A stretch of DNA of 64,000 nt from Flagellatimonas centrodinii. GTDB taxonomy: Bacteria > Pseudomonadota > Gammaproteobacteria > Nevskiales > Nevskiaceae. Shown here in pieces: positions 1 to 64,000 of the stretch. How positions within the stretch are numbered: the stretch's first letter is position 1; every line of letters begins with the position of its first letter. Made by a program: the position numbers and the translations under genes. The stretch covers positions 3,162,001-3,226,000 of the forward strand of contig NZ_CP092104.1 in assembly GCF_016918765.2 (NCBI RefSeq), given 5' to 3'. The notes beneath the pieces are model-generated. The model did no database searches. It was not told the origin of the DNA and saw only the letters and a list, made by a program, of their open reading frames with translations.

Positions 1-1233
1 GCCGCCGCCTCCGGCCGAAACATCCCCAACCTGCAGTTCTTCCTGATTGCCGACAACCGCATCAACGCCTTCGCCCTGCCTGGCGGCTTCGTCGGCATGA
101 ACCGCGGCCTGATCACCGCGGCCCAGCGCGAGAGCGAAGTGGCGGGCGTCATGGGTCACGAACTCGCCCATGTCACGCAACGGCATATCGCGCGAACCCA
201 GGAGGGCACCCAAGCCGCCACCCTCGCCACCTGGGCGGCCGTGCTGGCCGCGATCATTGCCGGCTCCGCCGACCCGGACCTGGTCATCGGTGCGCTGTCG
301 CTCGGTCAGGCCATCAACTACCAACGGCAGGTCAACTACACCCGCGCGCATGAACTGGAGGCTGATCGCATCGGCATCCAGACGCTGGCGCGCGCGGGCT
401 ACGACCCCAATGGCATGGCCAGTTTCTTCGGCACACTTGAGCAGCAATCGCGGCTTTACGGCAGCGGCCTGCCGGAGTTCCTGCGGACCCATCCGCTCAA
501 CACCACACGCGTCTCCGAGGCCAAGGCGCGCGCCGCCGAGATGCCACAGATCGACTACACCGACAGCATCGAGTTCGAGCTGATGCAGGCGCGGGCACGG
601 GTGCGCAGCTTCAGCCGCCCCAGCCAAGCGCTTGAGTACTACAGCCAGCTGCTGCGGGCCGGTCGCGACACGACGGCGCATCGCTACGGTATGGCACTGG
701 CACAGACCCAATTGGGCCAGCCCGACGCCGCGCTCGACACCCTGGAGATCGCCCTGCAGCAACATCCCCGGCAGGTGAACCTGCTGCTTGCCCAAGGAGA
801 CGCACAGCGGCAGGCCCACAAGGTCGAAGCCGGCCTGGCAACGCTGGATCGTGCGCTCAGCCTGTATCCGCGCTATACCCCGGCGATCTTCGCCTATGCC
901 GATGCACTGATGACCAACGGTCACGCGGCGAAAGCACGACAGATTCTGTTGGCCCACGAGCAGTCATTGGGCACCCAGGTGCAGACCTATCGGCTGCTCG
1001 CCGACGCAGCACGCGAGACCGGCGATCTCGCCGAAGCGGCCTACCAGATGGGGACCTACCTGGCGGTCCGCGGCGACTTCGGAAACGCCTTGGCGCAACT
1101 CGACGCCGGCCTGCGACTGAGTGGGGTCGACGAGCAGGCCCGGGCGCGATTGCTCGCCAAGCGAAAAGAGGTCCGCGATGCCTTGCCGAAGAACTGGCGG
1201 CCTCCGCCTGAGCAGCGGCGCGCGGCTGGCTGA
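1..1233 (+). CDS. BepA-like periplasmic M48 metalloprotease with TPR domain (5' end missing)
   Basis: The reading frame is open from base 1, so the true start lies upstream; 410 codons are visible. Zinc protease signature HELAH, followed by HELEADRIG, which supplies the third (Glu) zinc ligand, defines peptidase family M48. The C-terminal half, from about codon 200, is a run of TPR-like helical repeats. M48 plus TPR is the architecture of BepA/YfgC, a periplasmic protease and chaperone that assists or degrades outer-membrane proteins such as LptD and BamA. The signal peptide would be in the missing part. It converges on the downstream SDR gene with a 7-base gap. Family assignment is firm; orthology to BepA is inferred from architecture. 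Confidence 0.88.
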   Translation, partial: AAASGRNIPNLQFFLIADNRINAFALPGGFVGMNRGLITAAQRESEVAGVMGHELAHVTQRHIARTQEGTQAATLATWAAVLAAIIAGSADPDLVIGALSLGQAINYQRQVNYTRAHELEADRIGIQTLARAGYDPNGMASFFGTLEQQSRLYGSGLPEFLRTHPLNTTRVSEAKARAAEMPQIDYTDSIEFELMQARARVRSFSRPSQALEYYSQLLRAGRDTTAHRYGMALAQTQLGQPDAALDTLEIALQQHPRQVNLLLAQGDAQRQAHKVEAGLATLDRALSLYPRYTPAIFAYADALMTNGHAAKARQILLAHEQSLGTQVQTYRLLADAARETGDLAEAAYQMGTYLAVRGDFGNALAQLDAGLRLSGVDEQARARLLAKRKEVRDALPKNWRPPPEQRRAAG

Positions 1234-1240
1234 TTCCCGG

Positions 1241-2218
1241 TCACGCCTCCCTTTGACGGAGCCAGTGATGACTGTCAGCGATCATCGCCTCCAGCGGACG
1301 CGCCTGGTAGCCCAACTCCCGTTCGGCCTTGCGGCTGCTGCAATACAGATTCTCTGAAAGCAGGGCCACGGCTTCACGCGTGATGTCAGGTTCACGGCGA
1401 AACAGCACCGATGCCAGCTCCTCAACCTGTGCATACCGATGCAGGACCGCTGGCGGCATCATCCAGACCCGTCGTTTGACACCAAGCTCGCCGGCGATCG
1501 CCTTGACCAGACCGACGTAGCTGGTCTGGGCACCACCCAACAGATAGTTCTGGCCAACCCGCCCCCGCTCCGCCGCCGCGATCAGCATGCGCGCCACCTC
1601 CTCGGCATGACAAAAACTGCCGCCGCCGGGCGGCATGGCCGGCGTCCGGTGCTGACGAACCAGGCGGAACAAGCGGGCCCAGTTGTGAAGATCGTAGGCA
1701 CCCATGGTATTGCTGGGGTTGACAATCACCGCCGCCAACCCGGCGGTAATACCGCGACGTACCTCGCGCTCCGCAAGGGCCTTGCTGCGCACATAGTGGA
1801 TGGCGGAGCTGCTGCCGCGCGTCGGTGTCTCTTCAGTGATCGTACCGCCATGGAGACCGAAGGCGACGATGCTGGACATGTGCACGAAGCGCTGCGCCCG
1901 CGCGGCCAGCGCTGCGCGAACCACATTGCGCGTGCCCTTGACGTTGACACGCATCTGTTCGGCCCGCACCCGCGTCCACAGGCGCGTATTACCCGCCACA
2001 TGAAACACCACATCAACGCCCTCGGGTATGTGCCCCCGAAGACTTCGGCCGTCGGTGATGTCGCCCACCACCCGCTGTACGCCCCACTGCTCGAGTAGCC
2101 GGATGTCGGAGCCGGCACGGTGTAAGGCGATCACCGACCAGCCTTCGCGACATAGCCGCTCGACCAGATTGAGCCCGATGAAACCCGTTGCGCCGGTCAC
2201 GAACGCGGTCTTGGCCAC
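1241..2218 (-). CDS. NAD(P)-dependent epimerase/dehydratase, dihydroflavonol-reductase-like extended SDR
   Basis: 325 aa. Near the N terminus is the Rossmann motif GATGFIG; mid-protein HYVRSK is the YxxxK catalytic pair of short-chain dehydrogenases. The overall layout (NVKGTRN, HMSSIVAFG) is that of the extended SDR family including dihydroflavonol-4-reductase and sugar epimerases. The start chosen is GTG at 2218 because a strong Shine-Dalgarno GGAGGAG lies five bases before it and the Rossmann fold begins at once; a longer in-frame ATG reading exists but adds 52 low-complexity residues. It lies downstream of lapB on the same strand with a 49-base gap. The substrate cannot be told from the sequence. 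Confidence 0.85.
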   Translation of the reverse strand: MAKTAFVTGATGFIGLNLVERLCREGWSVIALHRAGSDIRLLEQWGVQRVVGDITDGRSLRGHIPEGVDVVFHVAGNTRLWTRVRAEQMRVNVKGTRNVVRAALAARAQRFVHMSSIVAFGLHGGTITEETPTRGSSSAIHYVRSKALAEREVRRGITAGLAAVIVNPSNTMGAYDLHNWARLFRLVRQHRTPAMPPGGGSFCHAEEVARMLIAAAERGRVGQNYLLGGAQTSYVGLVKAIAGELGVKRRVWMMPPAVLHRYAQVEELASVLFRREPDITREAVALLSENLYCSSRKAERELGYQARPLEAMIADSHHWLRQREA

Positions 2219-2267
2219 GTTTTCTCCTCCTATCCGTCCGACCCGAGTGTAGCCGACGGCGGCGCAG

Positions 2268-3383
2268 TCAAACGCCGAACCGGTCAGGCACCTTGTGAAT
2301 GGTGCCCCAGTGACGACAGGCCGGACATTGCCAGAAGCGGTTGCGCGGCGTGAAGCCGCATTGCTCGCAAACATAACCCGGCGTGGATTTCTCCATCGCC
2401 TCCAGTGCCGTCCGCAACGCGGTTGCGGTCTCGCCCAAGCCGGCCTGAATCACCTCCGGTCGCGGCGCCATGGTAGCGAGGAAGGCCTTGAGGACCACCC
2501 GAGATGGGTGGCTGACAAGCCCCGCAGCCAGCATCGGCATCGGGTCCCCTCCAGCGCGCGCTTGCTGATCGGCCTGCGCCACCAGCAGCGCCGGCGCATG
2601 GTTGTTCACCGCAATGTCGCCGAGCACTTGTGGCACCAGGCTGACATTTCCATGACGCTCGAGCGCCTTGAGCAACCCTGGCAGTAAATCGTCGATATAC
2701 CGCCCATCGATTTCGAGGGCGGCACGATAGCGGTCAACCGCCTCCGCAAGGTCGCCCGCCGCTTCTGCCACACGCGCCTGCAGCCAACGGGGCCGGACCG
2801 CTTTCGGGTCATCCCGTTCAGCCTGCCGGGCATGGCGACGCGCCACATCGAGATCACCGGCGGTCAGCGCTTCCTCGCCGAGCTCACAGTGATAGTGGGA
2901 CACCCGCGCCCGGGCACTGGCGCCCTGTAGCGACTCCAATTGCTTCGCCAGACGAACGGCATCGTTCCACTCGCGCCCCTGTTCAGCGACCGTCAGGAGT
3001 TCCTGGACTGCGGCTGCGGCATTGCGTCCATTGCCCGCGGCAAGCTCCCGCCACACCGCCTCCGCCTGGTCCATCAGGCCTGCCTGTTGGAAATCCTCGG
3101 CAAGCTCCAACTGGGTCTCCTCGCGCAGGTCGACATCAATATCACTGCGTTGAAGCAAGGTCTGATGAAGCTGCAGGGCCCGCTCAACCTCGCCGCGCCG
3201 GCGAAACAGACTCCCCAGCGTCAGCTGCAGCTCCGGGTTGTCCGGCACCCCGGCCAAGGGGGTCGCAGCGGCACCGGTCTCGGCGTCATGACGCGCACCT
3301 ACACCGTCCGATTTTCGTGATAACGCCCAACCCAGCGCCATGCCCAACGGTAGCAACAGCCATGTCGTCAACCCGTCCAGCAC
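2268..3383 (-). CDS. lapB: Lipopolysaccharide assembly protein B (YciM), TPR protein with rubredoxin-like metal site
   Basis: 371 aa. One N-terminal membrane helix (residues about 5-22), then a cytoplasmic array of TPR repeats, then a C-terminal rubredoxin-like knuckle with Cys339, Cys342, Cys353 and Cys356. This is the full LapB/YciM architecture; in E. coli LapB promotes FtsH-dependent degradation of LpxC and so limits lipid A synthesis. The start is GTG at 3383, one base after the lapA stop, which places the membrane helix at the very N terminus as in E. coli LapB. A longer reading overlaps lapA and is rejected. Translational coupling to lapA is likely. Confidence 0.93.
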   Translation of the reverse strand: MLDGLTTWLLLPLGMALGWALSRKSDGVGARHDAETGAAATPLAGVPDNPELQLTLGSLFRRRGEVERALQLHQTLLQRSDIDVDLREETQLELAEDFQQAGLMDQAEAVWRELAAGNGRNAAAAVQELLTVAEQGREWNDAVRLAKQLESLQGASARARVSHYHCELGEEALTAGDLDVARRHARQAERDDPKAVRPRWLQARVAEAAGDLAEAVDRYRAALEIDGRYIDDLLPGLLKALERHGNVSLVPQVLGDIAVNNHAPALLVAQADQQARAGGDPMPMLAAGLVSHPSRVVLKAFLATMAPRPEVIQAGLGETATALRTALEAMEKSTPGYVCEQCGFTPRNRFWQCPACRHWGTIHKVPDRFGV

Positions 3384-3384
3384 G

Positions 3385-3690
3385 TCAGGAGCCGGGTCGG
3401 CTGTCGGTCTGGATCGGCAGGTTGCGCAGATTGCGCAACTCGGTTTCGGCTTGTTGCAATTGCTTCTGGGTGCGACGCAGTGATAGTCGAAGGGCCACCA
3501 GCCGCCAGCTGCTGAAGGCGGCCGCAATCAGGATACCAACCGCAAAACTGGCGGCCAGCAGGGCGATCAGCGGCCATTCGACCTGACCCAGCAGAAAATC
3601 AAACCGGACCGGCACGGCGTTGTAGAAACCCAGCACGGCGCCCAGGATCACGCAGGCACCGAGCAACACCAGCAGCAGAATGCGGTTCAT
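3385..3690 (-). CDS. lapA: Lipopolysaccharide assembly protein A domain membrane protein
   Basis: 101 aa with two transmembrane helices (about residues 2-22 and 39-61) separated by the short loop [18 protein letters not shown] typical of the LapA (DUF1049) domain, then a basic C-terminal helix predicted to be coiled coil. LapA is a small inner-membrane partner of LapB in envelope biogenesis. Its ATG overlaps the ihfB stop codon by four bases (ATGA), and lapB starts one base after its own stop, so ihfB-lapA-lapB reads as one translationally coupled unit. Confidence 0.9.
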
Positions 3691-3998
3691 GTTGCGGCCC
3701 GACCAGGACTGGTACCGGCGCCGGCGTTGACACGCTCGCGCATTTCCTTGCCGGGCTTGAAGTGCGGTACCCGTTTCGGCGGAATCTGGACCGGCTCCCC
3801 GGTTTTCGGATTGCGGCCGATTCGCTCAGGTCGATGGTGCAGCGAAAAACTGCCGAAACCCCGGATTTCCACCCGGTCATCGCGGGCCAACGCAAGGCTG
3901 ATCTTGTCCAATACCAACTTGACGGCCAACTCGACGTCCTTCTGCATCAGATGCGGTTGGCGCGCCGCCAGCATTTCTATGAGTTCGGATTTGGTCAT
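3687..3998 (-). CDS. ihfB: Integration host factor subunit beta
   Basis: 103 aa HU/IHF-family DNA-bending protein, slightly longer than the 94 aa E. coli subunit because of a Gly/Ala/Arg-rich tail. The beta-arm region carries the intercalating proline in GRNPKTGEP and ends [12 protein letters not shown], as in IHF-beta. The start [10 protein letters not shown] at 3998 is chosen by alignment with family N termini; an upstream ATG at 4061 would add 21 unrelated residues. It sits directly downstream of rpsA, the standard gammaproteobacterial neighbourhood of ihfB, but the rpsA terminator in between suggests its own promoter in 3999-4100. Confidence 0.95.
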
Positions 3999-4100
3999 CA
4001 GCAGGTGGACGTTGTCATGCAGGCCGCCATGCCCCGGGAATCCGGTTCGATGGAACGGCAAAAAGTCTCAATAACTAATTGTTTTATCAGAACAATACGC

Positions 4101-4130
4101 AAAAAGAAAGGCCGCGCAATGCGCGGCCTT
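4101..4130 (-). terminator. Intrinsic terminator of rpsA
   Basis: On the minus strand a perfect 10-bp stem AAGGCCGCGC/GCGCGGCCTT with a three-base loop is followed by TCTTTTT. It begins 23 bases after the rpsA stop codon, the textbook geometry of a Rho-independent terminator. Confidence 0.9.
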
Positions 4131-4152
4131 CCGAAAACACCTGCAGACCGGC

Positions 4153-5823
4153 TCAGTTGTTGCCAAGTTGATCCTTGAGAAGATCGCCCAGGCTGGTCTT
4201 GCCAGTGGAGGCATTGCGGCTGTATTCCGCCACCACCTCGGCTTCTTCCTGGATTTCCTTCTCACGAACCGACAACACCACGGTGCGGCTCTTACGGTCA
4301 ACGCCGATGAAACGGGCTTCGAGCGTATCGCCTTCCTTGAGCAGCTTGGTGGCGTCTTCGACGCGCTCGCGAGAGAGGTCGTTGGCCTTGATGTAGCCTT
4401 CGACACCATCGCCGAGATCAATCACTGCGCCGCGAGCGTCAACGGTCTGCACCGTGCCACTGACGATTTCTCCCTTGACGTTGTCCGCAATGAAGGCCGA
4501 CAGCGGATCGGAGCTGACCTGCTTGACCCCGAGAGAGATGCGCTCGCGTGAACCATCGATGGCCAGCACCACAGCTTCCACTTCCTGACCCTTGGAGTAG
4601 CGGCGCACGGCCACTTCACCGGGCTCGTTCCAGTCGAGGTCGGAGAGGTGCACCAGCCCGTCGATGCCGCCCGGCAGGCCGATGAAGATGCCGAAATCGG
4701 TGATCGACTTGATGGCGCCCCGCACCTTGTCGCCCTTCTGGTGGTTCTGTGAGAACTCTTCCCAGGGGTTGACCTTGCACTGCTTCATGCCCAGCGAAAT
4801 CCGGCGGCGTTCGCCATCGATGTCGAGGATCATCACTTCAACTTCATCACCCACCTGCACGACCTTGGCGGGGTTGACGTTCTTGTTGGTCCAGTCCATT
4901 TCGGAAACGTGCACCAAGCCTTCGACACCCGGTTCGATCTCGACGAAGGAGCCGTAGTCGGTGATGTTGGTGACCTTGCCGAACAGGCGGGTCTTCTCGG
5001 GATAACGACGACCGATGTCTTCCCAAGGATCAGCGCCCAGCTGCTTCAGGCCAAGGCTGACACGGCGGCGCTCGCGATCATACTTGAGGACCTTGACTTC
5101 GATCTCTTCGCCGACGGTGACCACTTCGGCCGGATCCTTGACCCGCTTCCAGGTCATGTCGGTGATGTGCAGCAGGCCGTCGATGCCGCCGAGGTCGACG
5201 AAGGCGCCGTACTCGACCAGGTTCTTGACGATGCCCTTGAGCACCACGCCTTCCTGCAGGGTTTCCAGCAGCTGCTCACGCTCGGCGCTGTATTCCGCTT
5301 CAAGCACTTCACGGCGCGACACCACAACGTTGTTGCGCAGCTTGTCGAGCTTGATGACCTTGAACTCGAGCGGCTTGCCCTCGAGATAGGCGGTGTCGCG
5401 CACCGGACGGACATCCACCAGCGAACCGGGGAGGAACGCGCGGACCGTGCCGATATCGACGGTGAACCCGCCCTTGACCTTGCCGGTGATGATGCCGACG
5501 ACGGTGTCTTTCTGTTCGTGGGCAGTGGCCAGACGATCCCAGGTCTTGATGCGCTCCGCCTTCTCCTTGGAGAAGCGGGTCTCACCGAAACCGTCTTCGA
5601 GGGTTTCCAGCGCGACTTCGACCGTATCGCCGATCTTGACGGTGGCTTCACCGTCAACCTTGAATTCTTCGAGCGGGATGACGCCTTCGGACTTGAGTCC
5701 GGCATCGACGATGACGACGTCGTTCTTCACGTCCAGCACCAACGCGTTGACGATGGTGCCCGCCTGCATCGATTGACCCGCTTTAAGGCTGGCTTCAAAC
5801 AGCTCAGCAAAACTTTCGCTCAT
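4153..5823 (-). CDS. rpsA: 30S ribosomal protein S1
   Basis: 556 aa, almost identical in length to E. coli S1 (557 aa). Six tandem S1 OB-fold repeats of about 70 residues are visible, recognisable by recurring G-FV-I-GVEGL-H-S-M segments; the first two are the ribosome-binding repeats and the last four bind mRNA. Start [10 protein letters not shown] at 5823 matches the family; an upstream in-frame ATG at 5841 is ignored. No good Shine-Dalgarno precedes it, as in E. coli, where rpsA is autoregulated by S1 binding its own leader. The gene is bracketed by terminators at 5884-5907 and 4101-4130. Confidence 0.97.
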
Positions 5824-5883
5824 GCAAATCTCGGTTAACAATTGAACATCCGCCGCGATCCCTGTCGACGGGCCTGTTGATGG

Positions 5884-5907
5884 AAAAAAACCCGGCGTCG
5901 TGCCAGG
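5884..5907 (-). terminator. Intrinsic terminator of the cmk unit
   Basis: Minus-strand stem CCTGGC/GCCGGG (6 bp with one G-T pair) and a five-base loop, followed directly by seven Ts. It starts 4 bases after the cmk stop and about 60 bases before rpsA, so it should separate or attenuate rpsA from the cmk transcript. Confidence 0.75.
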
Positions 5908-5910
5908 CCG

Positions 5911-6594
5911 CTACCGCACTGCGCGAGCAGTCAACAAAACGTCGATGCCGTCCATGACCTGGTCCGGCGTCAGCTGCGTTGTATCGATTGTCACCGCGTC
6001 TTCCGCTGGTTTCAGGGGCGCGACTGCGCGCCCCCGGTCCCGGCGATCTCTGGCCTCGATTTCGGCACAGAGGTCGGCGAGTATAGCGGGCGTACCCTGC
6101 TCGCTCAACTGCGCCAGACGGCGTTCGGCCCGTGCCTGCGGGCTGGCATCAAGAAACAGCTTGAGGACCGCATCCGGAAAGACCACGGTCCCCATGTCCC
6201 GTCCGTCCGCAATCAGGCCGGGCGCCTGTCGAAACGCGCGCTGCCGGTCCATGAGCGCCTGCCGGACGACGCCGGCACTGGCGATTTGCGATGCCAGCCC
6301 CCCGGTCCGCTCTTCCCGGACCTGACGGGTCACATCGTTGCCGTCCAGCAGGATGCATTCGCTGCCGTCGGCCCGCTCGCCGAAGCGGATGTCGAGTTCC
6401 GCAGCCAGGCCTGCCACGGCCGCCACGTCATCGAGCGACAGCCCGCGCGCCACGGCCGCGAGCGCCAGCAAACGGTAGAGCGCCCCACTGTCGAGCCGGT
6501 GCCAGCCGAGTCGTCGAACCAGCGCACGGGTCACCGTTCCCTTACCGACACCGGACGGCCCGTCGACAGTGATGACCGGTACCACCGTGCTCAC
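5911..6594 (-). CDS. cmk: Cytidylate kinase
   Basis: 227 aa, exactly the E. coli Cmk length. Phosphorylates CMP and dCMP with ATP. The P-loop GPSGVGKG is at residues 12-19, and the NMP-binding segment includes DGRDMGTVVFPDA, diagnostic for bacterial CMP kinase. The GTG at 6594 is chosen as start since it gives the normal N terminus MSTVVPVITVDG; the gene begins only a few bases past the aroA stop, so translation is probably coupled. A longer reading runs back inside aroA and is not credible. Confidence 0.95.
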   Translation of the reverse strand: MSTVVPVITVDGPSGVGKGTVTRALVRRLGWHRLDSGALYRLLALAAVARGLSLDDVAAVAGLAAELDIRFGERADGSECILLDGNDVTRQVREERTGGLASQIASAGVVRQALMDRQRAFRQAPGLIADGRDMGTVVFPDAVLKLFLDASPQARAERRLAQLSEQGTPAILADLCAEIEARDRRDRGRAVAPLKPAEDAVTIDTTQLTPDQVMDGIDVLLTARAVR

Positions 6595-6598
6595 CAGC

Positions 6599-7924
6599 TC
6601 AGGCACCCGAACGCTCGACCAGCCGCAAGCCGGCGTCGGCCGCCAGCCGCGCAAACCCCGGGAACGAGGTGTTGACGTTGGCGCAGTCGAGGATGGTAAT
6701 CGGCTGCTCGGCGCGCAGCGCCGCCATCGCAAAGCTCATCGCCACCCGATGATCGCCATGGGCATCGACCACCCCACCCTGCAGCCGCCCTCCGAGGATG
6801 CGGGCGCCATCAGGTTGCGGGATCGCCGAAATACCGAGGGCACGCAAGCCGGTGCACATGGTGGCAATGCGATCGGACTCCTTGACCCGCAGCTCCTCGG
6901 CGCCGGTCACCACGGTTTCCCCGCGGGCGCAGGCGGCTGCGACAAACAGCGCCGGGAACTCGTCGATGGTGGCGGCCACCAGGGCGGGATCAACGGCGAT
7001 GCCCCGCAGCACGCTACCCCGCACCCGCAGGTCTGCAACCGGCTCGCCGCCAGCCGTACGGGGGTCGAGGATGTCGATCCGTGCCCCCATCGCCCGCAGC
7101 ACCCGGACAATCCCGTCGCGCGTCGGATTGAGTCCGACGCCGGTCAGCAGTACGTCTGAACCGGGGCTGATCGCGGCCCCGACCAGGAAAAATGCCGCCG
7201 ATGAAATATCGGCAGGAACATCGATGCGGGTCGCCTGCAGCGTCTGGCCACCCTGCAGGGCCGCCCTCCCGGTCTCGCTGGAGACTTCAACCCCGAAGGC
7301 CCGCAGCATGCGTTCGGTGTGATCACGTGAAGCCCCCGGCTCACTGACCACAGTTTCACCTTCGGCATACAGGCCGGCGAGCAGCAGACTCGACTTGACC
7401 TGCGCACTGGCCACCGGCGACGTGTAGTGAATACCCTTGAGACCGGCCACTGGGCTAACCCTTAGCGGCGCACGTCCGCCGGCTTCAGCGTCGATCCTGG
7501 CCCCCATTCGACTCAATGGATCGATCACGCGCCCCATCGGCCGACGGGACAGCGAGGCATCGCCGGTGAGCACCGACGGGAATCGCTGCGCCGCCAACAG
7601 CCCGCTCATCAACCGCATCGAGGTGCCGGAATTGCCCAGATCCAGCGGCGCCGGAGGCGCCGAAAGACCGTGCAGGCCGACCCCATGCACCCGCAGCGTG
7701 GTGTCGCCCTCGCGGTCGATCCTGACGCCCATCTGCTGAAAGGCCTGCATGGTGCACAGGCAGTCTTCGCCCGTGAGAAACCCGTAGACCTCGCTGATGC
7801 CGTTCGCCAGCGCCGCCAGCATCACCGCACGATGGGAAATCGACTTGTCCCCGGGCACCCGAAGGCTGCCGCTCAACACACCACCGGGCACCACGCGATA
7901 CGTCAGCGAAACCGCTTCAGACAT
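6599..7924 (-). CDS. aroA: 3-phosphoshikimate 1-carboxyvinyltransferase (EPSP synthase)
   Basis: 441 aa. Joins shikimate 3-phosphate and PEP to form EPSP, the sixth step of the shikimate pathway. Seen: PGDKSISHRA near residue 24, LGNSGTSMRLMSGLLA, and LRVKESDRIA near the C terminus, all substrate-binding signatures. The alanine in LLAAQRFPS and overall layout fit a class II-like EPSP synthase, but I do not infer glyphosate behaviour. Stands 29 bases downstream of tyrA on the same strand. In Pseudomonas the two are one fused protein; here each has its own start and stop. Confidence 0.96.
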   Translation of the reverse strand: MSEAVSLTYRVVPGGVLSGSLRVPGDKSISHRAVMLAALANGISEVYGFLTGEDCLCTMQAFQQMGVRIDREGDTTLRVHGVGLHGLSAPPAPLDLGNSGTSMRLMSGLLAAQRFPSVLTGDASLSRRPMGRVIDPLSRMGARIDAEAGGRAPLRVSPVAGLKGIHYTSPVASAQVKSSLLLAGLYAEGETVVSEPGASRDHTERMLRAFGVEVSSETGRAALQGGQTLQATRIDVPADISSAAFFLVGAAISPGSDVLLTGVGLNPTRDGIVRVLRAMGARIDILDPRTAGGEPVADLRVRGSVLRGIAVDPALVAATIDEFPALFVAAACARGETVVTGAEELRVKESDRIATMCTGLRALGISAIPQPDGARILGGRLQGGVVDAHGDHRVAMSFAMAALRAEQPITILDCANVNTSFPGFARLAADAGLRLVERSGA

Positions 7925-7953
7925 GAAAACCTCGTTCCGGGCCGGACAACGGC

Positions 7954-8820
7954 CTACTCGATCTGGGACAGGTGCCGCTCGCGCGCAGCGCGCGCACGCT
8001 CGAACACCACCTGCAGGGCCGGCCAGTCGCCCGCATCCATCAGCGCCAGCAATCCCTGCAGCTCTTCAATCTGCTGGGCCAGCAAGTCACGGACCGGCCC
8101 GGCATTGGCCCGCACGATGTCGTGCCACATGGCCGGCGAACTTGACGCGATCCGGGTGAAATCGCGGAATCCACCGCCCGCATTGGGAAAGACATCATCG
8201 GCATCGTCGCGGCGCGCCAGCATGTCGACAAAGGCGAACGCCAGCAGGTGCGGGAAATGGGAGGTCGCGGCAAAAATCGCATCGTGACGTGCCGCTGCCA
8301 TCTCCACCACGCGGGCGCCAACCGAGCGCCACAGCGCCGTGACCGTGGCGCACGCGGCCGGGTCCTGATGGGCGTGCGGGGTCAGGATCACCCGCCGGTT
8401 GCGAAACAGGTCGACGACAGCATTGGCCACGCCGCTTTTCTCGGTGCCCGCGATCGGATGTCCGGGGACGAACCATGGCGGCAACTCGCCAAAATCACGG
8501 CGAATGTCGGCCAGTACCGATCCCTTGGTGCTGCCGACATCGGTCACCACCACATCCGGTAACAGCGCATCGCGGCAGGCGCGCAGTGCATCAGCCGTAT
8601 GTAACACCGGCACGGCAATGACCACGACCTGCGCCTCGGCCACCGCAGCCGAGGCGCTGTCCGCCGCGCGGTCGATGACCCCCAGCCGCAGGGCGGTCGT
8701 GGTCTGCTGGGGATCGGTATCGAAGCCGGTGATGGTCCCGACCGCGCCACTCGCCCGCAGCGCCCTGGCAAAGGAGCCGCCGATCAGGCCGAGCCCGAGA
8801 ATGGCAAGGTGCTGGATCAC
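7954..8820 (-). CDS. tyrA: Prephenate/arogenate dehydrogenase
   Basis: 288 aa. Oxidative decarboxylation of prephenate (or arogenate) toward tyrosine. The N terminus carries the dinucleotide motif GLGLIGGSFARAL; VTDVGSTKG and HPIAGTEKSG are the substrate-site signatures of TyrA. No chorismate mutase or ACT domain is attached, so it is the monofunctional form. The start is GTG at 8820 and overlaps the hisC stop (GTGA), so translation is coupled. Neighbours hisC, pheA and aroA complete a terminal aromatic pathway operon. Confidence 0.94.
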   Translation of the reverse strand: MIQHLAILGLGLIGGSFARALRASGAVGTITGFDTDPQQTTTALRLGVIDRAADSASAAVAEAQVVVIAVPVLHTADALRACRDALLPDVVVTDVGSTKGSVLADIRRDFGELPPWFVPGHPIAGTEKSGVANAVVDLFRNRRVILTPHAHQDPAACATVTALWRSVGARVVEMAAARHDAIFAATSHFPHLLAFAFVDMLARRDDADDVFPNAGGGFRDFTRIASSSPAMWHDIVRANAGPVRDLLAQQIEELQGLLALMDAGDWPALQVVFERARAARERHLSQIE

Positions 8821-9944
8821 GCCAAAACGGCACTCAGGGCGTCGAGAAAACGATCATTCTCACGCTCGGTGCCGACACTGATGCGAAGGAAGTGCGGCAT
8901 CGCATAACTGCCCATCGGGCGAACGATGACACCGCGTTCCAGCAAGCCCTGGTGCACCGGCTTGGCGTCGCGCCCGAAATCGACGGTGATGAAGTTCGCT
9001 TCCGACGGCAAAACCCGCAAACCCAGCCCTGTGCAGGCATCGGTCAAGCGTTGGCGTTCGCGGCTATTCAGCGCCACCGATGCCGCCACATGCGCCTGGT
9101 CGGCCAGTGCCGCTTCGGCCGCCACCAACGCCAGGCTGTTCAGATTGAACGGCTGCCGGACGCGGTTGAGCAGATCGGCAACCGCGGGACTCGACAAGGC
9201 GTAGCCGGCACGCAGACCGGCAATCCCGTAGGCCTTGGAAAAGGTCCGACAGACCAGGAGGTTGGGGAACCGCCGCAACCAGTCCCGCGAATCGCCGCGC
9301 AGGGACGGGTCCATGTAGTCGTAGTAGGCCTCGTCATACGCCACGATCACCTGCGGCGGCACACGGTTCAGGAACGCCTCGACCGCCTCCGCCGTGAGGA
9401 ACGTGCCGGTGGGGTTGTTGGGGTTGGCAATGAACACCAGGCTGACATCCGGACGCCGCTGCAAGGCTTCAGCGAACGCTTCGAGATCGTGACCATAGGG
9501 CTGGGCATCATCGGCGGGCCGCGCCGGCGCCACCACCGCGTCGGCATCCTGCGCTTGCGCGACCAGCGAATACACGGCAAACGCATGGGCCGAGAACAGG
9601 ACCGCGCGACCGGGCCCGGCATAGATACGGCCGAGAAACTCCAGGATATCGTTGGAACCGTTACCCAGGGTGATGCAGTTCGGGTCGATATCGTGATAAC
9701 GCCCGATCGCCTGCTTCAAGCGGTGACCGCTGCCGTCCGGGTACAGCGCGAGATTGCCGTCGAGTGCGGCACGCAGGGCAGCCGTCACACTGGGCGATGG
9801 CCCCAGCGGATTCTCATTGCTCGCCAGTTTCACCACATCATGCAGCCCGAGCCGCCGCTGCAGCTCCTCGATCGGCATGCCGGGTGAATAGGCCTCAAGG
9901 CCAAGGATGCCCGGCAGGGCATTGACTGTCAGCGGATCGCGCAT
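8817..9944 (-). CDS. hisC: Histidinol-phosphate aminotransferase (HisC2 type, probably also aromatic)
   Basis: 375 aa class I/II PLP aminotransferase. Seen: LASNENPLGPS near residue 40, the PLP-lysine motif RTFSKAYGIAGLRAGYA and the conserved NPNNPTG. These define the HisC family. Its place between pheA and tyrA, not in a his operon, matches the Pseudomonas HisC2 locus, and family members in this setting are thought to serve phenylalanine and tyrosine transamination. The ATG at 9944 overlaps the pheA stop (TGATG); an alternative TTG three bases upstream is less likely. Confidence 0.9.
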   Translation of the reverse strand: MRDPLTVNALPGILGLEAYSPGMPIEELQRRLGLHDVVKLASNENPLGPSPSVTAALRAALDGNLALYPDGSGHRLKQAIGRYHDIDPNCITLGNGSNDILEFLGRIYAGPGRAVLFSAHAFAVYSLVAQAQDADAVVAPARPADDAQPYGHDLEAFAEALQRRPDVSLVFIANPNNPTGTFLTAEAVEAFLNRVPPQVIVAYDEAYYDYMDPSLRGDSRDWLRRFPNLLVCRTFSKAYGIAGLRAGYALSSPAVADLLNRVRQPFNLNSLALVAAEAALADQAHVAASVALNSRERQRLTDACTGLGLRVLPSEANFITVDFGRDAKPVHQGLLERGVIVRPMGSYAMPHFLRISVGTERENDRFLDALSAVLA

Positions 9945-11029
9945 CAAACCACCGCCTTCGGGTAAGACCCCAGTATCTTGAAAAACGCCGCGTCGGCCTG
10001 CACCGCATCCAGCGCCTGCCTGACCACCTCGTCCTGCTGGTGACCGGCGAAATCGATGAAGAAGAAATAATCCTGCACTGGCGCCCCCTTCATCGGCCGC
10101 GACTCGATCCGTGTCAGGTCCAGTCCGACATCAGCGAAGGGCTGCAACAGCCGGAACAATGCACCCGGCTGATTGCGATGCGCCGAGACCACCAGACTGG
10201 TGATGTCGCCGCCGGTGCGTGTCGGCGACTGCTTGCCGATCACCAGGAAGCGGGTGGTGTTGCTGGGATCATCCTCGATATTGCTGGCCAGGATCGACAG
10301 GTCGTACAAACGCGCTGCCGGCAGTCCGGCAATGGCCGCACCCCCCTGTTCGGCCACGATGCGTGCGGCCTCGCCGTTGCTGGCCACCGCCTCCCGCTCG
10401 GCACGCGGCATCCGCGCATCCAGCCACTTGCGGCACTGGGCGAACGACTGCGGGTGGGCGTAGACCACCGTCACCTCATCCATGCGCGCATGCCGCGACA
10501 GCAGGTGATGATGCACCGGCAGGGTCACTTCGCCGCAAATGGTGAGACGGGTGTGCACCAGCGCGTCCAGCGTATGGCTGACGATGCCGCCGATGGAATT
10601 CTCCACCGGCACCACGCCGTAGTCGGCGGCGCCACTCTCAACATCCCGAAAAATTTCGTCGATGGCCGCCAGCGGCCGGGCGGTGACGGCGTCGCCGAAG
10701 GCCTTGGCCACAGCCGCCTGGGTGTAAGTCCCTTCCGGCCCGAGGTAGGCAACGGTCAGGGGCGACTCCAGTGACAGACAGGCGGACATCACCTCGCGCA
10801 TCAGCCGGGCCACGGTATCGTCAGTCAGCGGCCCGCTATTGCGCGCCATCGCAGCGCGTAATACCTCGGCTTCGCGGGCGGGCCGATAGTGATCGCCACT
10901 GTCCCCCGCGCGCTGCTTGATCAATGCAACCTGCTGGGCAATGCGTGCGCGTTGGCTGATCAGTTGCTGGATCTGTTCGTCCAGCGTGTCGATCCGGGCA
11001 CGGGCGTCGGTGAGGGTCTCGGGCATCAT
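9944..11029 (-). CDS. pheA: Bifunctional chorismate mutase/prephenate dehydratase (P-protein)
   Basis: 361 aa. Residues about 5-88 are an AroQ chorismate mutase helix bundle (RIDTLDEQIQQLI). From about 93 the prephenate dehydratase domain starts with VAYLGPEGTYTQAA and contains PVENSIGG and SNTTRFLVIG. The last ~80 residues form an ACT domain with the ESRP motif, which mediates phenylalanine feedback in this family. Two consecutive ATGs (11029, 11026) are possible starts. An intrinsic terminator separates it from serA upstream, so the aromatic unit pheA-hisC-tyrA-aroA-cmk probably starts in the 11030-11060 gap. Confidence 0.96.
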   Translation of the reverse strand: MMPETLTDARARIDTLDEQIQQLISQRARIAQQVALIKQRAGDSGDHYRPAREAEVLRAAMARNSGPLTDDTVARLMREVMSACLSLESPLTVAYLGPEGTYTQAAVAKAFGDAVTARPLAAIDEIFRDVESGAADYGVVPVENSIGGIVSHTLDALVHTRLTICGEVTLPVHHHLLSRHARMDEVTVVYAHPQSFAQCRKWLDARMPRAEREAVASNGEAARIVAEQGGAAIAGLPAARLYDLSILASNIEDDPSNTTRFLVIGKQSPTRTGGDITSLVVSAHRNQPGALFRLLQPFADVGLDLTRIESRPMKGAPVQDYFFFIDFAGHQQDEVVRQALDAVQADAAFFKILGSYPKAVV

Positions 11030-11059
11030 GGCGTGGCCGGCAATCGTATCCGCTGCATG

Positions 11060-11089
11060 AAAAAAGGCGCGCCAGTGTACCGGCGCGCC
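11060..11089 (-). terminator. Intrinsic terminator of serC-serA
   Basis: Minus-strand inverted repeat GGCGCGCC, eight-base loop, GGCGCGCC, followed by six Ts. It lies 26 bases past the serA stop. Confidence 0.85.
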
Positions 11090-11114
11090 CCGAGGAATGC
11101 TCCTGGTCGCGCGT

Positions 11115-12287
11115 TCAGCCGGCGATCACCCGGACCGTCAGCACACCCTTGATCGCCGACAATGCCTGGACCGCCGACTCCGGCAGCCCGCTATCGAGAT
11201 CCACCAGAGTGTAGGCCAGGTCGCCACGTGACTTGTTCAACAGGTCAGCGATATTGAGTTCCGCCTTCGCCAGCACCGTCGAGATCTGCCCCACCATGTT
11301 CGGCACGTTTTCGTTGACGATGGCCAGCCGGGTCTTGCCCGGCAACAGCGGCATCACCGCCTCGGGGAAGTTGACCGAGTTGCGTACATTGCCGGCCTCG
11401 AGGAAGTCACGGATCTGATCGGCGACCATCACCGCGCAGTTGTCTTCGGCTTCGCCCGTGGAGGCGCCCAGATGCGGCGTCGCCACCACCCGCGGGTGCC
11501 CTTTCAAGGCATTTGAGGGAAAGTCGCAGACGTAGGCGTGCATCGTGCCGGAATTGAGTGCCTCGATCATCGCGGCTTCATCGACGATGCCAGCGCGCGC
11601 GAAATTGAGCACCACGCCCTGCTTCTTCATCAATTTGAGGCGGTCGGCGTTGATCAGACCGCGGGTGGCATCGATCAACGGCACGTGAACCGACACGAAC
11701 TGCGAGCGCGCCATCAGGTCGTCAACCGACAGCGCCTGACGCACCCGGGCATCGAGCTTCCAGGCGTTGTTGACGGTCATCGCGGGGTCGAATCCCCAGA
11801 CGTCCATGCCCAATTCGACCGCGGCATTGGCCAACTTGACGCCGATGGCACCGAGTCCGATCACCCCCAAGCTGCGGCCGGGCAGCTCGAAACCGACGAA
11901 CTTCTTCTTGCCGGCCTCCACCGCCTCGTGCAGCGCCTTGTCATCACCGTCCAGCTTGCGCACGAAATCCAGCGCCGGGCCGATGTTGCGTGCCGCCAGC
12001 AGCATGCCCGCCAGCACCAATTCCTTGACGGCATTGGCGTTTGCGCCGGGGGCATTGAAGACCGGCACGCCGCGCTTGCTCATCGCGGCAACCGGAATGT
12101 TGTTGGTCCCGGCACCGGCGCGGCCGATGGCCTTGATGCTAGCCGGGATCTCCATCTTGTGCATGTCGGCCGAGCGCACCAGCACGGCGTCCGGCTGTGC
12201 GATGTCGGAAGCAACTTCATAGAGCTCCCGCGGCAGCCGGTTGAGACCTTGTACGGAGATGTTGTTGAGCGTCTGTACTTTCAGCAT
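11115..12287 (-). CDS. serA: D-3-phosphoglycerate dehydrogenase with C-terminal ACT domain
   Basis: 390 aa. First step of serine synthesis: NAD-dependent oxidation of 3-phosphoglycerate. Residues about 140-280 hold the Rossmann domain (SLGVIGLGAIGVKLANAA) and the catalytic Arg-Glu-His set, with His in ATPHLGASTGEAEDN. The final ~75 residues are an ACT domain (NMVGQISTVLAKAELNIADL), the usual serine-sensing part. The start is placed at MLKVQTLNN (12287), which has GGAAAAG upstream; ATGs at 12302 and 12329 are alternatives. It follows serC by 22 bases and forms a serine unit with it. Confidence 0.94.
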   Translation of the reverse strand: MLKVQTLNNISVQGLNRLPRELYEVASDIAQPDAVLVRSADMHKMEIPASIKAIGRAGAGTNNIPVAAMSKRGVPVFNAPGANANAVKELVLAGMLLAARNIGPALDFVRKLDGDDKALHEAVEAGKKKFVGFELPGRSLGVIGLGAIGVKLANAAVELGMDVWGFDPAMTVNNAWKLDARVRQALSVDDLMARSQFVSVHVPLIDATRGLINADRLKLMKKQGVVLNFARAGIVDEAAMIEALNSGTMHAYVCDFPSNALKGHPRVVATPHLGASTGEAEDNCAVMVADQIRDFLEAGNVRNSVNFPEAVMPLLPGKTRLAIVNENVPNMVGQISTVLAKAELNIADLLNKSRGDLAYTLVDLDSGLPESAVQALSAIKGVLTVRVIAG

Positions 12288-12309
12288 GTTTTTCTTTTCC
12301 ATCAGTAAA

Positions 12310-13392
12310 TTAGCCGTTTGTCTTCGCAAACTGCTTCATGTAGTCGATGAGCGCATCCACGCCCGCTTCAGGCATCGCGTTGTAGATCGACGCGCGCATG
12401 CCACCGACGGCGCGGTGCCCTTTCAATCCGGACAGGCCCGCCGCCTTGGCCCCCTGCAGAAACGCCCCATCGAGCGCGGCGTCGGCCAGCGTGAATGGCA
12501 GGTTCATCCACGACCGGCAGGCGGGATCCACCGGGTTGCTGTAGAACGCTTCGCCGTCGATATAGGCGTACAACTTGGCCGCCTTGCGCTGGTTGATCTC
12601 GGCCATCCGTTCCAGCCCACCGTTGGCGAGCAGGTATTTGAACACCAGACCCGCCATGTACCAGGCAAAGGTCGGCGGCGTGTTCAACATGGAATCGTTT
12701 GCGGCCTGCTCGGCGTAATTGAAGATCGCCGGCAGCTCGGGGGTGGTTTTGCCGATCAGGTCATCGCGGACGATGACGATGGTCAGACCCGCCGGCCCGA
12801 TGTTCTTCTGGGCACCGGCATAGATCAGCCCGTACTTCGACACATCGACCGGCCGCGACAGGATGGTGGACGAAAAATCGCCCACCAATGGCACGTCACC
12901 GACGTCCGGCGTTTCCAGAAATTCGACGCCATGAATGGTTTCGTTCGGGGTGATGTGCACGTAGGCAGCGTCCGGGTTCAGTTTCCAGCCGGCGCGTTCC
13001 GGGATACGGGTGAACTTCTGCTCTTCACTGGTCGCCGCGATGTTGACGCTGCAAAAGGCCTTGGCCGCCTTGGCCGCCTTCTTGCCCCAGTCGCCGGTCA
13101 GCACATAGTCGGCGCGGGTCTTGCCGGCCAGCAGATTCTGCGGAATGAACGAGAACTGGCCTGTCGCCCCCCCCTGCAGGAACAGCACCTTGTAGTTCTC
13201 GGGGATGTTCATGAGCGCCCGCAGATCGGCCTCGGCCTCGGCCGCCACCGCCATGAACGGCTTGTCCCGGTGAGACATCTCCATCACCCCCATGCCCTCG
13301 CCATGAAAGTCCAGCAGTTCGTCCCGAACCTGCGCGAGCACCGGCTCCGGAAGCGTTGCAGGGCCAGCTGAGAAGTTGAAGATTCGGCTCAT
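12310..13392 (-). CDS. serC: Phosphoserine aminotransferase
   Basis: 360 aa, standard length. Transfers the amino group of glutamate to 3-phosphohydroxypyruvate; also used in pyridoxine synthesis. Seen: N-terminal FNFSAGPATLPEPVL and the PLP-lysine segment YAGAQKNIGPAGL. The 44 bases upstream (13393-13436) are unusually AT-rich for this window and probably hold its promoter and an AAGGA ribosome-binding site eight bases before the ATG. serA follows in the same unit. In Pseudomonas serC lies between pheA and gyrA; here a toxin-antitoxin pair is inserted between serC and the gyrA group. Confidence 0.96.
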   Translation of the reverse strand: MSRIFNFSAGPATLPEPVLAQVRDELLDFHGEGMGVMEMSHRDKPFMAVAAEAEADLRALMNIPENYKVLFLQGGATGQFSFIPQNLLAGKTRADYVLTGDWGKKAAKAAKAFCSVNIAATSEEQKFTRIPERAGWKLNPDAAYVHITPNETIHGVEFLETPDVGDVPLVGDFSSTILSRPVDVSKYGLIYAGAQKNIGPAGLTIVIVRDDLIGKTTPELPAIFNYAEQAANDSMLNTPPTFAWYMAGLVFKYLLANGGLERMAEINQRKAAKLYAYIDGEAFYSNPVDPACRSWMNLPFTLADAALDGAFLQGAKAAGLSGLKGHRAVGGMRASIYNAMPEAGVDALIDYMKQFAKTNG

Positions 13393-13436
13393 TAATCAGT
13401 TCCTTGACAATAACTTTGAATGTAAAACATTAAGAA

Positions 13437-13835
13437 TTAGCACCAGTGCTCCAGTTCCAGCTGCGGCACCCGCGAAAACTGCGCGGTGCGCGGCGTCACC
13501 AGCGTTGCCTGATGCGCCAGCGCAGTCGCCGCCACCAGCAGGTCCAGCGGCGGCAGCGGCTCACCTGACTGCTGCAGATAGGCGCCCAACGTACCTGCCT
13601 GCTGTGCACAGCCGGCATCGAAGTCGATTACCCGCACCGCCGCCAACAGCTCCTTGAGCAACTTGCCGTGGCGGCTGTTGATGCGCGGCTGACTGCGCAG
13701 CGCCGCCTCGACTTCCACCCGACTGATCACCGACACCGCCACGTCATCAGGCTTCAGCCCACCGAGCCGCAACACCACCGGCAAGCGCCCCTTGACGGCG
13801 CCGATGAGGGTTTCGGCATCCAGCAGGTAACTCAC
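13437..13835 (-). CDS. VapC-type PIN-domain ribonuclease toxin
   Basis: 132 aa PIN-domain protein. The acidic metal-site residues expected of VapC are visible: Asp6 in YLLDAETL, a glutamate in VISRVEVEAAL (Glu41 or Glu43) and Asp98 in PPLDLLVAATAL. VapC toxins are Mg2+-dependent RNases that cut tRNA or rRNA. The start codon overlaps the upstream antitoxin stop by four bases, the usual coupled antitoxin-toxin arrangement. The three-residue acidic set looks intact, so an active toxin is plausible. The RNA target is not predictable. Confidence 0.85.
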   Translation of the reverse strand: MSYLLDAETLIGAVKGRLPVVLRLGGLKPDDVAVSVISRVEVEAALRSQPRINSRHGKLLKELLAAVRVIDFDAGCAQQAGTLGAYLQQSGEPLPPLDLLVAATALAHQATLVTPRTAQFSRVPQLELEHWC

Positions 13836-14083
13836 CAGCGCACCGCCTGCGCCTCACCAAGCGCCTGCCGCCAGGCCTGGACATCGAGCGTGTCGTCGTC
13901 GAGTGCCGGTGCCGGATTGCGGAAATGGCCCCGCAGGGATTCTGGCCAGTCACGCGCCTCGTTGCGCGCCAGCCACTCCTGCACCGCCATCACGATGATG
14001 CGGTTGCGGGTCAGCCCCTCGCGCTCGACAGCGGCCTGCAGCCGGCCGAGCGTGGCTTCGTCAATGTGGACGCTGAAGTTCAT
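13832..14083 (-). CDS. Ribbon-helix-helix antitoxin of the VapBC-type pair
   Basis: 83 aa. The N terminus FSVHIDEATLGRLQAA followed by TRNRIIVMAVQEWLA fits a CopG/Arc ribbon-helix-helix DNA-binding fold (beta strand then two helices). The acidic, tryptophan-containing tail (residues about 45-83) would bind and neutralise the PIN toxin encoded next. A perfect 8-bp inverted repeat lies six bases upstream of the ATG, as expected for an autoregulated toxin-antitoxin operon. Confidence 0.82.
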   Translation of the reverse strand: MNFSVHIDEATLGRLQAAVEREGLTRNRIIVMAVQEWLARNEARDWPESLRGHFRNPAPALDDDTLDVQAWRQALGEAQAVRW

Positions 14084-14089
14084 TCAATT

Positions 14090-14108
14090 CCTAACAGGTG
14101 CTGTTAGG
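14090..14108 (-). promoter_or_regulatory. Palindromic operator of the VapBC-type operon
   Basis: Perfect inverted repeat CCTAACAG-GTG-CTGTTAGG, centred 16 bases upstream of the antitoxin ATG. A possible promoter on the minus strand is TTGCGA, 17 bases, TAACCT, with the -10 overlapping the repeat, so antitoxin binding would block transcription. The repeat is seen directly; its role is inferred from RHH antitoxin autoregulation. Confidence 0.7.
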
Positions 14109-14163
14109 TTAGCCGCAAGGAATAAAATTCGCAAGGTCCAAAGCACAACCTGCAGAACGCGCC

Positions 14164-14982
14164 TCAGCGAATACGGGTCGGGGCGAAGGGCTGTTCCTGC
14201 CCCCGCAGGTGACGGGCCACCGAGGCGCGCTGGTTGGCACCCCCCATCAACCGGCGCTGCCAACGCCGTTCTGCGCCGAGGCCGGCTGCGGCGGAGTCAT
14301 CCCACGCCGCGTCGAACAAGCGCTTGCCAGCAGCGACCGCATCGGGCGAGCGCGTCAGCACCTGATCAATCCAGGCCCGCGCGGCGGCCTCGGGGTCATC
14401 CGCGACCGCGGTCACCAGGCCGAGCGCGCACGCCTCTTGCCCGCCGACGACGCGGCCGGTCATGACCAGATCCATCACCACGTCGCGCCGCAACAGGTGC
14501 CGTAGCGTGACGGTGGCACCCATGTCGGGGATCAGGCCCCATTTCGACTCCATGATCGACAACCGCGCATCCGCGGTCGCAAAGCGGAGATCAGCCCCCG
14601 CCGCCAGCTGGATGCCGGCCCCGAAGCAGTTGCCGCGGATGGCCGCCACTACCGGCACCGGCAGCTCGCGCCAGAGCAGATTGACGGCCTGAAAGCGATT
14701 GCGAAACGGCCACCACAGCTGGGTAAAGGCCAGCAATGCGCGGCGCCGTTGTGACAGCACCGCCTTGAAGTCCAGCCCCGCACAGAAGCTGGGGCCATCA
14801 CCTCTCAGAATCACCGCGCGCAACCCGCGTTGACGCCGCAAGGCCCTGGCGGCGCGGATCAGCGCATCCATCATGTCGAGGTCAAACCCGTTGTGCTTGT
14901 CGGCGCGGGTCAGGCTGACGGTGGCAACGCCGTCAGCGTCCGTCTCGACCCGCACCCGATCCAGGTAGTTGACCGTCGACAT
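14164..14982 (-). CDS. Crotonase-superfamily protein (enoyl-CoA hydratase/isomerase-like)
   Basis: 272 aa crotonase fold. The first oxyanion-hole segment is FCAGLDFKAVL and the second GNCFGAGIQLAAGADLRFA. At the position of the first catalytic Glu of rat enoyl-CoA hydratase (Glu144) there is Gln, while the second (Glu164) is kept in IMESKWG, and an Asp stands eight residues later (LIPDMG), the spacing of the Glu/Asp pair of dienoyl-CoA isomerases. Thus an isomerase is at least as likely as a hydratase. It begins three bases after the gyrA stop and is probably cotranscribed with it. Confidence 0.85.
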   Translation of the reverse strand: MSTVNYLDRVRVETDADGVATVSLTRADKHNGFDLDMMDALIRAARALRRQRGLRAVILRGDGPSFCAGLDFKAVLSQRRRALLAFTQLWWPFRNRFQAVNLLWRELPVPVVAAIRGNCFGAGIQLAAGADLRFATADARLSIMESKWGLIPDMGATVTLRHLLRRDVVMDLVMTGRVVGGQEACALGLVTAVADDPEAAARAWIDQVLTRSPDAVAAGKRLFDAAWDDSAAAGLGAERRWQRRLMGGANQRASVARHLRGQEQPFAPTRIR

Positions 14983-14985
14983 GAA

Positions 14986-17676
<2,691 letters not shown>

Positions 17677-17697
17677 TCTGGCGCCCCAATCGAAGTA

Positions 17698-17718
17698 CCC
17701 CCCGCTCCGGGCGGGGGG
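17698..17718 (-). promoter_or_regulatory. GC-rich stem-loop in the gyrA leader
   Basis: Perfect 8-bp stem CCCCCCGC/GCGGGGGG with a five-base loop, 21 bases upstream of the gyrA ATG. No T-tract follows on either strand, so it is not a standard terminator. In a transcript started at about 17739 it would lie in the 5' UTR. Confidence 0.55.
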
Positions 17719-17726
17719 TCGCTGGC

Positions 17727-17745
17727 TTGTGATTTTTGATCACAA
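17727..17745. promoter_or_regulatory. Inverted repeat at the predicted gyrA start site
   Basis: TTGTGAT and ATCACAA flank a five-base AT spacer. It resembles a CRP site, but the TGTGA and TCACA cores are seven bases apart instead of six. It overlaps the start position predicted from the extended -10 at 17746-17754, where a repressor would act. Confidence 0.45.
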
Positions 17746-17754
17746 ATTCTAGCA
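17746..17754 (-). promoter_or_regulatory. Extended -10 promoter element of gyrA
   Basis: On the minus strand TGCTAGAAT is a TGn plus near-consensus -10 (TAGAAT), about 70 bases upstream of gyrA. No strong -35 is seen, as is usual for extended -10 promoters. It predicts transcription from about 17739. Confidence 0.5.
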
Positions 17755-17777
17755 CGTTCAGGTGCTTGGCAGGACGC

Positions 17778-18782
17778 TCACGCCATCATCGCCCGGACCT
17801 TGGTGGCATCAGGATCGCGGATGACCCCGCGCTCCGACACCAGCGCATCGACCCGCGTGGCGGGGGTGATGTCGAACACCGGATTGAAGGCCGCGACACC
17901 CGCTGGCGCCACCTGCTGACCCCGGTAGGCCGTCAACTCCTCGGCCCCGCGCTGCTCGATCGGAATGGCACTGCCGTCGGCCGTTTCGAGGTCGAAGGTG
18001 CCGCTGGGGGCCACCACCATCACGCGCGCGCCGAAGGCCCGCGCGACGATCGCCAGGGTATGGGTGCCGATCTTGTTGGCGGTGTCGCCATTGGCCGCAA
18101 TGCGGTCGGCGCCGACAATCAACCAGTCGATCCGCTCGGTGCGCATCAATTCAGCCACCGCCGCGTCGGCAATCAGACGACTGGGAATGCCTTCCCGCTG
18201 CAGTTCCCAGGCGGTCAGGCGGGCACCCTGCATCCACGGCCGGGTCTCGGTGTTGTAGACACCGGCCAGGCGACCGTCGGCCCAGGCGGTGCGGATCACC
18301 CCCAAAGCGGTGCCATGACCGGCCGTCGCCAGGGCGCCGGTATTGCAATGGGTCAGTACCCGACTGCCGGCCTCGATCAGGTCAGCGCCGAACCGCGCCA
18401 TCGTCAGGTTCTGCTGCAGATCCTCGTCGAAGATGGCCTGTGCCTCGGCGACCAGTACCGCCGCATCGGCCGTGCCCAGCGCCATCAGCCGTGCCAGTGC
18501 CCAGCGCAGGTTGACAGCGGTCGGACGCGCGGCGTTGAGGCGCTGTGCCGCTGCGGCCAGCGGCTCGCTGGCGCGCGCGGCCAGCACCAGACCGAAGGCG
18601 GCGGCAATCCCGATGGCCGGCGCGCCGCGCACCGCCATGCCGTGGATCGCGGCAGCGACATCATCGGCATTGCGGCACTGCAGCCAGATCTCCGATTGCG
18701 GCAGCTGGCGTTGATCGAGTACCTGCAGGTGATCACCCTGCCAGCGCAGGGGTTGTACGAGGTTCGGTGAAGGCGCGCTCAC
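17778..18782 (-). CDS. mtnA: S-methyl-5-thioribose-1-phosphate isomerase
   Basis: 334 aa. Isomerises methylthioribose 1-phosphate to methylthioribulose 1-phosphate in methionine salvage. Family signatures seen: [16 protein letters not shown], the catalytic Cys in [26 protein letters not shown], and [18 protein letters not shown] with the catalytic Asp; these separate it from eIF2B subunits. The start is GTG at 18782 and is divergent from mtaD, 50 bases away. The later mtn genes are not in the window. In Pseudomonas mtnA holds the same position beside gyrA. Confidence 0.95.
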
Positions 18783-18832
18783 GCTGAAGGGGCTCCGCTA
18801 CACTGGGTGAAACACATTGTAGGACGCCCTTC

Positions 18833-20146
18833 GTGCAAGAGATTGACCTGCTGGTCACGCCGCGCCATCTGGTGCCGGTCGAACCGGCCAACCTGGTGGT
18901 CGAGCAAGCCGCCATCGCCATTGACCAAGGCCGCATTGTCGCCATCCTGCCGCGCTCCGAGGCCGCCACCGCCTATGCACCGCGCGAGCATCTGGATCTA
19001 CCCGACCATGTGGTATTGCCGGGGCTGGTGAATGCCCACACCCATGCCGCCATGAGCCTGCTGCGCGGGCTGGCTGACGATCTGCCGCTGATGGACTGGC
19101 TGCAGCAGCACATCTGGCCGGCCGAGGGCGCCCACGTCTCGCGCCAGTTCTGCACCGACGGGGTGCAGTTGGCCATGGCCGAGATGATCCGCAGCGGCAC
19201 CACCTGCTTCAACGACATGTACTTCTTCCCGGACGTGACTGCCGCCGAGGTCGACAAGGCCGGCATGGCAGCCGCGGTGGGCCTGATCGTGCTGGACTTC
19301 CCCACTGCCTGGGCGGCCGATGCCGAAACCTACATCCACAAGGGGCGTGAAGTTCACGACCAGCTGAAAGGCCATCCGCGCATTCGCACCCTGTTCGCCC
19401 CGCATGCGCCCTATACCGTCTCCGACGCGCCGCTGCGCAAGCTGCGCATCTTTGCCAACGAACTGGGCATCGGCGTCCACATGCACGTGCACGAAACCGC
19501 CGGCGAAGTGGCGATGGCGGTCGACGCCGACGGCCGACGGCCGTGGCAACGACTGCGTGAGCTGGACATGCTTGGCCCCGACTTTGTCGCGGTCCACATG
19601 ACCCAGCTCAACGCCGACGAGATCATCGAGGCGGGCGAACACCGGATCAGCGTCGCCCACTGCCCGGAATCCAACCTGAAGCTGGCGTCGGGATTCTGTC
19701 CGGTGAGCGCGCTGCTGAAGGCCGGGGTCAATGTGGCGCTGGGGACCGATGGTGCCGCATCGAACAACGACCTCGACCTGCTGGGCGAAATGCGCACCGC
19801 CGCCCTGCTGGCCAAGGCCGTGGCCAACGACGCCCAGGCATTACCGGCCGCGCAGGCCTTGCACGCCGCCACCCTCGGCGGCGCGAAGGCCCTCGGCATG
19901 GAGACCGACATCGGGTCGCTGGTCCCCGGCAAGCGGGCTGATTTCATTGCCATCGACCTGTCGGCCGCGAGCACACAGCCGGTCTACAACGTACTGTCCC
20001 AGGTGGTGTATGCCGCGTCACGCGACCAGGTCACCCACAGCTACGTCAATGGTCGCGCCCTGATGCGGGAGCGTCGTCTGATGACACTGGACGAGCCGGC
20101 GATCCTGGCACACGCCGCCGAGTGGCGGCGCCGCATCCGGCCCTAG
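18833..20146 (+). CDS. mtaD: 5-methylthioadenosine/S-adenosylhomocysteine deaminase (TRZ/ATZ amidohydrolase)
   Basis: 437 aa amidohydrolase-superfamily enzyme. Metal ligands visible: His69 and His71 in VNAHTHAAMS, a third His in GVHMHVHETAGE, and the Asp in LGTDGAASNNDLDL; the HCPESNLKLASG segment is typical of MTA/SAH deaminases. It converts methylthioadenosine to methylthioinosine, fitting its divergent partner mtnA in the same salvage route. The start is GTG at 18833 with AGGA eight bases upstream. The 3' end converges on the class V aminotransferase gene with 10 bases between. Confidence 0.92.
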   Translation: MQEIDLLVTPRHLVPVEPANLVVEQAAIAIDQGRIVAILPRSEAATAYAPREHLDLPDHVVLPGLVNAHTHAAMSLLRGLADDLPLMDWLQQHIWPAEGAHVSRQFCTDGVQLAMAEMIRSGTTCFNDMYFFPDVTAAEVDKAGMAAAVGLIVLDFPTAWAADAETYIHKGREVHDQLKGHPRIRTLFAPHAPYTVSDAPLRKLRIFANELGIGVHMHVHETAGEVAMAVDADGRRPWQRLRELDMLGPDFVAVHMTQLNADEIIEAGEHRISVAHCPESNLKLASGFCPVSALLKAGVNVALGTDGAASNNDLDLLGEMRTAALLAKAVANDAQALPAAQALHAATLGGAKALGMETDIGSLVPGKRADFIAIDLSAASTQPVYNVLSQVVYAASRDQVTHSYVNGRALMRERRLMTLDEPAILAHAAEWRRRIRP

Positions 20147-20156
20147 GGCGGCACGT

Positions 20157-21293
20157 TCAGGCGGCGGCCTGCCGAGGGGCGAACTGCACCAGCCCCTGAC
20201 GCAGCGCATCCAGCACACGCGCCACCGCTTCCTCGGTGCAGCCGTAACCCATCAGACCGATGCGCCAGGCCTTGCCGGCGAGTTCGCCAAGACCGGCGCC
20301 GATCTCGAGATGGTGCTGTTCCAGCAGGTATCGACGGAAGGCCGCATCGTCCACCCCCTCTGGGATACGCAGGGTGGTCAACGGCGGCAGTCGCTCGGTC
20401 TCGGGCGGAATCACCTCGATTCCCATGGCGGCGAGGCCCTCCACCAGGGATTGACTGACCCGCTGGTGACGCGCCCATCGCGCCTCGAGGCCTTCCTCCA
20501 GCACCAATCGCAGGGCTTCATGCAGCCCATAGAGCGCGTTGACCGGCGCCGTGTGATGATAAACACGACGCTGCGCCTCCCCCCAGTAGCCACCCAGCAG
20601 GGAAAAGTCGGCAAACCAGGTCTGCACCGGCGTGGTCCGCGCCCGGCACACGGCCAGGGCGCGATCACTGACGGTGACCGGTGCCAGTCCTGGCGGCGCA
20701 CCGAGGCATTTCTGGGTGCCGGCGTAGACCATGTCCAGGCCCCAGGCATCGACTTCGATCGGCACACCGGCAATGGCCGTGACACAGTCCACCAACGACA
20801 ATGCCTGGTGCTGCCGACACAGCGCAGCCAGGGCAGCACTGTCACTGAGTGCGCCGGTGGACGTCTCGGCCTGTACCCACGCCACCAGCTTGTAGGGGGC
20901 GCTGGCGGTCTCCAGCGTCTCCGCCACCTCCGCCACCTGAACCGCACGTCCCCAGGGGAAATGAACGGTGTCCACCTCAGCGCCACAACGCCGCGCCATT
21001 TCCGCCAGACGAACGCCGAACACGCCGTTGACGCAGATCAACACGCGATCACCACGCTCCAGCACATTGGCCAGACAGGCCTCCATCGCGGCTGTCGCCG
21101 GTGCCGACAGTGCCATGGTGAAGGCATTCTCGGTGCGGAACACCTGCCGCAGCTGCGCCTGAATCTCGTCCATCAGCCCAACGAAGGCCGGATCCAGGTG
21201 TCCGATCGTGGGCTGCGCCTGTGCCTGCAGCACGCTGGGCGCCACCGACGCCGGGCCAGGGCCCATCAGATACCGCAGAGGGGGCTGAAACAT
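20157..21293 (-). CDS. Class V PLP aminotransferase (alanine-glyoxylate / serine-pyruvate type)
   Basis: 378 aa. Fold-type I class V aminotransferase; the PLP lysine is in YAGTQKCLGAPPG, and the N terminus LMGPGPASVAPSVL and SLVDCVTAIAGVPIEVD are typical of the AGXT/serine-glyoxylate family. Likely converts glyoxylate and an amino donor (alanine or serine) to glycine. The start ATG at 21293 is preceded by GGAG at six bases; a longer in-frame reading adds 28 unsupported residues. Divergent from ubiG with a 92-base gap. Exact donor cannot be told. Confidence 0.85.
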   Translation of the reverse strand: MFQPPLRYLMGPGPASVAPSVLQAQAQPTIGHLDPAFVGLMDEIQAQLRQVFRTENAFTMALSAPATAAMEACLANVLERGDRVLICVNGVFGVRLAEMARRCGAEVDTVHFPWGRAVQVAEVAETLETASAPYKLVAWVQAETSTGALSDSAALAALCRQHQALSLVDCVTAIAGVPIEVDAWGLDMVYAGTQKCLGAPPGLAPVTVSDRALAVCRARTTPVQTWFADFSLLGGYWGEAQRRVYHHTAPVNALYGLHEALRLVLEEGLEARWARHQRVSQSLVEGLAAMGIEVIPPETERLPPLTTLRIPEGVDDAAFRRYLLEQHHLEIGAGLGELAGKAWRIGLMGYGCTEEAVARVLDALRQGLVQFAPRQAAA

Positions 21294-21385
21294 GCGTGAC
21301 TCCTGCACCAAAAAAGAGCCGGGACTGTAAGGGCCTGCGCCGTCCGACTCAAGCCCGGACGAGTCTGCGTGGCACAATTCCCACC

Positions 21386-22093
21386 ATGAACACGTCGAAC
21401 GTCGACCCTGCCGAAATTCACCATTTCTCCGCCCTCGCCGACCATTGGTGGGACCCCCAGGGGGAAATGGCCACCCTCCACCACATCAACCCGGTGCGCC
21501 TCGCCTATATCGACGACGTGGCAGCCGGGGTGCGCGGCCGCCGTGCGCTCGATGTCGGCTGTGGCGGCGGCCTGCTGACCGAAGCCCTGGCAGCCGCCGG
21601 CGCCGACGCCACCGGCATCGACCTGGCGGCGCCTTCAATCGACGTCGCCCGTCGCCATGCCGTGGTTGCGGGCCTGAAGGTTGACTATCACTGTGTGGCC
21701 ACCGAAGCGTTCGCCCGTGAGGCGGCCGGCCGCTTCGAGCTGGTCTGCTGTCTTGAGATGCTGGAACACGTGCCGGACCCGGCAGCCGTGGTCAGCGCCT
21801 GCGCCACGCTGGCGGCCCCCGGCGCGACGCTGGTGTTCTCAACGCTCAACCGCAACCCCAAGGCTTTCGCCATGGCGATCGTCGGGGCCGAGTACCTGCT
21901 GGGGTTGATCCCCCGCGGCACCCATGACTTCGCCCAGTTCATCCGGCCGTCGGAGCTGGCGGAGTGGGTGCGTGCCGCCGGACTGGAGGTGGTTGGCTTG
22001 CGCGGCCTGCACTACAACCCGCTGCTGAAGACGGCTCGACTGAGCGATGACGTATCGGTGAACTACTTCCTGCATGCAAGAAAGCCGTCATGA
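21386..22093 (+). CDS. ubiG: Ubiquinone biosynthesis O-methyltransferase
   Basis: 235 aa. SAM-dependent methyltransferase performing both O-methylations of ubiquinone synthesis. N-terminal NVDPAEIHHFSALADHWWDP is the UbiG hallmark, followed by the SAM motif ALDVGCGGGLLTEALA and the TGIDLA acidic loop. The start at 21386 gives the usual N terminus; the longer open frame reads through the intergenic region. The stop overlaps the next gene's ATG (ATGA). A quinone-based respiratory chain is implied. Confidence 0.95.
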   Translation: MNTSNVDPAEIHHFSALADHWWDPQGEMATLHHINPVRLAYIDDVAAGVRGRRALDVGCGGGLLTEALAAAGADATGIDLAAPSIDVARRHAVVAGLKVDYHCVATEAFAREAAGRFELVCCLEMLEHVPDPAAVVSACATLAAPGATLVFSTLNRNPKAFAMAIVGAEYLLGLIPRGTHDFAQFIRPSELAEWVRAAGLEVVGLRGLHYNPLLKTARLSDDVSVNYFLHARKPS

Positions 22094-22737
22094 GCGCCTG
22101 GCTATTCGACCTTGACGGCACACTGGTCGACACCGCCCCCGACCTGGCCGCCGCAGCCAACCATCTGCGACGACTCGACGGTCTGTCACCGCTGCCAGTC
22201 GATCACTATCGGCCGGCCGCGTCCGGCGGCGCACGCGGACTGATCAAGGCAGGCCTGGGGCTGGCTGACGATCACCCACGTTTCCCGGCACTTCGTGATC
22301 AGTTTCTGGCGCACTACCGTGCGCACCTGGCGGATCAGTCGCGGCTGTTCGAGGGCCTGGAGCCGGTGTTGCGCTCGATGGAACAGCGCCACATTCCCTG
22401 GGGCGTGGTCACCAACAAACCGGCCTGGCTCACGGTGCCGCTGATGACGGCACTCGATCTTGCCGAGCGGGCTGCGGTCTGTGTCAGTGCCGATGAAGCT
22501 CCGGCACCCAAGCCGGCACCCGACGCCCTGCTGCTGGCATGCGCGCGTGCCAAGCTGCTGCCGGGGGAATGCCACTACGTTGGCGACGATCGTCGCGACA
22601 TCGAGGCCGGTCGTGCTGCCGGCATGCGTACCGTGGCCGTGAACTGGGGCTACACCGGCAACAACGGCGCACCCGCGAGCTGGGGTGCCGACCACCTGGT
22701 CGATCACCCCACTGATCTGCTGGCCCTGATCCGCTAG
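22090..22737 (+). CDS. HAD phosphatase, Gph/MupP type (probable MurNAc 6-phosphate phosphatase)
   Basis: 215 aa HAD-superfamily subfamily IA phosphatase. Motif I is FDLDGTLVDTAPD, motif II/III regions VVTNKP and KPAPDALLLA, motif IV GDDRRDIEAG. By sequence alone it would be named phosphoglycolate phosphatase. The ATGA overlap with ubiG is the same setting as P. aeruginosa mupP, whose product dephosphorylates N-acetylmuramic acid 6-phosphate in peptidoglycan recycling, so that function is the better guess. Substrate specificity cannot be read from motifs. Confidence 0.85.
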   Translation: MSAWLFDLDGTLVDTAPDLAAAANHLRRLDGLSPLPVDHYRPAASGGARGLIKAGLGLADDHPRFPALRDQFLAHYRAHLADQSRLFEGLEPVLRSMEQRHIPWGVVTNKPAWLTVPLMTALDLAERAAVCVSADEAPAPKPAPDALLLACARAKLLPGECHYVGDDRRDIEAGRAAGMRTVAVNWGYTGNNGAPASWGADHLVDHPTDLLALIR

Positions 22738-22865
22738 TACCGAACCCCGTCGCGGTCTGGCACCCTTGCCGCTAGCGGGTTCAGGGAACAAGGGACGAGG
22801 CTGGGGATCATGCGACCACTATTCGCCGCACCGCATTGCACCGGCGACCGCGCAGGGGCCGCGAG

Positions 22866-24482
22866 ATGAGCTCCGCACCGACGCTGGGATCACTCGAGAC
22901 GCTGTCGCGGCTGCTTCGCACCCGCGCCAACCGCCATGCCTGGATTGGCCTCGGCGTCGGCCTGTTCGCGGCCCTGGCGGCGACACTGCTGCACTGTCGC
23001 TACGAAACCGGCAGCTACACCCTCACCGGCATGCTCTGGGTTCAGAGCCAGAACCCGGCGCTGTGGCTGCTGGACCTGATGCCGCTCGCCTTCCTGCTCT
23101 GGGGCCAGTACATCGGCATGGTCATGTCTTACCAGGCTAGCGCCCTGGTGATGGATGAAACCCGCGCCCTGCGCGAACAGGCCTCGTTACTGGCGCACCA
23201 ATTGGGTGATGTCACCGACACTCACGGCCCCCGGTGTCATCTGCCGGGGCGGGGACAACTGCTGGACGGTATCCGCCAGGCGCTGATTCGTACGCCGACG
23301 GGCCAAGGCCGCCTTCAGGTCCTGGCGCTGGTCAGTGACCGCTATGCGGCGCTCGCGTACGGAGAGCGTAGCGATGGCGCCGACCGCCTCGTACAGCAGA
23401 TGGCACTTCGGTTGCGCCATGCGCTCGGGGACCACGACCTGTTGACCCACCTCGGCCACGACCGATTCGCGGTGCTCAGTCCGATGACCGGCGACGACAC
23501 CGATAGTCACCGGCTGGCCCGTCGGTTGCATTTGGCCTTCGATACCCCGGTGACCCTGGGCGATGGACCGCTCGGTGTCAGCCTCCACGTCGGCGTCGCC
23601 CACGGTCCGCGACACGGCAATCAGCCCGAGTCGCTCCTGCGCAACGCCGAGGCCGCCTGCTACCTCGCGCAGGCCCGCGGTCAGGAAACCACCGTATTCG
23701 ACCCGGAAGCCGACCAGGACGCCAGTGGCGATGCGCATCTGCTCGCCGACCTCTATGGCGCTCTCCACCACGACGGCCTGGTTGACTGCTACCAGCTGCA
23801 ACGCGGCATCCGCGGCGAACGACGCCTGCGCCAGCAGCCGCAGTGGCCGCACCCGCTTCGCGGCACCCTGAGCGCGCACCACTTCATGGACCTGCCCGCC
23901 CGCGCCACGCTTCTGCATCAGCTCACCGCCTGGCAGCTTCGGGAAGCAATGCACCGGCTCGAATCACTGCCACCCGCCTCGCGGCCGCATCTGGTCATCC
24001 GCCCCCCGGCTCGCGCCTGGGACCGACTGCCACTGGCCGACATGGTGCTGCGTCTGCTGCAGGCGCACGACCGGCCGGCTGAGCGACTGACCCTGGAGCT
24101 GCCAGTGGCGCTCCTGGTGCGCGAATCCGCTGCGCTGAAGCAGACATTGACCACACTTGCGAGCGCCGGGGTTCGTCTCGGCATGGCCGGACAGAGTCTG
24201 CTCGGCACCCTGCCGGCGGCGGCGCTGGTCTACCCGCTGCATGAGGCCCGATTGCCTTCAGTCTGGCTGCGCGAGATCGGGCGCCATGAACGCGGCGCAG
24301 CGCTTCTGGCGCAGACCTTGGCCCAGCTCCATGAACTCGGCCTCCAGGTGACGCTGGGCGGTGCAGACAGTGCCGAGTGTCTCGAGACGGCAAGCGCGCT
24401 CGGCGCCGATTACCTCGAGGGGCGTGCCATCGAACTGCCGCTGTCCCCCACCGCCGTGGCGCTGTCACTGGAGACCAACTGA
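22866..24482 (+). CDS. Membrane protein with degenerate GGDEF and EAL domains
   Basis: 538 aa from ATG 22866. Two N-terminal membrane helices (about residues 26-44 and 65-87), a short linker, a GGDEF-like domain (about 125-290) and an EAL-like domain (about 300-538). The GGDEF signature is reduced to LGHDRFAVLS, lacking the catalytic Gly-Gly-(D/E)-Glu-Phe. In the EAL part the expected E-A-L-x-R segment is absent and the distal QG motif reads LEGRAIE. Neither cyclase nor phosphodiesterase activity is expected; a c-di-GMP-sensing or scaffolding role is possible. It lies in the MupP-YciK interval, where I recall no such gene in Pseudomonas. Fold assignment is by eye. Confidence 0.7.
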   Translation: MSSAPTLGSLETLSRLLRTRANRHAWIGLGVGLFAALAATLLHCRYETGSYTLTGMLWVQSQNPALWLLDLMPLAFLLWGQYIGMVMSYQASALVMDETRALREQASLLAHQLGDVTDTHGPRCHLPGRGQLLDGIRQALIRTPTGQGRLQVLALVSDRYAALAYGERSDGADRLVQQMALRLRHALGDHDLLTHLGHDRFAVLSPMTGDDTDSHRLARRLHLAFDTPVTLGDGPLGVSLHVGVAHGPRHGNQPESLLRNAEAACYLAQARGQETTVFDPEADQDASGDAHLLADLYGALHHDGLVDCYQLQRGIRGERRLRQQPQWPHPLRGTLSAHHFMDLPARATLLHQLTAWQLREAMHRLESLPPASRPHLVIRPPARAWDRLPLADMVLRLLQAHDRPAERLTLELPVALLVRESAALKQTLTTLASAGVRLGMAGQSLLGTLPAAALVYPLHEARLPSVWLREIGRHERGAALLAQTLAQLHELGLQVTLGGADSAECLETASALGADYLEGRAIELPLSPTAVALSLETN

Positions 24483-24520
24483 CGGGTATCCTTCGCGCCC
24501 ACCCTTCGAATCCGCCGCGC

Positions 24521-25276
24521 ATGGCCCACTCCGCCCCCACCGATGCTCCACCGCTGTCCTTTGCCTCTGACCACCTCGACGGTCGGGTGATCCTGATCAC
24601 GGGCGCTGGCGATGGTCTCGGCCGGGCGCTGGCGATCGCGGCTGCCGGGCTGGGCGCACAGGTGGTGCTGCTGGGGCGGACCACCGCCAAACTGGAGGCC
24701 ACCGACGACGCGATCCGTGCTGCCGGCGGCGCCCCCGCAGCGCTGTATCCGGTCAACCTCACCGGCGCCACCTGGGGTGACCTGGCCGAGGTGGCCATGA
24801 CACTGGAAACCGAATTCGGCCGCCTCGATGGCCTGGTGCACGCCGCCGCCCATTTCAAGACCTTCACCCGCATGGAGGACGTCGAACCCAAGGACTGGCT
24901 GGAATCCCTGCAGGTCAACCTCACTGCACCGTTTGCCCTGACCCGCCACTGCCTGCCCCTGCTGCGACATTCCGGCGACGGCTCGGTGGTGTTCGTGGCC
25001 GACCAGGGCGGGCGCCGGCATAAACCGTTCCAGGGTGCCTATGGCGTCGCCAAAGCCGCCCTTGAAACCCTGAGCGCGCAATGGGCGCACGAGCAGACAG
25101 CGGACGCCCCGGTGCGGTTCAACACCTACTACCCCGGGCCGATGCGCAGCGGCGTCCGGCTGAAAGGATACCCGGGCGAGGTTCTGGACCAGGTCCCGGC
25201 GCCAGACACTGCGGTGCCCCGCCTGTTGTGGCTGCTCGGGCCGGATAGCCGCGGGATCAGCGGTCAGCAGTTCTGA
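24521..25276 (+). CDS. YciK-like short-chain dehydrogenase, catalytic Ser replaced
   Basis: 251 aa SDR. Cofactor motif TGAGDGLGRALA, NNAG-equivalent VHAAAHF, and the YxxxK pair in GAYGVAKAAL. At the catalytic Ser position, thirteen residues before the Tyr, there is Asp (VADQGGR), where E. coli YciK has Ser. Position after the ubiG-mupP pair matches the Pseudomonas yciK locus, supporting orthology. The start ATG 24521 is chosen by the N-terminal length of the family; an upstream ATG at 24377 lies inside the preceding gene. Activity is uncertain because of the replaced Ser. Confidence 0.82.
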   Translation: MAHSAPTDAPPLSFASDHLDGRVILITGAGDGLGRALAIAAAGLGAQVVLLGRTTAKLEATDDAIRAAGGAPAALYPVNLTGATWGDLAEVAMTLETEFGRLDGLVHAAAHFKTFTRMEDVEPKDWLESLQVNLTAPFALTRHCLPLLRHSGDGSVVFVADQGGRRHKPFQGAYGVAKAALETLSAQWAHEQTADAPVRFNTYYPGPMRSGVRLKGYPGEVLDQVPAPDTAVPRLLWLLGPDSRGISGQQF

Positions 25277-25292
25277 TTTTCGGTGTGACGGC

Positions 25293-26240
25293 TCAGGTTG
25301 ACGGCTTGCGCTTGCGTGAGGCGTGCCAGGGCGGCGCCTTGTTGCCACCCTTGGGTTTGCGCCCGCCAAGCGTCGGTGTCTCGTCCTGGTCGGCGCGCGC
25401 CCGCGCCTTGCGCACCGGCTTCGGTGATGCAGCAGCCTCGGGTACCACCGCTTTGCGGCCGGCACGCAGCGGCTTCGTACTGGCCAGCGCCGGGTCCAGC
25501 GAGACCGACTGCAGCAGCGCCGCGCATTCCTCGACCGTCGCCTCCCGGAAGCCGCCGGTGCGAATCCCCCGCCCCAGCACCAGCGGCCCGTAGGCCAACC
25601 GGATCAGTCGGCTGACCTGCAGGTTCTGGCTCTCGAACAGGCGTCGCACCTCACGATGTCGCCCTTCATGCAAGGTCACCGTCCACCACTGGTTGGCACT
25701 GCCCTCGCCGTCCTCACTGCTGCCCGACCGCAGCGTATCGAAACGGGCCAGATGCCCATCCATCATCACCCCGGTGCGGGTGAGCGTGTCGATCATCTCC
25801 GGCGTCAGCTCGCCCAGCACCCGCACCGCATATTCACGCGAAATCTCGAAGCTGGGGTGCATCAGCCGGCGAGCCAGCTCCCCGTGGTCGGTGAACAGCA
25901 ACAATCCGGAGGTATTGATATCGAGGCGGCCGACGGCGATCCAACGTCCGTCAGTCAGGGGGGGCAACTTGCGGAAAACGGTCTGCCGCCCCTCCGGGTC
26001 CTCACGGGTGACGATCTCGCCAACCCGCTTGCGATACAACAGCACCCGCGGCGCGGCGCGCTTGCGGGCGAGCAGGATACGGCGGCCATCGACGCGAACA
26101 TGATCATCCTCGTCGACCTTCTGACCGAGCTCTGCCGGCCGACCGTTGACCGTGATACGGCCATCAGTGATCCAGGTTTCGATCTGGCGGCGGCTGGCCA
26201 CACCGGCATCGGCTAACCGCTTTTGCAGGCGTTCGCTCAC
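25293..26240 (-). CDS. rluB: 23S rRNA pseudouridine(2605) synthase
   Basis: 315 aa RsuA/RluB-family pseudouridine synthase. An S4 RNA-binding domain occupies about residues 2-48 and the catalytic Asp is in GRLDINTSGLLLFT. RluB is favoured over RluE and RsuA because of its length, the HEGRHREVRRLFES motif and a long Lys/Arg/Pro-rich C-terminal tail of about 70 residues, and because scpB lies upstream as in other gammaproteobacteria. Its GTG start overlaps the scpB stop (GTGA). The 3' end converges on the yciK-like gene with a 16-base gap. Confidence 0.92.
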   Translation of the reverse strand: MSERLQKRLADAGVASRRQIETWITDGRITVNGRPAELGQKVDEDDHVRVDGRRILLARKRAAPRVLLYRKRVGEIVTREDPEGRQTVFRKLPPLTDGRWIAVGRLDINTSGLLLFTDHGELARRLMHPSFEISREYAVRVLGELTPEMIDTLTRTGVMMDGHLARFDTLRSGSSEDGEGSANQWWTVTLHEGRHREVRRLFESQNLQVSRLIRLAYGPLVLGRGIRTGGFREATVEECAALLQSVSLDPALASTKPLRAGRKAVVPEAAASPKPVRKARARADQDETPTLGGRKPKGGNKAPPWHASRKRKPST

Positions 26241-27046
26241 GGAGGGCTCGGGTCTGATGACGATGAGTCGGGATCGGGATCGGGATCGGGATCGGGTTGA
26301 GGTTCGGCGTCGGCATCGCCCACCGTCTCGGGCTCGGCGTCCACGGCAGCCTCGACGGTCGCGGTCGCCTCCGTAGCCGCGGACACTTCGGCTTCGCGAC
26401 CTGCCGAGAGCGCCAGCGGGGTGCCCGCCCCAAGCCCGGCCAGGGCTGCTTCAAGCTGCGCCGGGTCCTTGATCGCGGGCAGCTCTGGCAACTGATCGAG
26501 CGAACGCAAGCCGAGGTCATCCAGCAACTGGAGGGTGGTGCCGAACAGGGTCGGCCGACCCGGCACCTCCTTGACCCCCACTTCGCGGATCCAACCGCGC
26601 TCCAGCAAGGTGCGAATGATGTTGGGCGACAGGGCAACCCCGCGAATCTCTTCGACCTCACCCCGGGTTACCGGTTGCTGGTAGCAGATGATCGCCAGGG
26701 TCTCGAGCAGCGCCCGCGTCAGCCGTGGCGGCTTCTCGTGCCACAGCCGCGCAACGGTCTGCGCATGCAGCGGGCGGATCTGCATCCGCCAGCCGCTGGC
26801 CACTTCCACCAACTCCACGGCGCGCGTCGACAGATCCTCTCCGAGGAGGGTCAGCGCAGCCCGCAGGCGCCGACGCTCGGGGGGCTCCGGGTCCGCCAGC
26901 AGCCGTTGCAACTGGTCAACCGTGAGCGGCTGCTCGGACGCCAGCAACAGCGCCTCCAGCAGTGGCACCAGTGGCCGTGGATCGGCGGACGTCTCGATCT
27001 CGGCATCCATGACGGGTTCGGCGGGGGCGATTTCAGGCGACGTCAT
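26237..27046 (-). CDS. scpB: Segregation and condensation protein B
   Basis: About 269 aa. ScpB is a kleisin-associated winged-helix protein of the SMC-ScpAB condensin. Recognised by PLLEALLLASEQPL near the start and by LLETLAIICYQQPVTRGEVEEIRGV and GRPTLFGTT, which are the conserved core. The start is uncertain: ATG 27046 overlaps the scpA stop region by 14 bases, with alternatives at 27064 and 27010. The C-terminal 70 residues are an Ala/Glu/Asp/Pro-rich tail ending in a Asp-Pro repeat coded by a hexanucleotide repeat, not expected to be part of the fold. Confidence 0.92.
   Translation of the reverse strand: MTSPEIAPAEPVMDAEIETSADPRPLVPLLEALLLASEQPLTVDQLQRLLADPEPPERRRLRAALTLLGEDLSTRAVELVEVASGWRMQIRPLHAQTVARLWHEKPPRLTRALLETLAIICYQQPVTRGEVEEIRGVALSPNIIRTLLERGWIREVGVKEVPGRPTLFGTTLQLLDDLGLRSLDQLPELPAIKDPAQLEAALAGLGAGTPLALSAGREAEVSAATEATATVEAAVDAEPETVGDADAEPQPDPDPDPDPDSSSSDPSPP
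26268..26296. repeat. TCGGGA hexanucleotide tandem repeat inside scpB
   Basis: Four full TCGGGA units plus a partial fifth on the plus strand. Read on the coding strand they give alternating Asp-Pro near the ScpB C terminus. Unit length is a multiple of three, so copy-number change would alter protein length without frameshift. Confidence 0.9.
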
Positions 27047-27872
27047 CGGCAGCTTGGGCAACATCAATGAGAATGGGGGCGAACGGTGCATCCTGAACCA
27101 GATCGATCATCGCGCTCTTGACCAGTTCAAGCACCGCAAGCAGACAGACCACGACCCCGATCCGGCCCTCCGCAGGATCGATCAGGGACTCGAATGGCTG
27201 AGGACCGTGGCCAAGGCGCCCGAGAATATCGGACATTCGCGCACGCACGCTGAGCGGCTCACGTGCAATCTGATGGTGGGTGAACAATTCGGCCCGCGAC
27301 ATGACCTGCTGAAACGCCAGCAGCAGCTCACGCAGCCCGGGCATCGGCAGCTGAGGGGCGGTCGGCGGCAGGTCGACTCGCGCTTGCGCCAGGTGCAACT
27401 CGCGGCCCATGCGCGGCAAGCCGTCGATACGCTCGGCGGCTGTCTTGAACTGCTCATAGGCCTGCAGCCGGCGGACCAGTTCCATCCGCGGGTCCTCACC
27501 TTCGCCGGGGTCATCGGGCGGCGGCCGCGGCAGCAGAATGCGTGACTTGATCTCGGCCAGCAGCGCGGCCATCACCAGGTACTCTGCCGCCAGCTCCAGC
27601 CTCAGCCCCTGCATCAGGTCGATATAGGTCACGTACTGCTGGGTAATCTGCAGCACCGGAATATCGAGAATATCGAGATTCTGACGGCGAATGAGATAGA
27701 GCAAGAGGTCGAGCGGGCCCTCGAAAGCATCGAGGATGATCTCCAGCGCATCGGGGGGGATGTAGAGGTCTTCCGGCAGCTTGTCGAGCAACTGGCCGTT
27801 GATGCGCGGCAGTCGTTCCGCCGCACCCTCCGGCACGGTGTCGACCGGCTCCGCCTCGACCAGCTCGTTCAT
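27033..27872 (-). CDS. scpA: Segregation and condensation protein A (kleisin)
   Basis: 279 aa. ScpA is the kleisin that bridges SMC heads and binds ScpB. The conserved N-terminal segment [19 protein letters not shown] and [19 protein letters not shown] identify it; the C-terminal winged helix ([17 protein letters not shown]) is present. Its ATG overlaps the trpS stop (ATGA). It has a ~45-residue acidic N-terminal extension before the kleisin core. No smc gene is in the window; gammaproteobacteria of this type normally carry it elsewhere. Confidence 0.94.
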
Positions 27873-28873
27873 CGTGGAATGAACCCCAACACGTCATGCA
27901 CCCGGTTCAAGGTGGCATCGGCCCGCGCCGAGGCCTTGTCGGCACCGGCGCGAAGGACGGCGCGAAGGCCGTCGAGATCCTCCCGGATATCCTGGTAGCG
28001 GGCCTGGATCGGCTTCAGGGTCTCCACCACCGCCTCAGCCACCGCCGCCTTGAAATGGCCGTAGCCTTGCCCGGCGAAGCGGGCCTCGATTTCCGACAGG
28101 CTGTCGCCGGTGATGGCGGCGAGGATGTTCATCAGGTTCGACACACCCGGCTTGGCCGCCACGTCAAAGCGTACTTCGCTGCCGGTGTCGGTCACCGCCC
28201 GCTTGAGTTTGCGGGTGATGACGTCAGGGGGGTCAAGCAGATACAGGGCGTTGGTCTCGGCATCATCCGATTTGCTCATCTTGCCGGTGGGTTCCTGCAA
28301 CCCCATGATCCGCGCACCGACCGGCGGGATCATCGGCTCGGGCACGGTGAACACCGGTCCGTACAGGTTGTTGAAACGCATGGCGATGTCGCGGGTCAAT
28401 TCCAGATGCTGCTTCTGGTCGTCGCCAACCGGCACCTTCTGCGCCTGATACAGGAGGATGTCGGCCGCCATCAGTACCGGATAGCAGAACAGGCCGGCGT
28501 TGATGTTGTCGGCATGCTTGGCCGACTTGTCCTTGAACTGGGTCATCCGCGACAGCTCGCCGAACTGGGTGTAGGCATTGAGCACCCATGACAGCCGCGC
28601 ATGCGCCGGTACATGACTCTGGACGAACAGCACGTTGTGTTCGGGGTCCAGACCGCAGGCAAGGTAGAGCGACAGGAACTCGTAGCAGCGTTCACGCAAC
28701 ACCGCAGGGTCCTGGCGCACCGTGATGGTGTGCAGGTCGACCAGCATGTAGTAGCTGTCGTACTGCGTATGCAGGGGCAGCCAGTGCTTGAGCGCGCCCA
28801 GATAGTTGCCCAGGGTCAGGCGGCCCGAAGGCTGGATACCGGACAACACCGTCGGACGCTCGCTCACACTCAC
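27869..28873 (-). CDS. trpS: Tryptophanyl-tRNA synthetase
   Basis: 334 aa, the usual bacterial length. Class Ic aminoacyl-tRNA synthetase. HIGH-type motif [12 protein letters not shown] and the KMSKS loop GKMSKSDD are present, together with the tryptophan-pocket region [11 protein letters not shown]. The start is GTG at 28873; another GTG six bases downstream is possible. It is cotranscribed with scpA, scpB and rluB, with four-base overlaps along the chain, and follows the site-2 protease gene by 35 bases. Confidence 0.96.
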
Positions 28874-28908
28874 AAAACCCCCCGCAATCGAAAATGGTTC
28901 ACACGTAT

Positions 28909-29580
28909 TCAGAACAGACCCAACGACGGCAGGCCGAGCAAGGTCGACAGCGCCCGCTCAACCAGCGCCAGCGGCGGGCCCATCAGATGACCCAGCATGC
29001 CCGACGCCAGCAGGCCCACCAGAATCAGCAGCCCCCAGGGCTCGAGCCGGTCGAGCTGACGGGCGACCGGCTCCGGCACCAGCCCGGCGATCACACGCCC
29101 GCCGTCCAGCGGCGGCACCGGGATCAGGTTGAGCACCATCAAGATCAGATTGATGACGATGCCCGCCACCGCCATGTATCGCAAGAACACGATCGGACCC
29201 TCGCCGCCGCCGAAGCTGAACGACAACTTCAGCAACAAGCCCCAGGCCAACCCCATGACGAAGTTGGACATCGGCCCCGCCAATGCGACCCAGGCCATGT
29301 GCTGGCGCGGCTTGCGCAGATTCTGCATGGCCACCGGCACCGGCTTGGCCCAGCCGAACAGGAAGCCGCCCAACATCAACAGCAGGCCGGGGACGATCAC
29401 CGTGCCCACCGGGTCGACATGTCGAAGGGGGTTCAGCGACAGGCGCCCCAGCCGCTCCGCCGTGTGATCGCCGAAATAACGGGCCGCCCAGCCATGGGAA
29501 ACCTCGTGCAAGGTGATGGCCAGCAACACCGGCACCGTCCAGATGGCGAGGGTCTGGAGCGTATTGAGTTCAGGGAACAT
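28909..29580 (-). CDS. Site-2 protease family membrane zinc metalloprotease
   Basis: 223 aa M50-family intramembrane protease with about five or six membrane helices. HEVSH in [11 protein letters not shown] is the HExxH zinc motif and VPPLDGGRV carries the third ligand Asp of the family's PDG motif. No PDZ domain is present, so it is the short type and not RseP. It is the usual neighbour of trpS-scpAB in gammaproteobacteria; its substrate is unknown. The start is ATG 29580, which has no Shine-Dalgarno but a perfect TATAAT that would start transcription at the ATG itself. The longer open frame through 30066 lies inside the kinase gene and is spurious. Confidence 0.9.
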
Positions 29581-29586
29581 CGGGGG

Positions 29587-29592
29587 ATTATA
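29587..29592 (-). promoter_or_regulatory. Predicted -10 element for leaderless site-2 protease mRNA
   Basis: A perfect TATAAT reads on the minus strand, ending seven bases before the ATG at 29580. Standard -10 to start spacing puts +1 on the A of that ATG, and the five intervening bases (all C and G) contain no ribosome-binding site. The -35 is weak (CCTGAC, 16 bases upstream). Confidence 0.5.
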
Positions 29593-29609
29593 CGGGCCCG
29601 GCCCGGGCG

Positions 29610-32600
29610 TCAGGGGGGATCCCGGGGGTCGCCGACCAGGCGATTGATGAGCGCCCGCAACCGCGCCAGGGGAACCGGCTTCTGCAGGTAGGCGTCGCCG
29701 CCGGCCTCGGCGGCCCGCCGGGCCGCAGGCGTATGGTCGGCGGTAATGATGATGGCCGGCACCGAGACCCCCCAAAGGCGCCGCAGGCGGTTCAGCACCT
29801 CGATACCGGACACGTCGTTGTCGAGATGATAGTCCGCCAACACCAGCGCCGGCACCGGTGCGGCGGCAGCCGCCTCGGCGTCGCGGGCGATGGTCACCTC
29901 GCAACCCCATCGCTGCAGCACCACCCGCATGCCCTCCAGCACCGCGGGTTCGTTGTCGATGACCAGAATCCGCACCCCCGCAAGCTGCGGCCCGTGGCTG
30001 GGAACGACCGGCTCCGGACTGCGAATTCCGGCGCGCTCGCCGCGGGGCACGTCGATCCAGAAGCAACTGCCACGCCCTTCCACCGAGCGCAGCCCGATGC
30101 GATGCCCCAGCAGGCGCGCGGTGCGCTCCGCAATCGCCAGACCCAGACCGAGTCCATTGCTGCCGCGGGTGTCGGCGTGACGCAGGCGCCGGAACTCCTC
30201 GAACACCTCAACCTGGCGCGCGGCGGGAATCCCCGGCCCGGTGTCATGCACCTCGATGCGTACACCCGTCGGTGTCCGCCGCACCCCCAGCAGCACCCTG
30301 CCGTGGCGGGTATAGCGGCAGGCATTGGACAGGAAGTTCTGCAGCACACGCCGCAGCAGCGCCGGGTCGGTTCGCACCACCGCCCCGGTCGACACCGAGC
30401 GCAGGGTAATGCCGCTGTCCTCGGCAAGCGCGCGGAACTCGTTGGCCAGAGGAGACAGCAGATCCGACAGCGCGACATCCTCATGCCGCACCGGCAGCGC
30501 GCCGGACTCCAGCCGAGAGATATCGAGCAGACCCGACAGCAGCTGTTCGGCCGCAGTCAGGGCACTGTCGACGTTGCGCTGCAGCGTTGTCAGTTGCTGC
30601 GGATCCTTCTCCAGCGGGTCGAAGGCGGAGAGAAACAGCTTGGCGGCACTGATCGGCTGCACCAGGTCGTGCGAGGCTGCCGCCAGGAAGCGGGTCTTGG
30701 CACTGTTGGCCCGCTCGGCATCGGCCTTGGCCAGGGCCAGCTCGGCGTTGACCGACGACAGCTGTTCGGTCCGTTCCCGCACCCGGTGCTCAAGCGAACC
30801 CGCGAGTTCCTGCAACCGGAGTTCCGCCTGCTTGTAGGCCGTGACATCGGCATAGCTGGTGACGAAGCCGCCGCCCGGCATCGGGTTGCCGCGAATCAGC
30901 ACCACCAGCCCGCCCGGCATCTCGCGCTCGTGCTCATAGGCCCGGCCGGCGCGCATATGATCGAGCCGTCGTTGCACCAGCGCCTCGACATCACCCTCCC
31001 CCAGCAGCAAGCCGTGGCGTGCGTTGTAGCGGATCAGGGTTTCGATGGGCTGCCCCTGCACCAACAGCGCATCCGGGTAATCGAACAGTTCCGCATAGCG
31101 GCGGTTCCAGGCGACCAGCCGCAAGTCGTGGTCGACCACGCTGACTCCCTGCGACAGGTGCTCCAGCGCCGCCTGCGTCAACTCCCGCGAAAACAGGATG
31201 ACGTGGGAGGTTTCATCGAGCAGGCGGATCACATCCTCCACCTGCATGTCACGGGCGCGCAGCATCGCTGCCATCACCACGCGGGCGCTGGAAGCGCCGA
31301 GCACGCCGGCCAACAGCCGTTCGCAGTAGCGCACCCAGTCGGCCGGCGCACGGTCGCGCGACTGCAACGGCTGAGAATGGTCGCGTCCGTACTGCTCCAG
31401 CAGCTCACGTGCCCGGACGACCCCGAAGAAGCGCTCGAGCAGTGTCTGAAGGTCTTCAACCGTGGCATTGCTGCCGACCAGTCGCGGTCGTACCGGTGGC
31501 GGCAGGTCGAGATCGCCGATGAATCGGACGGCGTGAAGGTGGTCGCGAAGGCCCGGGGCCGCGACGAGCGAACCGACCACATACCCCAGCAGATTGGCCA
31601 CCAGGCTGATCACCGAGCCATGGGTGATCGGATCAAAAGCCGAGATCCCGAACAGCGCCTGCGGTCGCAGCCAGCTGACGCCCATCGGGCCCTCGAGTAG
31701 CCAGCTGGCGGTGGGGCCGGCAATCACCGGCAACAGCAGCGTGTAGCACCAGAGCGCAAACCCGGCGACCAGACCGAGCACCACCCCGGTGTGGGTGCCC
31801 CGCTTCCAGTACAAACCGCCGACCAGAGCCGGCACAAACTGCAGAACCGCGGCAAACGACAGCAGTCCGATCGAGGCCAGTGAGCCGTCGCCGACGAAGA
31901 AGTGCGTATACAGATAGGCCAGCACCAGCAGCAACACGATCGAGAACCGGCGTACCCGTTTGATCAGCACCGACAGATCGGGGCCGCGACCGATCCCCAG
32001 TGGCTGCCAGCGCAACAGCAGCGGTGTCACCACCTCGTTGCTGAGCATGGTCGATAGCGCGATGGTGGAGACGATCACCATACTGGTGGCGGCCGAGAAA
32101 CCGCCGATGTAGGCAAACAGTGCCAAGCCCGGGTAGTCCAGTGCCAATGGCACGTTGAGAACATAGGTATCGGGCACCACCGACGCCGGCAGCAGCCGTG
32201 CACCGGCAGCGGCGATCGGCAGTACGAACAGCGAAATCACCGCCAGGTAGAGCGGAAAGACCCAGCGGGCGGTGCGCAAGTCCCCGACATGGGTGTTCTC
32301 GACCACCAACACCTGAAACTGCCGCGGCAGGCACAGCATCGCTGCCATGGCCAGAACCGTCTGCGCCAGAAAGCCGGCCATCCAGCTGGGCTGCGCCATC
32401 GCCGCCTGCACCGGCGGACGCGCCAGTGCGAAACCCACGGCCTCACCGATGCCGTCGAAGTAGACATATGCCGAAAGCACACCGACCGCGACGAAGGCGG
32501 CAAGCTTCACCACCGATTCGAACGCCACCGCCATCACCAGTCCATGGTGATTCTCGCTGCTGGACACTTCGCGAGTCCCGAACAGGATGCTGAAGACGGC

Positions 32601-33104
32601 CAGCAGCAGCGCTGTGGCGAGGGCGCCGTCACCGACCCAGCTGTCGAGCGCCTCACTGGGAACGGCCAGCACCGCCACCGTCACGCTGACCGCCTTGAGT
32701 TGCAACGCGAGGTAAGGCAGCACGCCGATCACTGCGATCACCGTGACCCCTGCAGCCAGTGACTGCCGGCGCCCATAGCGGGCGCCAATGAAATCAGCGA
32801 TGGAGGTCAGGTTGTGGCGTTTGCACACCCGGATCAGCCGGGCGATCAACGGCGCGCCGAGCATCAGCACCAGGATCGGCCCGAGATAAATCGGCAGATA
32901 GTCCCAACCCCGCTCGGCGGCTCGGCCCACCGCGCCGTAGAAGGTCCAGGAAGTGCAATACACCGCCAGCGCCAGGCTGTAGACCCAGGGTTGGGGCATA
33001 TCCTCGGGCCGGCGGCGCGCGCGCCAGTCGCCCCAGGTGGCGATGGCAAACAGCAGGCCGGCATAGCCCACCGAGATCAGCAGCAGTGACCACGCCGAGA
33101 CCAT
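29610..33104 (-). CDS. SSS-transporter/histidine kinase/receiver hybrid sensor, CrbS/MxtR type
   Basis: 1164 aa. Domains in order: sodium/solute symporter fold with about 13 membrane helices (1-515), a STAC linker (about 520-635, containing VEDLQTLLERFFG), a PAS domain (about 640-765), a coiled coil, HisKA with the phosphorylated His near 812 in AASHDLVQP, HATPase with FLSNACRYTRHG, and a C-terminal receiver with the phospho-Asp near 1092 in LADYHLDND. This is the CrbS/MxtR architecture; those kinases control acetate use (acs) through a LuxR-type partner CrbR/ErdR, which is not in the window. Strong Shine-Dalgarno GGAGGA precedes ATG 33104. Divergent from the DUF4212-symporter pair. Confidence 0.9.
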   Translation of the reverse strand: MVSAWSLLLISVGYAGLLFAIATWGDWRARRRPEDMPQPWVYSLALAVYCTSWTFYGAVGRAAERGWDYLPIYLGPILVLMLGAPLIARLIRVCKRHNLTSIADFIGARYGRRQSLAAGVTVIAVIGVLPYLALQLKAVSVTVAVLAVPSEALDSWVGDGALATALLLAVFSILFGTREVSSSENHHGLVMAVAFESVVKLAAFVAVGVLSAYVYFDGIGEAVGFALARPPVQAAMAQPSWMAGFLAQTVLAMAAMLCLPRQFQVLVVENTHVGDLRTARWVFPLYLAVISLFVLPIAAAGARLLPASVVPDTYVLNVPLALDYPGLALFAYIGGFSAATSMVIVSTIALSTMLSNEVVTPLLLRWQPLGIGRGPDLSVLIKRVRRFSIVLLLVLAYLYTHFFVGDGSLASIGLLSFAAVLQFVPALVGGLYWKRGTHTGVVLGLVAGFALWCYTLLLPVIAGPTASWLLEGPMGVSWLRPQALFGISAFDPITHGSVISLVANLLGYVVGSLVAAPGLRDHLHAVRFIGDLDLPPPVRPRLVGSNATVEDLQTLLERFFGVVRARELLEQYGRDHSQPLQSRDRAPADWVRYCERLLAGVLGASSARVVMAAMLRARDMQVEDVIRLLDETSHVILFSRELTQAALEHLSQGVSVVDHDLRLVAWNRRYAELFDYPDALLVQGQPIETLIRYNARHGLLLGEGDVEALVQRRLDHMRAGRAYEHEREMPGGLVVLIRGNPMPGGGFVTSYADVTAYKQAELRLQELAGSLEHRVRERTEQLSSVNAELALAKADAERANSAKTRFLAAASHDLVQPISAAKLFLSAFDPLEKDPQQLTTLQRNVDSALTAAEQLLSGLLDISRLESGALPVRHEDVALSDLLSPLANEFRALAEDSGITLRSVSTGAVVRTDPALLRRVLQNFLSNACRYTRHGRVLLGVRRTPTGVRIEVHDTGPGIPAARQVEVFEEFRRLRHADTRGSNGLGLGLAIAERTARLLGHRIGLRSVEGRGSCFWIDVPRGERAGIRSPEPVVPSHGPQLAGVRILVIDNEPAVLEGMRVVLQRWGCEVTIARDAEAAAAAPVPALVLADYHLDNDVSGIEVLNRLRRLWGVSVPAIIITADHTPAARRAAEAGGDAYLQKPVPLARLRALINRLVGDPRDPP

Positions 33105-33160
33105 CGGCCCTCCTCCCTGTTCTCATCGCACTGTACCGCAGTGCCCGGTCCTGGCTCACA

Positions 33161-33204
33161 CGACCAAAGTCGCAGCCTTCGAACGTCGGCGCTTCGACCA
33201 AAGT
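33161..33204. promoter_or_regulatory. 10-bp direct repeat between the sensor kinase and the symporter operon
   Basis: CGACCAAAGT occurs twice, at 33161-33170 and 33195-33204, 34 bases apart in the same orientation, in the 178-base divergent intergenic region. A candidate activator site for the symporter operon; no such function is shown by the sequence itself. Confidence 0.5.
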
Positions 33205-33282
33205 GGAGATTCGCGCATCGCCAAGGCCGACTAGATTCACCCAACGCGACATGCGGTTGCGAAATCACAAGAGGAGAACACC

Positions 33283-33549
33283 ATGTCACACCCCCCTGAT
33301 CGGTCGCCCCAGGCGTACTGGCGGGCCAATATCCGGCTCGTGCTGACGCTGTTGGCGATCTGGTTCGCGGTCTCGTTCGGCGCCGGCATCCTGCTGGTGG
33401 ATGTCTTCAACGCCATTCCACTCGGCGGCTTCAAGCTCGGATTCTGGTTCGCCCAGCAGGGCTCGATCTACACCTTCGTGGTGCTGATCTTCGTCTACGC
33501 GGCGAAGATGAATCGGCTCGACCGCGAATTCGACGTTCACGAAGACTGA
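33283..33549 (+). CDS. DUF4212 small membrane protein, symporter subunit
   Basis: 88 aa. Two predicted membrane helices (about 17-40 and 55-75) and the C-terminal EFDVHED typical of DUF4212 proteins, which nearly always precede a VC_2705-type sodium/solute symporter and are probably its small partner. AGGAG lies seven bases before the ATG. The next gene starts seven bases after its stop, so the two are cotranscribed. Confidence 0.9.
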   Translation: MSHPPDRSPQAYWRANIRLVLTLLAIWFAVSFGAGILLVDVFNAIPLGGFKLGFWFAQQGSIYTFVVLIFVYAAKMNRLDREFDVHED

Positions 33550-33556
33550 GGCCGCC

Positions 33557-35341
33557 ATGGATACCAAGACCTGGATTTACATCATGGTGGGCGGCACATT
33601 CGCCCTCTACATCGGCATCGCCCTGTGGGCCCGTGCCAGCACCACCAGCGAGTATTACACCGCCGGCCGAGGGGTCAATCCGATCGCCAACGGCATGGCG
33701 ACCGCCGCCGACTGGATGAGTGCTGCCTCGTTCATCTCGATGGCCGGCCTGATCGCCTTTCTCGGCTACAGCGGCTCGGTCTACCTCATGGGCTGGACCG
33801 GCGGCTACGTTCTGATGGCGTTGTTGCTGGCCCCATACCTGCGTAAGTTCGGCAAGTTCACGGTACCGGAGTTCATCGGCGATCGCTTCTACTCGCAGAC
33901 CGCCCGGATCGTCGCGGTGATCTGCCTGCTGGTGATGTCACTGACCTATGTGATTGGTCAGATGCGGGGCGCCGGCATCGCCTTTTCGCGGTTTCTCGAA
34001 GTCGACATCTCCACCGGCCTGTTCATCGGCATGGGGACCGTTTTCACCTATGCAGTCCTGGGCGGCATGAAGGGGATCACCTACACGCAGATTGCTCAGT
34101 ACGTGGTGCTGATCTTCGCCTACACGGTTCCTGCGATCTTCATTTCGATGCAGCTCACCGGCTGGGCTGTACCCCAGGTCGGGCTCGGGGCCACGCTGGA
34201 GGGCAGCAACGGGGTCTATCTGCTGCAGAAACTCGACAGCCTGCTGGTGGATCTCGGCTTCCTGGAATTCACCACCAACAACAGCCTCAGCATGTTCAAC
34301 ATGTTCCTGCTGACCATGGCACTGATGATCGGGACCGCCGGACTCCCTCACGTGATCGTGCGTTTCTTCACGGTGCCGAAGGTGCGGGACGCCCGAAAAT
34401 CTGCCGGGTGGGCGCTGGTGTTCATCGCCATTCTCTACACCACCGCGCCGGCCGTCGGCGCCATGGCGATCTACAACCTGATCAATACCGTGCAACCCGG
34501 AGAGATCGGCACCGCCGATGGCAATCTGGTGCTGGACGACCGGCCGGGCTGGATGCAGACCTGGGAACAGACCGGTCTGCTCGCCTTCGACGATAAGAAC
34601 GGAGATGGTCGCCTGCAGTACTACAACGACAAGAATCCCGACTTCGCCGCCACCGCCGACCGCTACGGCTGGGCCGGCAGCGAGGTGGTGACGCTTGATC
34701 GCGACATCATGGTCCTCGCCAATCCGGAAATCGCCGGCCTGCCGGGATGGGTCATCGCGCTGGTGGCCGCCGGTGGCCTCGCTGCGGCGCTGTCGACCGC
34801 TGCGGGGCTGCTGCTGGCCATCTCCTCGGCAATTTCGCACGACCTTCTCAAAGGTGTCTTCATGAAGGGCATCAGTGACAAGACCGAGCTGATGGCCGGC
34901 CGTATCGCGATGGCGGGCGCCATCCTGGTGGCCGGCTACCTGGGCCTGAATCCCCCCGGCTTCGCGGCCGAGGTGGTGGCACTGGCCTTCGGCCTCGCCG
35001 CCTCGTCACTGTTCCCGGTGCTGATGTTGGGGATTTTCAGCACCCGCATGAACAAACAGGGGGCAATCGCTGGCATGCTCACCGGCCTGACCAGCACCCT
35101 GATCTACATCTTCCTGTTCAAGGGCTGGTTCTTCGTGCCGGGCACGGCAATGCTGCCGGACAACGCCTCAGGCTGGCTGTTCGGTATCGCACCCCAGGGG
35201 TTCGGCACGGTCGGTGCGGTGCTCAACTTCATTGTGGCCGTCGCGGTTTCGCGGGTCACTGCACCCCCACCCGCCGAGATCCAGCAGTTGGTCGAGGATG
35301 TCCGAGTGCCGCGCGGAGCCGGCGGCGCCAGCAGCCACTGA
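33557..35341 (+). CDS. Sodium/solute symporter, VC_2705 family (acetate-type)
   Basis: 594 aa with about 13 membrane helices of the SSS fold, including LVMSLTYVIGQMRGAGIAFSR-type core segments around residues 118-150. It belongs to the VC_2705 branch related to the acetate permease ActP; partner DUF4212 is just upstream and a CrbS-like kinase is divergent, so acetate or a similar short acid is the likely substrate. Residues 346-357, in the loop between membrane segments, form D-K-N-G-D-G, an EF-hand-like Ca2+-loop pattern. An intrinsic terminator follows 45 bases after the stop. Confidence 0.88.
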   Translation: MDTKTWIYIMVGGTFALYIGIALWARASTTSEYYTAGRGVNPIANGMATAADWMSAASFISMAGLIAFLGYSGSVYLMGWTGGYVLMALLLAPYLRKFGKFTVPEFIGDRFYSQTARIVAVICLLVMSLTYVIGQMRGAGIAFSRFLEVDISTGLFIGMGTVFTYAVLGGMKGITYTQIAQYVVLIFAYTVPAIFISMQLTGWAVPQVGLGATLEGSNGVYLLQKLDSLLVDLGFLEFTTNNSLSMFNMFLLTMALMIGTAGLPHVIVRFFTVPKVRDARKSAGWALVFIAILYTTAPAVGAMAIYNLINTVQPGEIGTADGNLVLDDRPGWMQTWEQTGLLAFDDKNGDGRLQYYNDKNPDFAATADRYGWAGSEVVTLDRDIMVLANPEIAGLPGWVIALVAAGGLAAALSTAAGLLLAISSAISHDLLKGVFMKGISDKTELMAGRIAMAGAILVAGYLGLNPPGFAAEVVALAFGLAASSLFPVLMLGIFSTRMNKQGAIAGMLTGLTSTLIYIFLFKGWFFVPGTAMLPDNASGWLFGIAPQGFGTVGAVLNFIVAVAVSRVTAPPPAEIQQLVEDVRVPRGAGGASSH

Positions 35342-35385
35342 AGCCCCCTGTCCCGTCGGCGCAGCCTTCGCCGACAGCACATTCC

Positions 35386-35415
35386 AGGCGCCCCGGCACA
35401 CGGGGCGCCTTTTTT
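35386..35415 (+). terminator. Intrinsic terminator of the symporter operon
   Basis: Perfect 10-bp stem AGGCGCCCCG/CGGGGCGCCT, five-base loop GCACA, followed by TTTTT. It lies 45 bases after the symporter stop. Confidence 0.92.
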
Positions 35416-35452
35416 CTGTCGCGTGATCAATGTCCCGAAGCCGCCAAAAGGG

Positions 35453-35481
35453 TTCTCAGCGACGCCACATTCGGCTATCCT
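35453..35481 (+). promoter_or_regulatory. Promoter of tRNA-Lys
   Basis: TTCTCA and TATCCT are separated by 17 bases, the -10 ending 16 bases before the mature tRNA. The discriminator TCGCGCCC is GC-rich, which is the usual mark of stringently controlled stable-RNA promoters. Confidence 0.55.
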
Positions 35482-35497
35482 TCGCGCCCGTTGCAGG

Positions 35498-35573
35498 GGG
35501 CCGTTAGCTCAGCTGGTAGAGCAGTTGGCTTTTAACCAATTGGTCGATGGTTCGAATCCATCACGGCCCACCA
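35498..35573 (+). tRNA. tRNA-Lys (anticodon TTT)
   Basis: 76 bases including an encoded 3' CCA. The acceptor GGGCCGT pairs with ACGGCCC; D-arm stem GCTC/GAGC; anticodon stem GTTGG/CCAAT with loop CTTTTAA, so the anticodon is TTT; T-arm contains GGTTCGAATCC. It converges on queC with a seven-base gap. The pairing is complete, so the gene should be functional. Confidence 0.97.
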
Positions 35574-35580
35574 CTCCTGC

Positions 35581-36258
35581 TCAGACGTAGCGCGTCGGAT
35601 CGTCGACCGCCGCCGCTCGAAATCCCTCGCGGCGCAGACGGCAGCTGTCACAGCGACCACAGGCTCGGCCATCATCGTCGGCCTGGTAGCAGGACACCGT
35701 CAATTCATACGGCACCTGCAGTGCGGTCCCGGCGCGGATGATCTCGCCCTTGGTCAACTGCATCAGCGGAGCCTGAACCCGCACTGGCCGCCCCTCGACC
35801 CCACCCCGGGTCGCGACCGCCGCCAGCCGTTCAAAGGCGTCGATGAACGCAGGACGGCAGTCCGGATAGCCTGAGTAGTCGACGGCGTTGACGCCGATGA
35901 ACAGATCCTCGGCGCCCACCACCTCGGCCCACCCAAGCGCCAGCGACAGGAACAAGGTGTTGCGAGCCGGAACGTAGGTCACCGGTATGCCTTCGGCTGC
36001 TGCTTCCGGCACGGCGATGCTGCGATCCGTCAGCGCCGAGCCGCCAACCATGTCGAGATTCACCTGCAAGGTCTGATGCGCGCGCACGCCGAAGTGCTCG
36101 GCCAATCGCCGGGCGGCAACGAGTTCCGCGATGTGGCGCTGACCGTATGACACCGACAGTGCGTACAGCGAGAATCCCTGTGCGCGTGCCAGCGCCATGA
36201 CCGTCGCCGAATCCAGCCCCCCCGACAACAACACCACCGCCTTGCGGTCTTCCGCCAT
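35581..36258 (-). CDS. queC: 7-cyano-7-deazaguanine (preQ0) synthase
   Basis: 225 aa. Converts CDG to preQ0 with ATP and ammonia in queuosine synthesis. The ATP-pyrophosphatase P-loop is LLSGGLDS, and the C terminus carries four Cys of the zinc site in [18 protein letters not shown]. The start at 36258 has GGGAGG five bases upstream; an ATG at 36294 is less supported. It follows queE, 11 bases away, in one unit. Confidence 0.95.
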
Positions 36259-36269
36259 CGTGGCCTCCC

Positions 36270-36917
36270 TCAGCGTCCAGGCTGATTGCCCCACAGGGCC
36301 TTGTGCAATTGAAATTGAAACCGAACATCGCGGCGGTCGGCCACGATCCAGTCGGCCAGCCGCGCGGCCGGCAATTGCTCCTGGCTCGGTGAAAACAGCA
36401 CCTGAGCACGTTGCGTCAGTGCATGGCGATCAACCTGTTCACAGGCCCAGTGATAGTCCGCCTGGGAGCACAGCACGAATTTGATTTCGTCACTCTGCCG
36501 CAGGTGCGCGAGATTCTCCCAGCGATTGCGGTGCTGCTCGCCGGAATCCGGCGTCTTGAGGTCCATCACCCGTCGCACCCGCGGATCAATGGCACTGATG
36601 TCGAGGGCGCCACTGGTTTCAATCGACACCTGGTACCCGTGGTCACACAGTCTCGACATCAAGGGGTGAACAGCCTTCTGTGCCAAGGGTTCGCCGCCGG
36701 TAATGCAGACATGGCGTGTGCCGAGCTCCGCTACCGCTGTCTCAATCTCTTCAAGGGTTTGCCAGACACCGCCGTGGAAGGCGTAAGCGGTATCGCAATA
36801 CTGGCAACGTAGCGGACAGCCGGTCAGGCGGACAAAGACCGTTGGCCAGCCGACCGAGGCCGACTCTCCCTGCAGAGAGCGAAAAATTTCCGTGATCTTG
36901 AGACGTTCTGCGCTCAC
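36270..36917 (-). CDS. queE: 7-carboxy-7-deazaguanine synthase
   Basis: 215 aa radical-SAM enzyme that makes CDG from CPH4. The modified cluster motif CxxxCxxC appears as [10 protein letters not shown] (in this family the spacing is one of several), and ITGGEPL and IETSGA follow. The start is likely GTG 36917, preceded by GGAG at nine bases; TTG 36935 and GTG 36932 are longer alternatives. It sits after the tol-pal unit but is separated by a terminator, so a promoter in 36918-36975 is likely. Confidence 0.93.
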
Positions 36918-36975
36918 CTGCGCATTCTCCACCAAATGGTTGATCGCAGCCCACCGTCAGCGACCCACCCAGCAT

Positions 36976-37008
36976 AAAAAAACGGGGCCGCCTCAGCGGC
37001 GGCCCCGT
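36976..37008 (-). terminator. Intrinsic terminator of the tol-pal-cpoB operon
   Basis: Minus-strand perfect 11-bp stem ACGGGGCCGCC/GGCGGCCCCGT with five-base loop, followed by six Ts. It lies 22 bases after the cpoB stop and before queE. Confidence 0.9.
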
Positions 37009-37029
37009 CGATCCTGCACGCCGTCGGCG

Positions 37030-37893
37030 TCAGTTGCCGCCCTGAAGCCGTTGCTGCGCCAGCCGCGCAGCGTTGGAGTTGGGGTAGCGGCTGATGACCT
37101 GCTCCAGCGTCGTTCGCGCTTCAGCATCCTGTTTCAGCTCCTGCTGGGTCAGCGCAAGCTTGAACATGGCATCGGGTGCCCGCGGCGACTGCGGATGCTG
37201 CGTGGCCACCCGGTTGAACGCCTCGGCCGCCGACTTGTAGTCGCGTTTGACGTAGCTGGCCTCACCCAACCAATACGCAGCGTTGTCCGCATACTGGCCC
37301 TGCGGATACTTCTGCAGGTGAGCCTTGAAGCCGGTGATGGCATCGTCGTACTTGCCGTTCTTCAGCAGGTCGAAGGTGGTCAGATAGGCCGCCTCCTCGT
37401 CCGGATCGTTCTGTCGCCCGAGCTGGACCACGCCGCCGGTGACCGGCGGTGCTGCCGATGCCGCGCTACCTGCAACCCCGGCAGCACCCGCCGCGGGCGG
37501 TGCGGTTGGCGCCAAAACACCATACCCGGCACCCCCGGCTGGCGCAGCGCCACCCTCCAGCGACCGTAGCCGCTGGTCGAGGTCGACATACAGCTGCTTG
37601 CTGCGCTCGTCCTGCTGACGGACATCAAAGCTGATCTTCTCGACCTGACCACGCAGGTCGCGAAGTTCATCACGCAGCTTCGCCAGGTTGTCGTCAGCAC
37701 GCGAGGAATCCAGCGTATCGAAACGTCGCTGGAACGCTGCCACCTTGTTTTCCACCGCCTGCAGGCGGCGTTCTTCCGGAGACAGTGCCTCACCACCGCC
37801 ACTGATACCGCCGGTACGCGGCGACACGCAGGCAGACAGGCTGAGCAGCGTCAAACCGGCCACGGTGGCCAACACAAGCGAATGTCGACTCAT
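37030..37893 (-). CDS. cpoB: CpoB/YbgF cell-division coordinator, predicted lipoprotein
   Basis: 287 aa. N-terminal signal with lipobox LSAC (Cys22), so it should be a lipoprotein, unlike secreted E. coli CpoB. Residues about 45-105 form a coiled coil (trimerisation helix in YbgF), then a Gly/Ala/Pro-rich linker, then three TPR repeats (about 165-285) ending KLALTQQELKQDAEA. CpoB links outer-membrane constriction with PBP1B and Tol. Start 37893 has AGGAGGTA four bases upstream. Last gene of the tol-pal operon. Confidence 0.93.
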   Translation of the reverse strand: MSRHSLVLATVAGLTLLSLSACVSPRTGGISGGGEALSPEERRLQAVENKVAAFQRRFDTLDSSRADDNLAKLRDELRDLRGQVEKISFDVRQQDERSKQLYVDLDQRLRSLEGGAAPAGGAGYGVLAPTAPPAAGAAGVAGSAASAAPPVTGGVVQLGRQNDPDEEAAYLTTFDLLKNGKYDDAITGFKAHLQKYPQGQYADNAAYWLGEASYVKRDYKSAAEAFNRVATQHPQSPRAPDAMFKLALTQQELKQDAEARTTLEQVISRYPNSNAARLAQQRLQGGN

Positions 37894-37920
37894 GGATACC
37901 TCCTCGGGCACCGACAGATT

Positions 37921-38457
37921 TTACAGACGGACGATTTCCACGCGACGGTTGCGAGCCCAGTCGGCCTCGTCAGAACCCGGGGCGACCGGACGTTCTTCAC
38001 CGTAGCTCACCACCGACAGCTGCGACGGCGTGGCACCGGCACGCAACAACGCCTGCTCGACGGCCACCGAACGACGCTCGCCCAGGCTGATGTTGTACTC
38101 GCGGGTGCCGCGCTCGTCAGTGTGGCCTTCCAGCCGCACGCGCATGGCGGGATTGGCTGCAAGGTAACCGCCATAGACTTCGACCACCTTGAGCCCGTCG
38201 GCCGACAGCGCGGCGCTGTCGAACTCGAAATAGACGACGTTCTGCGTCAACCGGCCTGACAGCTCGGTCTGCGACGCATTGCCTTCGAGGCTGCCGCCAA
38301 GCGGCTGCGGCGAAGTGCCGGTGTAGGGGGTGGTGCTGCTGGTGCTCGAGCCTGAGCTCGTGTTGCGCGCGTCGATCTTGTCCTTGTTGCCACCTGATGC
38401 GCAGGCGGAGAGGGCAAGCACGACCGCCGCAAGAAAGGCCGTCCGTAGGGTCAACAT
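37921..38457 (-). CDS. pal: Peptidoglycan-associated lipoprotein
   Basis: 178 aa. Lipobox LSAC with Cys19 followed by Ala-Ser, predicting outer-membrane anchoring. A Ser/Thr-rich linker of about 45 residues leads to the OmpA-like domain with FEFDSAALSADG and GHTDERGTREYN, the peptidoglycan-binding (mDAP) loop. Start at 38457 is preceded by AGGAG at seven bases. A longer in-frame reading is rejected because it puts the signal peptide inside the protein. tolB lies 47 bases upstream. Confidence 0.96.
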   Translation of the reverse strand: MLTLRTAFLAAVVLALSACASGGNKDKIDARNTSSGSSTSSTTPYTGTSPQPLGGSLEGNASQTELSGRLTQNVVYFEFDSAALSADGLKVVEVYGGYLAANPAMRVRLEGHTDERGTREYNISLGERRSVAVEQALLRAGATPSQLSVVSYGEERPVAPGSDEADWARNRRVEIVRL

Positions 38458-38504
38458 ACCAATGCTCCTGAAAGCAGATACCGCATGTAGGCGTGGATAG
38501 GGGC

Positions 38505-39812
38505 TTATCGGGCCAGTGGCGACCACGCCGGTTCGCGCACATCTCCCGCCTGGCGCAGCCGGGTCTTCACCCGACCGTCCAGTGATACTGTTGCCAGCTC
38601 GGCGGAATTGCCGCTCTGCGTGGCATAAATGATGACCGCACCATTCGGTGCGAAGCCGGGGCTTTCGTCCAGACGTCCGTCGGTGAGCCGGGTCAGGCGT
38701 CGTGTCTCCAGTTCCATCGTGGCAATACGATAGCTGCCCTGATCATAGTTGACCAAGACCAGCGTCTTGCCGTCCGGTGAATAACTGGCCTTCAGATTCT
38801 GTTTGCCGTCAAACGTGATGCGCTCCGGATTGCCACCGGTCGCCGCGATCCGGTAGATCTGCGGCTGCCCCCCGCGGTCCGAGGTGAAAACCAGTGATTC
38901 GCCGTCCGGCGCCCAGGCCGGCTCGGTGTCGATGCCGAAATGCTCGGTCAGCCGTGTCCGCTGCCCCGAGGTGAGGTCAATGACATAAATGTCGGGATTG
39001 CTCTCGAATGACAGGGTAACCGCCATCCGGCTGCCGTCCGGTGACCAGGTCGGCGACCCGTTGATCCCGCGTTCCGACACCAGTTTGCGCACCTTGCCGG
39101 ACTCCAGCTCGTGGATATAGACGGCGGAACGCCCCCGCTCATAGCCGACGTACGCAATATGACGGCGATCCGGCGCCCAGGCCGGCGACATGATGGGTTC
39201 TCGTGAGGTGGCCACGGTCCGCGGATTGAAGCCGTCAGCATCGGCAATCACCAGCTCGAACCGACGCTGGTAGCCAAGGCCGTCGGCGGCAACGTAGGCG
39301 ATGCGGGTGTTGAAGGCGCCGGGGAAGCCGGTGAGCTTCTCGAACACCAGGTCGGCGATCTGGTGGGCCAGGTAGCGCAGCTGCGCCGGGGGCACCGCTG
39401 GCATGTCGAAGCCCAACAGCTGTTGGTTGCGCAGCGCATCCACCAACCAGAAACGGGCGCCGACATTGCCGGTGTTCGGGTCCAGTCGCAGCTGGCCGAT
39501 CACCACGTTGTCCATGCTCACGGCCCGCCAGTTGGCGCTATTGAACTGGGCGATGTCGGACGGCGTCTCCAGCATGTCGTTGCGTGACAGCGTGTCAAAC
39601 AGCCCGGTCCGCGCCAGGTCTGCCTCAATGATGCGGGCGACGTCGAAATCGATGCTCTCCGGGCTGCTGAAGGGCACGATGGCGATCGGTGCTGCCCGTT
39701 CAACCCCGCCGGTCACGGTGATCTCGAGCTGCGCCGAAGCGCCAGCCGACACCAACAGCATGAGGGTGGCGACAAGCCTGCGCGTCCAGCGGATTGAGTA
39801 TTGGGAAGTCAC
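38505..39812 (-). CDS. tolB: Tol-Pal translocation protein TolB
   Basis: 435 aa. Signal peptide (cleavage near GASAQL), an N-terminal mixed domain (about 30-165) with the TolA-box region near the start, and a six-bladed beta-propeller marked by repeated W-S/A-P-D-G turns (WSPDGSRMA, WAPDGESLVF, YSPDGKTLVL). It interacts with Pal and with TolA in the periplasm. The start codon is GTG at 39812, preceded by AAGGTG. Confidence 0.96.
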   Translation of the reverse strand: MTSQYSIRWTRRLVATLMLLVSAGASAQLEITVTGGVERAAPIAIVPFSSPESIDFDVARIIEADLARTGLFDTLSRNDMLETPSDIAQFNSANWRAVSMDNVVIGQLRLDPNTGNVGARFWLVDALRNQQLLGFDMPAVPPAQLRYLAHQIADLVFEKLTGFPGAFNTRIAYVAADGLGYQRRFELVIADADGFNPRTVATSREPIMSPAWAPDRRHIAYVGYERGRSAVYIHELESGKVRKLVSERGINGSPTWSPDGSRMAVTLSFESNPDIYVIDLTSGQRTRLTEHFGIDTEPAWAPDGESLVFTSDRGGQPQIYRIAATGGNPERITFDGKQNLKASYSPDGKTLVLVNYDQGSYRIATMELETRRLTRLTDGRLDESPGFAPNGAVIIYATQSGNSAELATVSLDGRVKTRLRQAGDVREPAWSPLAR

Positions 39813-39821
39813 GGATACACC

Positions 39822-40796
39822 TTAGCGTAGATCTTTGGGCGTGAATTTGAAGATCAGGTCACGGGCACGGGCAAAAACGGCCGGGTCATTGATCGGTGGC
39901 AACGGCGACGACAGCTCCAGCGCCCGCTGGACGGCCAGGTCGTAGCCCGGGTTCCCGGACGACTGTACAACCTGAATCGACGTGATGGTGCCGCCTGGCA
40001 ACTGCTGGACGCGTATCTGAGTCACCAGATTCTCGCCATAGTTCGGCTGCAAGCGGATGTTGCTGCGCACAATGGCGGTAACCTGCCCCACCCAACGGCC
40101 CAACTCCGACTCGATACGCGCCCCTTCGCGCGCCATCGCCTCAGCTTGCAGTTGCGACTCGAGCGCGGATTGGCGGGCCTGCTGCTCGGCGCGCTCACGT
40201 TCCCGGCGCTCCTGCTCGAGCGCCTGCTGCATGGCCGCCTGCCGGGCCTTTTCCTCTTCCTGGCGCTTGCGTTCGGCCTCCGCCTGCTCGCGGCGCTCGC
40301 GTTCTTCCTCGGCTTTGCGCTCCTTCTCCAGTCGAGCGGCCTCTTCGCGTTTCTTCTTCTCTTCTTCTTCGCGCGCGCAGTCTGCCGCCTTCTGCGCAAT
40401 CAGCTTTTCGGCGGCCTGCCGCTGGGCCGCCGTGGCGGCAGCGGCGGCCTGCTGCCGCAACGCGCCGAGGTTGCCGCATTCCAGCTTGCGTTTGATGGCG
40501 TCGGTGAATGCGGCCAGCTCCTGTGCCGGATCGGGCGGCTTCGGTGTCGGCTTCGGCGTCGGCGGTGGCGGCGTCGGTTCCGGTTCCGGTTCTGGGGTCG
40601 GCACCGGCGTGGGTGCCGGCGTCGGCTGGACCGTCGGCTCCGGTTTGGGCGCGTCGCTTGGCGGCGGCACGAACACCACCTCCATCACCGGCGGCACTTC
40701 CGGGGTCGGATGCAGCCACTGGGTCAGCATCAGCAGCAGGCCGACCAGAACATGCGCCGCCACCGCCCACCACACATGCCGGGAACGCAGTTCCAT
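39822..40796 (-). CDS. tolA: Tol-Pal protein TolA
   Basis: 324 aa. Residues about 10-27 are the single membrane helix; a Pro-rich stretch of about 45-92 rich in PEPEP and PTPKP follows; then a charged helix (about 97-240) rich in Glu, Lys, Arg and Ala; and the C-terminal globular domain (about 245-324) that binds TolB and Pal. The long helix contains Cys107 and Cys140, which could form a periplasmic disulfide; E. coli TolA domain II lacks such a pair as I recall. tolR is nine bases upstream. Confidence 0.95.
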   Translation of the reverse strand: MELRSRHVWWAVAAHVLVGLLLMLTQWLHPTPEVPPVMEVVFVPPPSDAPKPEPTVQPTPAPTPVPTPEPEPEPTPPPPTPKPTPKPPDPAQELAAFTDAIKRKLECGNLGALRQQAAAAATAAQRQAAEKLIAQKAADCAREEEEKKKREEAARLEKERKAEEERERREQAEAERKRQEEEKARQAAMQQALEQERRERERAEQQARQSALESQLQAEAMAREGARIESELGRWVGQVTAIVRSNIRLQPNYGENLVTQIRVQQLPGGTITSIQVVQSSGNPGYDLAVQRALELSSPLPPINDPAVFARARDLIFKFTPKDLR

Positions 40797-40804
40797 TCAG
40801 AAGC

Positions 40805-41221
40805 CTAGCGCTGAAGCTCAGCGGGCTCGGTGACGAAACCGATCTTCTTGACGCCCGCCCCCTGCAGCACGCCCATGGCCTTGGCGACGGCGGCATACTC
40901 GGCCTTGCCGTCACCCTCCACCAGGATCAGGTCATCCGGCTGATTGCGGATCAGAATGGCGACCCGTCGTGACAGTTCGGCTTCGCTCAACGGCGCCTCG
41001 GTATCTTCACCGCGATTGAGATAGAAATTGCCGGCGGTGTCGACCGAGACCACGGTCGGCTCCTGTTGCGAGGAGAGGGTCTGCGACTGGGTCTTGGGCA
41101 GATCGACCTCGATCCCCTGGGTCAGCAACGGCGCGGTCACCATGAAGATGACCAACAGCACCAGCATGACGTCGATATACGGGACGACATTGATCTCGGA
41201 GCTGAGCTTGCGACGGGCCAT
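40805..41221 (-). CDS. tolR: Tol-Pal protein TolR
   Basis: 138 aa ExbD/TolR-family protein. The single membrane helix has the proton-path Asp17 in YIDVMLVLLVIFMVTAPLL, followed by a periplasmic domain with LPKTQSQTL. With TolQ it forms the inner-membrane ion-driven motor that energises TolA. It begins 10 bases after the tolQ stop. Confidence 0.96.
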   Translation of the reverse strand: MARRKLSSEINVVPYIDVMLVLLVIFMVTAPLLTQGIEVDLPKTQSQTLSSQQEPTVVSVDTAGNFYLNRGEDTEAPLSEAELSRRVAILIRNQPDDLILVEGDGKAEYAAVAKAMGVLQGAGVKKIGFVTEPAELQR

Positions 41222-41231
41222 GATCGGGTCC

Positions 41232-41915
41232 TCAGCTGCGCGGGCTGTGCCGCAGGCTGCGTTCGACGATGCCGATCATCTCGTCGGAGAACATGGCGTA
41301 GCGGTTCTCCAGACGCTCGACCCCACGGGTGAAGAAGTTGTAGGCAATGTACGCCGGGATGGCGGCCACCAGGCCCATGGCCGTGGCGATCAGGGCCTCG
41401 GCGATCCCGGGTGCCACTACTGCCAGCGAGGCGTTCTGCATCTGTCCGATGCCGATGAAGGCATGCATGATCCCCCAGACGGTTCCGAACAACCCCACGT
41501 AGGGGCTGACCGATCCGATGGTGGCGAGCATCGCCAGACCGTTCTCGACCCGCTCCACCTCGCGCACCTGGGCCACCCGCATCTGCCGCTGGATGGCGGC
41601 GATGGCGTCATCAGGGTCCAGTCGGCTGCTGGTCTGCTGACGGGTGTACTCCTCGTAACCGGCGCTGAAGATCGCCGACACGCCGTCCAGCCCCTTGTCA
41701 CGGCGCACGCTCTCGTAGAGGTCGGCCAGATTGCCGCCGCTCCAGAACTTGTCCTCGAAGCTGTCGGCGGCATCGCCGATCCGCTTGAGCAGGCCACGCT
41801 TGGCGAAAATCAGCGCCCACGACAGCACGGAGGCCATCAGCAGCAGCACCAGCACGATCTGCGCAAGCAGGCTGGCGCTGGCAATCAGGTGGGTGAAGGA
41901 CATATCGGGGGTCAT
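41232..41915 (-). CDS. tolQ: Tol-Pal protein TolQ
   Basis: 227 aa ExbB/TolQ-family protein with three membrane helices: about 16-37, 132-155 and 170-195, the last two in the typical VGLFGTVWGIMHAFIGIGQM and AEALIATAMGLVAAIPAYIAYN. TolQ forms the pentameric stator around TolR. Starts at ATG 41915, or a few residues later at MSFTHL. The operon begins here; the ybgC gene upstream is separated by 112 bases with inverted repeats. Confidence 0.96.
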   Translation of the reverse strand: MTPDMSFTHLIASASLLAQIVLVLLLMASVLSWALIFAKRGLLKRIGDAADSFEDKFWSGGNLADLYESVRRDKGLDGVSAIFSAGYEEYTRQQTSSRLDPDDAIAAIQRQMRVAQVREVERVENGLAMLATIGSVSPYVGLFGTVWGIMHAFIGIGQMQNASLAVVAPGIAEALIATAMGLVAAIPAYIAYNFFTRGVERLENRYAMFSDEMIGIVERSLRHSPRS

Positions 41916-41956
41916 ACCGGGTCCTCGGACAGGCCGTCAGGAATGTGTATTGGATT

Positions 41957-41968
41957 TTGCCGCGGCAA
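41957..41968. promoter_or_regulatory. Palindrome TTGCCGCGGCAA upstream of tolQ
   Basis: Perfect 12-bp palindrome about 42 bases before tolQ. Next to it, at 41979-41995, is a second inverted repeat CGTCGC-GTATG-GCGACG without a T-tract. Possible regulatory site or structure in the ybgC-tolQ gap; function unknown. Confidence 0.35.
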
Positions 41969-42027
41969 CAGCGCCCCGCGTCGCGTATGGCGACGACGAA
42001 AACACTGTTGTAGAAACATATTCTGAA

Positions 42028-42423
42028 CTAAAACGATAACGGCGGCAGCGCCCTCGGACGAAAAGTTTTCTGATCGACGCAGCCCGCCCGTACGCGCGCC
42101 TCCGCCAGCAACTCGCCATCGGCTTCGCGGAAAATGCGCTGCAGGAAATGCAGGCTGGCCCGCCGCACCTCGGTCACCTCGGTGTCCACCCGCAGCAGGT
42201 CGTCGAGCCGAGCCGGCCGCCGATAGTGCACATCGAGGTGCGAGACGGTGAAGGCAATCCCCGCCTCGTCCATCATCCGTTGCTGATGCCCGCCGAGTGA
42301 ACGCAACCACTCGGTGCGCGCCCGCTCGAACCAACGCAGATAGTTGGCGTGATAGGTCACGCCGCTGGCATCGGTATCTTCGTAGTACACGCGAACCGAC
42401 CATGGGAAGAGCCTGCGGTTCAT
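42028..42423 (-). CDS. ybgC: Acyl-CoA thioesterase of the tol-pal cluster
   Basis: 131 aa hotdog-fold thioesterase. The catalytic segment [20 protein letters not shown], with the active Asp, is the YbgC signature. It hydrolyses short acyl-CoA or acyl-ACP and is thought to be linked with phospholipid metabolism at the inner membrane. It starts with ATGA overlap on the ruvB stop, thus bridging the ruv and tol-pal clusters as in other gammaproteobacteria. Confidence 0.95.
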
Positions 42424-43463
42424 TCGGTGAACAGGTCCTGAACCGTCAGGCGTTCCGGTACTTTCAGGCCATAGTGCTGATACGCGAGGCGGCCGGCGAC
42501 ACGGCCGCGCGGGGTCCGCATCAGATAGCCCTGCTGGATCAGATAGGGCTCGATTACGTCCTCGATGGTGTCGCGCGCTTCACCGATGGCAGCGGCGAGG
42601 TTGTCGAGGCCGGCCGGGCCACCATCAAATCGATCAATCAGGGCCATCAGCAGCCGGCGGTCCATCAGGTCGAAGCCGTTGGTATCGACCTCCAGCAACT
42701 TCAGGGCCTCGCCCGCGACCTCCGGCGTGATCACGCCGGCCCCGCGTACCTGGGCATAGTCGCGTACCCGGCGCAGCAGGCGATTGGCAATACGCGGTGT
42801 CCCGCGGGCGCGGCGGGCGATCTCCCGCGCGCCGTCGCCTTCCATCGGCACCTGCAGGATGGCGGCGGAACGACCGACGATATGGGTGAGGTCGGCCTCA
42901 GCGTAGAACTCGAGCCGCTGCACGATGCCGAATCGGTCACGCAGTGGGCTGGTGAGGCTGCCGGCGCGGGTGGTCGCACCCACCAACGTGAACGGTGGGA
43001 GGTCGAGCCGGATCGACCGGGCGGCAGGGCCCTCGCCGATGACGATGTCGAGCTGGTAGTCCTCCATCGCCGGGTACAGCACTTCCTCGACCACCGGCGA
43101 CAGCCGGTGAATCTCGTCAACGAAGAGCAGGTCATTGGGCTCGAGGTTGGTCAACAACGCGGCGAGATCACCTGCACGTTCCAGCACCGGCCCGGAGGTC
43201 TGCCGCAGGTTCACGCCCATCTCGTGAGCGAGAATGTGCGCCAACGTGGTCTTGCCCAGCCCCGGCGGACCGAAGATAAGGACGTGGTCCAGGGCTTCCG
43301 CCCGCCGTCGCGCCGCCTCGATGGCGATGCCCATCTGCTCCACCACCCGCGGCTGACCGACATAGTCGGCCAACTGTTGCGGCCGGATGGCCCGCTCGAG
43401 ACGGTCCTCGTCACCGCCACGGGCGCTGCCGGACATCAGCCGGTCGTCATCGTCCAGGTTCAT
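42420..43463 (-). CDS. ruvB: Holliday junction branch migration helicase RuvB
   Basis: 347 aa AAA+ motor. Walker [13 protein letters not shown], Walker [11 protein letters not shown], sensor I GATTRAG, arginine-finger region TSPLRDRFG, and the C-terminal winged helix ([13 protein letters not shown]). With RuvA it drives branch migration. ATG at 43463 overlaps the ruvA stop (ATGA). Belongs to the ruvA-ruvB-ybgC unit preceded by a candidate LexA box. Confidence 0.98.
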
Positions 43464-44050
43464 CGCGCGGCCCGCTTGAGGGCCTCCTGGATGATCTGCT
43501 CGGTCCGCATGCCCTCTTCGTGGACCGCGTCGGTGAGCCGATCCACCTCAGCCGGCTTGTAACCGAGTGCAGTCAGTGCGGAGCGCGCCTCCTGCAGCGG
43601 GCCTGCCGATACCGCGCCGGCACCGCCCGCAAGCGCAGACACCTGACCCTGCCCGGCCTTGTCACGCATTTCCACGACCAGCCGCTCCGCCGTCTTCTTG
43701 CCGATCCCGGGGAGCTTGGAGAAGCGCGTGGTATCCGCGGCACGAACCGCCTGCCAGAACTCGTCGACCGCGATCCCCGAGAGGATCGCCAACGCCAGCT
43801 TCGGCCCGATCGCCGACACCTTGATCAGGTCGCGGAACAGGCTTCGTTCGGCCAGGGAGCCGAAGCCAAACAGCAGATGGGCGTCCTCGCGAACCGTCAA
43901 GTGGGTATGCAAGGTGATGGTGTCGCCAGCCGCCGGCAACTTGTAGAAGGTCGACATCGGCGCTTCGACTTCATAGCCGACACCTCCCACATCCAGCAAC
44001 AACTGGGGCGGAGCCTTGTGCAGCAGTGTGCCGGTGAGACGGCCGATCAT
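43460..44050 (-). CDS. ruvA: Holliday junction DNA helicase subunit RuvA
   Basis: 196 aa. The N-terminal OB domain starts [12 protein letters not shown] and is followed by tandem helix-hairpin-helix motifs ([16 protein letters not shown]) that bind the junction, then the C-terminal domain ([16 protein letters not shown]) contacting RuvB. Length as in E. coli (203 aa). It is preceded 35 bases upstream by a CTG-N10-CAG element, the LexA-type SOS box, so DNA-damage induction is plausible. Confidence 0.97.
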
Positions 44051-44085
44051 GGTGCGTTCATTCCGGGTGACAGCAAGGGCAGGGA

Positions 44086-44101
44086 CTGAATATTCTCACA
44101 G
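44086..44101. promoter_or_regulatory. Candidate LexA (SOS) box upstream of ruvA
   Basis: On the minus strand the 16-mer CTGTGAGAATATTCAG is CTG-N10-CAG, the core of the gammaproteobacterial LexA operator. Its centre is about 43 bases from the ruvA ATG, between ruvC and ruvA. The right half differs slightly from the ideal (TTCAG instead of TACAG). Confidence 0.55.
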
Positions 44102-44135
44102 TGTCGCACCGTAGGGCGATTGCCGCCTGACACGA

Positions 44136-44648
44136 TCACTTCCACGACCCCTGCAGCGCCAGACCGGTGGCCTGCCGGGTCCGCCGGACCTGCGCGTGGG
44201 TCATCGCCACCGCCAGCGCATCGGCGGCATCGGTCGGCGGCACCGTATCGAGTGTCAACAGCATCTTCACCATCTGCTGGACCTGCGCCTTGTCGGCCCG
44301 GCCGCTTCCGGTCACGGCCAGCTTCACCTGCGACGGCTGGTACTCGGCGACACTGAGGCCGGCCGCCCCCAACGCACAGAATGCCGCACCGCGGGCCTGG
44401 CCGAGCACCAGCGCACTGGCGGCATTGACCTTGTTGACGAAAGTTTCCTCCAGCGCGGCCTCATCGGGACGGGTGCGGGCAATCACATCGCCGAGCGCCT
44501 CGAAAATGGTCCGCAGCCGCTCCGCCATGCTGCCATCAATGCTGCGGATCCGGCCCCACTCGATCATCCGGTGATGGTTGCCCTGCACCTCGATGACCCC
44601 AAAGCCGGTCTGGCGCGAGCCGGGGTCGACACCGAGGATGATGGTCAA
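44136..44648 (-). CDS. ruvC: Holliday junction resolvase RuvC
   Basis: 170 aa endonuclease. Catalytic acids seen: Asp7 in ILGVDPGSR, Glu in ALEETFVN, and Asp pair in DAADALAVAMTH. It cleaves junctions symmetrically with RuvAB. The only plausible start is TTG at 44648, three bases after the yebC stop, since the family begins directly with TIILG-DPG. It is not followed closely by ruvA: an 85-base gap with a candidate LexA box intervenes. Confidence 0.96.
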   Translation of the reverse strand: MTIILGVDPGSRQTGFGVIEVQGNHHRMIEWGRIRSIDGSMAERLRTIFEALGDVIARTRPDEAALEETFVNKVNAASALVLGQARGAAFCALGAAGLSVAEYQPSQVKLAVTGSGRADKAQVQQMVKMLLTLDTVPPTDAADALAVAMTHAQVRRTRQATGLALQGSWK

Positions 44649-44651
44649 GGT

Positions 44652-45371
44652 TCAGACCGGCAGCTCGGCGTTGCTGTACACCTCCTGGACATCGTCCAGC
44701 GCCTCCAGGCGTTCCAGCAGCTTGGCGACCGCTTCGGCATCGTCGCCGGTCACGGCAATCGTGGTGGCGGGGCGCTGGCCCACCGATGCCTCGAGGATCG
44801 GATGGCCGATCGCTTCCAGCGCCGCCTGCACCGCCGTGAACTGTGTGGGCGTGGTCACCACTTCGGTATAGCCATCTTCGCTGATGACATCGTCGGCACC
44901 GGCGTCGAGCGCGGCCTCGAGCAGCCGTTCCTCCAGCGCCGCATCGTCACCGGTTTCCAGCACGATCTGGCCCTGCTCGGAAAACAGGTAGGACACCGAG
45001 CCGGTGGTGCCGAGACTGCCCCCCTGCTTGGAGAAGGCATGCCGCACCTCCGCCACCGTCCGCGTCGGATTGTCGGTCATGCAGTCGACCATCACCGCCA
45101 CGCCGCCCGGGGCATACCCCTCGTAGCGGATCTCCTGGGTGGCATCGGCACCCTCGCCCGCCGCCCGTTTCACGGCACGCTCGATGGTGTCCTTGGGCAT
45201 GTTGGCCTGCAGCGCCTTGCTGATGGCCAGACTCAGCCGACCATTGGTATCCGGCTCGGCCCCACCGGTGCGGGCCGCCATCGAGATTTCCCGAATCAGC
45301 TTGGTGAACAACCGCCCACGCTGGGCATCCGAAGCGCCCTTGCGTGCTGCAATACTCGGTCCGCGACCCAT
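44652..45371 (-). CDS. yebC: YebC/PmpR-family transcriptional/translational regulator
   Basis: 239 aa YebC-family protein (DUF28). Core motifs GRLFTKLIREISMAARTGG, AISKALQANMPKDTIERA and the GGVAVMVDCMTDNPTRT segment are intact. Family members bind DNA and, for YebC, help ribosomes on proline-rich stretches. The N terminus is MGRGPSIAARKG in place of the more usual MAGHSKWANI-HRK. The position upstream of ruvC is the standard gammaproteobacterial one. Confidence 0.93.
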   Translation of the reverse strand: MGRGPSIAARKGASDAQRGRLFTKLIREISMAARTGGAEPDTNGRLSLAISKALQANMPKDTIERAVKRAAGEGADATQEIRYEGYAPGGVAVMVDCMTDNPTRTVAEVRHAFSKQGGSLGTTGSVSYLFSEQGQIVLETGDDAALEERLLEAALDAGADDVISEDGYTEVVTTPTQFTAVQAALEAIGHPILEASVGQRPATTIAVTGDDAEAVAKLLERLEALDDVQEVYSNAELPV

Positions 45372-45380
45372 GGGCGCCCC

Positions 45381-45959
45381 TCAGAACTTGAGGCGGAGGC
45401 CGCCGTGAAGGCCGTTGTCGACGGTCTCCTTGCCGGCCGGATCATATTCATGACGGATATAGCGACCGCCGATGTAGATCGAGCCGCCGCGGATCACCTC
45501 GTAGCCGATATCTCCGCCTACTTCGGTGTAGCCGTCGAGATCGCTGAAGGCGGTGATGCTGGGGGCGTGAAACGCGTAGGCACTGACGCTGAAGCGATCC
45601 GCCTGCGGAAACCGGGCTTCCAGCTGCCCGCCCACCGCGAATACGCCACCATCGAGCGGGCCACGGTCGATGTAGATGAGACGCCCGCCGAGCCCGGCCG
45701 CAAGGTCGAAGCCCTGGGCGCCGGCGTCGCCGGTCAACAGAAAACCACCGTGAACCTGCAGCAGGTCCTCGGGCTCATCGTCAGGCCGGGTCAGCACGCC
45801 GAGGTCGTACTGCGCCCCGGTATCCCGCACCTTGGGCAGGGGCCCCGACAATTCAGCCGAGAAGCTCTTGTCACCGAAATTGATATCCACCACCTCGGCC
45901 GTGGCCAGCGGGGCCACCAGGGTCAGCACCAGCGCGGCAATACCTGCCTTGATCTGCAT
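45381..45959 (-). CDS. YfaZ-like outer-membrane beta-barrel protein
   Basis: 192 aa. Signal peptide at residues 1-21 (cleavage near ATAEV). The rest is rich in alternating beta-strand segments with Gly, Tyr and terminal aromatic pattern GLRLKF, as in small outer-membrane barrels; the layout resembles the YfaZ family (e.g. AGLGGRLIYIDRG, GGQLEARFPQADRFS). The start ATG 45959 has GGAG nine bases before it. It lies between lpdA and yebC and may be read through from lpdA; a longer reading extends into lpdA and is rejected. No precise function. Confidence 0.7.
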   Translation of the reverse strand: MQIKAGIAALVLTLVAPLATAEVVDINFGDKSFSAELSGPLPKVRDTGAQYDLGVLTRPDDEPEDLLQVHGGFLLTGDAGAQGFDLAAGLGGRLIYIDRGPLDGGVFAVGGQLEARFPQADRFSVSAYAFHAPSITAFSDLDGYTEVGGDIGYEVIRGGSIYIGGRYIRHEYDPAGKETVDNGLHGGLRLKF

Positions 45960-45981
45960 GAGTTTTTGCTCCAGGGCCGCC

Positions 45982-47436
45982 TCAGGCGGCCTTTTTCTTG
46001 TTGAGGGCATGAATGGCACGTCCGTCCACGGACAGCACTGCCTCGTGGAAGTTTTCGGACAGCGTGGGATGGGCGTGCATGGTCAGCGCGATATCTTCGC
46101 AGGTCGCGGCAAACTCCAGGCCAAGGACCGCTTCGGCCAGCAGTTCCGACACATAGGGTCCACACATGTGGACGCCGAGAATGCGGTCGGTCTTGGCGTC
46201 GGCGATCACCTTGATGCTGCCGTTCGCCGCCTCCAGCGCCTTGGCGCGGCCGTTGGCAGCAAACGGTGTGGCGCCGGTCTTGACCTCGAAGCCCTGCTCC
46301 TTGGCCTGCGCTTCCGTCAGCCCAACCCAAGCGATTTCGGGAGTGGTGTAGATCACGCTCGGCACGGCCTTGTAGTTCACCTGGGTGTGGTGTCCAGCCA
46401 ACTGCTCGACCAGGGCCACACCCTCCTCGATCGCCTTGTGGGCGAGCATGGCGCCGCCGATCACATCGCCGGTGGCGTAGACCCCCGGCAGACTGGTCCG
46501 ATAATGCGCGTCGACCTTGATGAAGCCACGCTCGTCGAGCGCCAGACCCACCTCGTCGGCCCCCAGGCGGTCGGTGAACGGCCGTCGACCGACGGCGACG
46601 ATCAGCGTGTCGAAGGTCTCGGTGTGGGTCTTGCCGCCCTGCTCGTAGCTGACCTCGACCTTGCGGCTCTTGCCCTTGCCCGTCACCTTGGTGCTGCTGA
46701 CCTTGGCGCCCAGACGGATATCGAGCCCCTGCTTGGTGAACTGACGCTGGGCATCCTTGGCGATTGCCGCATCCACCATCGGCAGGAACACATCGAGCGC
46801 TTCGAGAATGACCGTCTCGGCACCAAGGCGCGCCCAGACACTGCCCAGCTCAACGCCGATCACGCCGGCACCGATGATCCCCAAGCGCTTCGGCACCGCA
46901 GTGAAGTCGAGTGCGTCCCAGGAATCGACGATCACTTCATGATCGAACGGCGCCACTTTCTTCAGCTCAACCGGTTCCGAGCCGGTGGCGACGATGATGT
47001 GCTTGGCGGTCAAGGTCTTCGACTCGCCAGCGTGCGAGGTGAACTCCACCTTGCCATCGCCCAGCAACTTGGCCCAGCCCTCGAGCCCGGTCACACCGTT
47101 GGCCTTGAACAGGCCGCCGATACCACCGGTGAGCCCGCTGCTGATCTTGTTCTTGCGGGCCTGCATGGTGGCGAGATCGAAGCTCACCTTACCGGTCTCG
47201 ATGCCGTGCAGTTTCAGCTCGTGCTGCGCCCGATGCACCATCTCGGACGATTCCAGCAGCGCCTTCGAGGGAATACAGCCGGCATTCAGACAGGTGCCAC
47301 CGTAGGCGGGTTTGCCGTCCCGGTTCAGCCAGGCATTGATACAGGCGACCTTCATACCCATCTGGCCCGCGCGGATGGCGGCAGGGTAACCGCCGGTGCC
47401 GCCGCCGATGACGATGATGTCGTAGGACTCGCTCAT
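45982..47436 (-). CDS. lpdA: Dihydrolipoyl dehydrogenase (E3)
   Basis: 484 aa flavoprotein disulfide reductase. FAD motif VIGGGTGGYPAAI, redox pair Cys49-Cys54 in GGTCLNAGCIPSK (Val more usual than Ala), NAD motif GIIGAGVIGVELGSV, and the C-terminal His-Glu dyad in HAHPTLSENFHEA. It regenerates lipoyl groups for 2-oxoglutarate dehydrogenase. It is 31 bases downstream of sucB. A GC inverted repeat spans the stop codon but lacks a T-tract on this strand. Confidence 0.97.
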   Translation of the reverse strand: MSESYDIIVIGGGTGGYPAAIRAGQMGMKVACINAWLNRDGKPAYGGTCLNAGCIPSKALLESSEMVHRAQHELKLHGIETGKVSFDLATMQARKNKISSGLTGGIGGLFKANGVTGLEGWAKLLGDGKVEFTSHAGESKTLTAKHIIVATGSEPVELKKVAPFDHEVIVDSWDALDFTAVPKRLGIIGAGVIGVELGSVWARLGAETVILEALDVFLPMVDAAIAKDAQRQFTKQGLDIRLGAKVSSTKVTGKGKSRKVEVSYEQGGKTHTETFDTLIVAVGRRPFTDRLGADEVGLALDERGFIKVDAHYRTSLPGVYATGDVIGGAMLAHKAIEEGVALVEQLAGHHTQVNYKAVPSVIYTTPEIAWVGLTEAQAKEQGFEVKTGATPFAANGRAKALEAANGSIKVIADAKTDRILGVHMCGPYVSELLAEAVLGLEFAATCEDIALTMHAHPTLSENFHEAVLSVDGRAIHALNKKKAA

Positions 47437-47467
47437 GATGAACTCTCGTGTGCTCGGAATGGGGGGC

Positions 47468-48706
47468 TCACAGCTGCAGCAGCAGCCGCGCCGGGTCTTC
47501 CAGACATTCCTTGATGGTGCGCAAGGCCAGCACGGCCTCGCGGCCGTCGATGATGCGGTGGTCGTAGGTCATCGCCAAATACATCATCGGGCGGATGACA
47601 ATTTCGCCGTCGATCACCACCGGCCGCTCGGTGATGCCGTGCATGCCGAGGATGGCGCTCTGCGGCGGGTTGAGGATGGGGGTGGACATCATCGAGCCGA
47701 AGATGCCGCCGTTGGTGATGCTGAAGGTGCCACCGGTGAGGTCGTCCATCGTCAGCTTGTTGTCGCGGGCACGACTGCCGAACTCGGCGATGGTTTTCTC
47801 GACTTCGGCGAAGCTCATCTGATCGACATCGCGCAGAATCGGTACCACCAGCCCGCGCGGGCCCGATACGGCAATGCCGATGTCGTAGTAGCCGTGATAG
47901 AGAATGTCGCTGCCATCGACCGAGGCGTTCACCACCGGGTATTTCTTCAACGCCTCGACGGCGGCCTTGACGAAGAAGCTCATGAACCCGAGCTTGACCC
48001 CGTGGGCCTTCTCGAAGTCACCCTTGTAGCGGCCTCTCAGTTCGGTCACGGCCTGCAGGTCCACTTCATTGAAGGTGGTCAGCATGGCGGCCGTGGTCTG
48101 CGCCTCGACCAGACGCTCGGCGATACGCGCGCGGATGCGCGTCATCGGTACCCGCTGCTCCTCACGCGCTCCCGCCGCCGGACGTGACGGGGCGGTCGGC
48201 GCCGCGGCCTTCGGGGTCTCGGCCTTGGGGGCGGCCTTGGCTTTGTCCGCATGCGCCTTGACGTCTTCCACCGTCAAGCGCCCACCCTTGCCGGAGCCGC
48301 TGATGTCGGCGGCCGACAGGCCGTGCTCCGACAACAGCTTGCGCACCGCCGGCGACTGGCCGTCATCGGTGGCGGTCGGACGCGCCGCGGTCTCGGCCTT
48401 GGCGGCTGGCGCCGGGCTCGGGGCCGGTGACGGCGTGGCCTCGGCTGCCGGCGCCGCGGCCTTGGCTTCACCCGGCTCAAGAATGCCCAGCACATCGCCA
48501 GACTGCACGGTGTCGCCCGCCTTGACGCGGATTTCGCTGAGGGTGCCGGCCTCGGTGGCCGGCACTTCCAGCATCACCTTGTCCGTCTCCAGATCCAGCA
48601 GGTTCTGGTCGCGGCTGACGGTATCGCCGGCCTTGACGTTCCAGGTCGCCACCGTGGCGGATGACACCGACTCCGGCAGCTGCGGGACCTTGATCTCGAT
48701 ACTCAT
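47468..48706 (-). CDS. sucB: Dihydrolipoyl succinyltransferase (E2 of 2-oxoglutarate dehydrogenase)
   Basis: 412 aa. N-terminal lipoyl domain with the modified Lys43 in [13 protein letters not shown], an Ala/Pro-rich linker (about 80-120), E3-binding domain ([18 protein letters not shown]), and the catalytic acyltransferase domain with the His and Asp of [11 protein letters not shown] single lipoyl domain is typical of SucB. The start ATG 48706 with AAGGA is chosen; the longer frame (to 48925) overlaps sucA and is rejected. Confidence 0.96.
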
Positions 48707-48752
48707 TGCATGTCCTTGGGTTATGCGTTCTGGAAAAGATCCAAATGACGAA

Positions 48753-51599
48753 TCAAACAGTCTGTCCGCCGTGCAGGGCGGCGGCGACCACTTCTTCCTG
48801 TTGCTTGTTGTGCACCTTGAGATAGCCGACCGCCGTGGTGGCACTGCCCTTGCGGGTGGCGTAGTGCAGAGTGTGCTTCGGCCCGAGGTAGGCAGCCAGG
48901 CGATGCTTGATCTGATACCAGGCACCCTGGTTCTCGGGTTCTTCCTGGCACCACACCACCGTCTTTGCCTTCGGGAACATGGCCAGTGCCGCCTCGTAGT
49001 CCTCGTGCGGGAATGGATACAGCTGCTCCAGTCGCACCAGGGCGACGTTTTGCAGGCCTTCCTTTTCCCGGGTCTGGTACAGGTCGAAATACACCTTGCC
49101 GGCGCAGAAGACGATGCGATCGACCTTCTTCGGATCGACCGCGGTATCGTGGATCAGCGGCTGGAACCGACCCTGGGTCAGTTCCTCCAGCGTCGATACC
49201 GACAACGGATGGCGCAGCAGGCTCTTGGGGGTCATCACCACCAGCGGCAGCTTGAGGCTGCGCTTCATCTGCCGCCGCAGCATGTGGAACATCTGGGCCG
49301 GCGTCGACGGCACGCAGACCTGCTGGTTGTTTTCCGCACACAACTGCAGGAAGCGCTCAAGCCGCGCCGAGGAATGCTCCGGGCCCTGCCCTTCGTACCC
49401 ATGCGGGAGAAATACCGTCAGCCCGCAGAGACGGCCCCACTTGGCATATCCGGAGCTGATGAACTGGTCGAACAGCACCTGCGCACCATTGGCGAAATCG
49501 CCAAACTGGGCCTCCCAGATCACCAGCGAATCGGGGTCGGTGGTGGAGTAGCCGTACTCAAAGCCGAGCACGCCTTCTTCCGACAGCAGGGTGTCGTTGA
49601 CCACAAAGCGCCGCTCCAGCGGGGTCAGACGCGACAGCGGGGTCAGACGCTCGCCGGTCTTGGCGTCGTAGATGGTGGCGTGGCGGTGAAAGAAGGTGCC
49701 TCGCCGCGAGTCCTGGCCGGACAGGCGCACCGAAAAACCTTCGTTGACCAGGGTGGCATAGGCCATGGTCTCGGCGAAGCCCCAGTCCATCGGCTGCTCA
49801 CCGGCGGCCATGCGGGTGCGATCTTCAAAAATGCGGGCAACCCGGCTGTGCAGCGTGAACCCGTCGGGTGGCGTCAGCAGCTTTTTCGACAGGTTGCGAA
49901 TCATGCTGGCACTGACGGCGGTATCGGTAGCGGTATCCCAACTGCCCTTCTGGTGCGCGCTCCAGTTCACCGTGTGCTTGTTGCCGACCATCCCCAGCGT
50001 GACGCGGGCGATGTTCTCCCCCTGATCGAGACCGTCGCGGTAGGCCTGCATCAGCGCGTCGGCCTCTTCCGCACTGACCAGTTTCTCCTCGGCCAGCTTG
50101 CGCGCGTAGAGGGTCATGGTGGTGGGGTGCTGCTTGATCGCCTCGTACATCTGCGGGCTGGTCACCGAGGGCTCGTCGGCCTCGTTGTGGCCGAGGCGGC
50201 GGTAACAGCAGATATCGATGATCACATCCTTGTGGAACTCGTTGCGGAAGTCGACCGCCAGCCGTGTGGCGTACACCACCGCTTCTGGGTCATCACCATT
50301 GACGTGAAACACCGGTGACTCCAGCATCTTCGCCAAGTCGGTGCAGTAGCGGCTGGTTCGCGCCTCGCGGCCCAGTTCAGCTTCGATCGGGTTCGGGGTG
50401 GTGAAGCCGATCTGGTTGTTGACGATCAGGTGCACGGTGCCGCCGGTGGCATAGCCCTTGGCCTGTGAGAGCTGCAGGGTTTCCATCACCACCCCCTGTC
50501 CGGCGAAGGCGGCGTCGCCATGAATCAGGACCGGCACCACCCGCTGGCCGAGCTCGTCGTCGCGGCGGACCTGCCGCGCCTTGACGCTTCCCTCGACCAC
50601 CGGATTGACGATCTCGAGGTGCGAAGGGTTGAACGCCAGCACCAGATGGAGGCGCTTGCCCTGCACCTCGACGTCGGTGGAAAACCCCATGTGGTACTTG
50701 ACGTCACCGGCGCGACTCAGTGATTCGGCCGAGTACTTGCCCTCGAATTCGGCGAACAGTTCCTTCGGTGACTTGCCGAGCACGTTGACCAGCACGTTGA
50801 GGCGGCCACGGTGGGCCATGCCGATCACCACCTCTTCGACATCGCGCGCCGCGCAGGTGTTGAGAATCTCGTCCATCGCCGGCACCAGCGACTCGCCGCC
50901 TTCCAGCGAGAAGCGCTTCTGGCCGACATACTTGGTGTGCAGAAAGCGCTCGATCCCTTCTGCCGCCACCAGTTGCTTGAGAATCTCCTTCTTGCGCTGC
51001 GGCGTGGCCTTGGGCTCGAAGGCCACCGATTCCAGTCGGCGCTGGATCCAGCGCTTCTCGGCGGTCTCGGTCAGGTACATGTACTCGGCACCGATGGTGT
51101 CGGTGTACACGTTCTTGACGATCTTCAGAATCTCGCGCAGCGGCAGTCGATCCTGCGCGGCCAGCGTGCCGGTATTGAACACGGTATCAAGGTCGGCGGC
51201 GGTGAGGCCATGGAAGGACGGGTCAAGGTCGGGGATGGCCGCCGGCTGCTGCAGACCGAGCGGATCCAGCCGTGCCACCTGGTGACCGCGCATGCGGTGA
51301 TAGTTGATCAACCGCAACACCCCGGCCTGTTTTTCCGCCGCCTGGGCGTCAAAACCGCTTTCCGCTGCCGCCAGCCGCCGGGGCTCCCGGGCCAGACGCT
51401 CGAACCGCGCCACCACCGGCCCATGGGGCACATCCCGCAAGGTGTCGCTACCGCCTAGCGAGCGGAAGTAGGCCCGCCAACTGGGATCGACCGACTCCGG
51501 GTCTTCCAGGAACTGCTCGTAGTACGCCTCGATGTACGGGGCGTTGGCACCCTGTATCGAGGAGGACTCGATAAAACTGCGGTACCTGCTGCCACTCAT
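48753..51599 (-). CDS. sucA: 2-oxoglutarate dehydrogenase E1 component
   Basis: 948 aa thiamine-diphosphate enzyme (E. coli SucA is 933). Oxidatively decarboxylates 2-oxoglutarate and transfers succinyl to SucB. Seen: N-terminal SucB-binding segment [27 protein letters not shown]; the TPP-binding region [12 protein letters not shown] with VNNQIGFTT; and [18 protein letters not shown] hairpin (GGCGC-AAGG-GCGCC) lies just before its ribosome-binding site. Heads the sucA-sucB-lpdA unit. Confidence 0.98.
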
Positions 51600-51676
51600 G
51601 ACCGTTACCTTTGGCGCCCTTGCGCCATGATGGTGTGAAAACTGCCGGCGGTCCCTCGCTCCAACGATTCTCGGCG

Positions 51677-52561
51677 CTATTCCTTGTGCCAGTCGGCCGT
51701 CAGCTTCTGCAGGTACTTGCGGAAGTCGGCGGCCAGATCCGGATGCTTGAGACCATATTCGACATTGGCTTCCAGATACCCCAGTTTGGACCCGCAGTCG
51801 TAGCGCTTGCCTTCGAACTCGTAGGCCAGCACGGTCTGCTCCTGGATCATCATGCTAATGGCATCGGTGAGCTGAATTTCGCCACCGGCCCCGCGGGGGG
51901 TGCGTTCCAGCAACTTGAAGATGCGTGGCGTCAGAATGTAGCGGCCCACGACCGCCAGATTCGAGGGCGCGTCTTCGGCCTTCGGCTTCTCGACGATGCG
52001 GCGAATTTCGCCCAGCCCGGGACCGACCGGTTGCACGTCGACCACGCCGTAGCTGGAGATTTCCTCGATCGGCACCTGCTGGGTGGCAATCACCGAGGTA
52101 CCGTATTCCTGGTAGACCCGCTGCATCTGCGCCAACGCCGGACGCAGCTTGCCGTCGATGAGGTCGTCGGCGAGGATCACCGAGAAGTCTTCATCGCCCA
52201 CAGCCGGCCAGGCACAGAGCACGGCGTGGCCGAGGCCGAGTGCTTCCGCCTGGCGGATGAAAATGCAGGTGATGCCCGGTGGCAGGATCTCCTGGACCAT
52301 CTCCAGCAGTTGGGTCTTGCCACGTTGTTCGAGCTCGGCTTCCAGCTCGTAGGCCTTGTCGAAGTGGTCCATGATGGAGTTCTTCGACCGACCGGTTACA
52401 AAAATCAGTTCCTCGGCACCCGCGCTGATGGCCTCCTGGACGGCGTACTGGATCAGCGGCTTGTCCACCACCGGCAGCATTTCCTTGGCGCTGGCCTTGG
52501 TGGCCGGCAGGAAGCGGGTTCCCAACCCCGCCACGGGAAATACGGCTTTGCGGATGCGCAT
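51677..52561 (-). CDS. galU: UTP-glucose-1-phosphate uridylyltransferase
   Basis: 294 aa. Makes UDP-glucose from UTP and glucose 1-phosphate. Nucleotidyltransferase signature PVAGLGTRFLPATKASAKEM near the start, the catalytic Lys in EKPKAEDAPSNLAVVGRY. The start ATG 52561 has AAGGAG five bases before it; an earlier ATG at 52645 adds 28 residues without support. UDP-glucose feeds LPS and exopolysaccharide routes. A 77-base gap to sucA holds no obvious terminator. Confidence 0.95.
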   Translation of the reverse strand: MRIRKAVFPVAGLGTRFLPATKASAKEMLPVVDKPLIQYAVQEAISAGAEELIFVTGRSKNSIMDHFDKAYELEAELEQRGKTQLLEMVQEILPPGITCIFIRQAEALGLGHAVLCAWPAVGDEDFSVILADDLIDGKLRPALAQMQRVYQEYGTSVIATQQVPIEEISSYGVVDVQPVGPGLGEIRRIVEKPKAEDAPSNLAVVGRYILTPRIFKLLERTPRGAGGEIQLTDAISMMIQEQTVLAYEFEGKRYDCGSKLGYLEANVEYGLKHPDLAADFRKYLQKLTADWHKE

Positions 52562-52648
52562 GCAGGCTCCTTGATCGATGTGCAGAAGTCCCGGCAAACG
52601 GTCGGCTTCACGACTGACCGAAGCGACGCGCCGGAATGTCCACACAGT

Positions 52649-53509
52649 CTACCGCAGGGCGCCCGTCAAATGGACCTTGCTCGACTTTTGCGCGAGGAGC
52701 CAGAAGCGAACACCGTCGGATTCCGGCAGGGATTTAAGCGAGACTGTCGCCGGCAGCAGCAGTGGCTGCTTGAATTGCACCTCGAGCACTGTCGGCGGTG
52801 TGGCGAGCTGGTCCTCCAGGGCACCAACGCAACGGGCCAGGCTCCACATGCCGTGGGCGATTGCACGGGGAAAGCCGAACAGCTTGGCGGTGGCGGCGTA
52901 AAGGTGGATCGGGTTGTAGTCCCCGGACACCCGCGCATAGCGGCGGCCGGTATCCGCGGCAGCCTTCAGCACGTCATAGCGCGCCAAGCGGGCATCGTCG
53001 GCATTGGCAGCAGGCGGCGGGCGTTTGCCCCCGCTGGCACCGCCCCCACGCCGGTGGATGATGGTGGTGACGGCCGTCCACACCACCTCGCCATCAATGG
53101 TGACATCGGTGAGCAGATCGAACTCCAGCCCGGCGCGAACCTCGCGCGACGCGCCGATCCGCACCTCGGCATCCCAGGTCTCGCCAGCACCGATCGGTCG
53201 GCGCTGCTCGATCCGGTTGGAGACATGCACCAGCCCCAGCAAGGGCAGCGGAAACTTGGGCTGGGTCATCAAGGTCATGTGCAGGGCAGTCACCGCCACC
53301 TGCGGAAAGGCGATCGGCAACACCTCGGAAGGGGTGATCCCACAGACCTCGCAGTAGGCCGCCAGTCGTGCCGCGTCCGGTCGCACCCCGGCCAGCCGAA
53401 GCGCCAACGGGGGCAGCCGGCTAAGTTTCCCCGGCTTGCGGGTGGCTGACGCCGCCGCCTTCAGGTAGAGCGACAGGGGTGAGGGAAGATCGTGCAGAGT
53501 CGCGGTCAT
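52649..53509 (-). CDS. MaoC-type hotdog dehydratase/hydratase, double hotdog
   Basis: 286 aa. The C-terminal half contains the R-specific hydratase motif ARVSGDYNPIHLYAATAKLFGFP followed by AIAHGMW, with the catalytic Asp and His of the MaoC fold. The N-terminal half (about 40-150) is likely a second hotdog fold, so the protein is the FAS1-type or double-hotdog MaoC form. Such enzymes hydrate or dehydrate enoyl-CoA, often in polyhydroxyalkanoate or fatty-acid routes. The start ATG 53509 has GGAGG upstream; the adjacent ATG at 53512 is also possible. Stands alone between galU and ccmI. Confidence 0.85.
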   Translation of the reverse strand: MTATLHDLPSPLSLYLKAAASATRKPGKLSRLPPLALRLAGVRPDAARLAAYCEVCGITPSEVLPIAFPQVAVTALHMTLMTQPKFPLPLLGLVHVSNRIEQRRPIGAGETWDAEVRIGASREVRAGLEFDLLTDVTIDGEVVWTAVTTIIHRRGGGASGGKRPPPAANADDARLARYDVLKAAADTGRRYARVSGDYNPIHLYAATAKLFGFPRAIAHGMWSLARCVGALEDQLATPPTVLEVQFKQPLLLPATVSLKSLPESDGVRFWLLAQKSSKVHLTGALR

Positions 53510-53549
53510 CATGCCTCCAGCATCAATGGTTAACGCAGTCAGAAATGGC

Positions 53550-54764
53550 TCAGGGCGTGGTCGACGGACCATCCCCCACCCTCGAATCCAGCACCAGCCG
53601 CTGCGGCGTGGTCACCGGCAGTTGCAGCCGCAGACGGCCTTCCGGGTCACCCGCCTGCGCGGTGACGTCCACCCCGGTGCCAAGGCGGGCGGTCAGCTCG
53701 ACTTCGGCAAACCGCGACAATCGAAGCTCGGGGGTCATCGCATCGGCGTCACCCAACGTCACGGTGACGGGGAACGCTTCGGGCTGCATTCGCCGGACCG
53801 CCAGCGGCATCGGCGGGCCGTCCACTGCCTTGGCGAACACCCACAGCACCGGCCGCTCGCCAAGGACCTCGCCGAGCGCCGGGTCCAGCAGGATTTCCAC
53901 CGTCACCGCGACGTCGGCCGGTGCCGCCGCTCCGCCCCATTCCTCAACGCCGCGGACCACCACCTGGCGGACCTGGGGCGGCAGTTCGTGGACCTCCAGC
54001 AATCGGCTCCAGCGCGCACGGGCGAGCTCGATATCGCCGCTCTGCGCAGCCGCCATGCCGCCGTAGAAAAGTGCCTTGCCGTGATCGGGTGCCAGCGCCA
54101 GCGCACGTTCGATGCGCTCACGTGGCGGCCCCCGCAGGTCCTGCTGCCGTTCGGCGGCCATCGCTTCGGCCTCGGCCACCCACCAGTCCGGCTGATCGGG
54201 CACCAATGCGGTGGCACGGGCCCACGACGCCGCCGCGGTTGCCGGGGCCCCGCTCGCCATCTGCAACTGGGCCAGCGTGGCCCAGGCCTCGGCATCGTCG
54301 GGTGTCTGTTGCAGCCGCGCCTGCAGCTCGACCTGACTGCGGGCCATCGCCAGACGGGCACCGGTCTCGGGATCGACCCGGGCAATCTCGATGTCGTTGG
54401 CGAGGCTCCAGCGCGCCTGCTGGCTGTATCCGACCGCTGCCGCAACCGGCACCAGCAGTATCCACAGCCAAAGCGGTCGACGACGGCCGCCGCCAGCGAC
54501 CACAGCCGCCGCGCCGGAATCGGTGTCCGCCAACAACCGTGCGCCTTGTTCAGCCCGCAACTGCTCGGCGGCCTCCGGGTCCAGGATGCCGCCGACGAGC
54601 TCCTGGTCGATCTCGTCCATGCGTTGACGATAGGTCGCGACGTTCAGCGCTCGTCGCTCGGCCTCGTCTGCCGGTCGCTGTCGCCACCACGGTAGGCACA
54701 GCAACACCACGGCGATCAGGGCAACGGCCGCCATGGCCGCCAGGGTCATGAGGGGAGTCATCAT
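53550..54764 (-). CDS. ccmI: Cytochrome c maturation protein CcmI
   Basis: 404 aa. Membrane helix at about 5-24, a cytoplasmic loop of about 70 residues with NVATYRQRMDEID, a second helix at about 97-113, and a periplasmic C-terminal part with TPR repeats (about 140-270). CcmI presents apocytochrome c to the heme-ligation complex. Its ATG overlaps the ccmH stop (ATGA). The gene is a separate ccmI, not the fused E. coli CcmH. Confidence 0.93.
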   Translation of the reverse strand: MMTPLMTLAAMAAVALIAVVLLCLPWWRQRPADEAERRALNVATYRQRMDEIDQELVGGILDPEAAEQLRAEQGARLLADTDSGAAAVVAGGGRRRPLWLWILLVPVAAAVGYSQQARWSLANDIEIARVDPETGARLAMARSQVELQARLQQTPDDAEAWATLAQLQMASGAPATAAASWARATALVPDQPDWWVAEAEAMAAERQQDLRGPPRERIERALALAPDHGKALFYGGMAAAQSGDIELARARWSRLLEVHELPPQVRQVVVRGVEEWGGAAAPADVAVTVEILLDPALGEVLGERPVLWVFAKAVDGPPMPLAVRRMQPEAFPVTVTLGDADAMTPELRLSRFAEVELTARLGTGVDVTAQAGDPEGRLRLQLPVTTPQRLVLDSRVGDGPSTTP

Positions 54765-55195
54765 CGGCGGTGCTCCTCCAGCAGTCGCTTGAGGGCATCC
54801 GCATCAGGGGGCGCTGGCGCCGCCACCACACGCCGACCCTGCCGCCAGACCACGGCGAGCCCCACCAGCACCAACAGAAACGGCCCCAGCCACAGTAATG
54901 CGGTACGCCAGCGGAAAGGGGGGCGATACAGCACGAAATCGCCATAGCGATCGGTGAGGTAGTCGCGGATCTGGTCGTCGCTGCGCCCGGCGGCCAGCTG
55001 GGTCGCCACCTGTTCCCGCAGGTCCTGCGCCAGCGGCGCATTGGATTCGGCAATACTCTGGTTCTGGCAGACCAGACACCGCAGCTCGTGGATCAAGCGC
55101 TGATAGCGGTCGGCCTCTACCGCAGGTGTTTCCGCGACCGCGGCACAGGTCAGCATGAGCCCGCCCAACATGACGCCTGGCCACATTCGGCTCAT
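54761..55195 (-). CDS. ccmH: Cytochrome c maturation thiol-disulfide reductase CcmH
   Basis: 144 aa. Signal/anchor at the N terminus, redox motif LRCLVCQNQS (LRCxxC), and a C-terminal membrane helix (about 105-125). CcmH reduces the apocytochrome CxxCH motif with CcmG. The start ATG at 55195 overlaps the ccmG stop (ATGA); a longer reading to 55237 lies inside ccmG. Confidence 0.94.
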   Translation of the reverse strand: MSRMWPGVMLGGLMLTCAAVAETPAVEADRYQRLIHELRCLVCQNQSIAESNAPLAQDLREQVATQLAAGRSDDQIRDYLTDRYGDFVLYRPPFRWRTALLWLGPFLLVLVGLAVVWRQGRRVVAAPAPPDADALKRLLEEHRR

Positions 55196-55710
55196 GGGGT
55201 ACCCCCGGCAAGGCGCGGCAGAAATTGCGCCGACCACACCGCCTCGGTGAGCGGGCCGACATGCTTGTAGAGGATCACCCCGGCCGCATCCAGCAGGTAG
55301 GTCTCCGGCACCCCGTAGACCCCCCAGTCGAGCCCGGCATTGCCTTCGGCATCACGGGCAATGGTTGCGTAAGGGTTACCGTGGCGGCCGAGCCAGCGCC
55401 GGGCATCGTCAGCGCCATCCTTATAGTTCATGCCGATCAGACGAACGGCACCCTCACGCGACAGTCGCATCAACAGCGGATGCTCCTCCAGGCACGGCGT
55501 ACACCAGCTCGCGAAGAAGTTGACCAACACCGGGGTGCCATCCAGATCGGCCGTTGACAGCGTCCCCTCGCCATCCAGTCGCGGTAACGAAAAGGTCGGC
55601 GCCGGCTTGCCGATCAGCGGGCTCGGGACGGTTCGCGGATCCAGGGTCAACCCGATGCCCAACAGCACCAGTAGCACCAGCAGCGCAGCGGCGGGCAGCA
55701 GGAAGCGCAT
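55192..55710 (-). CDS. ccmG: Cytochrome c biogenesis thiol:disulfide interchange protein CcmG/DsbE
   Basis: 172 aa membrane-anchored thioredoxin-fold protein: helix at about 4-23, then the redox motif FFASWCTPCLEEHP and the cis-Pro segment GVYGVPETYLLD. It keeps CcmH and apocytochromes reduced in the periplasm. ATG 55710 overlaps the ccmF stop (TGATG). Confidence 0.96.
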   Translation of the reverse strand: MRFLLPAAALLVLLVLLGIGLTLDPRTVPSPLIGKPAPTFSLPRLDGEGTLSTADLDGTPVLVNFFASWCTPCLEEHPLLMRLSREGAVRLIGMNYKDGADDARRWLGRHGNPYATIARDAEGNAGLDWGVYGVPETYLLDAAGVILYKHVGPLTEAVWSAQFLPRLAGGTP

Positions 55711-57638
55711 CAGTCACCCGCCTTGGCAGACAGCCGATAGCGGCGATCACTGATCGCCAACAGCCCGCCCAACGCCATGATCACACCGGCCCACCAGACC
55801 AGCCGCATCATCGGCTTGTAGTAGAGCCGCAGCGCCCATTCCCCCTGATCCCCGATCGACTCGCCGAGCGAGGCATAGAGATCGCGAAACGGAGTGTGGT
55901 CGACATCGGCGTCAGTCATCACCTGGCGCGCGCCCCGATAGAAGCGCTTTTCCGGATGCAGCGTCGCCAACTCGCGATCGCCCTTGCTGACGCGCAGCAC
56001 GCCGCGCTCGGCGTCGTAGTTGGGGCCATCCACCGGGGTCACGCCATCGAAGGTGAAGTGGTACCCGGCGAGGTCGGCCGATTGCCCGGGGCCGAGGCGG
56101 ACATCGCGCTCGATGCTGAACTGGCTGACGAAGGTCACCCCCAACACCAGAACTCCGAGTCCGGCATGGGCCAACGACATCCCCAGTACCCCGCGCGGCA
56201 ACGGCCGTCGGGTCTGACGCCAGCGCCGCAGGGGTTCCGCCAACGCCGCCACCAGGGTCCAGCTGCCCAGCCAGGCGCCGGCCACCACCCCCACCCCCCA
56301 TCGCACGCTCATCAAACCAACGATCGCGACAGCGAGTATCACTGACAGGGCTGCCGGCGTCCGCAGCCGCGCCCACACGTCGGACATCCGTGCGCGCTTC
56401 CAGTTGACGGCGCCGGCAAGCCCCACCAGCACCGCCAACGGCAGCGTCAGCGGGACGAAAACCGCGTTGAAATACGGGGGGCCAACCGACAATTTGCCGA
56501 GACCCAGGGCATCGGCCAGCAGCGGCCACAAAGTGCCCAGCAGCACCGCGGCGGCCGCCACCACCAGAAAGACATTATTGAACAGCAGCAGGCCCTCGCG
56601 AGACCACAGGGTCATCGGTGCCGGGCTGGCCAGTCGAGGTGCACGCCAGGCATAGAGGCCGAAGGCGGTACCGAGAACCACGGCCAGAAACCCAAGAATG
56701 AACACCCCGCGTGCCGGGTCAGTGGCAAAAGCGTGGACGCTGACCAACACCCCGGACCGCACCAGGAAGGTTCCCAGCAAGGACAAGGCAAAGGCGAGGA
56801 TCGCCAGCAACACGGTCCAACTCTTGAGCAGGCCGCGCTTTTCGGTCACCGCCAACGAGTGAATCAGCGCGGTCCCCACCAGCCACGGCATGAGACTGGC
56901 ATTCTCGACCGGGTCCCAGAACCACCAGCCACCCCAGCCCAGCTCGTGGTACGCCCACCATGACCCCAACGTGATCCCCAGGGTCAGGAACAGCCACGCC
57001 GCGGTGGTCCAGGGGCGGGTCCAGCGCGCCCAGGCCGCATCCAGTTTTCCGGTGATCAGCGCTGCCAGCGCAAAGGCGAACGCCACCGAAAACCCGACAT
57101 AGCCCATGTACAGCAAGGGCGGATGAATGATCAGCCCCGGATCCTGCAACAAGGGATTAAGGTCCTGCCCGTCAGCAGGGATCGGCAACACGCGTTCGAA
57201 CGGATTGGAGGTCAAGATCATGAACAGCAGAAAGCCGATGCTGATCGCGCCAAGCACCGACAGCACGATGGCACTGACCGGCAGCGGCAGCCGCCGGTTG
57301 AACAGTGCGACGGCGGCGGTCCAGCCCGCCAGCATCAGCACCCACAAAAGCAGCGACCCCTCGTGCGCGCCCCAGACCGCCGAGATGCGATACGCCAAGG
57401 GCAGTTCCGAATGGCTGTTGCTGGCGACGTAGGCCACCGAGAAATCACCCACCACGAACAATGTCGTGAGGCAGACGTAGGCGAGCGTCACCAGACCGAA
57501 CTGCACCAGTGCAGCCGTGCGCCCGAAACGCATCGCGACGGTATCGCCCCGCCAGACGCCGTAAGCGGGCAGCAGGGCCATCAACACCGCCACCGCCAAC
57601 GTCAACAGCAGCGCAAAATGCCCGAGTTCGGCGCTCAT
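55710..57638 (-). CDS. ccmF: Heme lyase CcmF
   Basis: 642 aa with about 13-15 membrane helices. The Trp-rich segment WGGWWFWDPVENAS is the heme-handling motif of the CcmC/F/CcsA superfamily; GAHEGSLLLWVLMLAGW and the periplasmic loop before the C-terminal helix fit CcmF. It ligates heme to apocytochrome c with CcmI and CcmH. ATG 57638 overlaps the ccmE stop (ATGA). Confidence 0.97.
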   Translation of the reverse strand: MSAELGHFALLLTLAVAVLMALLPAYGVWRGDTVAMRFGRTAALVQFGLVTLAYVCLTTLFVVGDFSVAYVASNSHSELPLAYRISAVWGAHEGSLLLWVLMLAGWTAAVALFNRRLPLPVSAIVLSVLGAISIGFLLFMILTSNPFERVLPIPADGQDLNPLLQDPGLIIHPPLLYMGYVGFSVAFAFALAALITGKLDAAWARWTRPWTTAAWLFLTLGITLGSWWAYHELGWGGWWFWDPVENASLMPWLVGTALIHSLAVTEKRGLLKSWTVLLAILAFALSLLGTFLVRSGVLVSVHAFATDPARGVFILGFLAVVLGTAFGLYAWRAPRLASPAPMTLWSREGLLLFNNVFLVVAAAAVLLGTLWPLLADALGLGKLSVGPPYFNAVFVPLTLPLAVLVGLAGAVNWKRARMSDVWARLRTPAALSVILAVAIVGLMSVRWGVGVVAGAWLGSWTLVAALAEPLRRWRQTRRPLPRGVLGMSLAHAGLGVLVLGVTFVSQFSIERDVRLGPGQSADLAGYHFTFDGVTPVDGPNYDAERGVLRVSKGDRELATLHPEKRFYRGARQVMTDADVDHTPFRDLYASLGESIGDQGEWALRLYYKPMMRLVWWAGVIMALGGLLAISDRRYRLSAKAGD

Positions 57639-58105
57639 CCGTCCTGCGCCGCCATCGCCGCCTTGAAAGGTTCGCAGGAGTGTCCGGTATCGGTTTTCAG
57701 CGATGCCGCCAATTCCGGCGGCATGTAGTTCTCGTCGTGCTTGGCCAACACCTCGTCGGCTGCGAACACGCCGTCATCGGCCATGTATCCGCTGGCGACG
57801 ATGCCCTGCCCCTCACGAAACAGGTCGGGCAGGATGCCGTCATAACGCACCGGCAGGCTGCGAAGACAGTCGGCCACGATGAAGTTGACAGTCAGCCCAT
57901 CGCCACGGTGCAAGCTGCCGGTCTCCACCACGCCCCCCAACCGCAGCCGTGCGGTGGCGGGCAATTCAGACGCCAACAGGTCGCTAGGCGTGACGAAATA
58001 CATGAGGTTCTGGCGAAATGCCGTAAACCCCAGCGCGGCCGCAACGCCGAGCCCCAGCAACACGCAGGCCACGGTGATCACCCGCCGTCTCTGGGTTCGC
58101 GTCAC
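57635..58105 (-). CDS. ccmE: Periplasmic heme chaperone CcmE
   Basis: 156 aa. N-terminal membrane helix (about 10-30) followed by the OB-fold with RYDGILPDLFREGQGIVA and the heme-binding His in LAKHDENYMPPEL. It carries heme from CcmC to CcmF. The start is GTG at 58105 overlapping the ccmD stop (GTGA); a longer ATG frame reads through ccmD. The segment VADCLRSLPV contains an extra Cys near the middle. Confidence 0.95.
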   Translation of the reverse strand: MTRTQRRRVITVACVLLGLGVAAALGFTAFRQNLMYFVTPSDLLASELPATARLRLGGVVETGSLHRGDGLTVNFIVADCLRSLPVRYDGILPDLFREGQGIVASGYMADDGVFAADEVLAKHDENYMPPELAASLKTDTGHSCEPFKAAMAAQDG

Positions 58106-58245
58106 GCGGCATCCTCCAGTTCGCGCAGGCAGGCTTGTCGTGCGGCGCGCGGCGACCACCAGATCCAGCTGTAAACCGCCAGGGCAGCACCAAAGCTGCC
58201 CCACACGTAGGCCGCATAGCCGCCCATATCCAGGAACTCGTTCAT
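58102..58245 (-). CDS. ccmD: Heme exporter protein CcmD
   Basis: 47 aa. Single membrane helix in the middle with the typical start MNEFLDMGGYAAYVWGSFG and a basic tail. CcmD holds CcmE at the CcmABC complex. ATG 58245 overlaps the ccmC stop (ATGA) and its own stop overlaps the ccmE GTG, so it is coupled on both sides. Confidence 0.93.
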   Translation of the reverse strand: MNEFLDMGGYAAYVWGSFGAALAVYSWIWWSPRAARQACLRELEDAA

Positions 58246-58985
58246 CCGCCAGTGTCCTCTCGTAGTGCCACCACCCAGCTGCTGGACCGCTCGCGCAGCA
58301 ACAGCTGGTTCTGGGTTCGCCGCAGTATCGACTGCGCTGCCAGCAGCAGGGTTCCCAACAGGCAGGCGTACAACGGCATGGCCATGTCGAAGGAGATCGA
58401 CGGCGCGCCGATCTTCAGCACAGTAGACCCCTGATGCAGGCTGTTCCACCAGTCCACGGAATACTTGACGATCGGCACATTGATGGCGCCCACAATGGCC
58501 AGCCAGGCGCCGGCGCGCGCAGCGCGGCGCGGCTCCTCGATGGCCTGGGTGATGAGCATCACGCCGAGGTAGAGAAACAACAGGATCAACTCGGCGGTCA
58601 ACCGCGCATCCCAAACCCAATAGGTGCCCCACATCGGCTTGCCCCACAGCATGCCGGTGACCAACGCCAGGGCGGTGAGCCCGGCGCCCACCGGCGCCGC
58701 CGCCACCAACACGCATTCGGCCAACTTCATCCGCCAGATCAGGGCTACCGCCCCGGCAACCGCCATGGCCGAGTAGACCGACAGTGACAGCGCGGCGGCC
58801 GGCACGTGGACATAAATGATGCGAAATGCGTCGCCCTGCTGGTAGTCAGCGGGCGCCAGCACCAGGCCGGCGAACCAGCCATAGCCCAGCAGCAGTGCCG
58901 CTGCCGCGCCCAGCCAGGGGGCCAAGCGTTCGGCAAAGCGAAAGAAGCTGGGCGGTGAGGCAAGCCGATGGAACCATGTCCACAT
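58242..58985 (-). CDS. ccmC: Heme ABC transporter permease CcmC
   Basis: 247 aa with six membrane helices and the Trp-rich motif WGTYWVWDARLTAEL. The conserved His pair is in IIYVHVPAAA and SLHQGSTVL. CcmC passes heme to CcmE. Starts at ATG 58985; ccmB lies 23 bases upstream. Confidence 0.97.
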   Translation of the reverse strand: MWTWFHRLASPPSFFRFAERLAPWLGAAAALLLGYGWFAGLVLAPADYQQGDAFRIIYVHVPAAALSLSVYSAMAVAGAVALIWRMKLAECVLVAAAPVGAGLTALALVTGMLWGKPMWGTYWVWDARLTAELILLFLYLGVMLITQAIEEPRRAARAGAWLAIVGAINVPIVKYSVDWWNSLHQGSTVLKIGAPSISFDMAMPLYACLLGTLLLAAQSILRRTQNQLLLRERSSSWVVALREDTGG

Positions 58986-59008
58986 GGCGGAAAAGCACTC
59001 CGTTGAAC

Positions 59009-59674
59009 TCAGTCAAACGCGTTGCGCAGGGCGCTCGCACAGGCCCACGGCAAGGCAGTCAATGCCAGGGCGACCAGAAATCCGAGAAAGTATAGCGGAG
59101 CGACCGCGTCGGCTCCGTCAATCGCCGCACGCACGCTGCCGCCACCGAAGATCACCACCGGCGCCAACAGCGGCAACACCAGCAGGGGCATCAGCGCCCC
59201 GGCGCGCGGGAGGCCCACTGCCAGGCTGGTGGCCAACCCGCCGAACAGCACCACCAGCAACGTGCCCATCAGCAGACCGGCCAGCAGCACTGGCCAGACC
59301 GCCACCGGCACCCCGAGGGCGCCCGCGATCGGCAGTGCCATCAGCGCCACAGGCACCCCCTGGACCAACCAGTGCGACAGCAGCTTGGCGAGCACGATCA
59401 GCGCCAGCGGGGCGTCCGCCAGACACCACTGTTCCAGCGTGCCGTCCTCGAACTCCGGTTGGAACAGGCGGTCGAGGGACAGCAGCAGCGCCAGCAGCGC
59501 GCCCACCCACAGCATCGCGGGTGCAAATTGCAGTACCGCCGGATCATTGGGGCGCGCGCCGAAGGCGAACAGCATGGCCACCAACAGGTAGAAGGCCAAC
59601 GGCAGCAACAGATCGGTCGGCTGCGCGCGCGCCAGCCGCCATTCCCGCCGCATCAAGCCGAGCCACATGTTCAT
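59009..59674 (-). CDS. ccmB: Heme exporter permease CcmB
   Basis: 221 aa with six membrane helices and the CcmB segment PEFEDGTLEQWCLA near residue 75. It is the permease partner of the CcmA ATPase; the CcmAB ATP hydrolysis releases holo-CcmE. ATG at 59674 overlaps the ccmA stop (ATGA). Confidence 0.96.
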   Translation of the reverse strand: MNMWLGLMRREWRLARAQPTDLLLPLAFYLLVAMLFAFGARPNDPAVLQFAPAMLWVGALLALLLSLDRLFQPEFEDGTLEQWCLADAPLALIVLAKLLSHWLVQGVPVALMALPIAGALGVPVAVWPVLLAGLLMGTLLVVLFGGLATSLAVGLPRAGALMPLLVLPLLAPVVIFGGGSVRAAIDGADAVAPLYFLGFLVALALTALPWACASALRNAFD

Positions 59675-60255
59675 GGCGATCGCAAGTCCACCGTCTGTAC
59701 TGCAGCAATGCTGCCGGGCAACGGCTGGTGGCTGGTCACCAGCAGCGCCCCGCCCTCCGCGATGTGGGAATTGACCAGGGTGGCGACGAGTTCGAGCCCC
59801 TCAACGTCGAGTCCGTCCAGCGGCTCGTCGAGCACCCACACCGGGCGGGCCGCCAGCAGCAGCCGCGCCAATGCCGTGCGACGCCGCTGTCCGGCAGACA
59901 GCTGGCGGCAGGGTCGGTGCCGCTGCGGGTATACCCCCAGCGCACGCAGGGCCTCGGCCGGGGCTGACGACACATCGGCCTGCAGGTCGCACCAGGCCTG
60001 CAGGTTTTCCATTGGGGTGAGCGCCGCCGACAAGCCGTTGCGATGCCCCAGCCAGTGCCGGGCTGCGGCAGCGGTCACCTGCCCCTGCCACGGTGTACGG
60101 AGTCCCGCTGCCACTTCCAGCAGGGTGGTCTTGCCGGTGCCATTGGCGCCGGAAAGGTGACAGACCCGACCCGCATGCAGTGTCAGGTCGAACCCCTCGA
60201 CCAGCGCTCGCCGGCCGCGACCTGTGGTGATGCCGGAGAGGGTCAGAAGCGCCAT
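59671..60255 (-). CDS. ccmA: Cytochrome c maturation ABC ATPase CcmA
   Basis: 194 aa, slightly short as CcmA usually is. Walker [17 protein letters not shown] signature [14 protein letters not shown], Walker [13 protein letters not shown] and the switch His in LVTSHQP. First gene of the ccmABCDEFGHI operon, divergent from folD with a 92-base gap that must hold both promoters. Confidence 0.95.
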
Positions 60256-60347
60256 GGGCGCGCAGTTTACGGGATCGGCCCGCCACGGCCTACGCAGTAT
60301 CGGAACGGGCTGTCTACACTATGCGCCCCTCCCCGCCCCCCGGTGCC

Positions 60348-61199
60348 ATGAGCGCGCAACTGATCGACGGCAAGGCCGTTGCCCAACAAGTCCTCCAGCG
60401 GGTCGCCGATGGCGTTGCCGCACGCTGCGCCAGCGGCGCCCGCGCGCCCTGTCTCGCCACCGTGCTGGTGGGTGCCGATCCGGCGTCCGAAGTCTATGTG
60501 CGCAACAAGCGGCGCGCCTGCCAGCAGGTGGGCATCCAGTCGCTGCCATTGCATTTCGACAGCGACGTCAGTGAAGCCGACCTGCTGGCCGAGGTCGACC
60601 GACTCAATGCCGACGCCGGGGTGGACGGCATTCTGGTGCAATTGCCGCTGCCGGCACACATCAACAGCATTGCGGTGACCGAGCGCATCGTCGCCCACAA
60701 GGACGTCGATGGTTTTCACCCCTACAACCTGGGACGGCTGGCGCAACGCCTGCCGGTGCTCCGCCCCTGTACACCATGGGGCGTGATCGAGCTGCTGCGG
60801 TCCGTGGGCGAGCCGTTCAAGCAACGCACTGCGGTAGTGGTGGGCGCCAGCAACCATGTCGGCCGGCCAATGATGCTGGAGCTGATGCTGGCCGGCGCCA
60901 CGGCCACCTGCTGTCACCGATTCACTGCCGACGTCCCGGGCGAGGTCGCCCGCGCCGACATCCTGGTGGTGGCCGTCGGCAAGCCGGGCATGGTCAAGGG
61001 CGCCTGGATCAAGCCCGGCGCAACCGTCATCGACATTGGCATCAACCGCTTGGATGACGGGCGCCTGGTCGGCGACTGCGATTTCGAGACCGCCCGCGAG
61101 CGGGCCGCCTGGATCACGCCGGTGCCCGGCGGTGTCGGGCCGATGACCGTGGCCATGCTGATGCAGAACACGCTGCAGGCAGCGGGGCTGAACGACTGA
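60348..61199 (+). CDS. folD: Methylenetetrahydrofolate dehydrogenase/cyclohydrolase
   Basis: 283 aa. Bifunctional enzyme interconverting 5,10-methylene-THF and 10-formyl-THF. Catalytic Lys in [31 protein letters not shown] segment [18 protein letters not shown] and [18 protein letters not shown] all match the E. coli type. The start ATG 60348 is chosen over one at 60321. It converges on phoR with a four-base gap. Confidence 0.97.
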
Positions 61200-61203
61200 G
61201 CCC

Positions 61204-62559
61204 TCAGGCGGTCGTGGTCGCGGCCATCCGCCGCACGCGCTGCGCCGGAAATTCGCAGGAGAACGTGCTGCCGACGCCAATCTCGCTTTCAATGCTCAAT
61301 CGGCTGTCGTGGTGCTCCAGCACGTGCTTGACGATCGACAGCCCAAGCCCGGTACCGCCGCTGGCCCGCGAGCGCCCGACATCGACCCGGTAGAAGCGTT
61401 CGGTCAGCCGCGGGATGTCTTCCTGGGCGATGCCGATGCCGGAATCCGCCACCGAATACACCGCACCGCCCGACGGCAGGGCCCGGCAGCGAATGCGGAT
61501 AACCCCCGGCGGCGGCGTATAGCGCACTGCATTGCCCGCAAGGTTGGCGAACAGACTGACCAGTTCGATTTCCACCCCCAGCAGTTCGAGGTCGTCGTCG
61601 ATATCCAGCTCGAAACGGTGCGGCGACTCGGTGCCACTCAATAGCCGCGCCTCGTCCACCACCCGCTGCACCAGCGGGCGTACCGCAACCCATTCATGGC
61701 GGGACTGGATATCCGACTCCAGCCGCGCCAGCTTCAGCATGTCATTGATCAGCGACTCCATGCGGACCGACTGGCTTCGCATTTCCGCCAGTGGCGTCGC
61801 CCAGTCCGCCAGCGGTCCGCCAGCGCGCGACTCCGACACCATCATCTCGAGATACCCCTTGAGCACAGTCAGCGGGGTCCGCAACTCGTGCGAGGCGTTC
61901 GACACGAAATCGCGGCGGGCCGACTCCAGCCGCCGCAGCTCGGACACGTCCCGCAGGATCAGTAGCCGCTGCTGTTGCCCGTAGGGGATGACACGGGCAG
62001 ACAAGGTCTTGGTGCGGTTGATCGGCGACGGCATCTCGATCTCGGCCGAGAAATCACCCTTCTGCAGATAGTCGGTGAAGCGCGGGTGCCGCATCAGGGT
62101 GGCCACGCGCAAGCCGATATCGAGGGTGCGCAGGCCGAGCAAGGTCTGCGCGGCGACGTTGAAGCGGACAATATCGCCGCGTTCGCTGAGCACGACCGCG
62201 CCGTCCGGCAGGGCAGCAGTGGAGGCCTGGAACTCGGCCAGCATGCCGGCCAGCCGCTTCTTCTTGCGCCGGCTGCGGCGATGCATTTCCGCCAACCGGT
62301 CAAAGGCCTCGCCCCACAGCCCGCCGGGCTCCGGCAACTCATGCCGTTTGGGGCTCGACAACCAATAGAGCAGCGACGCCAGATAGCGATACTGGATCGC
62401 CAGGTAGCCCCCCAGCACCACCAGAAAGCCCCAGATCGCTCCCGAGAACACCGACCCGACCAGCGCTCCCAACCCGCAGAGCAACAGGACCTTCACCAGT
62501 TCCTGCCGCCACGCCGCACGCATTCGCAACTGCTCGGCGGTGCGCGTGACGGTCCCCAT
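61204..62559 (-). CDS. phoR: Phosphate regulon sensor histidine kinase PhoR
   Basis: 451 aa. Two N-terminal membrane helices (about 20-55) without a sizeable periplasmic loop, a PAS domain (about 105-195), HisKA with the phosphorylated His in NASHELRTPL, and HATPase with the G box GGTGLGLSIVK. That layout, plus the phoB partner, defines PhoR, which senses phosphate through the Pst-PhoU complex (not in this window). ATG 62559 is taken; a TTG at 62565 overlaps the phoB stop. Confidence 0.95.
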   Translation of the reverse strand: MGTVTRTAEQLRMRAAWRQELVKVLLLCGLGALVGSVFSGAIWGFLVVLGGYLAIQYRYLASLLYWLSSPKRHELPEPGGLWGEAFDRLAEMHRRSRRKKKRLAGMLAEFQASTAALPDGAVVLSERGDIVRFNVAAQTLLGLRTLDIGLRVATLMRHPRFTDYLQKGDFSAEIEMPSPINRTKTLSARVIPYGQQQRLLILRDVSELRRLESARRDFVSNASHELRTPLTVLKGYLEMMVSESRAGGPLADWATPLAEMRSQSVRMESLINDMLKLARLESDIQSRHEWVAVRPLVQRVVDEARLLSGTESPHRFELDIDDDLELLGVEIELVSLFANLAGNAVRYTPPPGVIRIRCRALPSGGAVYSVADSGIGIAQEDIPRLTERFYRVDVGRSRASGGTGLGLSIVKHVLEHHDSRLSIESEIGVGSTFSCEFPAQRVRRMAATTTA

Positions 62560-62561
62560 GC

Positions 62562-63254
62562 TCAATACTTTTCGGAAAACCGGTAGCCGGTCCCGCGCAC
62601 GGTCTGGATCATGTCGGCATAGCCGAAGGGCTCCAGTGCCTTGCGCAGACGGCGAATATGAACGTCCACCGTCCGCTCTTCGACGTACACGTTCTGCCCC
62701 CAGACCCGATCCAGCACCTGTTCACGGGTGTAGACCCGCTCGGGATGGCTGACGAAGAAGTGCAGTAGCCGGTATTCGGTAGGCCCCAGCTTCACCGGCT
62801 GCCCCTGCGCGGTCACGCGCTGGCTGGCCGCATCGACCTCAAGCCCGTTGACCGCCAGGCGCTCCTCCTCGCCTCCCGGCATGCTGCGACGCAGCACCGC
62901 CTGGATGCGGGCCAGCAGCTCGGGGAACGAGAACGGCTTCGAGACGTAGTCATCGCAACCGGTATTGAGGCCGCGGATCTTGTCCTCCTCCTCGGCGCGC
63001 GCGGTCACCATGATCACCGGGATGTCGCGATTCGAGGCCGAACCCTTGAGTTCGCGCGTCAGTTCGACCCCGCTGATGCCCGGCATCATCCAGTCCATGA
63101 GAATCAGATCGGGGCGCTCGTCAGCCATCCGCAGTCGGGCCTCCTGCGCCGAACCGGCCTCGGCGACCCGGTACTCCGCGCGGGTCAGGGCAAAGCGCAC
63201 CATCTCGCGGATCGCCGCCTCGTCCTCTACCACCAGGATCAACTTGTTTTGCAT
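62562..63254 (-). CDS. phoB: Phosphate regulon response regulator PhoB
   Basis: 230 aa (E. coli 229). N-terminal receiver with the phospho-acceptor Asp54 in LILMDWMMPG, Lys in VSKPFSFPEL, and the C-terminal OmpR-type winged helix ending VRGTGYRFSEKY. It activates Pho-regulon genes. The start is ATG 63254 by comparison with PhoB; a GTG at 63278 is possible. A PHO-box-like site lies about 46 bases upstream. Confidence 0.96.
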   Translation of the reverse strand: MQNKLILVVEDEAAIREMVRFALTRAEYRVAEAGSAQEARLRMADERPDLILMDWMMPGISGVELTRELKGSASNRDIPVIMVTARAEEEDKIRGLNTGCDDYVSKPFSFPELLARIQAVLRRSMPGGEEERLAVNGLEVDAASQRVTAQGQPVKLGPTEYRLLHFFVSHPERVYTREQVLDRVWGQNVYVEERTVDVHIRRLRKALEPFGYADMIQTVRGTGYRFSEKY

Positions 63255-63299
63255 TCCTATCGCCAGATTACACGTCACAAATCAGGCTATTAGCAACTG

Positions 63300-63317
63300 G
63301 TTACAAAATTGTGACAG
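63300..63317 (-). promoter_or_regulatory. PHO box upstream of phoB
   Basis: On the minus strand CTGTCAC-AATT-TTGTAAC is a tandem 7-base repeat with an AT-rich four-base spacer, the layout of a PHO box (CTGTCAT-N4-CTGTCAT). The first unit matches 6/7, the second is weaker (4/7). It sits in the ffh-phoB gap, as expected for PhoB autoregulation. Confidence 0.6.
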
Positions 63318-63330
63318 CGACGGGTGCGCC

Positions 63331-64000
63331 CTAGCGGCGCGGCATCATGCCGGGCGGCAGACGCCCGGCCAGACCCCGCATCATCTTCGCCATGCCGCCA
63401 CCCGCCACCTTCTTCATCATGTCGCGGGTGCTCTCGAACTGCCGTAGCAATTGGTTCACCTGCTGCACCTCAACGCCACTGCCCGCAGCAATGCGGCGTT
63501 TTCGTGACGCCTTAATGAGGTCGGGGAACCGACGCTCCTGCGGGGTCATCGAGTTGATGATGGCAATAGTGCGGCGGACCTGTTTACCGGTATCGACGTT
63601 CTTCAGCTGGGCCTGCATCTGCGCCCCGCCGGGCAACTTTTCCAGCAGCGAATCGATCGATCCGAGATTCTCCATCTGTTCCATCTGGTCGCGGAAATCC
63701 GCCAGATCGAAGCGCTTGTTCTTCTTCAGCTTCTCCGCCAGCTTGGCGGCCTTGTCCTGATCGACCTTGCGGCTGGTTTCCTCGATCAGGCTGAGCATGT
63801 CGCCCTGGCCGAGAATGCGATTGGCAATGCGGTCCGGGTGGAACACCTCCAGCTTGTCCGACTTTTCCCCCACCCCGAGGAACTTGATCGGCCGCCCGGT
63901 CACCTGCCGCACCGACAGCGCCGCACCGCCGCGGGCATCGCCATCCACCTTGGTCAGCACGACCCCGGTCAGCGGCACTGCCTCGGCGAAGGCCTTGGCC
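63331..64000 (-). CDS. ffh: Signal recognition particle protein Ffh (5' end beyond window)
   Basis: 223 codons of the C-terminal part are visible; the frame runs off at 64000. The GTPase-domain end is LTGVVLTKVDGDARGGAALS, followed by the Met-rich M domain (DQMEQMENLGSI, RDMMKKVAGGGMAKMM) and the RNA-binding segment SRKRRIAAGSG that contacts 4.5S RNA and signal peptides. The protein is SRP54/Ffh that targets nascent membrane proteins to FtsY. No 4.5S RNA gene is seen in the window. Confidence 0.96.
   Translation of the reverse strand, partial: AKAFAEAVPLTGVVLTKVDGDARGGAALSVRQVTGRPIKFLGVGEKSDKLEVFHPDRIANRILGQGDMLSLIEETSRKVDQDKAAKLAEKLKKNKRFDLADFRDQMEQMENLGSIDSLLEKLPGGAQMQAQLKNVDTGKQVRRTIAIINSMTPQERRFPDLIKASRKRRIAAGSGVEVQQVNQLLRQFESTRDMMKKVAGGGMAKMMRGLAGRLPPGMMPRR

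Follow-up and report, generated by a model that had tools for sequence, protein, structure and literature searches.

A membrane-anchored GGDEF-EAL protein of Flagellatimonas centrodinii with both active sites degenerate, probably a non-enzymatic regulator

The window analysed here, 64,000 nucleotides of the Flagellatimonas centrodinii genome (NZ_CP092104.1, positions 3,162,001 to 3,226,000), carries between mupP and yciK the gene for a membrane protein, here called X, with a GGDEF and an EAL domain that both appear degenerate. The locus raises the question of what such a protein does once the catalytic motifs of both domains are gone. On the best reading, X is probably a non-enzymatic regulator of the GGDEF-EAL type that is anchored in the membrane and links a sensory membrane module to a partner protein.

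Gene X, its domains and its membrane module

Open reading frame analysis, Pfam and AlphaFold2 identify gene X (22866..24482, + strand) as encoding a membrane protein with a degenerate GGDEF and a degenerate EAL domain. The frame is intact and encodes 538 amino acids, with an ATG at 22866 and a stop codon that ends at 24482; a TTG located 30 bases upstream of the ATG is an alternative start. The GC content by codon position in X is similar to that of the neighbour genes. Upstream lie ubiG (21386..22093, +; NCBIfam TIGR01983, 255 bits, above the cut-off, start codon assumed) and a gene for a mupP-like HAD phosphatase (22090..22737, +; best model NCBIfam MupP, 213 bits, below the cut-off of 359). 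Downstream lies a gene for a yciK-like short-chain dehydrogenase (24521..25276, +; best NCBIfam model YciK family, 207 bits, below the cut-off of 269). A scan of positions 21300-25400 for promoters and terminators detected none.

Pfam places the GGDEF domain at residues 125-274 (23238..23687, +; E=1.1e-15, 58.3 bits against a curated cut-off of 23.8) and the EAL domain at residues 295-523 (23748..24434, +; E=2.7e-20, 73.2 bits against 31.3). Hydropathy reveals two membrane segments, at about 25-46 and 67-85, which fall inside predicted helices 7-48 and 64-113. Hydropathy and the two Pfam domains thus confirm the order that an earlier note on this DNA had traced by eye, two membrane helices followed by a GGDEF-like and an EAL-like domain. 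The AlphaFold2 model, built from X and 12 relatives, has a mean pLDDT of 78 and a pTM of 0.65. Foldseek matches it best to RmcA and MorA, in their GGDEF-EAL parts, and phmmer ranks MorA first and second and RmcA third. Alignment of the model with RmcA by VIA-align (match over 119-538) gave Z 31.4 and an rmsd of 9.8 Å over 418 residues, indicating that the GGDEF and EAL domains are placed differently in X and RmcA. Taken separately, the EAL part aligns with the BifA EAL domain (Z 28.9, rmsd 2.2 Å, 247 residues) and the GGDEF part with TpbB/YfiN (Z 24.0, rmsd 2.0 Å, 169 residues), also by VIA-align. The predicted fold matches solved GGDEF-EAL structures, the comparison that the earlier note had proposed, and X is a GGDEF-EAL dual-domain protein by descent and fold. 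Fold likeness alone is silent on function.

Residues 1-120 (22866..23225, +), delimited by hydropathy and homologues, consist of the two membrane helices, a loop of about 20 residues, and a helix that runs into the GGDEF domain. Since no Pfam family matches this part of X, it may be an undescribed input module. A search at E<=1e-5 found the module in 27 of the 85 order genomes, comprising the 17 with X described below and ten of family f6. Of 369 genomes drawn from the class, 20 have it, and in four of these it precedes HisKA-HATPase-receiver hybrid histidine kinases (4/4 proteins scanned; L059, L061, L062 and L068), a position that marks the N terminus of X as an input module. The same module also precedes intact GGDEF-EAL proteins elsewhere, with open frames of mostly 545-586 codons. 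Motifs were checked in nine of the ten f6 genomes with the module, G083 being left out. These nine relatives (L014-L020, L023 and L064) keep 17/17 of the EAL residues considered below and have the signatures GGDSF, SGDSF, GGDRF, DADRF or GGNSF, and on both counts resemble phosphodiesterases whose GGDEF domain has degenerated.

Distribution of the locus

Matches to X at E<=1e-35 were found in 25 of 85 genomes of the order. Of these, 17 have the match beside mupP and seven belong to family f6; the remaining one has a longer frame, with a match from residue 159 onward. The 17 mupP-adjacent copies, referred to as syntenic, come from the genome of X itself, 15 others of the same family and one of family f5; named relatives are Solimonas, Sinimarinibacterium, Stenotrophobium and MAGs titled Nevskiales and Nevskiaceae. 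The frame of X is intact in all 17. Both ubiG and mupP are directly upstream in 16 of 16 relatives, and yciK is downstream in 15, the f5 copy having none within the stretch examined. All 12 named loci, which overlap with the 16 relatives, have the order mtnA-mtaD-ubiG-mupP-X-yciK. The ubiG-mupP-X order is stable within the lineage.

Of 58 genomes of the family, 16 contain X, and the two other species examined of its genus lack it. Among the 42 family genomes without X, mupP and yciK share one contig in 38; the matched parts are 14-175 bp apart in 36 of these, 742 bp apart in G014 and 815 bp apart in G003, and the four remaining genomes could not be judged for spacing. The earlier note knew of no such gene in the ubiG-mupP-yciK locus, which fits these many relatives but not this lineage, where X follows mupP in 17 of 17 genomes. 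In G003 (genus g2, same family) a different gene of 273 codons lies between mupP and yciK (L106, 733-1554, +); it has several hydrophobic stretches and is, as we take it by eye, EI24/CysZ-like.

Relatives of X outside the syntenic group lie in other surroundings. Around eight f6 copies (L014-L020, L023), the nearest 1.5 kb on either side contain no match to ubiG, mupP or yciK, and none was found in the examined, mostly upstream, flanks of the intact relatives from the class. In a second family of the class, two of the three genomes examined, G428 and G451, each harbor a tandem pair of degenerate X relatives (L081, 7258-8952 and 9148-10806, +; L070 and L073). The 16-kb G428 contig that carries such copies has no ubiG or mupP match. 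The neighbourhood was considered as a clue to function, through peptidoglycan recycling or ubiquinone synthesis, and was dropped: because the slot in G003 holds another gene and the G428 contig is without ubiG and mupP, neither role is argued for X. The neighbourhood may say nothing about function. No paper naming ubiG, mupP and yciK together was found among the open-licence papers searched.

The two active sites and selection on the gene

The EAL site was judged by the 17 residues probed by mutagenesis in the phosphodiesterase ProE and described as required or contributing (PMC7290235). ProE was also considered as a relative of the wider X family and rejected, as the same paper describes it without transmembrane segments. 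X keeps three of the 17 residues, E419, G527 and Q314 in ProE numbering, the Q314 column, like that of D449, being uncertain by a residue or two. With three residues X falls well short of an active EAL phosphodiesterase. The 17 syntenic copies, X included, keep 3-6 and the four second-family copies 3-4, compared to 16-17 in 22 of 22 relatives elsewhere that have the same membrane module and an intact EAL domain. The EALxR position of X is occupied by R322-Q-Q-P-Q326. The earlier note is therefore right that the motif is lost, but the segment is not absent; it is substituted by these aligned residues. Its readings of the distal QG as EG (E518-G519) and of the GGDEF signature as LGHDRF (G197-H-D-R-F201) are both borne out. 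The metal and guanine positions of the GGDEF domain, D327 and N335 of PleD, are V156 and A164 in X, which thus lacks the signature GG(D/E)EF as well as the metal and guanine residues of an active diguanylate cyclase. Profile alignment of X to the RmcA and MorA sequences of the PDB gives the same register for the motif positions.

The proposal that both domains would be inactive is strongly supported by these residues. Some results count against the main reading. The PleD D327 column holds D in six of the 17 syntenic copies; 15 of these 17, X not among them, retain E422; and L008 retains both the QG and the EG-E motif.

The replacements at the EAL site are conserved. The EAL Glu is Arg in all 21 degenerate sequences (17 syntenic and four second-family; R322 in X), and Arg also replaces the metal-binding Asn in 19 of 21 (17/17 syntenic, 2/4 second-family; R379 in X). 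The ligands of the first metal in PA3825 are described as Glu39, Asn98, Asp130 and Asp160 (PMC5301497), so every syntenic copy has Arg in place of two ligands of this metal. All 21 sequences retain the metal Glu (ProE E419, X E411). Three further positions changed in most syntenic copies and in 4/4 second-family copies: the second Asp of DDFGTG is Gly in 16/17 (G442 in X), the catalytic Lys is Arg in 14/17 (R462), and Glu or Asp replaces the Gln of QG in 16/17 (E518). R320 is found in 17/17 syntenic and 0/4 second-family copies, and Q312, two residues off the Q314 column, is invariant in all 21 rows. The uniformity of the Glu-to-Arg and Asn-to-Arg changes suggests that the pocket was rebuilt and not left to decay. 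The former metal site appears to have been rebuilt with Arg (R322, R379, R462) beside conserved Glu (E411, E518), a set that could hold the EAL pocket together without metal. Judging from residue identity and alignment, the three Arg may pair with E411 and E518.

Loss of catalysis does not settle whether X binds c-di-GMP. The earlier note suggested that X may be a c-di-GMP receptor, and this suggestion is weakened. A receptor of the LapD or FimX kind, in which binding would rearrange the GGDEF-EAL body and the membrane helices, is a possible but unlikely reading. X has the same domain order as LapD and FimX, and the EAL model fits c-di-GMP-bound MucR (rmsd 2.1 Å over 241 residues) and FimX (2.5 Å over 240). 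LapD is reported to bind c-di-GMP with K at the EAL Glu (PMC3032553), so a basic residue is tolerated there, and CsrD of Erwinia amylovora is listed as a c-di-GMP binder (PMC10333796). The RxxD inhibitory site, five residues before the GGDEF signature, is kept in four of four second-family copies, with the signatures GNDEF, SNDEF, RDDRF and RGDRF, and in two of 17 syntenic copies. X is not one of the two; it reads GDHD there. Against a receptor, the ExLxR motif, which a review describes as determinative for c-di-GMP binding by inactive EAL domains (PMC10333796), is missing in 17/17 syntenic copies, and so is its LxR half (R-Q-Q-P-Q in X). R332 is kept in two copies and L330 in four, never both in one copy; D449 is kept in three, D450 in one and E506 in one. 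YdiV, having lost 8/10 catalytic residues, does not bind c-di-GMP according to PMC3510510. Given the absence of ExLxR and LxR from the whole syntenic group, and of RxxD from X and all but two copies, binding of c-di-GMP by X through known modes is unlikely, though X might bind it in some unusual way.

The Arg-rich pocket could instead bind another anionic ligand, such as a nucleotide, a phosphosugar or a lipid head group, of which X would be the sensor; we regard this as quite doubtful. It would account for the two clade-wide Arg at the metal site (R322 and R379), for R320 in the syntenic copies, for Arg in place of Lys at 462 and for the invariant E411. The groove of YdiV is described as holding phosphate and glycerol (PMC3510510), and the gene upstream of X encodes a sugar-phosphate phosphatase homologue. 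However, the Arg and Glu could simply pair with each other, and the linkage to mupP, seen in 17 genomes of the order, does not extend to the G428 contig. A wider form of this idea seems to us similarly doubtful: the metal site became an Arg pocket clade-wide (E to R, N to R and K to R, with E411 kept and E518 gained), and the barrel would sense an anion other than c-di-GMP, or c-di-GMP without metal, under a module shared with hybrid histidine kinases.

Selection on the gene was assessed in the syntenic relatives of X. X shares 37-43% identity with the 16 relatives, compared to 50-66% for UbiG and MupP, and its end branch in the trees is longer than any other in the syntenic group; the suggestion of the earlier note that X is fast-evolving is supported. 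For seven close pairs of syntenic relatives, which share sequences and are not independent (four are drawn from the same four copies), dN/dS by the Nei-Gojobori method was 0.065-0.27 over the gene, and 0.03-0.24, 0.045-0.37 and 0-0.41 for the GGDEF, EAL and membrane parts, respectively. An eighth pair, of intact f6 copies, gave 0.13. These values reveal purifying selection and no decay in the relatives of X, and it is to the relatives that they apply, as X is without a close relative carrying the gene. Among 12 other non-redundant syntenic copies 77 columns show no variation, and X keeps 67 of them.

Maximum-likelihood trees set the 21 degenerate sequences apart from the others by a branch with an SH-aLRT of 100; the trees flag long branches, and in one tree the outgroup is not on one side of a branch. 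Trees and counts omit rows L059, L061, L062, L066 and L068, four of which are histidine kinases. Taken alone, the syntenic group has a support of 79 in one tree and 0 in the other, so the second-family copies might lie inside it. Loss of activity is likely older than the split between the family of X and the second family, or was followed by transfer between them. A single loss is argued from two points: one branch sets all 21 rows apart, and the intact form is the general one.

It is very unlikely that X is a decaying remnant without function. Its long end branch, its deviation at ten of the 77 otherwise invariant columns and the lack of the gene in the two other examined species of the genus would fit decay. 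The frame is nevertheless intact in 17/17 copies, dN/dS is 0.07-0.27 in close relative pairs, most invariant columns are kept in X, and the loss of catalytic residues is common to another family of the class. That X retains enzymatic activity through an altered active site is scarcely credible: D stands at the fourth GGDEF position in 14/17 syntenic copies and at the third in 14/17, the D327 column is D in some, and E411 is kept in all, but N335 is N in 0/17, D327 is changed in 11/17, X included, and at most 6/17 EAL residues are kept.

A regulator without catalysis and its known counterparts

Loss of both active sites, together with selection on the gene in relatives, makes X probably a non-enzymatic regulator. 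X descends from GGDEF-EAL stock and would neither make nor break c-di-GMP any more. Its two-helix module would still respond to a signal within or close to the membrane, which the dead GGDEF-EAL body would relay by binding a partner protein. We infer this action through a partner, fed by the membrane input module, with E. coli CsrD and YdiV as the analogy; both are described as acting without c-di-GMP, on partners of another kind (PMC10333796; PMC3510510). The GGDEF and EAL domains of E. coli are reported to bind each other, degenerate ones included (PMC5635695). The partner of X could, for example, be one of the cell's own GGDEF or EAL proteins that is still active, or a target of an unrelated kind. 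The scaffold proposed in the earlier note is close to this explanation.

The genome of X has nine EAL, 15 GGDEF and two PilZ matches, which indicates that c-di-GMP signalling exists in the cell. The other eight EAL matches keep 17, 17, 17, 15, 15, 9, 10 and 1 of the 17 ProE-tested residues, the odd ones beside X being L087, L088 and the partial L090 (9, 10 and 1, respectively). The protein encoded at G000:C1:3431032-3432222 (L087, L105) is a GGDEF-EAL protein with a weak GGDEF match of 30.5 bits and 9/17 EAL residues; its EAL Glu is replaced by D and its metal Asn by K.

Dead GGDEF-EAL regulators are already a known kind, described one by one as LapD, FimX, CsrD and YdiV. The clade of X differs in that the same few metal-site replacements recur across it and relatives sharing the module keep the active site intact. 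It offers a natural before-and-after series of how a c-di-GMP turnover enzyme becomes a non-enzymatic regulator. Among the open-licence papers searched, none naming both Solimonas and c-di-GMP was found, and titles and the starts of abstracts revealed none on this clade, the replacements themselves not being searchable. Nevskiales and c-di-GMP are named together in one of these papers, which by its title concerns cpdB genes.

Like X, LapD is described as a transmembrane receptor in which both domains are dead and a basic residue occupies the position of the EAL Glu. LapD has a periplasmic output domain between its membrane helices, which would not fit into the approximately 20 residues that separate the two helices in X. 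LapD is also described as keeping an Arg just after its KVL motif and as binding c-di-GMP, unlike X, and the NCBIfam LapD model scores 22 bits on X against a cut-off of 1020. CsrD/MshH resembles X in being a regulator instead of an enzyme, with dead GGDEF and EAL domains. It is membrane-anchored, and CsrD promotes the decay of Csr small RNAs. The N terminus of CsrD is described as GAPES4-HAMP, which differs from that of X, and E. coli CsrD as keeping ExMxR, where X has R-Q-Q-P-Q; the NCBIfam CsrD model scores 13.7 bits on X against a cut-off of 663. YdiV (RflP) has reportedly lost most EAL catalytic residues and acts by binding protein, as proposed here for X; unlike X, it is an EAL-only protein and soluble. 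FimX is a dead GGDEF-EAL protein whose EAL fold is similar to that of X (Z 27.2, rmsd 2.5 Å over 240 residues). It is described as keeping Glu475 and Arg479 and binding c-di-GMP, whereas X has R322 and Q326 at these positions. The c-di-GMP contacts of FimX are given as Leu477, Arg479, Asp507, Glu654 and Tyr673 (PMC3527489); counted from the EAL Glu, the first two correspond to Q324 and Q326 of X. The GGDEF-EAL parts of RmcA (PA0575) and MorA are the best matches of X by sequence profile and predicted fold, and unlike X they have an intact EAL signature in the aligned wild-type sequences. The intact two-helix GGDEF-EAL proteins of the class genomes and of f6 share with X the membrane module and the domain order, and differ in keeping nearly all of the ProE-tested EAL residues (16-17/17 in every row), of which X keeps three.
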